Below, piece by piece: positions 1 through 50,398 of a stretch of 50,398 bases of DNA. The translations under genes and the position numbers were made by a program. Below the pieces are notes generated by a model. The model was not told the origin of the DNA. It ran no database searches and saw only the letters and a list, made by a program, of their open reading frames with translations. The DNA is from Chlorobiota bacterium (GTDB lineage: Bacteria; Bacteroidota; Ignavibacteria; OLB7): the NCBI GenBank assembly GCA_016788565.1, contig JAEUSP010000008.1:1-50398 (forward strand), in the 5' to 3' direction. Position 1 is the first letter of the stretch. Each line of letters opens with the position of its first letter.

Positions 1-3000
1 TGCGCCGATGACGGAATCGCAACGGAGGATGGCGTTGCTGAAGGCGATGGTGGTAGCGAAGGAGTCGGGAGCAATGGCGTGGAATGCCGCAGGGTCATCC
101 ATGCGGAGGGTGAGTGGGAGCAGGACTTGCTGGCCAACATAGGCCGAGGCGACCGGCAGCATCACCGTGGTGGTGGTTTGCCGGCCCGAACGCCCGGAAA
201 GGGAAAGCGGAAGCGACTGGTCGCACAGTTTTTCGGCCACCGGAATGGTCTCGGCAGCGATGCCGTCGGCGGCCGGAGCAAAGCGCACAGTCAGCAGCGA
301 ACTCTGGCCTGGCGCGGCGATTGGCGGCTCGGCAGAAAGAATGGAAAATGGCCCAACCGAGCGTGGCACATTCCACTCAATCGGGAAGGTTCCGGTGTTG
401 GTTGCCGTGAACGTTTGCTGGGAAGCTGCGCCGCTGGGGAGTGACCCGAAATCGAGCGACGACGCAGAGGTGATGAAGCTGATCGTCTCCTTAATCCCCA
501 CCAGCCGCACCTTGATTGCGGTGTCGGCTCCGTTGTTGGCCAGCACCGCATGGGCTTGCTTCACCCCGTTGCTGCGGGGGCGGAACTGTGCGGTGATTGT
601 TTGCACCGCAAGCGGCGCAAGAACAATCGGCGGCGCGGCCAGCAGCCTGAACTCACCGTCGGGGTCATCTTCAATTCTTACCTCCGTAATCGTCAGCGGG
701 TCGCTCCCCTCGTTTTTTACTTCGAACGTCCCCTCCGTCAGCGTGTCGCGGTCGCAGACTAATTGGCGAAGGTTCGGCGTGGTGGCCGTCAGCAATGGGC
801 GCGCGCCCAACGTGTTCAACGCCACCTGCAACGTATCTGGCCCGCAGCTTGGGCTGAAAGAAAGGCGCAACTCAGCTTGGAAAATGGACCCAGCCGAACG
901 GGACAACGCACGCACCGCAAACCGTGCGGAATCGCCGGGAAGAATGGTGCGCGGCGTTTGCCCGGGGATCAGCAGAAATTTATCGGCATCGTTTCCAACA
1001 ATCCCGGCATCGGTGATGGAAACCGGAAGTGTGCCGGTGTTGCGGATCACCACAAACGAATCAACCGGGAAGCTGGCGGCGGGATGAGCAAAGGTGAGTG
1101 AGCTTTGTTCGGTGATCGCGCCAATCGTGTCGCGCTGCCCAGTGAGTGGAATGTTGAGCGGGCTGTCCGGCGCGTTCGACACCACCCGAAGCATGGCCGC
1201 TTTTGGGCCAACCGTTGCCGGGCTGAACCTCACCCGCAGCGTATCGCTTCCGCCGGGGGCGATCACCAACGGCACGGTTGCGGTTGGCGGGTTCAACACG
1301 GTAAATCCTTGATCGGTGGGAAGCAAATCGGCGCTGGTGATGCTGAGTGGAATATCGCCCACGTTCCGCAGTGCCAACGCTGTGTCGTGCGGGGCGGCGG
1401 TGCAAACGGTTGCGGGGAATCCAACGGCGGCAATGGCGGCAAGCTGCTGCGGAGCCAACCCGCGCCCCAGCAACGTGGTGGAAGCAACGCCACATTCGGT
1501 CGGGATGTTGTACTCCAATTCAGCCGTCACCCTTCCCGATGACAGCGGGGCGAACCTCACTTGCACATTCAAGCACTGGCCAGGCTGCAACGTAAACTTG
1601 CCGCCGTTGGAAAGAAGCCTGAACGCGCCGTTCGGCGGGTTCAACTCCAACCGTCCAGTAATTGGCGCGGCCCCGGTGTTGCACAGCGGGACTGTCAGCA
1701 CGGTATCCTTTGCTTGCGCGCCCAGCACAATATCGCCAAGCTGCGCAAGCGGGGTAAAAGCAAGGCCGCAAGGAAGAAGTCCTTCGCCGCGAAGTGCCAG
1801 CGTATCGTTGATGCCGCAGGGGCCAAATATCACTAGCGTTGCCGAAAGCAATCCGGCGCGTTGCGGAAGAAAACGGAGTTCAATCGTGCGGCACTCGTTC
1901 GGGTTCAGCGGGATGGAGGTCAGCCCAGAAACCCCGGCGAACGAAGCGGAGTCGGGTCCCAGGATCGCGAACGAATCAATGCCAGCCGTCACGGTTCCCA
2001 CATTGCAGATGGTTTGCGGCAGCAGTGTGTCGCGCCCGCTTCCGGCGGCTTGGCGGCCAAAATCAACGGTGTGGTTTGCAGTCCAGGGGCGCAGCAGAAT
2101 GGAGGGGCGCGCAACCGTGAACGCCGTGGTGTTGCTATCAACCCCCGCATCGTCGGGAAGCTGGAACGCCCGAACCCTTCCGTTGCGAACATCGCAGAAG
2201 TAGAGCATGTTGTTCTGCACCACCGGCGACATCGGGAAATTGACCTTGCTGCTGGTGGCAATCGTTACGTCGCCATCGTAACCGGCAACTCCTGTTCCGG
2301 CCACCACACGGGTTGCCCCTGTCACCAAGTTCACCCGAAGGATTCGGTTGTTGCTGGCATCGGTGATAAACAAGTTTTGCCCGGCCACCGCCACCCCCGT
2401 GGGGGAACTCAGCTTCCACGCACTAATCGGCTTGCTGCCGGGGTCGGGGCTGACACCAACAAGGTCGTGAATCTGGTTTGCGGCCAGGTCCGCACGGCGC
2501 ACAAGATTGTTGGCCGATTCGGCAATGAACACGTGGTTCTGGCGCATGGCAATCCCGATTGGCGCAAGCAGATACGCCCCGCGTGCGGTTCCGCGTTCCA
2601 GCAAAATCCGGTTCCCGACTTCGGTGGAAATTGTTCCGTTGGTGAGGTCAATGGCGCGGACGCGGTAGCTTTCGTCGGAGAAGAGGAGTGAGGGGGTTGC
2701 GTTGCTGCCAAGCGTGCCAAACGTGAACTGCAAAGGGCCGTAGATCATCGCTTGCCGGGCATCGCCGCCATCGCCGCTGAACCCTGCTACGCCAATTCCG
2801 GCAACGGTGCTGATTCCCCCTGTGGCAAAATCCACCATGCGGATGCGGTGGTTGTCGTGGTCGGCAATGTACAATCGGTCGCTTGTTGCAAGCACCGCTG
2901 CGGGGCCGGCTAACCGTGCCGATGTGGCCAACAATCCGTCGCCGGAGTTCCCCGGGTTTCCGGTTCCGGCAATGGTGTTGATGATCCCAGTCTGCAGATC

Positions 3001-4650
3001 TACCGCCCGCACCCGATGCCCCCCCGATTCGGCGATGTACAGCCGGTTGTTGCTGATCGAGATTCCGGTTGGGGAGAGGAGTAGCGCGTTGGTTGCCTGG
3101 CCGCCATCGCCACCGAAGCCCCCGCCAGCAACGGTGAAGAGCGGGGAGGAGGTGAAGTCGTTTGCGGAAACGCGAATGCGGTACGACCCGGCCCCGGGCG
3201 GCGCCCACATCAGTTGGCCGCCGGTGGCGGTGTCAATAAAATGCCACTGCTTATCGCTTCCGAAATACTCCACCCAGACGGTTCTCTCCGGTGGGACACC
3301 AGCCCACTGAATCAGGATGCTATCACAGCCGGAGTAGCTTGCCCCGCTGACAGGGGAAAGCAGCTGGATTTGATCCCCCGCCATCGGTTGGTCGCTTCCG
3401 CCAGCAAGGAAAATATCGTTGGCCGGGCAAGGTTCCGTTGTAAGCCGAAGTGTCGAGCTGTAGGTTCCGGGGCGGTCGGCATCGAACCGGACGCTGAGGG
3501 TTCGTTGCTGGCCATCTTGCAAGGTGAACGGCGGCGCGGTTCCCCCCCAATCGGTGATGGTGAACGGCTGCCCAGAAGTTATCGTTGCCCCTTGCACCGT
3601 GAACGCGCCACGCCGTGCGGTGATGGTGCATTGCAGTATCCGCCCGGAGCCTTCCGGGTAGCCGCCAAACCAGAGAAACGCTGGCTGAGATTCCAGCACG
3701 GCCATTTTTTCATCTGGAGCTATGTATTGAACCACAGCTTTTTTGTTGTACGGAACCAGTTGGATTTCGGCGGTGCGGAAGATGCTTTCGGTCCCGCAAA
3801 TCGGCTGGACGTTCCAGCGAAGTGTGCAGGGGGCGTAGCCCTGGTTGCGGATTGCGATTGTGCGGTAAATCCCCTCCATCTCGGCACTGCTGTTGACGTT
3901 GCTGTACCACGTTCCCCCCGTTGCTTCGGCAATCTGGCGCAGCGTTGCAGGGATTGTTAGCCCGATAGTGATAACGTGAATTTCAATATCCAGCGCGATT
4001 GCACGGTTGATAATTTCGGCGGTTTTGGTCAGCGTTCCCGGAAGTCCATCGGTCAGGAAAACCAAAATTTTGCGGTGGTTGCTGGGGCGTTCGGCCAGCA
4101 TTGCAATGCCGCCAACAAGCGCATCCAGAAATGCCGGGTTGTAGTCGGTTCCGCCATCGGGGCTCATGGTGTCAATCGCGGCGATCAGCGGCGCGGAACT
4201 GGTGCGGAAATCGGAGAGGATGGAGGGCTTGCTGTTGAACGCGGTCAGTGCCACCGCGCTCCCTCGCTGAAAATCGAAGGCCGTCAGGAATGCGCGGGTT
4301 CCCCCTTTCACAATCTCCAGCCGCGAGGCCCCCGACTCCGTTTCTTCGCTCATCGAGCCGCTGCGATCGTTCACCAACACAACGCTTGCTGGGCCGGCAG
4401 CTTCCACCGGCGGGCATTGCGATTGCAGCACTACCTGGGCATTAACCCCGTTATCGGTGATCGTAAAATCATCGGTGAAAAGGTTGGTGATTGGTTTCCC
4501 GCTGGGATCCAACGCAAGGTACTTTGCGGAGATTTCAGGGTACGCCGAAACATCCACGCCAAACACCGAAAACGATTGCGCGGAAAGGAAGGAAACAAGC
4601 GAAAGCAGCAGCAGCAGAGAAGCCCAAGCGCAGCGTAGCATGGGGGGCAT
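1..4650 (-). CDS. Large exported VWA / NHL-repeat / ASH-domain protein (3' end outside window)
   Basis: The reading frame is open from 4650 to the window edge (1550 codons), so the C-terminus is missing. The start ATG at 4650 has AAGG about 6 nt upstream; an in-frame ATG at 4641 is the alternative. The N-terminus is a signal peptide (leucine-rich core, SFLSAQ cleavage region near residue 25). Residues about 88-260 form a von Willebrand A domain with a complete MIDAS set: DRSGS (D95, S97, S99), T168 and D201. Residues about 500-800 are NHL-type propeller repeats with recurring LYIAD, HRIR and VAGxGxxGxxGDGG signatures. From about 810 onward there are repeated ASH/choice-of-anchor-like beta-sandwich modules (VRFAP, NTGTxPI patterns). 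A role in surface adhesion or protein-protein contact is inferred. A T9SS sorting domain beyond the edge is likely but not visible. Confidence 0.85.
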   Translation of the reverse strand, partial: MPPMLRCAWASLLLLLSLVSFLSAQSFSVFGVDVSAYPEISAKYLALDPSGKPITNLFTDDFTITDNGVNAQVVLQSQCPPVEAAGPASVVLVNDRSGSMSEETESGASRLEIVKGGTRAFLTAFDFQRGSAVALTAFNSKPSILSDFRTSSAPLIAAIDTMSPDGGTDYNPAFLDALVGGIAMLAERPSNHRKILVFLTDGLPGTLTKTAEIINRAIALDIEIHVITIGLTIPATLRQIAEATGGTWYSNVNSSAEMEGIYRTIAIRNQGYAPCTLRWNVQPICGTESIFRTAEIQLVPYNKKAVVQYIAPDEKMAVLESQPAFLWFGGYPEGSGRILQCTITARRGAFTVQGATITSGQPFTITDWGGTAPPFTLQDGQQRTLSVRFDADRPGTYSSTLRLTTEPCPANDIFLAGGSDQPMAGDQIQLLSPVSGASYSGCDSILIQWAGVPPERTVWVEYFGSDKQWHFIDTATGGQLMWAPPGAGSYRIRVSANDFTSSPLFTVAGGGFGGDGGQATNALLLSPTGISISNNRLYIAESGGHRVRAVDLQTGIINTIAGTGNPGNSGDGLLATSARLAGPAAVLATSDRLYIADHDNHRIRMVDFATGGISTVAGIGVAGFSGDGGDARQAMIYGPLQFTFGTLGSNATPSLLFSDESYRVRAIDLTNGTISTEVGNRILLERGTARGAYLLAPIGIAMRQNHVFIAESANNLVRRADLAANQIHDLVGVSPDPGSKPISAWKLSSPTGVAVAGQNLFITDASNNRILRVNLVTGATRVVAGTGVAGYDGDVTIATSSKVNFPMSPVVQNNMLYFCDVRNGRVRAFQLPDDAGVDSNTTAFTVARPSILLRPWTANHTVDFGRQAAGSGRDTLLPQTICNVGTVTAGIDSFAILGPDSASFAGVSGLTSIPLNPNECRTIELRFLPQRAGLLSATLVIFGPCGINDTLALRGEGLLPCGLAFTPLAQLGDIVLGAQAKDTVLTVPLCNTGAAPITGRLELNPPNGAFRLLSNGGKFTLQPGQCLNVQVRFAPLSSGRVTAELEYNIPTECGVASTTLLGRGLAPQQLAAIAAVGFPATVCTAAPHDTALALRNVGDIPLSITSADLLPTDQGFTVLNPPTATVPLVIAPGGSDTLRVRFSPATVGPKAAMLRVVSNAPDSPLNIPLTGQRDTIGAITEQSSLTFAHPAASFPVDSFVVIRNTGTLPVSITDAGIVGNDADKFLLIPGQTPRTILPGDSARFAVRALSRSAGSIFQAELRLSFSPSCGPDTLQVALNTLGARPLLTATTPNLRQLVCDRDTLTEGTFEVKNEGSDPLTITEVRIEDDPDGEFRLLAAPPIVLAPLAVQTITAQFRPRSNGVKQAHAVLANNGADTAIKVRLVGIKETISFITSASSLDFGSLPSGAASQQTFTATNTGTFPIEWNVPRSVGPFSILSAEPPIAAPGQSSLLTVRFAPAADGIAAETIPVAEKLCDQSLPLSLSGRSGRQTTTTVMLPVASAYVGQQVLLPLTLRMDDPAAFHAIAPDSFATTIAFSNAILRCDSVIGA

Positions 4651-4749
4651 AACACACCTTGAGTACGGTTGATACAACAGCGATCATGGACGCGCGGCAA
4701 AATCCCATTTCAGCCGAAGAAAAACAAGGGAGGGATGGTGGTTTTTTTT

Positions 4750-4787
4750 GGTCGGGGATCGGGGGTGGGGGATCGGGGGGCGGGGGT
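4750..4787 (-). repeat. Heptanucleotide tandem repeat, CCCGAYN family
   Basis: Read on the minus strand this is about five degenerate 7-bp units (CCCCGCC, CCCCGAT, CCCCCAC, CCCCGAT, CCCCGAC). The same family is found at 38006-38082 and 46934-47024. Confidence 0.75.
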
Positions 4788-4811
4788 CATTATCATCCCT
4801 CGTCCCGTCAT

Positions 4812-4966
4812 TGCGAGGGGTCTTCGACGAAGCACCGCACAGCAGCGGCGCTAGCCCATCCCGCGGGTTTCTGAGATAACATCGGACACATTGCCAGCCG
4901 CGAGATGGGCTTCGCCGCTGCTGCGCGGTTCCACGTCGCTCAACGCTCCTTGTCGAAGACCTCGAT
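4812..4966. repeat. Large imperfect inverted repeat with GTCATTGCGAGG-type terminus
   Basis: The left arm (about 4812-4864) and right arm (about 4902-4966) are imperfect reverse complements: CGAGGGGTCTTCGACGAAG pairs with CTTGTCGAAGACCTCG, and CAGCAGCGGCG...GCCCATC pairs with GATGGGC..CGCCGCTGCTG. The outer sequence resembles a widely dispersed intergenic repeat of many bacterial genomes. No coding capacity is seen. A decayed MITE or REP-like element is the likeliest reading. Confidence 0.65.
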
Positions 4967-5107
4967 CCGTCGGGGCGATGCCGCTGCTTTGCGTTCCGGT
5001 GGCTCACGCTCATACTTCGACGGGGCTTCAGCATGAGCGGAGGGCAGGATTCGCAGACATCCACTCTTGCTTCTATTTCCTATTTCCTTCCCCGGCTTTG
5101 GCTCTAT

Positions 5108-5135
5108 TTCACTCTTCACATTTCACTCTTCACTC
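5108..5135 (-). repeat. Heptanucleotide tandem repeat, AGTGAAG family (4 units)
   Basis: Four units of TTCACTC/TTCACAT (minus strand GAGTGAA). Both flanks carry GGCTTTGGCTC (5094-5104 and 5137-5147). The same 11-mer, inverted, flanks the AGTGAAG tract after recG (10467-10477), so the repeat travels with flanking sequence. Confidence 0.8.
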
Positions 5136-5380
5136 TTGGCTTTGGCTCCCTCTCCCACCCGACGGAATGTGAGGTAACCAGCAGCAACCTCAGTTTGGGA
5201 GAGGGCAGGGGGTGAGGGCAGGCAGCGGCGGTGGCTCTGCACATGCTTCAATCGAACCTCACACTCCCACACGCAACATCGCCACGCCGCTACCGCTGCT
5301 TGCGATGACGACGTGGCGATCTGCTTCGAACTTCTATTCCTGACCTCTATTTCCGTCCGCCGGAAGTTGGCGATGATCCG

Positions 5381-7174
5381 CTACTTCATATCAAACTCCT
5401 GACCGCTGCTGGCCCCGCCGGTCCGGACAATCTCGATATGGATGCGGCGTTGCGCGGCGCGGTCGGCTCCGTCGCGGCTTTCGCCGCCGCCGATGTAGCG
5501 GAAGCGAACGCGCCCATCACTTTTCAGCTGGCGGTAATCTTCGTTGCCGCTGGCGGTGAGTAGCTGATCCAGATAGTGACCGCTGTACCAAGCGCGCAAT
5601 CCCGAAAGCTCAAGGTTCCCAATCTGATCCCCCTGGCTAACCTCATGCTGCGTCTTGGCCATATCCTCGAACGTCGCCGACTCACTTTCCAAGTACTGCC
5701 CCACAAACTGCTTCGGGTCGGCATATCCGCTCACCCGAATCTCCAACACCTCACCGGGCAGCATACTGGTTTTGAAGCGTGGGAGAATCTCGTTCAACAC
5801 CGAGTGTTTTACTCCATCGAACAGCCCCTCAATCGTTTGGCTGTAGCCGATGTAATCTTTGTACCGCTTCGACCCCTTTGGGAATCGTTCGATGTAGGTT
5901 GCTTCGCTGAGTGGGCCTTCCAGCAGTGGGTACAGTCCATCAAGATTTTGGCGGGTGTTGGGCCGGTAGTAGCCGGTGACGAAAAACGGCACGTTGTAGC
6001 GGCCAAGATCGAACTCGGCCAGCGAGATGGAGCCGAACTTCACCGTTGCAACCGCTTGCTCGTTGGCAAACGGCGTGGTGATGCTGGCGGTGCGTGGCGG
6101 CAAATCCCGAATCGTTGCTTCAAACCGGTACTTCCGCTCGGCGGGAAGAAACTGCTCGTACTCCTTCACCTGCGGGTTGGTGGTGAAGGTTGCCACGGTC
6201 TGGCCGGTGGCTTCATCAATTACGTTCACAACGCTGGGGAGCGGTGCGCCGGTGGTGGAGTCAATCACGCTAACAAGGATGCGGGTCATGCCGTCGCCAA
6301 AGACGTTCGGCGTGCCGTAGTAGATGTCCAATCCCCCCTGCCCGCCGTCGCGTCCGCTGGCAAAGTAGAATCGTTCGTGTTTGGACGGAGCAAAGAAGAA
6401 CATCTCATCTTTTTTGCTGTTGATCAACGACCCTAAGTTCGATGCCTGGCCCCACTCGGCCCCTTCCCGCACCGCCATGAACACGTCGTAGCCGCCAAAC
6501 CCCGATAGTCCGTTGCTGCTGAAATAGAGCGTTCCGCCATCGGGGGTGATGTTCGGCGAACGCTCATCTTTTTTGGTGTTAATCATCCCCCCAGCATTGG
6601 CCGGGGCGGCCCAGCTTCCGTTGGTGAGCGTGGTGTACCAGATGTCCGTTTTGCCGTAGCCCCCTTTGCGATTGCTGGAAAACCAGATTGTTTTCCCGTC
6701 GCCACTGATTGTTGGCTGCGATTCCCACGCCGATGTGTTCACCAGTGGCCCCAGGTTGCGGATGTTGGCGATTCGCCCGTCGGCAATCTCGGCAATGTAG
6801 AGGTCGGTGCTTCCTTTCCCGTCGGCTTGGTCGTCGGCACTGAAGACGACGGTTTTGCCATCGGCGGCAATGGAAACCGCGCCGTCGTTGCCGGAAGTGT
6901 TCAGCGGCGATCCAGGGTTCACCGGCGTGCCGTATCCCCCTTGCGTCCGGTTTGCGCTGAAGATGTCCGCTTCCCCCAGCGATCCGGCTTCGCGGTTGGA
7001 GGTCAGCAGCATTGAGCCGCGATCCTTGGAAAGCATCGGCGCGTAATCGTCGTTGGGGCTGTTGATCCCCTCAATCGTTTTTATCTCATACGTGTAGTTG
7101 AACAACTCCTGCCCGTGCGCCAAGCCGGCAACAGCAATCAACAGAAGCAACGTAGCAATCGTGTGGCGTTTCAT
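5381..7174 (-). CDS. Exported PD40 propeller protein with OmpA-like C-terminus
   Basis: The product is 597 aa with a signal peptide (cleavage after AHGQ, near residue 22), so it is periplasmic or at the outer membrane. Residues about 35-290 contain WD40-like/PD40 repeats (APMLSKDRG, VFSADD, QPTISGDGKTIWFSSNRKGGYGKTDIW, SPNITPDG). Residues about 295-380 look like a carboxypeptidase-regulatory-like beta-sandwich (STTGAPLPSVVNVIDEATGQ). The last about 150 residues resemble a divergent OmpA-type peptidoglycan-binding domain (VSGYADP, then AAQRRIHIEIV). This order recalls PorE-type T9SS accessory proteins, but no lipobox is present, so T9SS membership is inference. It lies 21 bp downstream of the beta-barrel gene at 7196-8023 and is probably co-transcribed with it. 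Confidence 0.8.
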   Translation of the reverse strand: MKRHTIATLLLLIAVAGLAHGQELFNYTYEIKTIEGINSPNDDYAPMLSKDRGSMLLTSNREAGSLGEADIFSANRTQGGYGTPVNPGSPLNTSGNDGAVSIAADGKTVVFSADDQADGKGSTDLYIAEIADGRIANIRNLGPLVNTSAWESQPTISGDGKTIWFSSNRKGGYGKTDIWYTTLTNGSWAAPANAGGMINTKKDERSPNITPDGGTLYFSSNGLSGFGGYDVFMAVREGAEWGQASNLGSLINSKKDEMFFFAPSKHERFYFASGRDGGQGGLDIYYGTPNVFGDGMTRILVSVIDSTTGAPLPSVVNVIDEATGQTVATFTTNPQVKEYEQFLPAERKYRFEATIRDLPPRTASITTPFANEQAVATVKFGSISLAEFDLGRYNVPFFVTGYYRPNTRQNLDGLYPLLEGPLSEATYIERFPKGSKRYKDYIGYSQTIEGLFDGVKHSVLNEILPRFKTSMLPGEVLEIRVSGYADPKQFVGQYLESESATFEDMAKTQHEVSQGDQIGNLELSGLRAWYSGHYLDQLLTASGNEDYRQLKSDGRVRFRYIGGGESRDGADRAAQRRIHIEIVRTGGASSGQEFDMK

Positions 7175-7195
7175 GGTTGCGGTAATCGGGTTGGT

Positions 7196-8023
7196 TCAGA
7201 GTGCGAAAAGAAGGCCAATCGTGAACTGAATCGGGCTGGTTTTCCAGTCGTCTTCCTTGGAGATTTTGGTGAACGGGAAGCCGTACAACACCTCGGGATT
7301 CAGGGAGATGGCATCGGTGATTCCGATGATCGCGCCAAGCCCCCCACGAAGCTCGAACTGCAAAGTGTTCACAATGTCAAGCTCGCCGGTGAACAACTGT
7401 TGTTCGGTCCCGGTCCCGTTCTGATAGACTACTCCATCGGGGGTGGTGATCGTCTCAGTTTTTGTGAAATCCTTCCCCATCACAATCCCCGCCGATGGCC
7501 CCAATGCCAAGTACAACCCGAAGTCGGTCAGCGTGTAGGTTCCCAGCAGGTCCATGTTGAACGTGGCAAGGTTCGCCTCCAACCGGTCGGTGAAGATGAC
7601 GTTTTCCACTTGGTTGTTCTGCCCAAAAATCGGCACGGGGTCGCTGGTGGTTTCAAAATCTCCGGCCCGCGACTCGTAGGCAATCCGTGGCGAAAGGGAG
7701 AGTTGCTCACCCAGCGGGATCATCGCTTTTGCGCCGAACACCGGCCCGATCCCCGAACCTTCATCGAAGGTGCAGCAAACGATGTTGTTCTCGGTCAGCA
7801 CAAACTGGCCGTTGTGCATGTTGAAGTTGCCCCCGCCGTAGGGGCCAATCAAAATGCCGCGCGTGTCGGGGTTCAAGATCCGGTCGAACGGAACGGGGAA
7901 GGGGAGCGCGACGGAGGGAGGGAGTTGCGAAGGAGCAGTAGGCAGGGGTTGTGCGGTCCCCTGCTGCCGCAACGTTGCTGCCAGAACCAGTAGCAGCAAG
8001 GCTAATCGTAGCGGTGTTTGCAT
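7196..8023 (-). CDS. Predicted outer-membrane beta-barrel protein
   Basis: The product is 275 aa with a clear signal peptide (RLALLLLVLAATL, cleavage near TAQ, residue 25). The mature part alternates short beta-strands and turns (LSLSPRIAYESRAG, LATFNMDLLGTYTL, FGLYLALGPSAGIVMG, ELRGGLGAIIG) and ends in IQFTIGLLFAL, as in OmpW/PorT-like small barrels. It is the first gene of a unit with the PD40/OmpA-like gene, which suggests an envelope complex. The promoter candidate at 8139-8146 lies upstream. The ligand is unknown. Confidence 0.75.
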   Translation of the reverse strand: MQTPLRLALLLLVLAATLRQQGTAQPLPTAPSQLPPSVALPFPVPFDRILNPDTRGILIGPYGGGNFNMHNGQFVLTENNIVCCTFDEGSGIGPVFGAKAMIPLGEQLSLSPRIAYESRAGDFETTSDPVPIFGQNNQVENVIFTDRLEANLATFNMDLLGTYTLTDFGLYLALGPSAGIVMGKDFTKTETITTPDGVVYQNGTGTEQQLFTGELDIVNTLQFELRGGLGAIIGITDAISLNPEVLYGFPFTKISKEDDWKTSPIQFTIGLLFAL

Positions 8024-8138
8024 CGGCAGATGTTTTGTTGCTTGCCAAACCGGAAGCGCAGTGCGTTCGGTTCGGTGGTTGTCGTAAATTCAGATGCGGC
8101 AATGGCGGAAGTTCCCCAGCCGTGTTAGAAGACGGGCG

Positions 8139-8146
8139 CAAAGGTA
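8139..8146 (-). promoter_or_regulatory. Candidate TAnnTTTG promoter element of the 8023-5381 unit
   Basis: The minus strand reads TACCTTTG, a match to the Bacteroidota -7 consensus TAnnTTTG. A TTTG lies about 22 nt upstream, slightly more than the usual spacing. It would give a leader of about 110 nt for the beta-barrel gene. It ends on the base before the recG start codon. Confidence 0.45.
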
Positions 8147-10387
8147 ATGACAACTCCCACAACTCCCACAAAACGCACACGCCCCACAACAGAAATTAAG
8201 GCCGAGGATGTGAAAAACGCCGGGGCCGATCTGTTCCCCCTTCAGTTTGTGAAAGGCATTGGGCCGGCGCGTGCGGCTGCGTTGGCCGAAGCTGGTGTCC
8301 GCACCGTTCGGGACCTTCTGCTGTTCACCCCAAAATCGTACTTGGATCGCCGCACGGTGCTTCCGCTTCGGCAAACCCGGTTGCTGCTTGGTGGCGAGGA
8401 AGGAATCCCCGACCAGATCACCGCCATTGTGGAAATCCGCCGGATGCAGATTCTGGAAAGCGGGCGGGGCCAGAAACGGCTGATGATCCGCGTTGCCGAC
8501 CAAACCGGCGAGGCCAATCTGGTGTTCTTCCAGGGGGCGCAGTATTTCATCAAGTCCTACCAGGTGGGGGAAACTCTGGCCATCAGCGGCCCGGCGGAAT
8601 TGTTCAGCGGAGTGCTGCAATGGACTCATCCAGAAATTGAAAAATTGGAGGAGGAGGAGAAAGGGTTGATCCACAGCGGGCGGATTATCCCGCAGTACCG
8701 CGAAACCGCACGGATGAAATCTGCCGGCCTTAGCAGCCGTTCCGTTCGGAAGCTGATGGAGGCAACGTTCCAGCGGTACGTTGCCGAAGAGCTTCGCGAA
8801 ACCCTGACCGATGAACTGATCCGCGAGTACGACCTGCTCCCCTTTGCCGATGCCGTCTATCAGATGCACTTCCCAGGGGATGAAGAGCTTCTGAAACGGG
8901 CCTTGTACCGGATGAAGTTTGAAGAACTTTTCTTCTTCGAGCTTGGCCTTGCCTACCGGAAAGAAGTCCAGCTTGGTGCCGAGCCGGGGATCAGTTTCGA
9001 CACCCACAGCGAGCTTGCACGACAACTGTTGGACAAATTGGGCTTTGAGCTAACCGGCGCGCAACGCCGCTCGATGAAAGAGATTTTGGCCGACATGGCA
9101 AAGCCCACCGCAATGAACCGATTGCTGCAGGGTGATGTTGGTTCCGGCAAAACAATCGTGGCGGTGTTGGCAATGTTGGTGGCGGTGCACAACGGCTACC
9201 AGTGTGCGATGATGGTCCCCACCGAAATCCTAAGCGAGCAACACGCCCGCACGCTGCAACGCTTGCTGGAAGGCTTGCCGGTGAAGGTGACGCAGTTGGT
9301 AGGCGGCCAAAAAAAGCGCGCCCGCCAGGAGATACTCTATCAGCTTCGGAACAACGAAACGAACATCATTGTGGGAACCCACGCGCTGTTTCAGGAGGAA
9401 GTGGAGTACGCAAATTTGGGGCTGGTGGTGATTGATGAGCAGCACCGTTTTGGCGTTGAGCAGCGGGCGCGATTGCGGAACAAAGGCCGCCGCCCCGACA
9501 CGCTGATTATGACCGCAACCCCAATCCCCCGCACCCTGACGATGACCCTGTACGGCGACCTTGATGTGAGCATCATTGACGAGCTTCCCGCCGGGCGGAA
9601 GCCAATCCGAACCGCAGTTCGGTTCGAGAATCAACTTGACTCAGTCTGGAATTTTGTGCGGAGCGAGGTGGTGGCCGGGCGGCAAGCCTACGTCGTCTAT
9701 CCGTTGGTGGAGAAGTCGGAAAAATTGGAGTTGAAGTCGGCGGTGGAGCATTATGAGTTCCTGAAAGAATCGGTCTTCCCGGACCTGCGGTTGGGGCTGC
9801 TGCATGGGCAGATGTTCTGGTACGAAAAGGAGGATGCCATGCGTGATTTTCTGGAGCGGAAGGTAGATATCCTGATTGCCACCACCGTGATTGAAGTTGG
9901 CATTGACGTGCCGAACGCATCGGTGATGGTGATTGAGAATGCCGAGCGGTTTGGGCTATCGCAACTGCACCAGCTTCGGGGGCGGGTGGGGCGGGGTGCC
10001 GATCAATCATTCTGCATTTTGCTCACCAAGGATCACTACCGCTACCAGATGCGGCGGGGCCTTAGCCCGAACGAAGCGCGCCAGGAGCGGCGGGCCGCAA
10101 TCCGCCGGTTGGCCGCAATGCAGGAAACCAACGATGGTTTCCGCATCAGCGAAATTGATTTGGAGTTGCGCGGCCCGGGCGATGTTGTTGGGACCCGGCA
10201 AAGCGGGTTGCCGGAATTCCACCACGCCAACCTTGTCACCGATGGCCCAATCGTTGGCGCGGCCCGCGACGCAGCGTTCGCCATCATCCGCCGCGACCCT
10301 GAGTTGAAGCTGCCGCAACATCAGCGCATCGCCAAAGCCTTCCAGGACTCCATCAAACGGTCGTTGCAGTTTGCCGATGTTGGATGA
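8147..10387 (+). CDS. recG: ATP-dependent DNA helicase RecG
   Basis: The 746-aa product matches RecG over its length. It remodels stalled replication forks and Holliday junctions. Residues about 28-60 (LQFVKGIGPARAAALAEAGV) are the helix-hairpin-helix-like start, and an OB-fold wedge domain follows. The helicase core has Walker A GDVGSGKT (about residue 328), DEQH (about 430), TATPIPRTL (motif III) and motif VI QLHQLRGRVGRG. The start ATG has AAAGG only 2 nt upstream, which is unusually close. The first codons contain a direct repeat (ACAACTCCC twice, giving TTPTTP). The next in-frame support for RecG homology begins near residue 27, so a slightly later start cannot be excluded. Confidence 0.97.
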   Translation: MTTPTTPTKRTRPTTEIKAEDVKNAGADLFPLQFVKGIGPARAAALAEAGVRTVRDLLLFTPKSYLDRRTVLPLRQTRLLLGGEEGIPDQITAIVEIRRMQILESGRGQKRLMIRVADQTGEANLVFFQGAQYFIKSYQVGETLAISGPAELFSGVLQWTHPEIEKLEEEEKGLIHSGRIIPQYRETARMKSAGLSSRSVRKLMEATFQRYVAEELRETLTDELIREYDLLPFADAVYQMHFPGDEELLKRALYRMKFEELFFFELGLAYRKEVQLGAEPGISFDTHSELARQLLDKLGFELTGAQRRSMKEILADMAKPTAMNRLLQGDVGSGKTIVAVLAMLVAVHNGYQCAMMVPTEILSEQHARTLQRLLEGLPVKVTQLVGGQKKRARQEILYQLRNNETNIIVGTHALFQEEVEYANLGLVVIDEQHRFGVEQRARLRNKGRRPDTLIMTATPIPRTLTMTLYGDLDVSIIDELPAGRKPIRTAVRFENQLDSVWNFVRSEVVAGRQAYVVYPLVEKSEKLELKSAVEHYEFLKESVFPDLRLGLLHGQMFWYEKEDAMRDFLERKVDILIATTVIEVGIDVPNASVMVIENAERFGLSQLHQLRGRVGRGADQSFCILLTKDHYRYQMRRGLSPNEARQERRAAIRRLAAMQETNDGFRISEIDLELRGPGDVVGTRQSGLPEFHHANLVTDGPIVGAARDAAFAIIRRDPELKLPQHQRIAKAFQDSIKRSLQFADVG

Positions 10388-10422
10388 GCATTCTTGGGTC
10401 AGCAAACCGCCGCACCCCTCTC

Positions 10423-10464
10423 GGTGAAGAGTGAAGAGTGAAGAGTGAAGGGTGAAGAGTGAGA
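10423..10464 (+). repeat. Heptanucleotide tandem repeat, AGTGAAG family (6 units)
   Basis: Six head-to-tail 7-bp units (GGTGAAG, three AGTGAAG, GGTGAAG, AGTGAGA) lie between recG and the ankyrin gene. They are followed by GAGCCAAAGCC (10467-10477) and a degenerate CCACTGA remnant at about 10491-10512. Confidence 0.9.
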
Positions 10465-10557
10465 TGGAGCCAAAGCCGCGAACTCACGAATGACCACTGA
10501 CTAATGACCACTACCCATCACCCCGCAAACCCGGCCTCGCCGCTCGTTCCGAAAATT

Positions 10558-12156
10558 TTATTCCCCCACTTCTTCCATCATTTTCACCATCTCGATTTTT
10601 TTCTCCTCGCGTGCGTAGTCAATCACGGTTTGGCTGTTCCAGTCCATGGCCATGGGGTTTGCGCCGCGTTGCAGCAGTAATCGGGCGGCATCAAGGCTGT
10701 TGCTGCGGACGGCCCAGAAGAGAGGGGTCTGGCTGCGTAGATCGGCGTAGTCAATTTCTGCGCCGTGATCCAGCAGGTAGGCCACAACATCGGGCTTGTT
10801 CCCTTGCGCGGCGTAGTGTAGCGGGGTGGATTCGCCGGCCGAGCTGGCTGCGTTCACCTCGGCACCATGCTCAACCAACGCCTGCACCATCTCTATCCCG
10901 CCATGCTCTGCCGCAGCATGAAGCGGCGTTACTCCGTTCCGCAGTGCCTGGATGTTGGGAGCGGCATCGTGGTTCAGCAGAAACTTGACCATTTCGGTTT
11001 GCCCGGCGGCGGCGGCAAGGTGCAGCGGCGTTGCGCCATCGTCGGCAAGCATATCTGCCGGAGCGTTGATGTTGGCCGCGCCTTCCAGCAGGAACTCCAT
11101 CATCGAAATGTCGCCAGCCGCTGCGGCTTTGTGGAGCGCGGTGGTTCCGGTGAACCCGGCGGGGTAGTTGACGCTTGCGCCATTGTCGCGCAGCAGTGCG
11201 ATCAGGTCGCGGTTGCCGTTGGCAAGCACGATGTAGGCCGCGCCGTTCACTTTCACATCTTCGGGGTCTTCGGCAATCAGTTCTTTCAGCTCATCAACGC
11301 CTCCGTTGGCCCCTAACGAAAGGGCGATGCGGGTTTCCAATTCTTCCGGCGGCGTTGCTTCTTGCGGTTCGTCGGTTTGCGGTTCGTCGGTTGGCTGTTC
11401 GGGGTTATCAATGGGTGCTTCTTGCAGTCCAAGCGCAGTTGCGATTACGGTTATCAACTCTTCGTTTGCGGTTGCTTGTGCGGTTTGCAGCAGTGTTGTG
11501 GCCTCGGCATCTTCAATATCCACCTCGGCCCCGGCTTCAATCAAGGCTTGGGTTAGCTCAATATCTTCCTGCTGGACTGCTGCAAAAATTGGCGTGCGGC
11601 CCTCGGCATCGGGGATGTTGGGATCGCCACCGGCGGCAAGCAGTTGCCCAATAATTTCGGGCGCGCTGCGGTCCACCGCAATCCAGAGGGGCGTTTGGCC
11701 GATGATGTTGCGGGCGTTCACGTCGGCATTGTGGCGCAGCAGCACCGGGACAACATCGGGATGATTCAGCAAGCAGGCATCGTGGAGCGGGGTGGCCCCA
11801 ACGTCATCGGCGTGGTTGACGTTGGCACCGGCAGCAATCAGAAGCTCGGCCATTTCTGCCGAGCGGGCCGCTTGCAGCGGGGTGACTCCATCGCTGTTTT
11901 TGGCATCAACCTTTGCGTGGTTGCGGATCAGAAGCGTGGCCATTCCGGTGTCGTCGGCACGGGTGGCAAGGTGAAGCGGTGTCTCGCCGTTTTGTTGAGT
12001 TGCTTGCGCCAGCTTCGGCTTTTTTTTCAGCAGCTTTGCCATCGCCGCCACATCGCCCGATTCGGCAATGGCGAAAACATCTTGGGCAGCGGCCTGCTGC
12101 GAAACAAGCATGACTGCAAGAAATAGAAAGAGCGTTGCGAAACGCGAACGGTTCAT
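10558..12156 (-). CDS. Exported ankyrin-repeat protein (two ankyrin blocks)
   Basis: The product is 532 aa. Residues 1-25 are a signal peptide (FATLFLFLAVMLVSQQAAAQ). Ankyrin repeats, seen as recurring G-TPLH-A and LL--GA-(V/I)N, form one block at about 26-245 and a second at about 276-530. An acidic, proline-rich spacer (about 246-272, PTDEPQTDEPQ) separates the blocks. The signal peptide places the protein in the periplasm or outside the cell. Ankyrins mediate protein binding; the partner is unknown. Two further exported ankyrin genes lie at 32367-34358. The gene stands alone, with AGTGAAG-family heptamer tracts on both sides. Confidence 0.92.
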   Translation of the reverse strand: MNRSRFATLFLFLAVMLVSQQAAAQDVFAIAESGDVAAMAKLLKKKPKLAQATQQNGETPLHLATRADDTGMATLLIRNHAKVDAKNSDGVTPLQAARSAEMAELLIAAGANVNHADDVGATPLHDACLLNHPDVVPVLLRHNADVNARNIIGQTPLWIAVDRSAPEIIGQLLAAGGDPNIPDAEGRTPIFAAVQQEDIELTQALIEAGAEVDIEDAEATTLLQTAQATANEELITVIATALGLQEAPIDNPEQPTDEPQTDEPQEATPPEELETRIALSLGANGGVDELKELIAEDPEDVKVNGAAYIVLANGNRDLIALLRDNGASVNYPAGFTGTTALHKAAAAGDISMMEFLLEGAANINAPADMLADDGATPLHLAAAAGQTEMVKFLLNHDAAPNIQALRNGVTPLHAAAEHGGIEMVQALVEHGAEVNAASSAGESTPLHYAAQGNKPDVVAYLLDHGAEIDYADLRSQTPLFWAVRSNSLDAARLLLQRGANPMAMDWNSQTVIDYAREEKKIEMVKMMEEVGE

Positions 12157-12204
12157 GGATGATGATGATTGTGTGAGTTGTTGTTGTATCCGCCTTTAGC
12201 GAAA

Positions 12205-12267
12205 AGTGAAGAGTGAAGAGTGAAAAGTGAAGAGTGAAGAGTGAAGAGTGAAGAGTGAAGAGTGAGA
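12205..12267 (+). repeat. Heptanucleotide tandem repeat, AGTGAAG family (9 units)
   Basis: Nine contiguous 7-bp units, seven exactly AGTGAAG, one AGTGAAA and a final AGTGAGA, fill most of the gap between the ankyrin gene and the propeller gene at 12290. Confidence 0.92.
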
Positions 12268-12289
12268 TGAGAAGAATGCCGATCCCCGT

Positions 12290-14215
12290 TCACCGGCACC
12301 CCAGCCGTTGCCAGGTTACGCCGTGGTCTTCGGAGCGGTAGGGGATGTCTTCGACGGTGGCGTACAGGATAGCGTCATGCACGGCAAACATGGAGATGTA
12401 CCCTTTGGGGAATCGGGCATCCATCGGTTGCCAGCCATCGTTGCCGGCAATGGAGCTGACAAAAAATTGATTGCCGGAAGGGTCATCGCCACCCATCAAA
12501 TAAAGGCTGTCGCGCCCCTGCATGATTCCGTACTGCCCCGGCATCCACGGCTTTCTGAGCGGCTTTTTTCTCCCTTCAATCTCAATCCCAATCTCCTTTT
12601 CTTCAATGCTCCAAACCAGCAGTGAGTTGGTTTGCTGCACGGCCGCTCCGCTGGGCAACCCCAACCGTTTCCATGTTGTGCCGCCATCGTTCGATTGCAT
12701 CCAAAATTCTTCCGTTGGCTTCCCCGAACGCATATCTGGCTTGCTTCCCATCAGCCCGTACATCGTGGTTTCCGTGGCGGTGAACTCCGTGACGTTGCTA
12801 TCTAATTTCACCCGTTTCCAGACGCTATCTTGAACGGCTTTTCGGTAGATCACTCCATCGTTCATCTTCACCACAATGCCAAGATTGTTGGCAACGCCGA
12901 ACGCCATTTCCCCTTCTGGCAGCGGAACATCCCACCAGCCGGTTCCTTCGCTGTGGCTTATCAGCAGGATATTGTTGTACCCATTCCCCACCGTTTCCAC
13001 AATGATGCTGCTATCGGCAAACCACCACCGGTTTGGGTACGATTCGGTGGGGAAGTAGGTGAGGTCCCAGGAGCGCCCGCTATCGAGTGAGTTGAAAAGA
13101 ATTTGCGCCGACGATGCCCCGAACAGCGTCCCCGACGGAGCAACCATTGCCATGCCGAGGCAGCCGAACAACGCGCTGTCGCGGCTGTCGTCGAACAGGG
13201 CGAAGGAGCTTGATGACGAAGCAGCAACCGCACAAGCTGCACGCTGCCACGTTGCGCCGCCATCGCGTGAGATGACCAGCGAATCCACCGTGCGGGCAAT
13301 CATCACATCCCGATCCCAGAACCAGTTGCCGATGTTCGCCGGCAGCAGGGAATCCACCACAACCCAATCGCCCGGCTGGCTGATGGAGGCCACGTAGTAA
13401 CTATGCCCCGCCCCCTCCATGTCGTGGCCGGAAGCAAGGTAGAGGTGAGTATCAATCGAGAGGAGTTGGAACTCATCGGTGAGCAATCGGCGGGCTTGCC
13501 AACTGCGCCCGGCGGTTTCCGAAAAATAGAGGCTATCGCCACAGGCGACGGTCAGCAATCCGCCGGAAATCAGTGGGGTTCCGCAATCGGTTGTTGGTGG
13601 CACGAAAGGCTGCCATGTTAGGCCATCATCGCGTGAGATCAGCAAGTTGGAACGTGAGCTTGTGAGAAGAACAACGCCCGGCGCGGCATCAACGGCGGCA
13701 AGCTGGCCCCACGTGGAATCGGAAGGGTTGGCGACTTCTTCAAAGAAAATTCCCGCATCGGTTGTGCGAAACAACTGGCCGTTGGTGGTCATCAGAAACC
13801 AGGCCGAACCAGTGGTGACGATTCGCTGGACGCTGACCCCGGCAAGCTCTTCCAGCATCTGCCACGTTCGGCCGTCGTCGGTGGAGCGGTAGGTGGGATA
13901 GGGGTTTCCATCATCATCGGTCCAGGGTGAGTTCGGGACCGCCAGGATTGCCCCGTTGCCCGCAACGATTGTGCGGAGAAATGGACTCCAGAGAAACTCC
14001 ACTTCCTCCCAAGTTTCTCCAAGATCAGTCGAGCGGTACAGCCCAAACCGTTCCGATTCCTGGCCAAGCAGCGTGCCGGTTTCGTGGTTGATTGCAAGAT
14101 CAACGAATCGCAGAGAATCGGAGTCTTGTTCCTGGGCTGGCAATGGAGTAACCGTCACCGATAGCAGTAAGCAGAACGTGAGCAACCCAAGCAGGCAACG
14201 AAGCGGAGATGACAT
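12290..14215 (-). CDS. Exported BNR / Ycf48-like beta-propeller protein
   Basis: The start at 14215 (MSSPLRCLLGLL...) gives 641 aa with a proper signal peptide ending near PLPAQ. The frame stays open to 14332, but the upstream extension has no signal character and would overlap a candidate promoter (14303-14310). The protein is a string of sialidase/BNR-type repeats: STDLGETWEEV, STDDGRTWQML, SRDDGLTWQPF, SRDGGATWQRA, SNDGGTTWKRL and a final SEDHGVTWQRLGCR. This is the photosystem-assembly Ycf48/sortilin propeller fold. No T9SS sorting domain follows the last repeat, so it may stay in the periplasm. The function is unknown. Confidence 0.85.
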   Translation of the reverse strand: MSSPLRCLLGLLTFCLLLSVTVTPLPAQEQDSDSLRFVDLAINHETGTLLGQESERFGLYRSTDLGETWEEVEFLWSPFLRTIVAGNGAILAVPNSPWTDDDGNPYPTYRSTDDGRTWQMLEELAGVSVQRIVTTGSAWFLMTTNGQLFRTTDAGIFFEEVANPSDSTWGQLAAVDAAPGVVLLTSSRSNLLISRDDGLTWQPFVPPTTDCGTPLISGGLLTVACGDSLYFSETAGRSWQARRLLTDEFQLLSIDTHLYLASGHDMEGAGHSYYVASISQPGDWVVVDSLLPANIGNWFWDRDVMIARTVDSLVISRDGGATWQRAACAVAASSSSSFALFDDSRDSALFGCLGMAMVAPSGTLFGASSAQILFNSLDSGRSWDLTYFPTESYPNRWWFADSSIIVETVGNGYNNILLISHSEGTGWWDVPLPEGEMAFGVANNLGIVVKMNDGVIYRKAVQDSVWKRVKLDSNVTEFTATETTMYGLMGSKPDMRSGKPTEEFWMQSNDGGTTWKRLGLPSGAAVQQTNSLLVWSIEEKEIGIEIEGRKKPLRKPWMPGQYGIMQGRDSLYLMGGDDPSGNQFFVSSIAGNDGWQPMDARFPKGYISMFAVHDAILYATVEDIPYRSEDHGVTWQRLGCR

Positions 14216-14302
14216 AAGCGATACGAGAGGGGAAGCATGAAGAGAACGTTGGATAGCTTCGCGGCCAGGGTTGAACGCTATCGCGCCCCGGGAAGCAGGG
14301 TG

Positions 14303-14310
14303 CAAAAGTA
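14303..14310 (-). promoter_or_regulatory. Candidate TAnnTTTG promoter element of the propeller gene
   Basis: The minus strand reads TACTTTTG. A transcript from here would have a leader of about 80 nt before the ATG at 14215. A TTG lies 15 nt upstream, closer than usual, so this is tentative. Confidence 0.35.
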
Positions 14311-14373
14311 TTATTCTTTCCGCCACAAGCATCGCCCCGGCAGCTTTTTACTCGCGATGCCGTTTTGCAATTT

Positions 14374-15972
14374 TCACCACGCCCACGTTGCGCTGATTAT
14401 TGGTGCGGGGATCAGCGTTGCGGCGGGGTTTTGCCCGGTGGGGATGTTCAGGTTCAACCCAAAATCAACAGCAAAGCGGTTGTTGAACCAGCGCACGGCA
14501 ACCCCCAGCGGGAAGTAATCGGAATCTTGCAGCCAGTAGCCCTCGGCCACTCCCTTCCAGTTCCGGCCAATGCGGTAGTCCATTCCGCCGCCAACAATCA
14601 AGGCCGTGCGGTCGAATGGAGCTTCGTAGTTGGGGGTGTGATGCCGCCATGAGTAGGCCGCCGAAAGTGTGGCGCGGGTGTCGTCGTCGCCAACGCTGAG
14701 CGAGAGATAGGGTGAGGCCGCCACGATGTTGGAAACGTCACTTTCTGAGTATTGCCCCTGCACGCCAACCGCGCCGCGCACGGCTGCAACCCGAACAACT
14801 TCGTACCGCCCGCCCGCCGATGCAGTCAGTGAGTAATTGATGAACGACGGGACGTACAAGGCTCCGGCCAGCAACGTCAATCGGTCGGCGGGGGCGTATC
14901 CGGCAAGCCACCCCGCGCCGTCGTAGTTGGCAATAAACCCTTCCCCTTCCTCAATCGAACGCCCGGTGGGGCCAAGAATCAGGCGGTGCGCTGCGGGATC
15001 AACAACGGCCTGGGCCGGGCCGGTTGTTGGCAGTGATGTTGGCGGGATCAGAAAATCCTTCCGCTTGGCAATCGCCAACGGTTCTGGTGATTGCAGCCGC
15101 GGTGCCGGCGTGGCCACCGCAAGCCGCACAACTGGTGTGTCGGGTGGCTTTACCGGAACAGGGCGCGGCTGCGGACGTGGTCGCGGGCGTGGGCGCGGGG
15201 GGATTGGGCGTGGAGGAGTTGGGGGAAGAACCCTGGGGGCAATCACCCGAACGTAGGCTGTGTCGGCAACGATGTAGTTGCTGAAGCCCCCCGCCGGTTG
15301 GTCGCGGCGCAGATAGACCAGCATCGGCATTTTGTGCAGCCCGGGTCGGTTCGATTTGAAGCAGACTTGGTAGCGATAGGTGAAGCCTTCCGGGAGCGTC
15401 ACCGGCGGTTTCCGCTGCAAAAATTTGATGGTGAACAGCGGCGACGGGCTAACGATGGAATCCACCACAAACGCACGATTCTCGGTGATGACGTGGAACT
15501 CGCGGCAGGCAATCTGGTTCGGCTCTATTTCGCCAAAATCTTCGCGGCTGATCCTCCACTCATATTCGGTGGCAATCACAAGCTCCTCGGTTCTCCCGCT
15601 GCAATCGGTCACGCGAAGGTGAAGCGACACGCTGCGGCTGATGGTTTTCACCTGGGCGATAAACTGGGCACTGGTGGCGCAGCGGGCAAAAATTGGGCTG
15701 GTGATAATCCGCAAGTCGCGCGATTCCTGCCCGGTGACAAACGGCCCCCAAACTCCGGCTTGGCGGCGTTCAACTTTCATCACCCCACGCGGGGCGCGGA
15801 TGGTGAGAACATTCAGCCCGGTGTAGAATACTGTGGGGTAGATCGAAATCTGGGCTGATGCTTGCTCCGCCGTGCCGACCCAAATGGCCACAAGCAGAAG
15901 GAGCAGAAAATGATATGGAGCAGTGGCACGCATCGGGCGGCAAAGAAGTTTGCGGAACATAGCACCGGGCAT
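14374..15972 (-). CDS. Predicted outer-membrane barrel protein with Pro-Arg-rich linker
   Basis: The product is 532 aa if it starts at the ATG at 15972, whose A is also the last base of the upstream gene's TGA (TGATG coupling). ATGs at codons 5 and 14 are alternatives; the latter directly precedes the signal-peptide core YHFLLLLLVAIWVG, cleaved near ASAQ. Residues about 42-235 form a beta-rich exported domain with several cysteines. Residues about 244-285 are a Pro/Arg-rich linker (PRPRPRPRPQPRP). Residues about 340-532 alternate beta-strands and turns, ending in ISATWAW with a terminal aromatic as in outer-membrane barrels. The linker could contact peptidoglycan or cross the periplasm (inference). 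No known family is recognised. Confidence 0.7.
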   Translation of the reverse strand: MPGAMFRKLLCRPMRATAPYHFLLLLLVAIWVGTAEQASAQISIYPTVFYTGLNVLTIRAPRGVMKVERRQAGVWGPFVTGQESRDLRIITSPIFARCATSAQFIAQVKTISRSVSLHLRVTDCSGRTEELVIATEYEWRISREDFGEIEPNQIACREFHVITENRAFVVDSIVSPSPLFTIKFLQRKPPVTLPEGFTYRYQVCFKSNRPGLHKMPMLVYLRRDQPAGGFSNYIVADTAYVRVIAPRVLPPTPPRPIPPRPRPRPRPQPRPVPVKPPDTPVVRLAVATPAPRLQSPEPLAIAKRKDFLIPPTSLPTTGPAQAVVDPAAHRLILGPTGRSIEEGEGFIANYDGAGWLAGYAPADRLTLLAGALYVPSFINYSLTASAGGRYEVVRVAAVRGAVGVQGQYSESDVSNIVAASPYLSLSVGDDDTRATLSAAYSWRHHTPNYEAPFDRTALIVGGGMDYRIGRNWKGVAEGYWLQDSDYFPLGVAVRWFNNRFAVDFGLNLNIPTGQNPAATLIPAPIISATWAW

Positions 15973-16904
15973 CAGAAGCGATAACCCAACCCCAAAAACG
16001 CCCCTTGCAGCGCAAGCGTGTTGGCGCCAAGCAGCCGGACGTTGTAGCGTCCGTTGATGGAGAGGTCATCGCCGATAGAGACGAACGCGCCGGCAGATAT
16101 TGCAAGGTAGTTTTCGCGGTCAATCGTCAGAAATTTTCCGGTTCCACCATCAATCCGTTGTTGCGCTTCGGTGCTGCCGGCGGCCCCGGCGTAGAATGCG
16201 CGTGCTGGGTTTGCAACGTCGCCGGTGCTGATCACACCTTGCGCCCCCACAAACACCCCCGTCCCTTCCACCCGCGAGAACCCTACTTCGGCGTTGATGA
16301 TGACCTCATCTAACGGCTCTTCGTCGCGCCAGTTGTAGGCAACGCTCCCCTTTAGCCATGTTTCCTCCATTGCAACGCCAACATGGGCGGCGGTGGTGGC
16401 TTGGAAATATCCATCGCTCAGAAACGTGGGGTGGTTGGGGTCATCGTAAATCCCGTGGTGAAATCCCGGGGGGATTTTCAGCATGGTGCTAACCGAGGTG
16501 TGGACGCTTCCGGTGGTGAGTTGGTAGGTTCCGCCAAGCCCAAGCCACACCGGCGCAAAAATGCTGCGGTCGGGGAATCGTTCTTTGCTGTGGATGCGGA
16601 AATATCCAAAGGGAAGCTCGGCGTTCAGCTCCAAGCCATCCATCACCCCGTAATCGGCGGTGATGCCAAAGGTGGTGGCCACGAACGACGTTTGCAGCGT
16701 GTCGAATCGCTGCTGGGTTCCGTTGGCTCCGTAGTAACCTTCGGCACTTCCCGAGCCACCGTAAATACTCACTGATCCTTTCCCCGATGGGAGCAGAAAT
16801 GATCCCCCTGCGTTGGCCGTTGGCACCGACAAGAATAACAGAACAACCGCTGCCAGAAGCAACGATGAGACGCGCAGCACTGTTGGCATAACTGAATGTG
16901 GCAT
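15972..16904 (-). CDS. Predicted outer-membrane beta-barrel protein (transporter-like)
   Basis: The start is placed at the ATG at 16904 (MPHSV), with 16889 (MPTVLRV) as the alternative; the frame is open to 17003, but the extra residues do not look like a signal peptide. The signal core VSSLLLAAVVLLFLSV is cleaved near ANA. The mature protein is a run of amphipathic strands (VSIYGGSGSAEGYYG, LELNAELPFGYF, SVHTSVSTMLKIPPGFHHG, KGSVAYNW, EVGFSRVEGTGVFVGAQG) ending in AFLGLGYRF, a typical C-terminal barrel strand with terminal Phe. It resembles the transporter/FadL-like group of outer-membrane proteins without a clear assignment. It overlaps the start of the following gene by one base, so the two are probably co-translated. 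Confidence 0.75.
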   Translation of the reverse strand: MPHSVMPTVLRVSSLLLAAVVLLFLSVPTANAGGSFLLPSGKGSVSIYGGSGSAEGYYGANGTQQRFDTLQTSFVATTFGITADYGVMDGLELNAELPFGYFRIHSKERFPDRSIFAPVWLGLGGTYQLTTGSVHTSVSTMLKIPPGFHHGIYDDPNHPTFLSDGYFQATTAAHVGVAMEETWLKGSVAYNWRDEEPLDEVIINAEVGFSRVEGTGVFVGAQGVISTGDVANPARAFYAGAAGSTEAQQRIDGGTGKFLTIDRENYLAISAGAFVSIGDDLSINGRYNVRLLGANTLALQGAFLGLGYRF

Positions 16905-17029
16905 AGCTGAAAATGGATACGGTAAAGGCGTGAATGCTGGGGTAAAAATATGGGAAGCGCCGATCTTACACCATGCAAGAACGACGCTTCTACGATTGCT
17001 CAAAAAAAATATGGAATAGGTTCAGAAAA

Positions 17030-18355
17030 TTAGAAGCCGGTTTCAATGCCGTAATAGACTCCGTAATTCAGGCTGTTCTCGCCGTGGTTTGTGGTGATTG
17101 TGTACAACCCTGCGCCACCAACCCCCGCCGTTAGCGTGACGTTGCTGGAAGGAGAGTAGGCCAGATATGCCCGAAGATTTCCAAGCAGGGCGTTATCGGC
17201 AGCACCAACAGTGACGCGGCCACAAAGGTCCATCGAGCGGGAGACCGGGAATCGGCGGTCGTAGAAAATCGCGCCGTAGGTGACGCTCCGTTCTGGGCCT
17301 TGCTGAACCGATGTAGTCTCTTCGGGAATTGGCGCGCTAAGCCGTGGCCCGGCGGGGCCTTTTGCCCCCGCTGTTGGGTCCCCCACGGAACCTTTTGCAA
17401 ATCCGCCATTTCCCCCGGCAAGCCCCGCTGGCTGATGAAACGTTGAGGCTCCCATTTCCACACCCACGCGGTTTTCCTTGTTGATGCTGAAGGCGAAGTA
17501 GTAAGTATTCTGCATCAGCGGGTTGGTGGTTGGCAAGTTGTTCACGTTTCCGGAACCGAGCGTCACCCCAACGGCGAACAGGCGATTGCCGGGCGTTGGT
17601 GGCGGGGCAATCGGCGGCGTATCAATCCCGTGTGCCAGCAAGGTGATGGTGTCGTTGCCCGCATTAATCTTGCTGTTCGACAAGGCTGCCGGGGGCATTG
17701 TTCCCAGCGATGAAACAGACGATGAGGTATCGGCCAATGGTGGCATCTCTTGCTCCATTGCTTGCCATCCGGAAGTATCACTGACCACAGCAGTGGGCGA
17801 TGTTACGTCCTGGTGCTCAGCCGGGGTGAGTGGAGTCGCTGCTGAGGCAATGTGCTGGCTTGCTGCCGGGTTCTTCTGTCTCCATTTATGGGCTTGGGTG
17901 GGGCGGTTCCGGTTAGCATCATCCGCCGCTACTTGCGTTCCCCCCTGAGTTGTTGGAACAACTTGGCTTAGCTTGCCATCCCCTTGTTGTTCCCAGAGTA
18001 ACGTTGGCGTAAGTGCCAGCATTGTGGTTAGCCAAACGGCAACCAACGCGCCAGCCGCCACCCTGAACGGGAGCATCACCCTGCGGCGTTTCGGTTCGTC
18101 GTGAAAGATTGGGGGGAGCGGTTCGGGCTTTTGCAAGCCAGCAAATTTTGCGGCAACGGCGGTGCGGGTCCGCTCGCTTAACCGCAAGGGCGGGTTCAGC
18201 CGCAGAAGGTCGTCGTGGATATGGGAACGAATCTCTAACGTGTGGCGTAAGTCCGCCATCCGCTCGGGAGCTTCCAGCAGTTGTTGCAGTTGCTGAAGTT
18301 CCTTACTGGAGATTGTTCCATCCAGGTATTTATTGATGAGTCGTTCAAAGTTCAT
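17030..18355 (-). CDS. Anti-sigma factor with transmembrane helix and C-terminal beta-barrel-like domain (Dma-like)
   Basis: The start is placed at the ATG at 18355 (MNFERLINKYLDG, 441 aa), overlapping the sigma gene by 11 bp; a longer frame to 18511 reads through sigma coding sequence and is rejected. Residues 1-95 are a cytoplasmic helical anti-sigma region (INKYLDGTISSKELQQLQQLL) with a basic RRR stop. Residues about 97-120 are a single membrane helix. Residues about 125-255 are a Thr/Pro/Ser-rich linker long enough to extend into the periplasm. Residues about 257-441 are beta-hairpin rich (RLFAVGVTLGSG, YYFAFSINKENRVGVEMG, NLRAYLAYSPSSNVTLTAGVG) and end in NYGVYYGIETGF, like an outer-membrane barrel. 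This matches the dual membrane-spanning anti-sigma (Dma) plan known from Bacteroides. No zinc-binding anti-sigma motif is seen. Confidence 0.8.
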   Translation of the reverse strand: MNFERLINKYLDGTISSKELQQLQQLLEAPERMADLRHTLEIRSHIHDDLLRLNPPLRLSERTRTAVAAKFAGLQKPEPLPPIFHDEPKRRRVMLPFRVAAGALVAVWLTTMLALTPTLLWEQQGDGKLSQVVPTTQGGTQVAADDANRNRPTQAHKWRQKNPAASQHIASAATPLTPAEHQDVTSPTAVVSDTSGWQAMEQEMPPLADTSSSVSSLGTMPPAALSNSKINAGNDTITLLAHGIDTPPIAPPPTPGNRLFAVGVTLGSGNVNNLPTTNPLMQNTYYFAFSINKENRVGVEMGASTFHQPAGLAGGNGGFAKGSVGDPTAGAKGPAGPRLSAPIPEETTSVQQGPERSVTYGAIFYDRRFPVSRSMDLCGRVTVGAADNALLGNLRAYLAYSPSSNVTLTAGVGGAGLYTITTNHGENSLNYGVYYGIETGF

Positions 18356-18905
18356 GGTCGTGCACCACTGGGTAGAGTATTGTGCGAAGCATTTTGCGGG
18401 CGCGGAAAATCCGAATCTTGACCGTTGCAATCGAGGCGTTGATGATCTCCGCAATTTCTTGGTAGGAGTAGCCATCGTATTCGTACAGGACAATGGCTTC
18501 CCGGTAATCATGCGGCAGTTTGTTCAAGGCTGCGGCAACTTGTTCGTACAGAACGACATCACGGATTTCGGCATCGGAAACGTTCGCTTCCGAGGTCTCG
18601 AACGGGACGGTGGTCTTGCGGTTGCGCTTCATGTTTAAGCAAACGTTCCTCACGATTGTGAAGAACCAAACCATGAAGTTCCGCCCGTCGTAGCTTTGTC
18701 GGTGCTGGTACAGCCGCATGAACGCTTCTTGGAACGCATCATGCGCCTGGTCTTCATCCATCAGCACTTTCATGCAATAGACATAGACTTTCCGCTCATA
18801 CCGGTAGAACAGGGCGTTGAATGCTTCAACATTCCCCTCCTTTGCCTGCATGAACAGATCGTTATCTGGCAGTTCCGATTTCCGTATGGTCGTTGTTGCT
18901 CCCAT
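18345..18905 (-). CDS. ECF-family RNA polymerase sigma factor
   Basis: The 186-aa product has sigma region 2 (FNALFYRYERKVYVYC, DAFQEAFMRLYQHRQSY, FMVWFFTIVRNVCLNMKR) and region 4 with its helix-turn-helix (LPHDYREAIVLYEYDGYSYQEIAEIINASIATVKIRIFRARKML). This is the compact sigma-70 RpoE-like form without region 3. Its 3' end overlaps the anti-sigma start by 11 bp, the usual arrangement for a sigma/anti-sigma pair. It is divergent from lon, so an envelope- or protein-stress regulon is plausible but not shown. Confidence 0.95.
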   Translation of the reverse strand: MGATTTIRKSELPDNDLFMQAKEGNVEAFNALFYRYERKVYVYCMKVLMDEDQAHDAFQEAFMRLYQHRQSYDGRNFMVWFFTIVRNVCLNMKRNRKTTVPFETSEANVSDAEIRDVVLYEQVAAALNKLPHDYREAIVLYEYDGYSYQEIAEIINASIATVKIRIFRARKMLRTILYPVVHDHEL

Positions 18906-19009
18906 TGGTTAGGGGGAACATACACAACAGAAAAACAATAGTTACCGGAAAACATTGGCTTGTACGTCATCCCTCCGCCCAAACCCCTTCCCCGACATAC
19001 AGCGTAACC

Positions 19010-19040
19010 TTGCATATCGGGGGGGAGGGGTCTATCTTTG
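19010..19040 (+). promoter_or_regulatory. Candidate lon promoter (TTG, 20-nt spacer, TAnnTTTG)
   Basis: TTG at 19010-19012 and TATCTTTG at 19033-19040 are 20 nt apart, matching the Bacteroidota primary-sigma consensus (TTG near -33, TAnnTTTG near -7). Transcription would begin within a few bases of 19046, giving lon an almost leaderless mRNA with ATG at 19052. Confidence 0.65.
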
Positions 19041-19051
19041 CCGCCTTACTT

Positions 19052-21604
<2,553 letters not shown>

Positions 21605-21758
21605 GCCTTTCGGCTCCGTTTGTGCTTCTTAAACTCAGGCATAGGCATTCGGTCATAGCCCAGCCAACACAAAAAACAGGGGGCAAGGGGAGGGTGGTTG
21701 TGTTGGATTTCTTGCCATATTTGCCAATAACCGTTTGACTTCTTTCAGGACGCTCGTT

Positions 21759-22145
21759 ATGAAGTTCCATCTTCTACGCTGGTTGATGCCGATGCTGTTT
21801 GGGCTTGCCCTTCTGGGTCAACCGCTTCACGCCCAGGACACCGACGACATCATCGAAAAACTGCGGCTTACACAAACACAACGTGAGCAGGTGAAAAAGC
21901 TCCGCGAGGCATTCCGTAAAGAAACGGAGCCGATACGGGTCGAGATCAACCGCCTGCTGGAAGAGGAGAAGGGGCTGAAAAAAGCCGCGAAAGTCAACAC
22001 CGAGCAGCTAAAAACAGTTCTGAAGCAACGGGCTGATAAAGAAGTCGAACTCTCGCTGGCACTAACAACATTTGTTCAAAACCTTGAGGGGGTTTTTACT
22101 CCAGAACAGTTGAAGCAGTGGCGGGCATTGAAAGAAGGGAAGTAA
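21759..22145 (+). CDS. Spy/LTXXQ-like periplasmic protein
   Basis: The start ATG at 21759 (MKFHLLRWLMPM) has AGGA about 10 nt upstream; the frame opens earlier at a non-ATG codon. The 128-aa product has a signal peptide (LFGLALLGQPLHAQ, about 26 residues). A charged alpha-helical domain follows, with two motifs of the Spy/CpxP type: LRLTQTQREQVKKLREAF near the N-terminus and FTPEQLKQWRALKE near the end. Such proteins are periplasmic chaperones or metal/envelope-stress sensors; the exact role here is unknown. It follows lon by 154 bp and ends before a strong terminator. Confidence 0.8.
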   Translation: MKFHLLRWLMPMLFGLALLGQPLHAQDTDDIIEKLRLTQTQREQVKKLREAFRKETEPIRVEINRLLEEEKGLKKAAKVNTEQLKTVLKQRADKEVELSLALTTFVQNLEGVFTPEQLKQWRALKEGK

Positions 22146-22171
22146 GAGCATCAATTCCGAATAGACGAAAA

Positions 22172-22229
22172 CAACGCTGCCAAGCGGAAAGGCATTCAGC
22201 CTTATCGTTGGCAGCGTTGCTGTTTTTTT
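22172..22229 (+). terminator. Rho-independent terminator after the Spy-like gene
   Basis: A perfect 12-bp stem (CAACGCTGCCAA at 22172-22183 with TTGGCAGCGTTG at 22208-22219) contains an inner AAGGC/GCCTT stem, and a run of T follows at 22222-22229. It lies between two convergent genes. Confidence 0.85.
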
Positions 22230-22272
22230 GGGGGGGGCGTTTGTAAGCTCACCCGTCAAACTCACTGTCTGC

Positions 22273-22599
22273 TTATTTCCCCATATACTCCTTCGCCCCT
22301 TCCTCTGCCATCTTCTTGATCTCTTCGGCCCGCTTTTTTTGGGCTTCGGTGAAGGTGTTATCCAGCGAGTCCAGTTTGCTGTCAAGTGCTTGCGCCCGTT
22401 CGATCAATTTCTTGAACTCCTCGGATTGCATTGCCTTCTCTATGCTCCCCTCTTTTTTCAGCACTGCCAGCCCTTCCTTGGTGATCGCCTCCATCTCATC
22501 CAACGTTTTGTCTGCTTCGCTTTTGCTGCCACAGCCGATTACCAGGGCCGATGCGGTTACGGCTGCCAACAGCAGCAGGCTGATTCCTGTACGCTTCAT
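22273..22599 (-). CDS. Small helical lipoprotein
   Basis: The product is 108 aa. The N-terminus is a lipoprotein signal (MKRTGISLLLLAAVTASALVIGC) with lipobox VIGC, Cys23. The mature part is short, highly charged and predicted helical or coiled coil (ADKTLDEMEAITKEGLAVLKKEG, AQKKRAEEIKKMAEEGAKEYMGK). No family is recognised. It converges on the Spy-like gene and is separated from it by the terminator at 22172-22229. Confidence 0.75.
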   Translation of the reverse strand: MKRTGISLLLLAAVTASALVIGCGSKSEADKTLDEMEAITKEGLAVLKKEGSIEKAMQSEEFKKLIERAQALDSKLDSLDNTFTEAQKKRAEEIKKMAEEGAKEYMGK

Positions 22600-22907
22600 T
22601 TTTTTGTGTTTGCTTTGTGATGTGTGTTGAATCGGATTGCTGGATTGGCAAAAAGAAGGAAGCCATCGTTCGCCACTACGCTTCCCCCTTGCGCCACAGC
22701 AATACTTGAATTGCGCGGCGAAAGTACGCCTTTCCCTGTTTGTTCGCTACCATGCTGGCCAACCAGAAGTTGTTGGCGCGATTCCACCGCGTAACCATCG
22801 GGCAAGGGTTTCGTGACCAACGCGGGACTATTTTCCCCGCCAACGAACAACAACCGCTCTTCAGCCACTGAACAGCACGCGCAACCGATCACATTGATGA
22901 ACAAACC
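22600..22907. other. Intergenic stretch, divergent promoter region
   Basis: About 308 bases lie between the divergent lipoprotein and the 1252-residue T9SS protein. I see no gene, tRNA or clear repeat. A minus-strand frame crossing it has no recognisable protein features. Promoters for both neighbours must lie here, but no convincing TTG/TAnnTTTG pair was found. Confidence 0.5.
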
Positions 22908-25900
22908 ATGAACATTGCTGGTTCCTACCGCCGCCACACGCTCCTGTTGCTTGCCGCCCTGCTTGTGATGATTTCTGCCGGGCAACTACCAGCCCAGCAC
23001 AGCCCATTTTTCCCGCAGCCTTCGGCCACCACCAAGCCCGATGGCAAAACGGAGGAAGCGGAAGAAGAAGGAGCCTACAACCCGCTGCGAAACAGCTACT
23101 GGTACAACGCCAACCCAGAAGGATACTGGCAAGCCTACCAGCAGATGTTGGCCATGCCCACCGAAGCCGAGATGGAGCAACCAAATGAAAAAGGGGGAGT
23201 TCTTGCGGCTGGCAGAAGTTGGGTTGCGATTGGCCCCACCGGGTGGGCAACCATTCGGGGTGATGCTGTGCGGCGGACGCAAGGGCGCGTCCGCTGCATC
23301 CGCTGGTGGCAGAATCCCACAACGCTGCAATGGGGGCCCGTGATTGGCTCATCCAGCGGCGGAATCTACTCACGTTGGCGGCGCACTTCTTCTTCACCCT
23401 GGCGGTGGCGGAACATCGGGAAGAACCTGCCTAACCCCTCCGTCGGTGCGTTTCTGATTCACCCAACGGACTTCCGCAGATTGGTTGTTGGCACTGGCGA
23501 TTGGGCACGCTACGCGGGGGCCGGAATCTTCCTGACCGCCGACGGTGGCGAGACCTGGACCCGTGCGGCCATCACCGGCAGTTTTGGCGAAACGCTTACC
23601 CCACGCGCCGTTACCGGAATGGAGTATGCAATCATCAACGGCGCAACCGGAACCCGGTTGGACACCACCACAATCTACGCCTCCACCGATCTCGGCTTCC
23701 TGAAATCCATTGATGGGGGGGCAACGTGGCAACGCAAAACAGTGGTTACCGGCGTGCCACAAATCGCGCTGAACTCCATGGCTGCCGACCGCGCCAACCC
23801 CAATGTCATCTACGTTGCAAGCACCCGTATTCCTGCGGTAAGCGGGCTTCCCTCGGGTGGTGCGTTTGGTGTGTACCAATCCACCGACGGCGGCGAACGT
23901 TGGAACCCCGCCAATACCGGACTGCTTCCGCCCGGGGCGTTGGGGGCAAGCCTTGCGTTGGCAATCGCGCCATCGAACAGCGCAATCCTGTACGCAGCAA
24001 TCAGCGATACCAGCGCTGGCGCTGGCGGCATCTACCGCACCAGCAACAGCGGTGGCCGTTGGGATCGCGTCTGCCCGATAGATAGCCTTCGCGGATATAT
24101 GAGGGCTGGGCAAGGGATTCACGTGAACTGCATTGCGGTTCATCCGCAAAATCCAAACATCGTGTATGCAGGATCGGTGGGGCTGATAAAATCCATCAAT
24201 GGCGGTGGCCGTTGGGCCGGAATAGATGGCGGCCATGATGATTATTTGTTCGTTTCGTTCGATCCCGCAAACAGCAATGCCCTGTTCATCGGCAACGATG
24301 GCGGCATCTTCAATCGGAACGAAACCACTGGCGCAATCAGTGTGGATATTCCATTTCTCGGGAACTCACCGCTGCAATCCTACGGCCTGGATATTGGCTG
24401 GAGCGATGGCGGATTTATGGTGAGCGGCACACAGGATAACGGAACGCTTCGCACCCTAAGCATTGCCCGCGAAACCAGCAACGGCGTGGTTGCCAACTGG
24501 GAACACACCTACGGTGGCGATGGCCCCGACGACATCTCCATTCATCCCACAAACCCTGATGTGGTGTATGCCAACTCATGGGTCGGCCCCGGAAATTTCC
24601 CACGCTGGCGAATCACCGCCCGCGCCACCAACTTCACCGAGACCTCGAACGGAATGCCGATGATTTGGATGAACCCCATCACCATGAACAAACTGAACAC
24701 CAACCAAGCCTTCACTGCCGACACCGCGTGGCTGTACTACCACGACCCAACCGCCAACCGCTGGCGGCGCGCAACCACCGCCCCGCGCGATTACTCCATT
24801 GCCACCGACGGCAGTGCGCGCCGGATTGCAATGAACGTTGGAACCAGCGCATCTGTCACCGCCTACGTGACGTTTTGGACCACTGCCTCCACCGTAAAAA
24901 TCTACGAGGGGACCCCCGGCAGCATGACGCGCCGAACGGTGCAAATGCCCGGGCGCGAACCAGTCCACACCGTGGTTGCCGACCGCTGGGACGCAAGCAC
25001 CGCCTACGCTTTCACGGGATTTAATCCGGGCCAGCCCTCCAAAATTTACCGCACCACCGACCGTGGCGTTCGCTGGGACAGCATTGATGGTGACTTGCCG
25101 GAAACAATCAATTATTGGGACCTTGAGCGGAATCCCTCCAATCCCAACATCCTCTACGTTTCCAGCGACATCGGCGTGTTCAAAACCCGCAATGGCGGGG
25201 CAACGTGGTATCCGTTGCAGCAGGGGCTTCCGGTGGTTGGGGTGAACCAAATGGTGTATGCCCCCAGTGCCGACGGAAATAACCGATTCGACACACTCCG
25301 AATTTCCACCTTCGGCTACGGTTTCTACGAACGGCTGTTAGATGTGGACGACCCACGCTGGATAGATTTCACACCAATTATTTCCCGAATTAATCTGGAC
25401 GACTCACTGCTCCGCCGAATTATTTTCACCGGAATTGCCTCCACCGGAAACACCATGGTGGCCACTGCCGACAGCGGAATTATTGCCCGCACCAACAACA
25501 GCGGACGTTCGTGGGAAATTATCGAAGGAATATCCAAATACCGAATAAACGCCGTTGCCGCCCGCGACTGCACCTACATTGGTGTTGGCCAATACGGCAA
25601 CATGATCCGCTCGGCCGACAACGGAGTAACGTGGCAACCAGTGCAAACCGCAACACAGGTAGATCTGCACACGGTTTTTATGCTGGATAAATTACGCGGC
25701 TGGGCGGCAGGTGATATCGGCATAATTCTGCGAACCGAGGATGGAGGAGAAAATTGGTATCCGCTAACGCAAGAAAAAGATGGAGAGATGTTCACAAAAA
25801 TCAATTTCTCCGATCAATCCAACGGGTTTGCTGTTGGGCTGGATAACAATTACAAGCCGCCAATTCCAATTTTGAAACGCACCAGCGATGGAGGAAAAAC

Positions 25901-26666
25901 TTGGGAATATGTGCAAGATGCCGTGCTAAGCCAATTTCCCGAATTAACCAAAATTGCGTTGTTGGATGGTAAAACTGGCTTTGCAATTGGGGCCAACGGG
26001 TTAATTGCAAAAACAACGGATGGCGGGGCATCGTGGGAGCAAAAAAAGAGCGGATTCCAAAAAACATTTTTCGATTTCCATTTTAATTCCAACAAGGATA
26101 GCGGCTGGGTGAGCGGTCCAGAAGGGCTGATGCTGCTAACCACCGATGGCGGCGAAACCTGGGAGCAAGAAGAAACAACCGTGGGAATTGATTTAGTAGC
26201 AATGGCCGCTGGCGATGGAACACTGGTGGCGGTTGGCGACAGCGTGATGGCCCTTCGCGCCGAATATATCCCCCCTCCCGCCGAAGGTGGACGCGACTAC
26301 CGCGACACCACTCGCGGCCCCGATGGCGATGAAGTCCGTAAGGACACCACAATTACTGGAATTAGAAGTGGAGAGCGAAAAAATAATGCTGGCTACGCGT
26401 TGCTTCCGGCAATCCCGAACCCGTTCAGCACAGCCACGGAATTTGCATGCGTAATTCCAGTAAAAACAGAGTTGCGTGTGGAAATTTTTGACGCGCTTGG
26501 GCGGCGTGTGCGGCTGATTGATGAAGGGGAAGCCGAAGCCGGATTACACGAATATCTCTGGAATGGAACCGACGATGTAGGAGCCGATCTCCCCGTTGGA
26601 ATCTATTTCTGCCGAATGACCACATCGGAAGGGGTGCTGGTGCAGCAGGTGATAATGGTGAGGTGA
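22908..26666 (+). CDS. Secreted multi-propeller protein with T9SS type A sorting domain
   Basis: The product is 1252 aa. The signal peptide (TLLLLAALLVMISAGQLPAQ) is cleaved near residue 30. Residues about 90-830 are sortilin/BNR-type propeller repeats (TADGGETWTRA, SIDGGATWQRK, STDGGERWNPA, NPNIVYAGS, TRNGGATWYPL). Residues about 840-1110 form a Ycf48-like propeller (SADNGVTWQPV, TEDGGENWYPL, TSDGGKTWEYV, TTDGGASWEQK). After a linker, the last about 85 residues are a T9SS sorting domain: IPNPFS, LRVEIFDALGRRV, LPVGIYFCRM and the basic end VQQVIMVR. It is therefore expected to be carried across the outer membrane and anchored or released. The substrate or ligand is unknown. The 3' part (25400-26200) is visibly more AT-rich than the 5' part. 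Confidence 0.92.
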   Translation: MNIAGSYRRHTLLLLAALLVMISAGQLPAQHSPFFPQPSATTKPDGKTEEAEEEGAYNPLRNSYWYNANPEGYWQAYQQMLAMPTEAEMEQPNEKGGVLAAGRSWVAIGPTGWATIRGDAVRRTQGRVRCIRWWQNPTTLQWGPVIGSSSGGIYSRWRRTSSSPWRWRNIGKNLPNPSVGAFLIHPTDFRRLVVGTGDWARYAGAGIFLTADGGETWTRAAITGSFGETLTPRAVTGMEYAIINGATGTRLDTTTIYASTDLGFLKSIDGGATWQRKTVVTGVPQIALNSMAADRANPNVIYVASTRIPAVSGLPSGGAFGVYQSTDGGERWNPANTGLLPPGALGASLALAIAPSNSAILYAAISDTSAGAGGIYRTSNSGGRWDRVCPIDSLRGYMRAGQGIHVNCIAVHPQNPNIVYAGSVGLIKSINGGGRWAGIDGGHDDYLFVSFDPANSNALFIGNDGGIFNRNETTGAISVDIPFLGNSPLQSYGLDIGWSDGGFMVSGTQDNGTLRTLSIARETSNGVVANWEHTYGGDGPDDISIHPTNPDVVYANSWVGPGNFPRWRITARATNFTETSNGMPMIWMNPITMNKLNTNQAFTADTAWLYYHDPTANRWRRATTAPRDYSIATDGSARRIAMNVGTSASVTAYVTFWTTASTVKIYEGTPGSMTRRTVQMPGREPVHTVVADRWDASTAYAFTGFNPGQPSKIYRTTDRGVRWDSIDGDLPETINYWDLERNPSNPNILYVSSDIGVFKTRNGGATWYPLQQGLPVVGVNQMVYAPSADGNNRFDTLRISTFGYGFYERLLDVDDPRWIDFTPIISRINLDDSLLRRIIFTGIASTGNTMVATADSGIIARTNNSGRSWEIIEGISKYRINAVAARDCTYIGVGQYGNMIRSADNGVTWQPVQTATQVDLHTVFMLDKLRGWAAGDIGIILRTEDGGENWYPLTQEKDGEMFTKINFSDQSNGFAVGLDNNYKPPIPILKRTSDGGKTWEYVQDAVLSQFPELTKIALLDGKTGFAIGANGLIAKTTDGGASWEQKKSGFQKTFFDFHFNSNKDSGWVSGPEGLMLLTTDGGETWEQEETTVGIDLVAMAAGDGTLVAVGDSVMALRAEYIPPPAEGGRDYRDTTRGPDGDEVRKDTTITGIRSGERKNNAGYALLPAIPNPFSTATEFACVIPVKTELRVEIFDALGRRVRLIDEGEAEAGLHEYLWNGTDDVGADLPVGIYFCRMTTSEGVLVQQVIMVR

Positions 26667-26693
26667 AAAAAAAATTTGCTGCAACCAGAATAC

Positions 26694-26733
26694 AACAAGG
26701 CCTGGCATCTGTGCCAGGCCTTGTTCGTTTTTT
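26694..26733. terminator. Strong hairpin terminator between convergent genes
   Basis: AACAAGGCCTGGCA and TGCCAGGCCTTGTT form a perfect 14-bp stem with a 4-nt loop (26694-26725). A T-rich run follows on the plus strand. It ends the T9SS propeller gene and could also serve the convergent gene at 26749. Confidence 0.9.
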
Positions 26734-26748
26734 AATCGTTGATGATTC

Positions 26749-28524
26749 CTACTCTTTCACCATCACCACCGATTTATCTAACCGCTTGCATTCGCCGTAG
26801 CTGATTTCAAACGTCTGTGATTTGTAGCCGGTTTTGCTGAAGGTGACGGCATAGCTGGTGTAGCCGCACAGTTGCTCCAGTATCAGGCTCCCCTCGCCGG
26901 CGGTTGTCCCTTCGGCAATTACCACGCCCCCTTTATTAATTATCACCGTCACCCCGTTCAGCCACGCCCCCTCCGATTTTGTGCGCACACTTAACGATGC
27001 TGTGCAGCAGCTATCGGTGGAGGGCTTGCTCGGTTTGCCAAGCAGGATGGTTTCCTCAATCGCTTGGTTGCAACCAACCTCAAGCTCAAACACTTTTTTG
27101 GTGTAGCCTTCGCGCTCAATAAAAAGGCCATACTCGGCATCGCATAATTCGTTCAGAACAACTTCGCCGTTGCTGTTGGTTTTTCCGGTTCGGACAACCG
27201 CGCCGGCTTTGGTGAGCTTCACCGCAGCGTTGGGGATCACGTTGTTGGTTGCCGAATCGCGCACAACTAACGTGATGGAGCCACGGCAGCAGGTATCGCC
27301 CCCACCGGTTGTGCCGTTGGAGCGGAGGGTGCGTGTGGTGATGATGGTGTCGTTGCAATCAAGCTCGGCAACAAACTCAATCCCCTTGTACCCGTCGCGC
27401 AGGATGCTGAGTGAGTAACGGCCAGCACACAGCGCGCCCAGCGTGACGGTTCCGTTGCTGCCGGTTGTTTCGTATTTCACCAGCTTCCCATCTTTCCACG
27501 CCTTCACCATCGCGCCGGATAATGCCGAGCCGGAAGCCGAATCGCTGACCGTGACGGTGATTGCGCCGTTGCAGCAGGAATCATTCTCTTCCGGGTTTTT
27601 CACCAACATCCGTTCGACGGTAACGGTGTCGTTGCACCCCATTGTGGTGGAAAATTCCACAACGCGGTAGCCTTCGCGGGCAATGCGTACTTCGTAATTC
27701 CCCGCACAGACTTCGCGGAAAATTCCCCCGTCGCCGGTGGAGATTACTTTCCGCCCCTCCGCTCCCGTTTTGTTGATGCGAACCTCTGCGCCACTAATCA
27801 CCAGCCCCGTTGCCGAATCTTTTGGAAGGATGGTGAGCACCCCGTTGCAGCAGCTATCCTTTGTTTGTGGCTTATCACCTTCGCTCCGCAGAAGTTCGGC
27901 TGTCACCAGAAGCGTGTCGCATTCACCCAGCGTCAGGGTTTGCTCCAGCACTCGGTAGCCAGCTTTATACACCCGCAGGGCGTAGGTTGCTGCCGGCAAC
28001 GAGCCAAACGTGGCAATGCCATTCGAGTCGGTTTGGGTTTTGGTTCGGAGCGATTCGCCACGGCTGATTTTCACATCTGCGCCGGTGATTGCGGCCCCGG
28101 TGGAGTCGTCCACCACCGTCACCACAATGCTGCCGCAACTGCTGTCGTTGGCATCCAGTTTGAAGCTGATGCCGGTTGGCCCGCCGGCCAGCGCGATTGC
28201 GGCGGAAAGCTCTTGGGCCGCAACCCGGAAATCGCTGTGGCTGATGCGGAGTTGCAACCCTTTCAGGTCGTCGGGAAGTTTGGCCAGCAGAAACGCGCCG
28301 TCGTCGTCGGTGGTGTCGGCAGCAATCCGTGTGTTTGCGCTGTTGATAATCTCAACAATCGCGTTCGGGATTGTCAGCCCGCCCGGGTCTTTCACCATGC
28401 CGTTTACGGTGGTGTTGCCGTTTGGCACCTCCGTCGGGGTGTTCTCCGAACAAGCGGCAATAATGAATGCGAGAAGAAAGGCGAACATCGCCCAGTAGCG
28501 GGCCTGAAAAAGATGGAAGTTCAT
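26749..28524 (-). CDS. Lipoprotein of six carboxypeptidase-regulatory-like modules, cysteine-rich
   Basis: The start ATG at 28524 (MNFHLFQARYW) is preferred over an upstream in-frame TTG. The product is 591 aa. The signal peptide ends in lipobox IIAAC, so the protein is membrane-anchored. The rest is about six consecutive beta-sandwich modules of about 85-95 residues, of carboxypeptidase-regulatory-like (CarboxypepD_reg) type, each with S--G----LPxxxYxLxxxxxGYxxxE. Modules 3-6 each begin D(S/T)CC, carry a second cysteine in LC(A/G/D), and a further one before the last strand (GCND, DCND, GCNQ, GECK), giving four regularly placed cysteines per module. Surface adhesion or a structural stalk is inferred; no catalytic domain is present. 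Confidence 0.85.
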   Translation of the reverse strand: MNFHLFQARYWAMFAFLLAFIIAACSENTPTEVPNGNTTVNGMVKDPGGLTIPNAIVEIINSANTRIAADTTDDDGAFLLAKLPDDLKGLQLRISHSDFRVAAQELSAAIALAGGPTGISFKLDANDSSCGSIVVTVVDDSTGAAITGADVKISRGESLRTKTQTDSNGIATFGSLPAATYALRVYKAGYRVLEQTLTLGECDTLLVTAELLRSEGDKPQTKDSCCNGVLTILPKDSATGLVISGAEVRINKTGAEGRKVISTGDGGIFREVCAGNYEVRIAREGYRVVEFSTTMGCNDTVTVERMLVKNPEENDSCCNGAITVTVSDSASGSALSGAMVKAWKDGKLVKYETTGSNGTVTLGALCAGRYSLSILRDGYKGIEFVAELDCNDTIITTRTLRSNGTTGGGDTCCRGSITLVVRDSATNNVIPNAAVKLTKAGAVVRTGKTNSNGEVVLNELCDAEYGLFIEREGYTKKVFELEVGCNQAIEETILLGKPSKPSTDSCCTASLSVRTKSEGAWLNGVTVIINKGGVVIAEGTTAGEGSLILEQLCGYTSYAVTFSKTGYKSQTFEISYGECKRLDKSVVMVKE

Positions 28525-28635
28525 GGGAAACAACCGTTAGTTTGGAAGGAAACTGCCGCAAGATTGGGCAGCGGGAAGGGAGCAACCGTGCGTTGCTGTG
28601 CGGCTTCAACACCACCAAGAAGAACAAGTTACGGG

Positions 28636-28684
28636 AGTGAAGAGTGAAGAGTGAAGAGTGAAGAGTGAAGAGTGAAGAGTGAAA
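28636..28684 (+). repeat. Heptanucleotide tandem repeat, AGTGAAG family (7 units)
   Basis: Seven contiguous 7-bp units: six AGTGAAG and a last AGTGAAA. Confidence 0.92.
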
Positions 28685-28835
28685 GAACTGGCACTTCTCC
28701 CCTCATCATTTCTTCCCCCAGAATTGGGGCAGGGCTGTTAAGAGTTTTGGAACGCAGTGTATTGGAGAGGCAAAGAAACGATGGAACGGATTCGACGAAT
28801 GTCAGGCGAAGCCTGACAGAGAAAGAAAACATTCC

Positions 28836-28952
28836 CCTCCTGTGGAGGGGTGGCAGGCGAAGCCTGACGGGGTGGTGGGGCTACGCAGGAGGATCATCCA
28901 ACATCACGACCAAAGAACCACCCCGCCCTGTCGGGCACCCCTCCACAGGAGG
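28836..28952. repeat. Imperfect inverted repeat with CCTCCTGTGGAGGGGTG arms
   Basis: The left arm CCTCCTGTGGAGGGGTGGC...GACGGGGTGGT and right arm ACCACCCCGCCCTGTCGGGC...CCACAGGAGG are imperfect reverse complements. The palindromic AGGCGAAGCCT core also occurs alone just upstream near 28806. It resembles dispersed GC-rich hairpin repeats of many bacteria. Confidence 0.7.
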
Positions 28953-29030
28953 CGAATGGAGGCGATGATGCGATCAAGAATGCAACGATCACCTTCGCCA
29001 ACAAAATCTCCTGCCTCCATCAACTTGTGA

Positions 29031-29146
29031 TATACTCGGCGCAAATTGGTTTGCGAAACTCTGCTCAGCTAGGTGCGCTATGGATTCCCGCTTTCGCGGG
29101 AATGACAGTGATTGAGTTTTTCGCAAACCACTCTGTTTGGAGTATA
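29031..29146 (-). mobile_element. 116-bp MITE-like element, copy A
   Basis: The element is bounded by TATACTC and GAGTATA. Its terminal about 30 bp are imperfect inverted repeats (both ends read TATACTC...TGGTTTGCGAAA inward). The centre is the palindrome ATTCCCGCGAAAGCGGGAAT. A same-length copy in the opposite orientation lies at 35537-35652. There is no coding capacity, so any mobility would need a transposase from elsewhere. Confidence 0.8.
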
Positions 29147-29190
29147 ACTTAACAGCCCTGCAGAATTGGGGGGCGCGCGAGGCCAAATGA

Positions 29191-29218
29191 CCACTGACCA
29201 CTGACCACTGACCACTGA
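29191..29218 (+). repeat. Heptanucleotide tandem repeat, CCACTGA family (4 units)
   Basis: Four perfect CCACTGA units, preceded by a partial AATGA and followed by CCAATAA. Further tracts lie at 38144-38178 and 47918-47952. Confidence 0.9.
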
Positions 29219-29273
29219 CCAATAAAACCCTACCCTTATCAAACGCTCTTGACTCCGCTCACACCTTCAATCC

Positions 29274-32246
29274 TCACCTCACCACCATCACCCGCTCGGC
29301 TGCCCGTTGGGTTGGGGTTTGCAGGGTTAGCGTGTACAGCCCGGTGGGAAGGTTGCTGAGATCAATGCTGGTGACGTAGGTTCCGGGGGCCACAACGCCA
29401 TCCAGCAACAGCAGTGCGGGACGGCCTAACGGGTCGGCCAGTGTCAATCGGGTGCGGCCAGGCTCAAGGATGCTGTACTCTAACTCCGCATTGCCGCTGG
29501 TGGGGTTTGGGCGGATTGGCTTCAGCCCGAACGAGCCGCTGGCATCAATCAGCCGCGTTGTCCCTTCGGCACAAATTTCCGCAAGCCGGAACTCGCCATC
29601 CTCCATGGTTGTTGCCACGCTTCCGCGATCCCACATCAAACTTTCCAGCCGCAGTGGGGTGCTGGTTGCGTTCCCCAGAGTTGCCACAAACTCAAGCTCC
29701 GTTAAGGTCCCTCCGGTTGTTGCCCCCGCAGAACTTCCCTTCACGGTGATGATTCTATCCATCCCGTTCACCGTGCCAACCGGGGTGCTGCCAACTGGAT
29801 GAAGCAGAGTCCGGTTGAAGCGAATGGTGGCGGTGAATTGCGCTGCGCAGCTTCGCGCAAGGTTGTTTTGCAAGCGGACCTCAATCGGAATTTTCACCCG
29901 CTCCCCGGCAATCCCTTGCACCGTTGGCAGCCCTATCGTTGCCGATGCTGCCTCCCCAGCCGTAACCTCCACCGGGGCCGATGTCCGCTTGCAACCAAAC
30001 CCGTTCGTGACGGTGACGGCGTAGCTACCGGAGTTCCGCACGGTGAGTGTTTGGGTGGTGTCGCCGCTGGGCCACTGGTAGCTATCGAATCCCGCGCCGG
30101 CATCCAGCACCACGCTGTCGCCGTCGCAAAATGAGAGCGGGCCGCTGGCGGCGATAACTGGGTTTGGTGAGGGATTGACCGTGACCACCACAGGCGGAGC
30201 CGAGCCTTCGCAGTTCCCAGAACGGATCGTCACGGCGTAGCTGCCGCCGCTGCGGACAACGATGCTGGAGGCCGTGTCGCCGTTGGTCCACCGGTAGCTT
30301 TGGAATCCGGAGGGGGCCGAAAGAAGGACGCTATCGCCATCGCAAAAAATAGTGGGGCCGTTTGGGGTGATCGTGGGGTTCAACTGGGAGAGCACCGTGA
30401 CTTGAACCGGGGCGGTGGTAGCAACGCAGCCCAAAGTATCGGTGACGGTAGCGGTGTAGCTGCCGTCGGTTTTCACGGTGATGGAGCGGCCGCGGGCGTT
30501 GTTGCTCCACTGATAGTCGGCAAAATTTTCGGCAACGGTCAGCACCACACTATCGCCGGCGCACAGCACCACAGGGCCGTTCGGGGTGATTGTTGGCGTT
30601 GGAATCTGGCTAACCATCACCCGGATGGAGTCGGTTCCAACACAGCCGTTGGTATCGGTTCCGGCCACGTAGTAGGTGATGTCGTTTGCTGGGGTGGCAA
30701 CGGGGTCGGGGCAAGTGGTGCAGCTTAGCCCGTCGGCTGGCGACCAGGCGTAGCTTGCCCCCTGTGTGGCGCGCAGCGCAAGCGGTTTCCCAAAGCAGAT
30801 GGTGGTGTCGGCTCCGGCATCAATCGCTGGGCTTGGCAGAACTTTCACGGTGATAGATTTCCCCAAAACATCAACCCCGTTCGGGTTGGTGACGGTTAGG
30901 GTGATGGTGTAATCGCCGGGTTGGCTGAAGCAGATTGGGCCGGGGGATTGGCTGCTGGAACCGGAAGGTGTTCCGCCAACGGCACGCCATTGCCATTGCG
31001 TTGGCGCGTTGCGGCTGCGGTCGGTCGGAAGCACACATCCACCAACGCAGATGGTGCTGTCATCCAGCGAGAAATCGGCAATCGGGAGCTTGCATCCGGC
31101 GGGGTTTTTCGATAACGCATCAATGTTGTTTGGCAATCCCAAGCCGCCAATCCTTCCGGCCAGCGGAACCGCCGTCCCGTTGTAGCCGCAGGCCACCCCC
31201 GCCGCGTTTGGATTCTCGACAGCCGCAAGAAACGAGACGTTGTTGCGGGTGATGTAGAGCTTCCCATCCGGCCCAATCTGTGCGGTCCCCAGCTGGGGGT
31301 CGTTGCTGATGTAGGTTTTTGTGGAAACGATGGTGGCCAAATCCCCACTGCTGAGGTCGTACTGGTAGAACCCTTCGTTGCTGCTGCCAGAACGGATCAG
31401 GTAGAGCTTGGAGTTGTCGGGGCTGAAGCTAGCTCCGTACTCACGCTGTTCGGGGGGAAGGTCGCCGATGAACCCAACTTCCCCCGTCACGGCATTGAAC
31501 GACAACAGGTCAACAGCCGAGCTGCGGACGGTTGTGGTCCCCAGATACTCGCCGCTGATAACCGCCACCAATTTGGTGCCATCGGGCGATGCTTTCAGGT
31601 AGCCAACTTTTCCGGTTTTATCTGGGTGGATGCTCCCTACTTTGCTGATTACCGGCGCGCTGGGCGTTCCGCTGCGGTCCACCAACCAGGCGTAGAACCA
31701 GTTGTTGTTTACGCCGTGAGCAATCACCCAAATGTCGCAACCGTTGCTGTGGGTCACGGCCACTAATTTTTCGGTGGTGGGGGTTAGCAGCTGGCGGTTG
31801 CGGAAAACGATGTCGCCATATCCGGCATCAAGGCTCATATCCACCAGTGCGTACTCAACCCCCTGGTCGTCGTCCTCCTTGTCGTCGGCGGTGAAAATCA
31901 GATAGCGGAGCGAATCGCCGGGAACCGGAACAATCACTGCCGATTGTGTGGTGTTGGTGCTGCCGTGCAGAACAAACGCGCCGTTGGGCATATACTGGTG
32001 GCTGCGATTCCAGACGCTGATGCCGTCGGTGTAAAAAAGCAGTTCGCCGGTGGTGGGATTGCAGATGCTTGCTGGGCCTTCCGGCTGTATCATCTGCCCG
32101 TCGGTTCTGGCCACCGGTGCTCCGCTGTTGAAATCAACGCCGATGCGGTCGCCGAAATACCAGATGTTGTATTGCTTCTGGGCGTGAGCCGCCGAAACAG
32201 CCACAAACGCAATGAACAGCAGGAAACAGAAACGCATAGGGAGCAT
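29274..32246 (-). CDS. Secreted PKD/Ig-like repeat protein with T9SS type A sorting domain
   Basis: The start is placed at the ATG at 32246 (MLPMRFCFLLF, 990 aa); the next ATG at 32237 is equally possible, and the frame is open to 32324 without signal-peptide character. The signal is cleaved near AHAQ. Residues about 25-390 form a propeller-like domain that opens with a block common in Bacteroidota secreted proteins (NIWYFGDRIGVDFNSG, GELLFYTDGISVWNR). A PKD-like domain follows (CFSQPGDYTITLTVTNPNG), then about four Ig-like modules of about 85 residues with a TPxITPNGPxxxCxGDSVxL motif, then a cohesin-like stretch (GERVKIPIEVRL). The last about 80 residues are a T9SS sorting domain (IRPNPTSG, LADPLGRPA, LPTGLYTLTL, RVMVVR). 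The protein is expected at the cell surface. Confidence 0.9.
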   Translation of the reverse strand: MLPMRFCFLLFIAFVAVSAAHAQKQYNIWYFGDRIGVDFNSGAPVARTDGQMIQPEGPASICNPTTGELLFYTDGISVWNRSHQYMPNGAFVLHGSTNTTQSAVIVPVPGDSLRYLIFTADDKEDDDQGVEYALVDMSLDAGYGDIVFRNRQLLTPTTEKLVAVTHSNGCDIWVIAHGVNNNWFYAWLVDRSGTPSAPVISKVGSIHPDKTGKVGYLKASPDGTKLVAVISGEYLGTTTVRSSAVDLLSFNAVTGEVGFIGDLPPEQREYGASFSPDNSKLYLIRSGSSNEGFYQYDLSSGDLATIVSTKTYISNDPQLGTAQIGPDGKLYITRNNVSFLAAVENPNAAGVACGYNGTAVPLAGRIGGLGLPNNIDALSKNPAGCKLPIADFSLDDSTICVGGCVLPTDRSRNAPTQWQWRAVGGTPSGSSSQSPGPICFSQPGDYTITLTVTNPNGVDVLGKSITVKVLPSPAIDAGADTTICFGKPLALRATQGASYAWSPADGLSCTTCPDPVATPANDITYYVAGTDTNGCVGTDSIRVMVSQIPTPTITPNGPVVLCAGDSVVLTVAENFADYQWSNNARGRSITVKTDGSYTATVTDTLGCVATTAPVQVTVLSQLNPTITPNGPTIFCDGDSVLLSAPSGFQSYRWTNGDTASSIVVRSGGSYAVTIRSGNCEGSAPPVVVTVNPSPNPVIAASGPLSFCDGDSVVLDAGAGFDSYQWPSGDTTQTLTVRNSGSYAVTVTNGFGCKRTSAPVEVTAGEAASATIGLPTVQGIAGERVKIPIEVRLQNNLARSCAAQFTATIRFNRTLLHPVGSTPVGTVNGMDRIITVKGSSAGATTGGTLTELEFVATLGNATSTPLRLESLMWDRGSVATTMEDGEFRLAEICAEGTTRLIDASGSFGLKPIRPNPTSGNAELEYSILEPGRTRLTLADPLGRPALLLLDGVVAPGTYVTSIDLSNLPTGLYTLTLQTPTQRAAERVMVVR

Positions 32247-32366
32247 GAGGTTAGAATGTTCAGGAATGATTGCCGCAGTCTTCACCGCACCCGCAAGGTA
32301 TCGGTTTGTGGGCGATTGTAGCAAGACCCCATCTGCTCGCCGTGGGTCACCCGCGTTGGGTGTTGC

Positions 32367-33428
32367 CTATTTCTTCTTCCCCTTTTTCGCTCCCCCTTTT
32401 GGCTGCGCTGCGGCCGGGAACAGCTTCTTGATTGCTGAGTTTTTGCTGGCCCGCCCAAGTTCCGCTGCCGATACTCCATCGTTGGCTTTTATCAAGGGGT
32501 CGGCTTTCAGCCGCAGCAGTTCGCGACAGGTTGCTTCAAACCCGGCGGTGACTGCGTAGTGGAGCGGTGTGCGTCCGGTTTTGTCGGCGGCGTTGACGTT
32601 TGCCCCAGCGGTTGCCAAGCCTGTCACCGCCGATGTTAATCCAGCCGAAGCGGTGGTGTGAAGTGGCGTTGCGCCGTTGGTGTCGGGGGCGTTGGCGTTG
32701 GCGTTGCGGGCAACAAGCAGCCGAACAACAGAATCGTTGCGGGCGTAGTGAAGTGCCGTTCGCGCCAGGTTATCCCGCTCGCTTGGGTCGAACCCTTTCT
32801 CCAGCAACCGTTGCACCAATTGCGGGGTGTTGGCCGCAGCCCAATGGAGTGCGTTGCGGCCAGCGTTATCCTTTGCCCCCAAATCAGCACCACGCTCAAT
32901 AAGCCATCCCACCATTTCCCCTGACCCAGAGCGCGCCCCCCGAAGCAGTGGTGTCATCCCCTCCCGGTCGCGAAGCTCCAGCTTTGCAAACTTCTCGTAC
33001 AGCACCTCACCCAACCCCGGCCGGCCACGTTCGGCAATGTAGTGGAGCGGTGCCGAGCCAGTGTTGTCCTGGTCATCCAGGGGGATGTTGTAGCGGGTAA
33101 GCAGCCGCGCGATTTCCGAGTGAGAGACTAAGTGGAGCGGCTCCATGCCGTTGTTGGCAACGGCTTTGGGGTTGGCATCGTGATCCAGAAGGTAGCGGGT
33201 CATGCCAATCTGGGTTGTGCGGACCGCGTGATGCAGCGGCGTGAAGCCCTGGGGGTCGGCGTGGTTCACCTCATCAGGCTGGCGTTTCAGGATAGCCCGA
33301 ATGGCATCAATATCTTCCTTCTGAACAGCATCAATAATCGGCTGTGCAAACGTCACTTCCGATGCTGCAACCAGCAGCGCAATCAGAAGCAAGCGGAACC
33401 GTGCGGGTGTTTTCTGTGTGGTCGTCAA
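32367..33428 (-). CDS. Exported ankyrin-repeat protein
   Basis: The product is 353 aa. The first codon of the frame is TTG at 33428; I find no in-frame ATG before the signal sequence, so TTG is the likely start. The signal peptide (RFRLLLIALLVAASEVTFAQ) ends near residue 29. About nine ankyrin repeats follow (PQGFTPLHHAV, NGMEPLHLV, NTGSAPLHYIAERG, AGRNALHWAAANT, TNGATPLHTTASAG, KTGRTPLHYAVTAG). The C-terminus is a lysine-rich tail (QPKGGAKKGKKK). It lies upstream of the T9SS PKD gene and downstream of another exported ankyrin gene on the same strand. Periplasmic or extracellular protein binding is inferred. Confidence 0.88.
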   Translation of the reverse strand: MTTTQKTPARFRLLLIALLVAASEVTFAQPIIDAVQKEDIDAIRAILKRQPDEVNHADPQGFTPLHHAVRTTQIGMTRYLLDHDANPKAVANNGMEPLHLVSHSEIARLLTRYNIPLDDQDNTGSAPLHYIAERGRPGLGEVLYEKFAKLELRDREGMTPLLRGARSGSGEMVGWLIERGADLGAKDNAGRNALHWAAANTPQLVQRLLEKGFDPSERDNLARTALHYARNDSVVRLLVARNANANAPDTNGATPLHTTASAGLTSAVTGLATAGANVNAADKTGRTPLHYAVTAGFEATCRELLRLKADPLIKANDGVSAAELGRASKNSAIKKLFPAAAQPKGGAKKGKKK

Positions 33429-33560
33429 GAATGGATGTACAAGTCTGGTGGAACAATCAAAACCACAAGGGTGCAGAAGCGGTTCTTCCTTTTGGCAGTT
33501 GCTTCGTTGCGCCCCTGTGGTCTCGTATTTCTGTCGGATGTCCGTTCGCTTCAGCCTACT

Positions 33561-34358
33561 CTATTTCCCCCCCTGCAACACCGCTTCGCGGAATTTCCGC
33601 ATCTGCTGAATATCCACCGTGAAGCCATCGGCAGCCTTGATTGTTGGGTCGGCTCCGGCGGCAACCAATGCTTCGGCAAGCTCCATCTTCATGCTAAATC
33701 CAGCAAAGTGAAGCGGGGTGAACCCGTACCATTTTTCCACTGCGTTCAGGTCGGCCCCGTGGCTGGCCAGCAGTTTGGCCATATCGGCGCGGTTGCCGGA
33801 CCAGGTTTCGTGAAGCGGGGTAATCTGCTGCACTTTGGAGCGGGCATTGACGTTGGCTCCATGTTCCAGCAGAAGCTGGGCGTTGGTCAGTGTTCCGCGA
33901 AGCGCGGCCCAGTGGAGTGGCGTTAATCCGTCGTTGGTTGCAGCGTTGGGGTTGGCGTTGCGGGCAAGCAAGTGGCGGATCACCAGTTCCTGGTCGTTCT
34001 GGACCGCACGGTAGAGCGGGGTTGCGCCGTAGATGTCGCGGGCATCAACGTTGGCTTTGTTCGATAGCAGGAAGGTGACAACGTCAATGCGCCCTTCGGC
34101 AGCGGCGGCGTGCAGTGGTGTTGCGCCGAAGTTATCGGTTTGGTTGATGGATGCTTTGTTGGCGGCCACCATCTGCGTGACGGCGGCAAGGTCCCCAGCC
34201 GCAGCGGCGGCGTGCAGCGGTGTTGCGCCGAAGGCATCAGCTTGGTGGATGGGTTGTGTGGCCGATTGCCCCGCGGCGGTTGCGATTCCGCACAGGGCAA
34301 TTGCCCCGGTCATCAATGCTTGGCGCAGCAATCTGGTTGCTCGGTTGGTCATGTTCAT
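33561..34358 (-). CDS. Exported ankyrin-repeat protein
   Basis: The start is placed at the ATG at 34358 (MNMTNRATRLLRQAL, 265 aa). The ATG at 34352 has GAGAAG 6 nt upstream and may be the real start. The frame is open to 34511, but that extension is basic and lacks signal character. The signal peptide ends near ATAAGQ. Six to seven ankyrin repeats follow; two adjacent ones are nearly identical (FGATPLHAAAAAG and FGATPLHAAAAEG), suggesting recent duplication of a repeat. It is a tandem neighbour of the ankyrin gene at 32367-33428, with a 132-bp gap. Confidence 0.88.
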   Translation of the reverse strand: MNMTNRATRLLRQALMTGAIALCGIATAAGQSATQPIHQADAFGATPLHAAAAAGDLAAVTQMVAANKASINQTDNFGATPLHAAAAEGRIDVVTFLLSNKANVDARDIYGATPLYRAVQNDQELVIRHLLARNANPNAATNDGLTPLHWAALRGTLTNAQLLLEHGANVNARSKVQQITPLHETWSGNRADMAKLLASHGADLNAVEKWYGFTPLHFAGFSMKMELAEALVAAGADPTIKAADGFTVDIQQMRKFREAVLQGGK

Positions 34359-34531
34359 CTTCTCGGAAATTGTGTTTGTTGGACGTTTTCGGTTGGCCGC
34401 CCTTTGTAAACTCGCGCTTCTGCGGGTTGAATCCAAGAGCCGGAAAAATTTTCTGCAACCCACTTTACTTCGGGGCGTAGCGGCCAGCCCAATTCTGCAC
34501 CTTCCAACCAACTCACAGTTCCAACTTCACT

Positions 34532-35533
34532 ATGAACCTTCTCATCATTGGCGGAAGCATCTTCCTTGGCAAACATCTCACGCAGCAAGCGATTGCGCGG
34601 GGCCACTCCGTCACGCTCTTCAACCGGGGAATCCACAACCCCGACCTGTTCCCAGAAGCGGAAAAAATTAAAGGCGACCGCAACAGCGATTGCTCACTTC
34701 TTGCCGGGCGAACCTGGGATGCCGTGATTGACACGTGCGGGTCGTTCCCCCGGCAAATCCAGATGGTGATGGATGCGGTGGGGGGGAATATCGGCCATTA
34801 CACGTTCATCTCCAGCATCAGCGCCTTCAGTGATTTTAGCAAGCCGGGAATGGATGAAACCGGGCCGGTTGGCACGCTGGAAGATGAAACAGTGGAGGAA
34901 GTGACGTTTGAGAACTACGGCTCGCTGAAGGTCCTGTGCGAACGCGCCGTTGCCGAAGCAATGCCCGGGCGTGCGCTGAATATCCGCCCCGGGCTGATTG
35001 TTGGGCGCGATGACTGGAGCGACCGATTCAGCTACTGGCCCCGCCGGATTGCTGGCGGCGGCGAAGTGCTGGTCCCCGGCAAACCGGAAGCCCCGGTCCA
35101 AATTGTTGATGTTGAAGACCTTGCCACATGGACGCTGACGATGGCCGAGCAGAAGAAAACCGGGCTGTACAGCGCAACCGGCCCCGACCACGAATTGACG
35201 ATGGCTGATGTTGTTGAAGCCTGCAAAAATGCCAGCGGAAGCGATGCCACGTTCACGTGGATTCCGGATGATTTTTTGCTTGCCGAACAGGTGGGACAAT
35301 GGATGGAGCTTCCGCTGTGGATTGCCGAAGACCCCGCAATGGCTGGATTCTCGCAGGTGGATTGCCGGCGTGCAATCGGCGACGGGTTGCGGTTCCGCCC
35401 ACTGGCCCAGACCGTCCGCGCAGTGCTGGAATGGAGCGCGACGCTTCCGCCGGACCGCCAACCCCGCGCCGGAATGGCCGCGAAACGGGAGAGTGAGTTG
35501 CTGGCGAAATGGCACCAAGTCAAGGCTGAGTAA
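34532..35533 (+). CDS. NAD(P)-dependent epimerase/dehydratase-like SDR protein
   Basis: The 333-aa protein is of the extended short-chain dehydrogenase fold and presumably cytosolic. The Rossmann nucleotide loop is MNLLIIGGSIFLGKHL (a GGTxFLG variant with Ser for Thr). RGHSVTLFNRG follows at the second strand. The catalytic Tyr-x-x-x-Lys is YGSLK (about residue 130), with ISSISAFSDF carrying the usual serines. The C-terminal half has the substrate-lobe pattern (VDVEDLATWTLTMAE, GLYSATGPDHELTMADVV). The substrate is unknown; relatives are annotated only as NAD-dependent epimerases. It is divergent from the ankyrin gene. A MITE-like element starts 4 bp after its stop codon. Confidence 0.88.
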   Translation: MNLLIIGGSIFLGKHLTQQAIARGHSVTLFNRGIHNPDLFPEAEKIKGDRNSDCSLLAGRTWDAVIDTCGSFPRQIQMVMDAVGGNIGHYTFISSISAFSDFSKPGMDETGPVGTLEDETVEEVTFENYGSLKVLCERAVAEAMPGRALNIRPGLIVGRDDWSDRFSYWPRRIAGGGEVLVPGKPEAPVQIVDVEDLATWTLTMAEQKKTGLYSATGPDHELTMADVVEACKNASGSDATFTWIPDDFLLAEQVGQWMELPLWIAEDPAMAGFSQVDCRRAIGDGLRFRPLAQTVRAVLEWSATLPPDRQPRAGMAAKRESELLAKWHQVKAE

Positions 35534-35536
35534 ATC

Positions 35537-35652
35537 TATACTCCAACGAAAGTGGATTGCGACAAAACTCGCGCTGTCATTCCCGCGAAAGCGGGAATCC
35601 ATAGCACACCTAGCTGAGTAGTGTTTCGCAAACCAATTTGCGCCGAGTATAA
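35537..35652 (+). mobile_element. 116-bp MITE-like element, copy B
   Basis: The length and ends (TATACTC / GAGTATA) and the central ATTCCCGCGAAAGCGGGAAT palindrome are the same as in copy A (29031-29146), in the opposite orientation, with scattered substitutions mainly in the left arm. It sits between the convergent epimerase and pgpH genes, where it could act as a bidirectional hairpin. Confidence 0.8.
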
Positions 35653-35702
35653 ATCGGTTTCTTTCTGCTTTTCCGGGGTGGGCAACTCACCCGCCCCGGC
35701 CC

Positions 35703-38006
35703 TCACGACAGCGACTCGTTATCGTGCCCCCTGGCATCCAGATTCCCGAACGCATCATCAATGTAGGGGATGACGGGGTCCTGCTGGGCGGCGCGTTTTG
35801 TTTTCTGCACAACCTCCTGGGCTGGGGGCGTTGTTGGCTGGTCGGTTTTGTACTGAACCCGCGGGTGGCTCATGCCAATCAAGTTTTTCAGGAAGGCGGT
35901 TTTGATTCGGTTCAGATCCGCCAGCGTCAGTTCGCAGTGGTCCAGCTGCCCCTCGCTAAATCGCTTTTTAATAATCCGGTCAATCGTCTCCTCAATCGCT
36001 TTTGGCGTTGGGTTCGGCAGTGCGCGTGTTGTGGCTTCCACGGCATCGGCCAGCATCACAATGGCCGTCTCGCGCGAGTGGGGAAGCGGGCCTGGGTAGC
36101 GGAAATCTTCCTGGGAAACATTGGGGTTGGTTTCCTTTGCTTTGTCGTAGAAGTATTGGATCAGCGTTGTCCCGTGGTGCATGGGGATGAAGTCGGCAAT
36201 GCGTCGGGGAAGTTTGTACTGGCGTGCAAGGTCCATTCCCGCAAGGACGTGTTCGCGGATCATGCGTGCGGACATTTCCGGTTTGATGCGGTCATGCTTG
36301 TTTCCCATCTGCATCTGGTTTTCCACGAAGTACTCTGCTCGCCCAATTTTGCCGATGTCGTGGAAGTAGCTTCCAACCTTTGCCAGCAACGGGTTTGCGT
36401 TGATTGCCACCGCCGCGCTTTCGGCCAGCCGAGCAATGGTTAGTGTGTGCTGGTAGGTGCCCGGGGCTTTGTCGGCAAGGGCGCGCAGCAGTGGGTGGTT
36501 CAGGTCGTCGTACTCCAGCAGCTTCAGATCGGTGGCAACGTGGAACAGGTTTTCAATCAGCAAGATTACCCCAAACGTGAGCACTGGCGAGATGACCGCG
36601 TTGATGGCTGCAAACCCCAACTGCAGCGACATATCGGCAATGGAGTCGGCACGTTCCAGGCCCAACGCAAGAATGGCGATGGTGTAGCCCAGCATCGAGA
36701 AAGCGATGGAGCGGAACAACTGGGTGCGGCTTTTGATATCACGCACGGTGAAGATTGCCAGAACCCCAGCGGCCAGCCCAGCAATGGCAATCGTGAAGTC
36801 ATTCCCACGGATTCCCGCCACCATCAGCACCGCAATCACCAGCCAGCGGAAGGCGGTTCGGGAGTCGAACAGGATGGAGATGATAATGGCGAAGAAGGGG
36901 AGCAGAATCAGGAACTCTATCGGCAGGGTGCTGCGGATCATCATGGTGACAAAGGCCATCAGCCCAATCAGCAGCAGCAAGGCGCAGATGATGCCAAGCT
37001 GCAAGTTGTCGTGGAAGATGCGGGGGCGATAGCTGATCAGGAACAGCGTCCCCATGCCGATAAGGATGACCATGTACAGCAAGTTCCCCCCAATCTGCCG
37101 CAGCGGTTTTTGGTCCACCTCGCGCAGTTGCAGCGACCGTTGGTAGCTTCCCAATTTCAGTTCGGTGGATTTGGTGATTTCGCTTCCGGTGGCAACAATC
37201 AATTCCCCTTCGGCCACAATCCCCTGGGTCATCGGGACGCTGGCAATGGCGTTCCGGTGGGCTTCTTCGGTTAGCCGCAGATCGTACTGGTACGTTGGCT
37301 GATACACCGAAATGAAAATATCCACCGCAAAGGCCGCTTCTTCTGGCATGAGCGAGCGCGCCAGGCTGGACTCCACCACCTGCAACGCGCTTAGGCTGTC
37401 GTACAGTGTGCTGATCGGCACGGCTTCTTCATAGACTTCGCTCCGGCGGATCAGCAATCGCTCCTGTGGAACTTCCGCTTTGTTGGTGCTGATGATTCCC
37501 GTGCTGTACGGGGCGTTCACCCCACCCACCAGGGCATCGGCAATCCGGGTGAGTATCGGAAGGCGGGCCTCGCCAGGGGGAAGTTGAGCAAGGAAATTTT
37601 TGGAGCGATCGGACAAGAACGTTGGCGAGGTAGGGCTGGCCGCAATGGCCGCCACCGTTTTTCGCAGTGTGTCATCCGCCCGTGCCAACGTGAACCCCGT
37701 GGGAACATACACCGGAAGCGCGCTGTCGCCAGCCCGTTTTACGTCGCGCTGATAGTCCTTCTCCTGCTTGTACAACGGGAAAGCAAACGGTGCGCGAATG
37801 GTGTCGCCATACCAGATTGAGCCAACCTCGTAGCGATCCTGCACCAACGACGACCCCGGAAACAGCAAGGCAATCGCCACCGTGGTGACAGCAAGCAGCC
37901 CGTAACGAATCCACGGATTCCACCGCAGTGCTCCGCTTCCACCCCCTTGCGGGTGGTCGCCATGCTTACGCTGCTGGAATAACACTTTTCGCTGATGTTC
38001 AGACAT
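35703..38006 (-). CDS. pgpH: 7TM-HD phosphodiesterase, PgpH-like (c-di-AMP hydrolase)
   Basis: The 767-aa product has the PgpH/YqfF architecture. There is one N-terminal membrane helix (about 33-50), then an extracytoplasmic 7TMR-HDED region (about 50-300). A bundle of membrane helices follows (about 310-500: LLYMVILIGMGTLFLI, LGIICALLLLIGLMAFV, EFLILLPFFAIIISIL, LQLGFAAINAVISPVL). The C-terminal cytoplasmic HD domain carries HTLTIARL, HDIGK (H549, D550), the later His in REHVLAG and PMHHG, and MLADAVE. In characterised relatives this domain hydrolyses cyclic di-AMP. The start codon directly abuts a heptamer tract (38006-38082), so its translation-initiation region consists of tandem repeats and has no Shine-Dalgarno. 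Confidence 0.93.
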   Translation of the reverse strand: MSEHQRKVLFQQRKHGDHPQGGGSGALRWNPWIRYGLLAVTTVAIALLFPGSSLVQDRYEVGSIWYGDTIRAPFAFPLYKQEKDYQRDVKRAGDSALPVYVPTGFTLARADDTLRKTVAAIAASPTSPTFLSDRSKNFLAQLPPGEARLPILTRIADALVGGVNAPYSTGIISTNKAEVPQERLLIRRSEVYEEAVPISTLYDSLSALQVVESSLARSLMPEEAAFAVDIFISVYQPTYQYDLRLTEEAHRNAIASVPMTQGIVAEGELIVATGSEITKSTELKLGSYQRSLQLREVDQKPLRQIGGNLLYMVILIGMGTLFLISYRPRIFHDNLQLGIICALLLLIGLMAFVTMMIRSTLPIEFLILLPFFAIIISILFDSRTAFRWLVIAVLMVAGIRGNDFTIAIAGLAAGVLAIFTVRDIKSRTQLFRSIAFSMLGYTIAILALGLERADSIADMSLQLGFAAINAVISPVLTFGVILLIENLFHVATDLKLLEYDDLNHPLLRALADKAPGTYQHTLTIARLAESAAVAINANPLLAKVGSYFHDIGKIGRAEYFVENQMQMGNKHDRIKPEMSARMIREHVLAGMDLARQYKLPRRIADFIPMHHGTTLIQYFYDKAKETNPNVSQEDFRYPGPLPHSRETAIVMLADAVEATTRALPNPTPKAIEETIDRIIKKRFSEGQLDHCELTLADLNRIKTAFLKNLIGMSHPRVQYKTDQPTTPPAQEVVQKTKRAAQQDPVIPYIDDAFGNLDARGHDNESLS

Positions 38007-38082
38007 ATCGGTTGTCGGTTGTCGGGGATCGGGGATCGGTTGTCGGGAATCGGTTGTCGGGGATCGGTTGTCGGGGAGCGGT
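38006..38082 (-). repeat. Heptanucleotide tandem repeat, CCCGAYN family (11 units), abutting the pgpH start
   Basis: On the minus strand eleven units of (A/C)CCGAYN run into the ATG of pgpH, whose first base completes the last unit. Variants alternate between ACCGATN and CCCGACA. Confidence 0.9.
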
Positions 38083-38143
38083 TGCCAGAAGCCCCTTCAT
38101 TAAAGGAGATTCGGTGATTAGAAAAAAGCCTCCTTCCTTCTTA

Positions 38144-38178
38144 CCACTGACCACTGACCAATGACCAATGACCAATGA
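38144..38178 (+). repeat. Heptanucleotide tandem repeat, CCACTGA family (5 units)
   Basis: Two CCACTGA and three CCAATGA units, head to tail. They lie in the same gap as the CCCGAYN tract, between the HAD gene and pgpH. Confidence 0.9.
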
Positions 38179-38221
38179 CTCCTGTCAGGAATCGGTTATC
38201 GGGAGAGGGAGAGGCTGGCTT

Positions 38222-39166
38222 TTAACGTGAGCGTTGCCGTTGTTGCGGTTGCTCTGTTTGTTCGCCGTGGGGTCTGTGCTGAAGCCCGCGCACCTCCATC
38301 AGCGTTTCTAAAAAATCATCAATGCCGTCATCAAGGCAGGGGCGGTTGGTGACGTAGTCGGCAATCTGCTTCAGCTCCGGCACGGCGTTCTGCATGGCCA
38401 CCGCAAACCCAGCTTTTCGGCAAAGCTCAACATCGTTGTAGTAGTCGCCAATGGCAATTACTTGCTTCATGGCTATCCCCAGCGAAGCAACAATCTGGTC
38501 GGCAGCGGTTTGCTTGTTTGCGTTGCGTGGTCGGGCCTCCAGAATCCACGATTGCTGGCGCGAGCGCGATTCGTACAGCCGCACTTTCAACTCCCCTTTT
38601 TTCATTTTCGCTTCAATGTAGCTGTACACGGCGTTCACGCTGTGATAGCCCCCCGTTGCAATCACCTCGATGATCGGCTGCTGGACGGCAGCTGCCGAAT
38701 CCACGGTTTGGGTGTTGATATTCCAATGGTGATGCTGCACCGGAAGAGCCATGTTGGCATCGGAAACAAACAGGCATCCCGGCGTGACCGCACAGAATTT
38801 TGCTTCGCTGGTTTGCTCAATCTCCTCCAGAATATCACGGGCAAATTCTTGGTCGAACGGGGCCGTAAACATCGGGGAGGATTGATGCGGAAGGGAGATC
38901 ATGGCCCCATCCAAGGAGATGATGGGGGTGTCAAGATGAAGTAAATCGGCGTACGGCTCGGCGGCCTGGTGGTGGCGGCGGGTTGCAAGAATGAACTGGA
39001 TTCCCGCCGCACGCAAGGCGGTAATGATCTGCGATGTTGCCGCGCCAATCATCTCATCACGGTTCAGCAACGTCCCGTCAAGGTCGCAGATAATGGCGCG
39101 TGCGTTCAGCAACCGGCGGTCGGTTGTGCCGCTGCCAAACAGTTTGTTGGTGATAGCTTTCAGCAT
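38222..39166 (-). CDS. HAD-superfamily (Cof-type) hydrolase
   Basis: The start is placed at the ATG at 39166 (MLKAITNKLFG, 314 aa); the frame is open to 39316, but this would extend into the ilvE promoter region. HAD motif I is DLDGT (nucleophile D28, acid D30). Motif II lies in the region after ATRRHHQAAEPY. Motif III lysine is near QTAADQIV. Motif IV is GDYYND. The Cof/type IIB cap domain lies between motifs II and III (about 110-230). Members remove phosphate from sugar phosphates, flavin phosphates or similar cytosolic substrates; this substrate is unknown. The C-terminus is Gln/Arg-rich low complexity. The gene is divergent from ilvE. Confidence 0.9.
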   Translation of the reverse strand: MLKAITNKLFGSGTTDRRLLNARAIICDLDGTLLNRDEMIGAATSQIITALRAAGIQFILATRRHHQAAEPYADLLHLDTPIISLDGAMISLPHQSSPMFTAPFDQEFARDILEEIEQTSEAKFCAVTPGCLFVSDANMALPVQHHHWNINTQTVDSAAAVQQPIIEVIATGGYHSVNAVYSYIEAKMKKGELKVRLYESRSRQQSWILEARPRNANKQTAADQIVASLGIAMKQVIAIGDYYNDVELCRKAGFAVAMQNAVPELKQIADYVTNRPCLDDGIDDFLETLMEVRGLQHRPHGEQTEQPQQRQRSR

Positions 39167-39356
39167 ACAGAATGTTGTTGATGCAGGAAGGAGTTTTTCG
39201 GGAACCGCTGAATTTTGGATGTTTTCGGCGATTAAAAACGGCACGTGCAAAGTTGTTTGCCGGGGCGGAAAACTACGCCCTATATGCCTATATTTACAAC
39301 GCCTCTTCGTGACCAATCCACCTTTTCCTACTCAGGTTTTTGCTTCAGGAGTCATC

Positions 39357-40505
39357 ATGCAGATTACCGCTCGCCGCACAACTCAGCCAAAAACCATGCC
39401 CGATACAGGAGCGTTGGGGTTCGGCAAGTACTTTGCCGACCACATGTTCCTGATGGATCATTCCCCAGAATCGGGCTGGCATTCGCCACGGATTGCCCCC
39501 CACACCCCCTTCCTTCTGGACCCCGCCAATTTAACGCTGCACTACGGCCAATCAATCTTTGAAGGGCTGAAGGCGTTTACCCGCCCCGATGGCTCGGTCT
39601 ATATTTTTCGATTGCTGGATCACATGGATCGCTTCGTCCGCTCGGCCGAACGGTTGGGAATGCCGCTGTTCCACCCCAGCGATGTTGCCGAAGCGATTGA
39701 AGCGCTGGTGGATATTGACCGGGGCTGGGTCCCGAAACAACGCGGAACCGCGCTCTACATCCGCCCAACGCTGATTGCTGCCGATAACGTCCTGGGCGTT
39801 CGCCCTGCCGACCACTACCTGATGTACGTGATTTGCTCGCCGGTGGGAAGCTACTACTCAAAAGGGATGGCTCCAACACGAATTTACGTCGAGGAGACCT
39901 ACTCGCGCGCGTCGCTTGGTGGGTTGGGGGAAGCAAAAACCGCGGCGAACTACGCCGCATCGCTGCTTGCTGCCGAGGAATCGAAAGCCAAAGGATTCGA
40001 CCAAGTGCTCTGGCTGGATGCAAAGGAGCATCGGTTTGTTGAGGAAGTGGGGACGATGAATATCTTCTTTGTGATTGATGACATCCTGATTACCCCACCG
40101 CTGGATGGAACCATTCTTGATGGCATCACCCGCCGGACGGTGATTGACCTTGCCCGCCAGTGGCACCTCCATTTCCAAGAACGCCCAGTCACCATGGAGG
40201 AAGTTGTGGAAGCCAGCCGCGCCGGAACCTTGCAAGAAGTGTTCGGCAGCGGAACCGCCGCAACAATCTCGCCGGTGGGTGAGCTGAACTACAAAGGGGA
40301 AGCACTGGTGATTAACGAACGCTCCAACTCCATCCGCCAACGGATGTACGACACGATCACCGGAATCCAATACGGCGAAATCCCCGACACTCACAACTGG
40401 CTGACCCGGGTGGAACCGCACGCTGGCACAACAACCAACGGCAACGGAAACAACCACGCCACGCCAGAAGCGAACGAAGTTGGGATGATGCGGGAGAAGG
40501 CGTAA
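39357..40505 (+). CDS. ilvE: Branched-chain amino acid aminotransferase
   Basis: The start ATG at 39357 (MQITARRTTQPK) has AGGAG 7 nt upstream, one of the few clear Shine-Dalgarno sequences in the window; the open frame extends back to 38991 but is not used. The 382-aa, fold-type IV PLP enzyme is of the longer (eukaryote-like, type II) BCAT group. It carries FADHMFLMD, LHYGQSIFEGLKAFTRPDG and GSGTAATISPVGEL. The PLP-binding lysine is K194 in GLGEAKTAANYAASL, followed by DQVLWLDAKEHRFVEEVGTMNIFFV. It interconverts Leu/Ile/Val and their 2-oxo acids with glutamate. A small unknown gene follows after 19 bp and is probably co-transcribed. Confidence 0.96.
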   Translation: MQITARRTTQPKTMPDTGALGFGKYFADHMFLMDHSPESGWHSPRIAPHTPFLLDPANLTLHYGQSIFEGLKAFTRPDGSVYIFRLLDHMDRFVRSAERLGMPLFHPSDVAEAIEALVDIDRGWVPKQRGTALYIRPTLIAADNVLGVRPADHYLMYVICSPVGSYYSKGMAPTRIYVEETYSRASLGGLGEAKTAANYAASLLAAEESKAKGFDQVLWLDAKEHRFVEEVGTMNIFFVIDDILITPPLDGTILDGITRRTVIDLARQWHLHFQERPVTMEEVVEASRAGTLQEVFGSGTAATISPVGELNYKGEALVINERSNSIRQRMYDTITGIQYGEIPDTHNWLTRVEPHAGTTTNGNGNNHATPEANEVGMMREKA

Positions 40506-40524
40506 AAAAAACTGAGTAAAACCG

Positions 40525-40887
40525 ATGACTCCTCCCCTGGCAACAGCGTTAGCAAATGCCGAAACCGAGCTACGCGATGCAGCCGCAGCAATGCAGATTG
40601 GCAACATGGGGAGGGCGCGGGTCTCCGCTCGGCGAGCGGTTGGGGCATTTCTGCAGGGGATTGCCGCGCTGCTGGAAACTGACCCGGGAACTCACGCAAT
40701 GGCGAACCTTCGTTGGGTGAGTTCGCATCCGGGGTTGCCGGATGAAATTCGTGCCGCCGCTGCGCGTCTTCTTGCCGGCCCGCGGGAAATCGCCCACGGG
40801 GAAGCTGCCTCGGGCAATCCGGTAAGCGATGCCCGGAGGGTGATTGAGTATTTTCAGCACAAGCACCAATCCCCAAGCAGCGGCTGA
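40525..40887 (+). CDS. Small helical protein of unknown function behind ilvE
   Basis: The product is 120 aa with no signal peptide, presumably cytosolic. It is alanine/arginine-rich and predicted all-helical (LANAETELRDAAAAMQIGNMGRARVSARRAVGAFLQGIAALL). The arrangement of a long first helix and an ARxSARRAVG segment is loosely reminiscent of HEPN-like helical bundles, but the RxxxxH catalytic motif of HEPN RNases is not evident. It starts 19 bp after ilvE and likely shares its transcript. No function can be given. Confidence 0.65.
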   Translation: MTPPLATALANAETELRDAAAAMQIGNMGRARVSARRAVGAFLQGIAALLETDPGTHAMANLRWVSSHPGLPDEIRAAAARLLAGPREIAHGEAASGNPVSDARRVIEYFQHKHQSPSSG

Positions 40888-40997
40888 AAAAGAGCATTCA
40901 CGCTTCCTGCTTTGCCACTCTTCAGTTCGGTTGCGGCTGCGTTTCCTTCCTTTCCCGTTTTCTACAAAGCAACTTTCTTTTCCAACCAGATAGACCT

Positions 40998-43085
40998 ATG
41001 AAACGGTATCGCTTACTCCCGATTGCCTTTGCGTTGCTGGCGTTTACGGCCGTTGCCGCGCTGGCGCAAACCAACAAGAGCATCACATGGAAAGTGCTGA
41101 CCCCAACCCTGAAAGGGAAACCGGGGGAGGTGGTGAACGTGAAGCTGCAAGCCACCCTGGTCCCGAAAGAACACCTGTACTCCACCAAAACAGCAGGGGC
41201 TTCCCCAACAGAGTTTACCGTTGGCGAGAAAGAAACGTTTACGCTGAACGGCGGCGTGCGTGGCGACCGGAAACCGATACGTGGATATGACGAAAATTTT
41301 GAGGACACCACCGAGTTCTGGGAGAAAGGGGTCACGTTCACTGTGCCGGTGAAGATTGCCAAAACCGTGAAAGCCGGGAAAGCCGAAGGGTGGGTGAACG
41401 TCAATTTCATGACCTGCAACGACGCGCGCTGCTGGCCCCCAACGGATGTGAAACTGACGTTCGTTGTGGAGGTGGCCCAGGACACGGCCAGCAATGCCGA
41501 CACCACCGTTGTCCCCCCCGCTGCCAGCATTGACACTGCCGCTGCAACGCCAGCCGATACCGCCGCCGTTGCCCAAGCCCCCCCCACCGCCGGCGATAGC
41601 GCAGGAACCCCAGCCACCGGAAAACAGGCGGATGGAAGCACTGTCGGGGCGAAAGAGTCGGAAGAGCAAGAAGGGCTGCTGGGGTATCTGATTCGTGCGT
41701 TCCTTGCTGGGCTTGGCTCGTTGCTCACCCCGTGCGTCTATCCGATGATCCCAATCACCGTCTCGTTCTTCACCAAGCGGACGCAAACCACCCGCCGCCG
41801 CTCCGTCCGCGACGCAACCACCTACGCGCTGGGCATCATCCTGACATTCACCGGGCTTGGCTTTTTGGTCTCGCTGATTTTTGGCGCGACCGGCGTGAAC
41901 GACATCGCCACCAACCCGATGGTGAACATCATCATTGCTGGCATCTTCATCGCGCTGGCGCTTAGCCTGTTCGGGATGTTCGAAATCCAGATACCGACCT
42001 CGGTGCTGAACCGTCTGAACCGCACCGCTAACGAGCAAGGGAACAGCATCGGCGGGATATTGCTGATGGGCTTGGTGTTCACGCTGACATCGTTCACCTG
42101 CACGGTTCCGTTTGTGGGGTCGGTGCTGTTTGGCGTTACGCAGGGTGAGTGGCTTTGGCCGTTGATGGGGATGGCTGCGTTCAGCTTTGCGTTCTCCATT
42201 CCATTTTTCCTGCTGGCACTCTTCCCGGCGTTGATGAAGTCGCTTCCGAAATCGGGGGGCTGGCTGAACTCGGTGAAAGTGGTGATGGGTTTTCTGGAGC
42301 TTGCCTTCGCCTTCAAGTTCCTTTCCAACGTGGACTTGTATTACAGCTCCGGCATTCTTACCCGCGAAATCTTTTTGGCGTTGTGGGTGGCCATTGCCAT
42401 CATCACCACCATGTATCTGCTTGGCCGGTTCCAGCTTCCGCACGATTCGCCGGTGGAGCGGATTGGGCCGATGCGGGCGGTGATTGCTGTTGGTTTCCTT
42501 GCTGTTGGGCTGTGGTTTGGCACCGGATTGTTTGGTGGGCGGTTGGGGGATATTGATGCCTTCATCCCGCCGCAGGAATACCCCGGCAAGGGGAATACCT
42601 CCATGCTGGCGATTGTCACCGAGGAAGTGTTGAACGCAATGCCAACTGCGGCGGCCACCACTTCCACTACCGGCGAAAAAGCACACGAAGTGAGCGGGGT
42701 GAAATGGATTGAAGATGATTTCGACAAAGCCATGGAGGTCTCGCGCCAGACTGGCAAACCGCTGTTCGTAGATTTCACCGGAATTTTCTGCACCAACTGC
42801 CGTTGGATGGAGAAGAACATGTTCCCCCGCCAGGATGTGAAAACGCTGATGAACAACTACGTGCTGGTGCAGCTTTACACCGACCGCAAGGACGAAGCCA
42901 GCAAACGAAACCGCGAGCTACTGATTGGCCGATTCAAAACTTTCACGCTCCCTTACTACGCCCTTATCACCCCCGACGACAAAGTGATTGCCACCATGGG
43001 GGTTGATAGCCGCCCCGTGCCGGAGGAGTTCATCGGCTTCCTGAAAAAAGGCTTGGTGGGGAAGGAAGGGATTGCTGAGAAGTAA
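40998..43085 (+). CDS. dsbD: Thiol:disulfide interchange protein DsbD
   Basis: The product is 695 aa. The signal peptide (LLPIAFALLAFTAVAALAQ) ends near residue 24. Residues about 26-155 are a DsbD-alpha-like periplasmic domain ending with the paired cysteines of MTCNDARCWPP. An Ala/Pro/Thr-rich linker (about 156-215) leads to the eight-helix electron-relay domain. That domain has Cys in TPCVYPMIPITV (about 245) and its partner in TSFTCTVPFVG (about 367). The C-terminal thioredoxin-like domain has the active site FCTNCRW (about 598). It carries reducing power from cytosolic thioredoxin to periplasmic thiols, for example for cytochrome c maturation or disulfide isomerisation. It is about 110 bp downstream of the small unknown gene. 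Confidence 0.95.
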   Translation: MKRYRLLPIAFALLAFTAVAALAQTNKSITWKVLTPTLKGKPGEVVNVKLQATLVPKEHLYSTKTAGASPTEFTVGEKETFTLNGGVRGDRKPIRGYDENFEDTTEFWEKGVTFTVPVKIAKTVKAGKAEGWVNVNFMTCNDARCWPPTDVKLTFVVEVAQDTASNADTTVVPPAASIDTAAATPADTAAVAQAPPTAGDSAGTPATGKQADGSTVGAKESEEQEGLLGYLIRAFLAGLGSLLTPCVYPMIPITVSFFTKRTQTTRRRSVRDATTYALGIILTFTGLGFLVSLIFGATGVNDIATNPMVNIIIAGIFIALALSLFGMFEIQIPTSVLNRLNRTANEQGNSIGGILLMGLVFTLTSFTCTVPFVGSVLFGVTQGEWLWPLMGMAAFSFAFSIPFFLLALFPALMKSLPKSGGWLNSVKVVMGFLELAFAFKFLSNVDLYYSSGILTREIFLALWVAIAIITTMYLLGRFQLPHDSPVERIGPMRAVIAVGFLAVGLWFGTGLFGGRLGDIDAFIPPQEYPGKGNTSMLAIVTEEVLNAMPTAAATTSTTGEKAHEVSGVKWIEDDFDKAMEVSRQTGKPLFVDFTGIFCTNCRWMEKNMFPRQDVKTLMNNYVLVQLYTDRKDEASKRNRELLIGRFKTFTLPYYALITPDDKVIATMGVDSRPVPEEFIGFLKKGLVGKEGIAEK

Positions 43086-43118
43086 CCAGAAATAGCCACG
43101 TGGAATAATCTCAACCAA

Positions 43119-44540
43119 TCACCGCACCAACCAAATCATGGTTGGTGCGGTGCTGTTTCCGATCCGGGCAAGGTAGCTTCCGCTTGCAACGCTGGCCGCG
43201 TTCCACTGAACCAGCGGTTGGCCGGGCTCCAGAAGAAACGTGGCGATTGTCCGCCCCACAGGGTCGCTGATGGTGAGTGTGGTTTCTTGCTCAATCCCCT
43301 GGGCGGCAAGGGTGATGCTGCTGCTGAACGGGTTGGGGTAGGCACGCAGCATGATGGAGTAAGCCGCAGAAGTTGGATTGACGACGGTGGCCTTCACAAA
43401 CGGAGTGCTTCCCCCCACCTGCTGGTAGCGCGCCGCGAACTCCTGCAAGAACTGGTTGGCGATTGCAGCATCGTGGATAATCGCGGTGTTCTCATCGTTG
43501 CGGGTTTGGGCACTGAAGGTGAAGTTGTGCGAACCGGTCACCACCACCGGAGCGGTCCCCACGCCAAGCGGAATCGCATCCACCACCGCATACTTGTGAT
43601 GAAAAATTCCCTCCTGCTTCCAATCGAACGCTTCGGCAAACGACCCCAGCACCCCGAACTGGCTCCCCTGATCGTCCACGTTATCCACAACGCAGCGGAC
43701 ATCGGCTCCGCTGTCGTGCTGGCGGCGAAGCGTGGTTGCAAACTGGCCGTAGGTGAAGGTGAGGTTGGCGGTGTAGATGGAAGTTTCGCCAGTCAGTAGC
43801 GCGTTGTTGATGTGGGAAGCGGTTTGGTCGCTGGGGCTGAAGTAGATGTCAACGCGGGTTCCGCCAACGGTGAAAGTGTGCGGGGTGTTGTCGGCTTTTT
43901 CCGCGCCGAACTTTGCGGCGGCAACATTTGGCGTGTCGCTTTGGCCACCCCACATCTCCTCGAACTCCATCAAGTATGCCGCCGTAATCGCCGAATCGCG
44001 AATGACCAGCAGGTTGTTGGGGTCGTTGTAGGTCTGCGGGAACGTTGCGTTCCAGCTTCCCATCAGCGTCACCGGGTGCGCGCCGGCGGGGGCGTTGGGG
44101 CGGGCATCAATCGCAAGAAATTTGTTGTGCATCAGCGGCTGGGGCTGGCCCGATTGCCCGGGCGGATTTGCAAGCAACGGAATGCCCGCCGCCACAAGTT
44201 TCTGGAACGCTGCGCCACTGCTGTTTTCAACATGAGCAATCACCCGCAGCTTCACCCCGCGTTGGTGGGCGGCAATCAGCGCATCCACCACCGACTGCAC
44301 GTTCAGGTTGTACATCGCCATATCCACCGATGCCGTTGCTTTGCCGATTTCTTGCGCGGCAATCGCCCCAAGATCAGCATTCCCCGTTGCCACGTTGCCG
44401 GGGGGATAGGCCAATGTGGTATCCACCGATTTGTTGAAGTAGATGGAGATTGGCGGCAACGTCTGGCGTGCAGTCTGGGCCGCAACGGCAAGCGGAAGAA
44501 GTGAGCAAAGGAGCAGTATCGAAAAAAACAAACGGGGCAT
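43119..44540 (-). CDS. Secreted phospholipase-D-like protein with T9SS sorting domain
   Basis: The product is 473 aa with a signal peptide (FFSILLLCSLLPLAVAAQ). Two HKD half-sites are present. The first is MHNKFLAID (H138, K140, D145) followed by GSWNAT. The second is HHKYAVVD (H314, K316, D321) followed by GSHNFT. This is the complete bilobal PLD active site, which acts on phosphodiester bonds; the substrate could be phospholipid or nucleic acid. The last about 75 residues are a T9SS sorting domain (AYPNPFSS, TISDPVGRTIA, ASGSYLARI, ending MIWLVR). So a hydrolase is predicted to be exported through the type IX system to the surface or medium. It converges on dsbD; a 13-bp-stem hairpin (43121-43151) covers its last codons. 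Confidence 0.92.
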   Translation of the reverse strand: MPRLFFSILLLCSLLPLAVAAQTARQTLPPISIYFNKSVDTTLAYPPGNVATGNADLGAIAAQEIGKATASVDMAMYNLNVQSVVDALIAAHQRGVKLRVIAHVENSSGAAFQKLVAAGIPLLANPPGQSGQPQPLMHNKFLAIDARPNAPAGAHPVTLMGSWNATFPQTYNDPNNLLVIRDSAITAAYLMEFEEMWGGQSDTPNVAAAKFGAEKADNTPHTFTVGGTRVDIYFSPSDQTASHINNALLTGETSIYTANLTFTYGQFATTLRRQHDSGADVRCVVDNVDDQGSQFGVLGSFAEAFDWKQEGIFHHKYAVVDAIPLGVGTAPVVVTGSHNFTFSAQTRNDENTAIIHDAAIANQFLQEFAARYQQVGGSTPFVKATVVNPTSAAYSIMLRAYPNPFSSSITLAAQGIEQETTLTISDPVGRTIATFLLEPGQPLVQWNAASVASGSYLARIGNSTAPTMIWLVR

Positions 44541-44635
44541 TGGGCAGTGTGGTTCTGTGATTGTTGGCGTGGCCGTTGCTGGCCGTGCGGAAACTACAAT
44601 TCCATCATGGATTGCTTCTGGCCAGTGTGAGTTCT

Positions 44636-46090
44636 TCAGTGCAATCCCACCTTCATCACTCTCTCAATCTCTTCTTGCAGCCACCGTAGATACAGGTAGC
44701 CGCTGTACTCTGGCGAGCGTTCGGCGGCACCTTGCATCTGGTGTTGGATGTTGGTTAGCGCGCCATGCAGCATCCGCTTGTCGGTGCTGTCGGCAATGGC
44801 CACAAAGAAGGCGCGGAACAGCGCAACCACCTCCTTCTCCTTTGGATAGAGTAAGGCATCCTTGTGGCGGGTGAAGTAGTCGTTAAAGTTGCGCGTTTCG
44901 CGAATCGCGCTGTCAAGGTCGCCACGCAGGTAGGGGATGATCAGATAGAGGAACCGGAAATACTGATACTCCGATTCGGGGCGTTGCGTGATGGCTGGGG
45001 GAATGGCCGCAAACGCTTGATCCGGTTGCCGAAGAAAGATGTGGCAGAAACAACGCAGCACCTCGAACCGGAAATAGACTTTTGGGCGCTCCTTGATTAT
45101 TGCGCTGTATTCCTGGATCAACGCCAGCACCCGCTCAAATTCTTGCAGCTTCATCAGCGTGCTGGCGTAGTTGAACAGCATATCGGGCGGCGGTGAAAGG
45201 CGGTTGGCTTGGATAAACTCCAACGCCGATTGGAACACCCCGTTCGCTTCGGAATACCGCTGCTCCACCAACAAACTGGAGGCCAAAATGGCGAACCCCC
45301 ACACGGTGTGGTCGGGGAAGATTGTGGCCACCATTCCAATCTGCGTTGCGGCGTTGCGGGCGTGTTCAACCCGCGCTTCCCCCAACGATTGATGCGCACG
45401 GCTGGCCTGCTCGTAAAACTCAATAAACGGGGTGGAGGTGTCGCCAAAATCATCATCGCTTCCCACCGTTGTTGTTGGCATTGGCTTCCCCATTGCCCGC
45501 AATGTTTGCTCGCACGCCACACGGTTGTGTTGGTTGATGGCAACCTCACTTCGGTATATCCGCTTCAGGTTGGAAAGATTCTCCACCATTGTTTGGTGTG
45601 CTTGCTCCATCCGTTCGGGGGTGATCTCGCAGAAAAGCATCAGATGCTCGTGGCGCAGATCGTTGATAAGCCGTGCGTTGGCGTAATCCAGCCGCTGGAT
45701 TGCTTCGGAGTATGCCCGTGGCAGCTCTTCTTCAAACTCTGGAAGCAGCCGCCGATGCAGCAATGCACGCAGCAGAAATTGATCCCGCAACGAAGGCCGC
45801 CGCCGAAGCTCCCGTTCTTGCTCCCACTGCACCAGCAGCTCCTGGATTTTTTCACTGAGCAGCCGCAGCTCATTCCGCAGAAGGTAGTCTTCCTTGCGGC
45901 TCCACTGGCGGCCAAACAGTTGCTGGAACAGGTGCTCTTTGTCGGCAGGTTCCTCCTTTTTTCGGAGCTGTTTCAGCGCGGCGTACAACGCCTTTGTGGC
46001 TGGGCGTTTTACCGCGTCAATCGCGTCATCAAGTTGCCGCAGTTCCGCTGCCGACAACGAAGCAAGAAACCGTTCCGCTCGCGAGGCCAT
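44636..46090 (-). CDS. Long helical protein of unknown function (TPR-like)
   Basis: The start is placed at the ATG at 46090 (MASRAERFLASLSAAELRQ, 484 aa); the frame is open to 46159. There is no signal peptide or membrane segment, so it is probably cytosolic. It is all-helical and charged. The N-terminal 120 residues (LFQQLFGRQWSRKEDYLLRNELRLLSEKIQELL) resemble a uncharacterised family of Bacteroidota proteins made of irregular helical hairpins. The rest looks like degenerate TPR-type repeats (ILASSLLVEQRYSEANGVFQSAL, NYASTLMKLQEFERVLALIQEY). No catalytic motif is seen. The family resemblance is from memory and not verified. Confidence 0.75.
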   Translation of the reverse strand: MASRAERFLASLSAAELRQLDDAIDAVKRPATKALYAALKQLRKKEEPADKEHLFQQLFGRQWSRKEDYLLRNELRLLSEKIQELLVQWEQERELRRRPSLRDQFLLRALLHRRLLPEFEEELPRAYSEAIQRLDYANARLINDLRHEHLMLFCEITPERMEQAHQTMVENLSNLKRIYRSEVAINQHNRVACEQTLRAMGKPMPTTTVGSDDDFGDTSTPFIEFYEQASRAHQSLGEARVEHARNAATQIGMVATIFPDHTVWGFAILASSLLVEQRYSEANGVFQSALEFIQANRLSPPPDMLFNYASTLMKLQEFERVLALIQEYSAIIKERPKVYFRFEVLRCFCHIFLRQPDQAFAAIPPAITQRPESEYQYFRFLYLIIPYLRGDLDSAIRETRNFNDYFTRHKDALLYPKEKEVVALFRAFFVAIADSTDKRMLHGALTNIQHQMQGAAERSPEYSGYLYLRWLQEEIERVMKVGLH

Positions 46091-46232
46091 AGGAGGTTGC
46101 TGGTTTTGAACACGTTGAAAGAAACTGAGAGAGAGGAGAGGGCTGCTGAAGAGGGGCAAAAAATAGGGATGTGCCAGTAATTACCAGCACACCCCGGAAT
46201 GCTTACAGGCAACGTGTATCGAAGCTGACGGA

Positions 46233-46715
46233 TTATTTCTCAAATCGCTGCCGAATCCCCCGCACGATTCCCAGCAGTTGCTTGATCTCTGGCAGATCAG
46301 CTCCATACTCAAACGTCACCCGCCGGACGGCTCCTTCCTGTTCAATTTCAAGCCATTCGGCACCTCCATCGGCGCAATCGGGGCAGCCGATAACGGTGTC
46401 TAATTTGGCGAACGCTGCATACTGTGCGGCAACCGCTTGCTGCAACGCCAGCCACTGATCGTGGGGGATGGTGTCGGCGAACAAACTATCGGGAAGCCCG
46501 CCGCCGCCGCGCCCCCATGAGCGCTTGGTGTACAGCAGGTTGGTGCTGTCAATCTGCAGACTGCGAAGGCAGTAGCCGGCGCACATTCCAAAGGAGGTTC
46601 CGTTGCGGACGATCACGTTTCCGCTGGTTGCGGGTGGGTTCGTTATTTGCTCATTGCGGCAACCGCCGATTGCCGTAGCGATCAGGATGCCGAACAGCAG
46701 AACAAGGGTTTTCAT
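46233..46715 (-). CDS. Small lipoprotein
   Basis: The product is 160 aa. It has a lipoprotein signal (LVLLFGILIATAIGGC) with lipobox IGGC, Cys19. The start has a good AGGAG Shine-Dalgarno 7 nt upstream. The mature part contains SFGMCAGYCLRSLQI and VIGCPDCADGG, two Cys pairs likely to form disulfides or bind a metal, and a final VTFEYGADLPEI segment. The SFGMCxGYC motif recurs in small Bacteroidota lipoproteins of unknown function. The gene stands alone between the helical unknown and a heptamer-repeat region. Confidence 0.8.
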   Translation of the reverse strand: MKTLVLLFGILIATAIGGCRNEQITNPPATSGNVIVRNGTSFGMCAGYCLRSLQIDSTNLLYTKRSWGRGGGGLPDSLFADTIPHDQWLALQQAVAAQYAAFAKLDTVIGCPDCADGGAEWLEIEQEGAVRRVTFEYGADLPEIKQLLGIVRGIRQRFEK

Positions 46716-46859
46716 TGCTATCTCCTAGTTTGTTAAGGGCTTGGGGAAGCCAAACGTCCCGCAAGCATTCTGCGCTTGCACGTTGGCCGGATGAAGACAC
46801 TCCGAATCAGGATCGGTGACACCCCGCAAGCAAAATACTTAGCGAAGAAGAGAATGAAC

Positions 46860-46883
46860 CACAGAGACACAGAGAGCACAGAG
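46860..46883 (+). repeat. Three CACAGAG units with 1-2-nt spacers
   Basis: CACAGAG occurs at 46860, 46868 and 46877. It resembles a short intergenic repeat found in many bacterial genomes. Confidence 0.7.
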
Positions 46884-46933
46884 GGAAGAAAGAGAGGTGG
46901 AGTACCGGCAGGAGCATCAGCGATTCCAATCTT

Positions 46934-47024
46934 CCCGCCACCCGCTCCCCGATTCCCGCCACCCGATTCCCGCCCCCCGATTCCCGCTCCCCGATTCCCG
47001 CTCCCCGACCCCCGACCCCCGATT
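46934..47024 (+). repeat. Heptanucleotide tandem repeat, CCCGAYN family (13 units)
   Basis: Exactly thirteen 7-bp units, every one beginning CCCG (CCCGATT five times, CCCGCTC three times, CCCGCCA and CCCGACC twice each, CCCGCCC once), without a single indel. Confidence 0.95.
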
Positions 47025-47050
47025 TCCATCCTCAATTCGTCAGTGGCTGC

Positions 47051-47857
47051 ATGAAGAGCCTACATGTTGTTCGTTACGGCGATGGAGTTCCGATTTTGTT
47101 TGTGCATGGCAATCCATCCACCCACACGTTGTGGCGGCCGCTAACCGAGCGGTTGTCCGATAGCTTCACCGTGCTTGCAGTGGATCTGCCCGGTTTTGGT
47201 GCCAGCGGTTCGCCGCTTCACGCAGGGGGATTCCGGTTGGGACAGATGGCCGCCAGCCTTGCCCAGTGTTGCCAGGAACATGGCGTGGATCAATTTCATC
47301 TGGTTGGGCATTCGTTTGGCGCGGCGGTTAGCGCGACCCTTGCAACGTTGGCACCAGAAAAAGTGCTATCGCTTGCGCTGATTACTCCATTAGGATTGCG
47401 CACCCCTCCGGTTGGACGATTGGCAGGATTTGGGTGGTTGCGTCGGGCAGCTGGCGCGGTGTGGCCACGCCTTCCGGTGCGGGTTAAGGGGATGGTGGCC
47501 AAAGGGGGGGCGCGGCTCAGTTATGGCGCGGCATATCACCCACGCCGTGGGGCAGAAATTGCCCAAGAAGCCCAACGCCACGATCTTCCCCGAAGCATGA
47601 GCCTGCTGATGCTGGAAGCCGATTTACAGGAGTACCGCACCACACTCTGCCAGCTTCAGCAATTGCAGCCGATACCGCTGTTGCTGATTGGCGCGGGGCT
47701 GGATCGGATTGTTCCTTTCCGGCAGTTCCAGCAGGTGGCGGCGTTGCTTCCCCGCGCCCACCGCCACATCTTCCCCGATTCCGGCCACGTCCCAATGTGG
47801 CAGTATCCCGCAGAAGTTGAGCGGTTGATACGGGAGCATTTGGCCAAGTGTGGTTAG
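47051..47857 (+). CDS. Alpha/beta-fold hydrolase
   Basis: The product is 268 aa and lacks a signal peptide, so it is probably cytosolic. The oxyanion-hole strand is ILFVHGNPSTHTLWRPL. The nucleophile elbow is GHSFG (S88). The acid is probably Asp in IGAGLDRIVPF, and the histidine is in DSGHVPMWQYP, so the triad looks complete. DLPGFGASGSP is the typical loop of the esterase/haloalkane-dehalogenase/C-C-hydrolase group. The substrate cannot be told from sequence. It starts 26 bp after a heptamer tract and is followed by the phosphate-porin control region. Confidence 0.9.
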   Translation: MKSLHVVRYGDGVPILFVHGNPSTHTLWRPLTERLSDSFTVLAVDLPGFGASGSPLHAGGFRLGQMAASLAQCCQEHGVDQFHLVGHSFGAAVSATLATLAPEKVLSLALITPLGLRTPPVGRLAGFGWLRRAAGAVWPRLPVRVKGMVAKGGARLSYGAAYHPRRGAEIAQEAQRHDLPRSMSLLMLEADLQEYRTTLCQLQQLQPIPLLLIGAGLDRIVPFRQFQQVAALLPRAHRHIFPDSGHVPMWQYPAEVERLIREHLAKCG

Positions 47858-47917
47858 ACGTTGGAGTAAAGTAATCGGCCAGAAAACTCACTCCCACACA
47901 AGTACTGCTTTATTTTC

Positions 47918-47952
47918 CCACTGACCACTGACCACTGACCACTGACCACTGA
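47918..47952 (+). repeat. Heptanucleotide tandem repeat, CCACTGA family (5 units)
   Basis: Five perfect CCACTGA units followed by a truncated CCACC. Confidence 0.93.
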
Positions 47953-47973
47953 CCACCACCTGCCCTGAGCTTC

Positions 47974-48013
47974 TTAACATTGCCGTAACACTGCCATCAC
48001 ACCGCCATAACAT
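47974..48013 (+). promoter_or_regulatory. Candidate double PHO box (four direct repeats, 11-bp period)
   Basis: TTAACAT, GTAACAC, ATCACAC and ATAACAT start at 47974, 47985, 47996 and 48007, exactly 11 bp apart, with GCC-containing 4-nt spacers (TGCC, TGCC, CGCC). Direct 7-bp repeats with 4-bp spacers are the hallmark of PhoB/PhoP/SphR-type binding sites. The genes downstream are a phosphate-type porin and PstS. Confidence 0.7.
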
Positions 48014-48021
48014 CCCGCCAA

Positions 48022-48029
48022 TAATTTTG
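48022..48029 (+). promoter_or_regulatory. TAnnTTTG promoter element of the phosphate porin gene
   Basis: TAATTTTG matches TAnnTTTG. It begins 8 nt after the last repeat of the candidate PHO box, so the regulator would sit where the -33 element normally is. No separate TTG box is seen at the usual distance. Confidence 0.65.
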
Positions 48030-48182
48030 CGCTTGCTGAAGATGCCGAGCGGGCAAACGGTGGTAACGGCCGATGCCATCCAAATGAGCACTTGAGCTGA
48101 ACAGTCCAACGGAACAGCAGCCAACGCACGATTGCTGCAATCGCACTTCCAGCAATTCCCGACACAAACCCAAAACCAAAGC

Positions 48183-49517
48183 ATGGGAACACCGATACGT
48201 AAATTTTTAACGATAACGACGCTTGCCGCACTTAGCCTTGGTGTGGCACACGCGCAGCAAGATTCAACAGAACCAGCATCACCAGAAGAATCAGGCGGGG
48301 GGGAGATTGAGACGATAAAGGAGCGGATGGACGTTGCCGAAGGGACGCTGGAAAAACTAAGCCAACTGAAAATTTCCGGCTACATCCAGGCCGAGTGGCA
48401 GCATTTTGACCAAGCCACCAACCCGCAAGGGCGCGCACTGTACAGCGACGCGCGCCGCAATGCTTTTGTGATACGCCGTGGCCGCATCAAATTTCAGCAT
48501 CGTTCCCAATGGCTAACTGCCGTTTTGTATCCCGACATCAGCGAGCGCGGGGTTACGCTGAAGGAAGCCTACGTGGATTTTGGATTGCTTCCCGATAACG
48601 AATTCAACATCACCGTCGGCTCGTTCAATCGCCCTAATTACGAAGTCGAGGTTTCCTCCAGCAACCGCGAATCCACCGAACGCGCACAAGTCACCCGTGC
48701 GTTCTACCCGGAAGAGCGTGATTTGGGATTGATGTTCACCTACTACCCCACGCTTGCCGAATCGTTCACACCAAAACTCCAGGTTGGATTTTTTAATGGT
48801 GGCGGGGCGATTGCAGCATCGGAGGTGGACCCCTACAAGGATTTGATTGCCCGCGTAACAATGCCGCTTCCGTTGGGCAATGAATCCCCAGTTCAGATTG
48901 ATCTTGGAGCCACCTTCTATCACGGCGGAATCCCCGTGACGACCGACTCGTTGCTGGAAACCGTGGATGGCAAAACCAAGCTGGTGTTCAACGATGCCAC
49001 CGGCGATTTGCGCGGCTGGGGAAACCGGAAAAACTTCAACGTGGAAGGGCAAATTTTCCTTGATCTGCTCCCGATTGGCGGAACGATTATCAAAGGAGAA
49101 ATAATGACCGGAAGCCGACCAACCGCCGGAACCGCCGCAACCTCAGCCTCGGTAGGAATCACCAAAGGAAGCGACGGGAAGGACAGCATCCGAATCGTTC
49201 CGGGAAGCGCAGCAAAGCCGGTGCAAGTCCGCAATCAAATGGGCTACTACGGCTACTTCATCCAGAATTTCGGCAGCGATGCACAGCTTGCGCTGAAGTA
49301 CGATTACTTCGACCGCAACACCGATATGGAGGGGTCGCACGTTGCTTCGTCGGGGGATATGGCTGTGGGGGTGCTTGGGTTTGGCGGAAGCGTTTTTGTG
49401 GGGAACGCCCGCATCACCCTGTGGCACGAAATCCCCACCACCGAAAAAAATTCCTTCGGTGGCCTGGACGACTTGAAGGATAACAAAACCACCGTCCGAT
49501 TCCAGTACAAGTTCTAA
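48183..49517 (+). CDS. Phosphate-selective porin O/P family protein
   Basis: The start is placed at the ATG at 48183 (MGTPIRKFLTITTLAALSLGVAHAQ, 444 aa), which gives a clean signal peptide; the frame opens earlier at 48132. After cleavage there is a short coiled-coil-like segment (IETIKERMDVAEGTLEKL), as in OprP/OprO-type trimeric porins. The barrel begins with ISGYIQAEWQHF, then FVIRRGRIKFQ, LKEAYVDFGLLPDNEFNITVGSFNRPNYEVE, YYGYFIQNFGSDAQLALKYDYFDRN, and ends in TTVRFQYKF with terminal Phe. It is predicted to take up phosphate or polyphosphate through the outer membrane. The pstS-like gene follows after 43 bp, and a candidate PHO box precedes the pair. Confidence 0.9.
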   Translation: MGTPIRKFLTITTLAALSLGVAHAQQDSTEPASPEESGGGEIETIKERMDVAEGTLEKLSQLKISGYIQAEWQHFDQATNPQGRALYSDARRNAFVIRRGRIKFQHRSQWLTAVLYPDISERGVTLKEAYVDFGLLPDNEFNITVGSFNRPNYEVEVSSSNRESTERAQVTRAFYPEERDLGLMFTYYPTLAESFTPKLQVGFFNGGGAIAASEVDPYKDLIARVTMPLPLGNESPVQIDLGATFYHGGIPVTTDSLLETVDGKTKLVFNDATGDLRGWGNRKNFNVEGQIFLDLLPIGGTIIKGEIMTGSRPTAGTAATSASVGITKGSDGKDSIRIVPGSAAKPVQVRNQMGYYGYFIQNFGSDAQLALKYDYFDRNTDMEGSHVASSGDMAVGVLGFGGSVFVGNARITLWHEIPTTEKNSFGGLDDLKDNKTTVRFQYKF

Positions 49518-49560
49518 CCCAACCGCAACCAGATCATTGCCAAATAATCACTCAACAACA

Positions 49561-50391
49561 ATGCGCAAAAAACTGACCTTACTGTTGCCACTTATCGCTG
49601 CCTGCATTGGCCTGTATGCCTTCATGCCGGCGGACATTATCACCGTCAAAGGCTCGGACACAATGGTGATCCTTGCACAGAAATGGGCCGAAACCTATCA
49701 AGCCAAAAATTCTGGTGTTTCCATCCGCGTCACCGGCGGGGGGTCGGGAACCGGGATTTCGGCACTGATTAACGGAACCACCGACATCTGCAACTCATCC
49801 CGCCCAATGACCAAAACCGAAAAACAGCAACTGAAAAACCGCTACGGCTCACCCGGTGTTGAAGTTCGTGTGGCGAAGGATGGCATCACCATCTACGTTC
49901 ATCCCTCCAACGGCGTTGCCAAACTTTCCCTGGCCCAACTGAAAGGAATCTACATGGGGACTATCACCAACTGGAGCCAAGTTGGTGGGAAGAACGCCCG
50001 GATTATCGTCTATGGCCGCGAGAACAGTTCGGGAACGTATGCCTTCTTTAAGGAGCATGTGCTGAAAGGCTACGATTTCGGCGGAAGCGTCCAGACCCTT
50101 CCGGGAACAGCCGCCGTGGTGAACGCCGTGGCAAAGGACGCGAACGGCATAGGCTACGGCGGGTTTGGATACGCGAAAGGGGTGAAAATTTGCCAAGTGA
50201 GCAGCACCGACGGCGGTGCCGGAATTACTCCATCGGAGCAGACGATCAACAACGGATCATACCCCATCAGCCGCTACCTGTACATCTATCTGAAAAACCG
50301 CCCAACCGGCGCGCTGAAATCCTACGTGGATTGGATCATCTCCGCCGAAGGTCAAGCGGTTGTGAAAAAAACAGGATACTTCCCGCTGTAA
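49561..50391 (+). CDS. pstS: Phosphate ABC transporter substrate-binding protein, PstS-like
   Basis: The start is placed at the ATG at 49561 (MRKKLTLLLPLIAACIGLYAF, 276 aa); the open frame begins at a TTG 24 nt earlier. The hydrophobic N-terminus is a signal sequence or anchor; IAAC could be a lipobox, but the typical spacing is uncertain. The mature protein has the PstS-family phosphate site: VKGSDTMVILAQKWAETY, VTGGGSGTGISALINGTTDICNSSRPM and GRENSSGTYAFFKEHVL. It binds phosphate in the periplasm for the PstCAB transporter, whose genes may lie beyond the window. It is 43 bp downstream of the porin gene and presumably in the same PHO-controlled operon. Confidence 0.93.
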   Translation: MRKKLTLLLPLIAACIGLYAFMPADIITVKGSDTMVILAQKWAETYQAKNSGVSIRVTGGGSGTGISALINGTTDICNSSRPMTKTEKQQLKNRYGSPGVEVRVAKDGITIYVHPSNGVAKLSLAQLKGIYMGTITNWSQVGGKNARIIVYGRENSSGTYAFFKEHVLKGYDFGGSVQTLPGTAAVVNAVAKDANGIGYGGFGYAKGVKICQVSSTDGGAGITPSEQTINNGSYPISRYLYIYLKNRPTGALKSYVDWIISAEGQAVVKKTGYFPL

Positions 50392-50398
50392 AGGCGGG

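Follow-up and report, generated by a model that had tools for sequence, protein, structure and literature searches.

A putative four-unit PHO box in fixed register with the TAnnTTTG promoter element upstream of a porin-pstS locus of the Bacteroidota

INTRODUCTION

In Escherichia coli, the PHO box takes the place of the -35 element; at phoA of strain MG1655, CTGTCATAAAG TTGTCAC is followed by 10 nt and then by the -10 hexamer TATAGT. The PhoP box of Bacillus subtilis has the core TT(A/C/T)ACA, and its core and spacing come very close to those of the repeat units described here, but it belongs to a Gram-positive sigma-A promoter and is not known to have outer-membrane porin targets. PhoB-type proteins bind 11-bp repeats head-to-tail, and the E. 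coli box (phoA, pstS) is made of such direct repeats, each with 7 conserved plus 4 further positions and a CTGTCAT core (PMC4415409). The cyanobacterial SphR box (CTTAACCT repeats) is likewise a tandem array with an 11-bp period (8 + 3), at least three units and a TTAAC core (PMC1906773). Within the same phylum as our locus, the DAP-seq motif of the OmpR-family regulator PhoP from Riemerella anatipestifer has the core TTTAACA; that study reports hundreds of sites, which it connects with oxygen stress and virulence and not with phosphate, and in its accessible part no 11-bp array or promoter register was found (PMC9603813).

The phosphate response of the Bacteroidota (PhoBR, TonB/Sus-type uptake, PafA, PhoX) has already been studied in gut and soil. 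PhoB of Bacteroides fragilis binds its pst promoter in vitro (EMSA), with no site defined in the accessible part of the report (PMC3547664), and the phosphate-starvation set of Flavobacterium johnsoniae includes porin, PitA, phosphoesterase, glycosyltransferase, MauG-like and TonB-receptor genes, OprP itself not being induced (PMC8115612). In a flavobacterium with mapped starts, the promoter element TAnnTTTG lies at -12 to -5 (PMC9723704). In the openly searchable literature, to which the search was confined, we found no sequence-level definition of a Bacteroidota PHO box or of its TAnnTTTG register, which does not amount to proof of novelty.

RESULTS AND DISCUSSION

A four-unit array upstream of a porin gene and pstS

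The window, i.e. the whole stretch of DNA that was analysed (50,398 nt of contig JAEUSP010000008.1 from a Chlorobiota bacterium), carries the following features, some of which recur in the same-family relatives L016, L017 and L018:

47974-47980, + strand: putative PHO-box unit 1, TTAACAT, about -60 to -54, conserved in L016, L017 and L018
47985-47991, + strand: putative PHO-box unit 2, GTAACAC, about -49 to -43, conserved in relatives
47996-48002, + strand: putative PHO-box unit 3, ATCACAC, covering the expected -33 region (about -38 to -32), conserved in relatives
48007-48013, + strand: putative PHO-box unit 4, ATAACAT, about -27 to -21, conserved in relatives
48014-48021, + strand: 8-nt spacer CCCGCCAA between unit 4 and the -7 element, fixed at 8, 19 or 30 nt in relatives
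48022-48029, + strand: putative Bacteroidota sigma-A -7 element TAATTTTG (TAnnTTTG; PMC9723704 gives the consensus and its placement at -12 to -5)
48034, + strand: transcription start predicted from the -7 geometry
48183-49517, + strand: ORF for a phosphate-type outer-membrane porin of 444 aa
49561-50391, + strand: gene for a PstS-type periplasmic phosphate-binding protein (PF12849, E=3e-47)

Read directly, the full string at 47974-48029 is TTAACAT-TGCC-GTAACAC-TGCC-ATCACAC-CGCC-ATAACAT-CCCGCCAA-TAATTTTG. The description given by the first-pass annotation, four 7-mers 11 bp apart with 4-nt spacers and TAnnTTTG 8 nt further on, is thus exact: the units span 47974-48013 with a period of exactly 11 bp, and the spacers are TGCC, TGCC and CGCC in this order. 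Two or more direct repeats of about 7 conserved bp with an 11-bp period, as expected of a PHO box, are therefore present. Because TAnnTTTG occupies -12 to -5 in the flavobacterium (PMC9723704), the start is predicted near 48034, close to the 48036 or so given by the first-pass annotation. Unit 3 would then lie at about -38 to -32 and unit 4 at about -27 to -21. A tandem ACCACTG array of about five copies lies at 47918-47957 of the window, its end ~15-20 bp upstream of the putative PHO box; the same-genus relative L016 is without it.

Compared with E. coli phoA, where 10 nt lead to the -10 hexamer, 8 nt lead to TAnnTTTG here, and arrays of this type often have four units. The earlier statement that the core differs from the enterobacterial CTGTCAT holds (TAACA here), with the refinement that the core is TTAACA-like and resembles cyanobacterial and Gram-positive boxes, although the cyanobacterial box belongs to another phylum and promoter type and differs in the last positions. 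As a PHO box, the array adds a new lineage to a known element that has different cores in different lineages, and its promoter geometry is well defined.

The same annotation had assigned the genes behind the array to an O/P-type porin and PstS. PstS matches its family clearly (see above), and the porin, which has no Pfam match of its own, is 32% identical to L129, a protein whose match to PF07396 (Porin_O_P) narrowly exceeds the cut-off. After pstS the contig has 7 more bases; in L016 the operon continues past pstS with ORFs that read, by eye, as pstC, pstA, pstB and phoU. Like a PHO box, arrays of this kind precede phosphate-acquisition genes: porin-pstS here, and PstS, PstC, PHO4, porins and phosphoesterases elsewhere. 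An Rfam search of the leader for an RNA element gave no match.

Rarity and conservation of the array

Within the window, three TNACAY units at 11-bp spacing (at most one mismatch) were matched twice, both times within the array, while shuffles expect 0.01 matches; the four-unit pattern has a single match with 0 mismatches across the whole 4.58-Mb genome. The self-similarity of the array taken alone is only modestly unusual: its best frame starts one base upstream (47973) and scores 34 versus a maximum of 31 in 200 simulated 50-kb windows, and the frame chosen by the first-pass annotation (47974) scores 30, a value reached by 9 of the 200. This modest value, together with the simple tandem repeat about 15-55 bp upstream, might be taken to mean that the array arose by chance or is a low-complexity tandem repeat without function, like the nearby ACCACTG array. 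However, a phylum-wide conservation with fixed phase, described in the following, already refutes such an origin and leaves it next to no probability; it is conservation, rather than self-similarity, that is decisive here.

Alignment of the upstream regions of orthologous porins, which had been proposed as a check, bears the proposal out. The relatives L016, L017 and L018 retain the four units and TAnnTTTG with identical spacing, their porins being 88% (L016) and 50-56% (L017 and L018) identical to that of the window, and in the alignment of the window with L016 the flanks have diverged around the retained array and TAnnTTTG. The wider porin set consisted of 64 loci plus the window (65 regions), chosen by protein similarity and mostly from Bacteroidota, Ignavibacteria and Kapaibacterium records. 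The best three-unit array was sought in the 400 bp upstream of each porin, and control windows were kept clear of the site. Perfect three-unit arrays with period 11 occur in 22 of the 65 porin upstream regions versus 1 of 650 control windows, while none of the 65 regions has a perfect three-unit array with a period of 8-10 or 12-16. In all 38 cases an exact TAnnTTTG behind the array lies 9, 20 or 31 nt after the core, i.e. 8, 19 or 30 nt after the 7-mer. A nominal p close to 1e-40 is not a true probability here, since these are related loci, some of them almost the same in sequence. The distance from box to promoter is thus 8 nt plus whole steps of 11 bp (8 + 11n nt), and the fixed distance upstream of a -10/-7 element that characterizes PHO boxes is found for 38/38 exact TAnnTTTG elements of the porin set and for 19/24 sites of a blind scan (see below).

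The units lie inside the promoter, across the expected -33 region, and OmpR-family proteins can repress, so that the array might instead repress the operon or have a dual role that turns it off. We regard this as very unlikely: the 8 + 11n register to the -7 element, with the array well upstream (19 or 30 nt) in many relatives, fits activation, and F. johnsoniae induces homologous gene families when phosphate is low (PMC8115612).

In Bacteroidales porin loci (e.g. L051, L038 and L032), the two distal units, TTAACAATTATTTAACAT, show almost no variation, spacer included, and loci of this type have lost the unit adjoining TAnnTTTG, the array lying one helical turn further upstream. L016 and L060 are deposited as Armatimonadetes and Alphaproteobacteria, respectively; yet both have Bacteroidota-type porins and promoters and are probably mislabelled bins.

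Genome scans within the phylum

We searched 198 genomes of the phylum blindly for three units followed, after a free gap of 6-36 nt, by TAnnTTTG, and obtained 27 matches versus 3 for the reversed pattern. The 27 matches reduce to 24 sites, 19 of which have a gap of 9, 20 or 31 and hence are in register. The next gene of the in-register sites encodes Porin_O_P (five, one by near identity), PstS (two), PstC, a PHO4 phosphate transporter (PitA), a calcineurin-like metallophosphoesterase (one) or a TonB receptor with a CarboxypepD_reg domain (five); the four others are an ABC-F ATPase, two genes without a Pfam match and one that is, by eye, asparagine-synthetase-like. Five sites are out of register. 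One of them, with gap 10, lies ahead of a glycosyltransferase-like gene; judged by eye, this gene is similar to one that follows a box in the sister-genus genome G001 (L081). In the family to which the window belongs, a phytase-like gene (PF13449) has a site upstream in both G001 and G002, as has a phosphoesterase gene (PF04185) in G001. The gene families behind the sites match the phosphate-induced set of F. johnsoniae (PMC8115612).

The comparative scan for further Pho genes was positive: matches across the phylum and in the sister genus precede pst, porin, phosphatase/phytase and other Pho-type genes. One refuting condition of the first-pass annotation, the lack of other Pho-related matches in the genome, does hold in part: scans of the window's own genome with the four-unit, three-unit and two-unit-plus-promoter patterns revealed no second convincing site, and with the last of these control matches outnumber real ones. 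One convincing site in the window's genome thus compares with several in G001; phytase-like genes are absent from the window's genus.

Further sites were noticed along the way. A perfect three-unit array with TACTTTTG lies ahead of a MauG/cytochrome c peroxidase gene fragment (PF03150) in a genome without this porin (L103, G003:C102:16752-16795); a MauG-like gene is phosphate-induced in F. johnsoniae. PHO-box-like repeats are also found upstream of a gene for a molybdate-type periplasmic binding protein (PF13531; L096, G001:C26:180242).

The candidate regulator

Five OmpR-type regulators are encoded in the window's genome. The best NCBIfam matches of one of them, L002, are two PhoB models (250.9 and 226.8 bits, both just missing the curated cut-offs of 270 and 296), and its gene adjoins that of a PhoR/PnpS-like kinase. 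At what we take to be the DNA-contact positions of the PhoB-DNA structure, L002 keeps R193, T194, D196, H198, R203 and T217 of E. coli PhoB and carries R200S, R201K and R219K, i.e. 6 of the 9 listed positions are identical and two more are R to K changes; the other four regulators depart more. Hence L002, with conserved DNA-contact residues but scores below the PhoB model cut-offs, reads as the cognate regulator and as the single clear PhoB of this genome. No PHO box was seen by eye upstream of the genome's own phoB. In G159, phoB and phoR are divergent from box-porin-pstS-pstC, with the box between them. A full-length PhoB-like gene is present near the porin, within the retrieved stretch, in 15 loci of the porin set, and 6 of the 10 such genes scanned pass the NCBIfam PhoB cut-off; in the 198-genome sample no PhoB passes the Bacteroides PhoB cut-off. 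Whether PhoB and box co-occur in these 198 genomes tells nothing, as almost all of them encode PhoB-like proteins.

With five OmpR-type regulators at hand, the array could be bound by another family member, e.g. a copper/heavy-metal or OmpR-like response regulator. Indeed, TolC-like genes of G001 and G002 follow TTAATCC triple repeats with the same TAnnTTTG spacing. Another OmpR-family regulon (L111, L113) apparently combines the geometry with a different core, so that the geometry by itself is no proof of PhoB. Nevertheless, a different regulator seems unlikely: sites with the TAACA core go with pst, porin and phosphatase genes, the divergent genes next to the box in G159 are phoBR, and only L002 among the five keeps most of the PhoB contact positions used.

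Because of the conserved repeats, the 11-bp register, the Pho-type target genes, the phoBR neighbour and the one clear PhoB, we consider it highly probable that the array is a four-unit PHO box through which PhoB activates the sigma-A (TAnnTTTG) promoter of porin-pstS(-pstCAB-phoU), and the array is very probably a docking site of PhoB. The original proposal, a double PHO box joined to a TAnnTTTG promoter for an OmpR-family phosphate regulator, is supported in this form by conservation, register and Pho-type targets. Under phosphate starvation, the kinase PhoR would phosphorylate PhoB, which would then occupy the direct repeats head-to-tail, probably with two dimers side by side on the same face of the helix. 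PhoB would thereby cover the -33 region of a sigma-A promoter that is weak, TAnnTTTG being its one good element, and would recruit RNA polymerase, presumably by direct contact, for transcription of porin-pstS(-pstCAB-phoU). On this reading, the porin-pstS promoter would respond to phosphate.

A shared promoter geometry with a second core

The array layout recurs across the phylum and offers a ready tag for phosphate-regulated genes; motif and promoter register are specific enough for a pattern-based prediction of the Pho regulon in uncultured Bacteroidota, and the register provides a simple quantitative test of activator phasing with the unusual Bacteroidota RNA polymerase. The TTAATCC-type triple repeats mentioned above (L113, G001:C17:14750; L111, G002:C31:20248) also have 11-bp spacing and the same distance to TAnnTTTG, and precede a TolC-like outer-membrane efflux gene (PF02321); they apparently mark a further OmpR-family regulon that shares this promoter geometry. 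There may be a phylum-wide rule, for which we see an even chance, that OmpR-family activators sit on sigma-A promoters at strictly 8 + 11n nt from TAnnTTTG, PhoB through TTAACA units and another activator, probably a metal-responsive one, through TTAATCC units. If it is true, the array could be moved upstream by whole helical turns with activation kept.

A candidate second site in the window's own genome (L013, G000:C111:10422-10460) was set aside, as its TAAGTTTG lies 20 nt and not 19 nt downstream and its core is another one. It consists of four TGACA-type repeats at 11-bp spacing upstream of a lipoprotein-like ORF of ~60 aa, and is possibly the site of another regulator.
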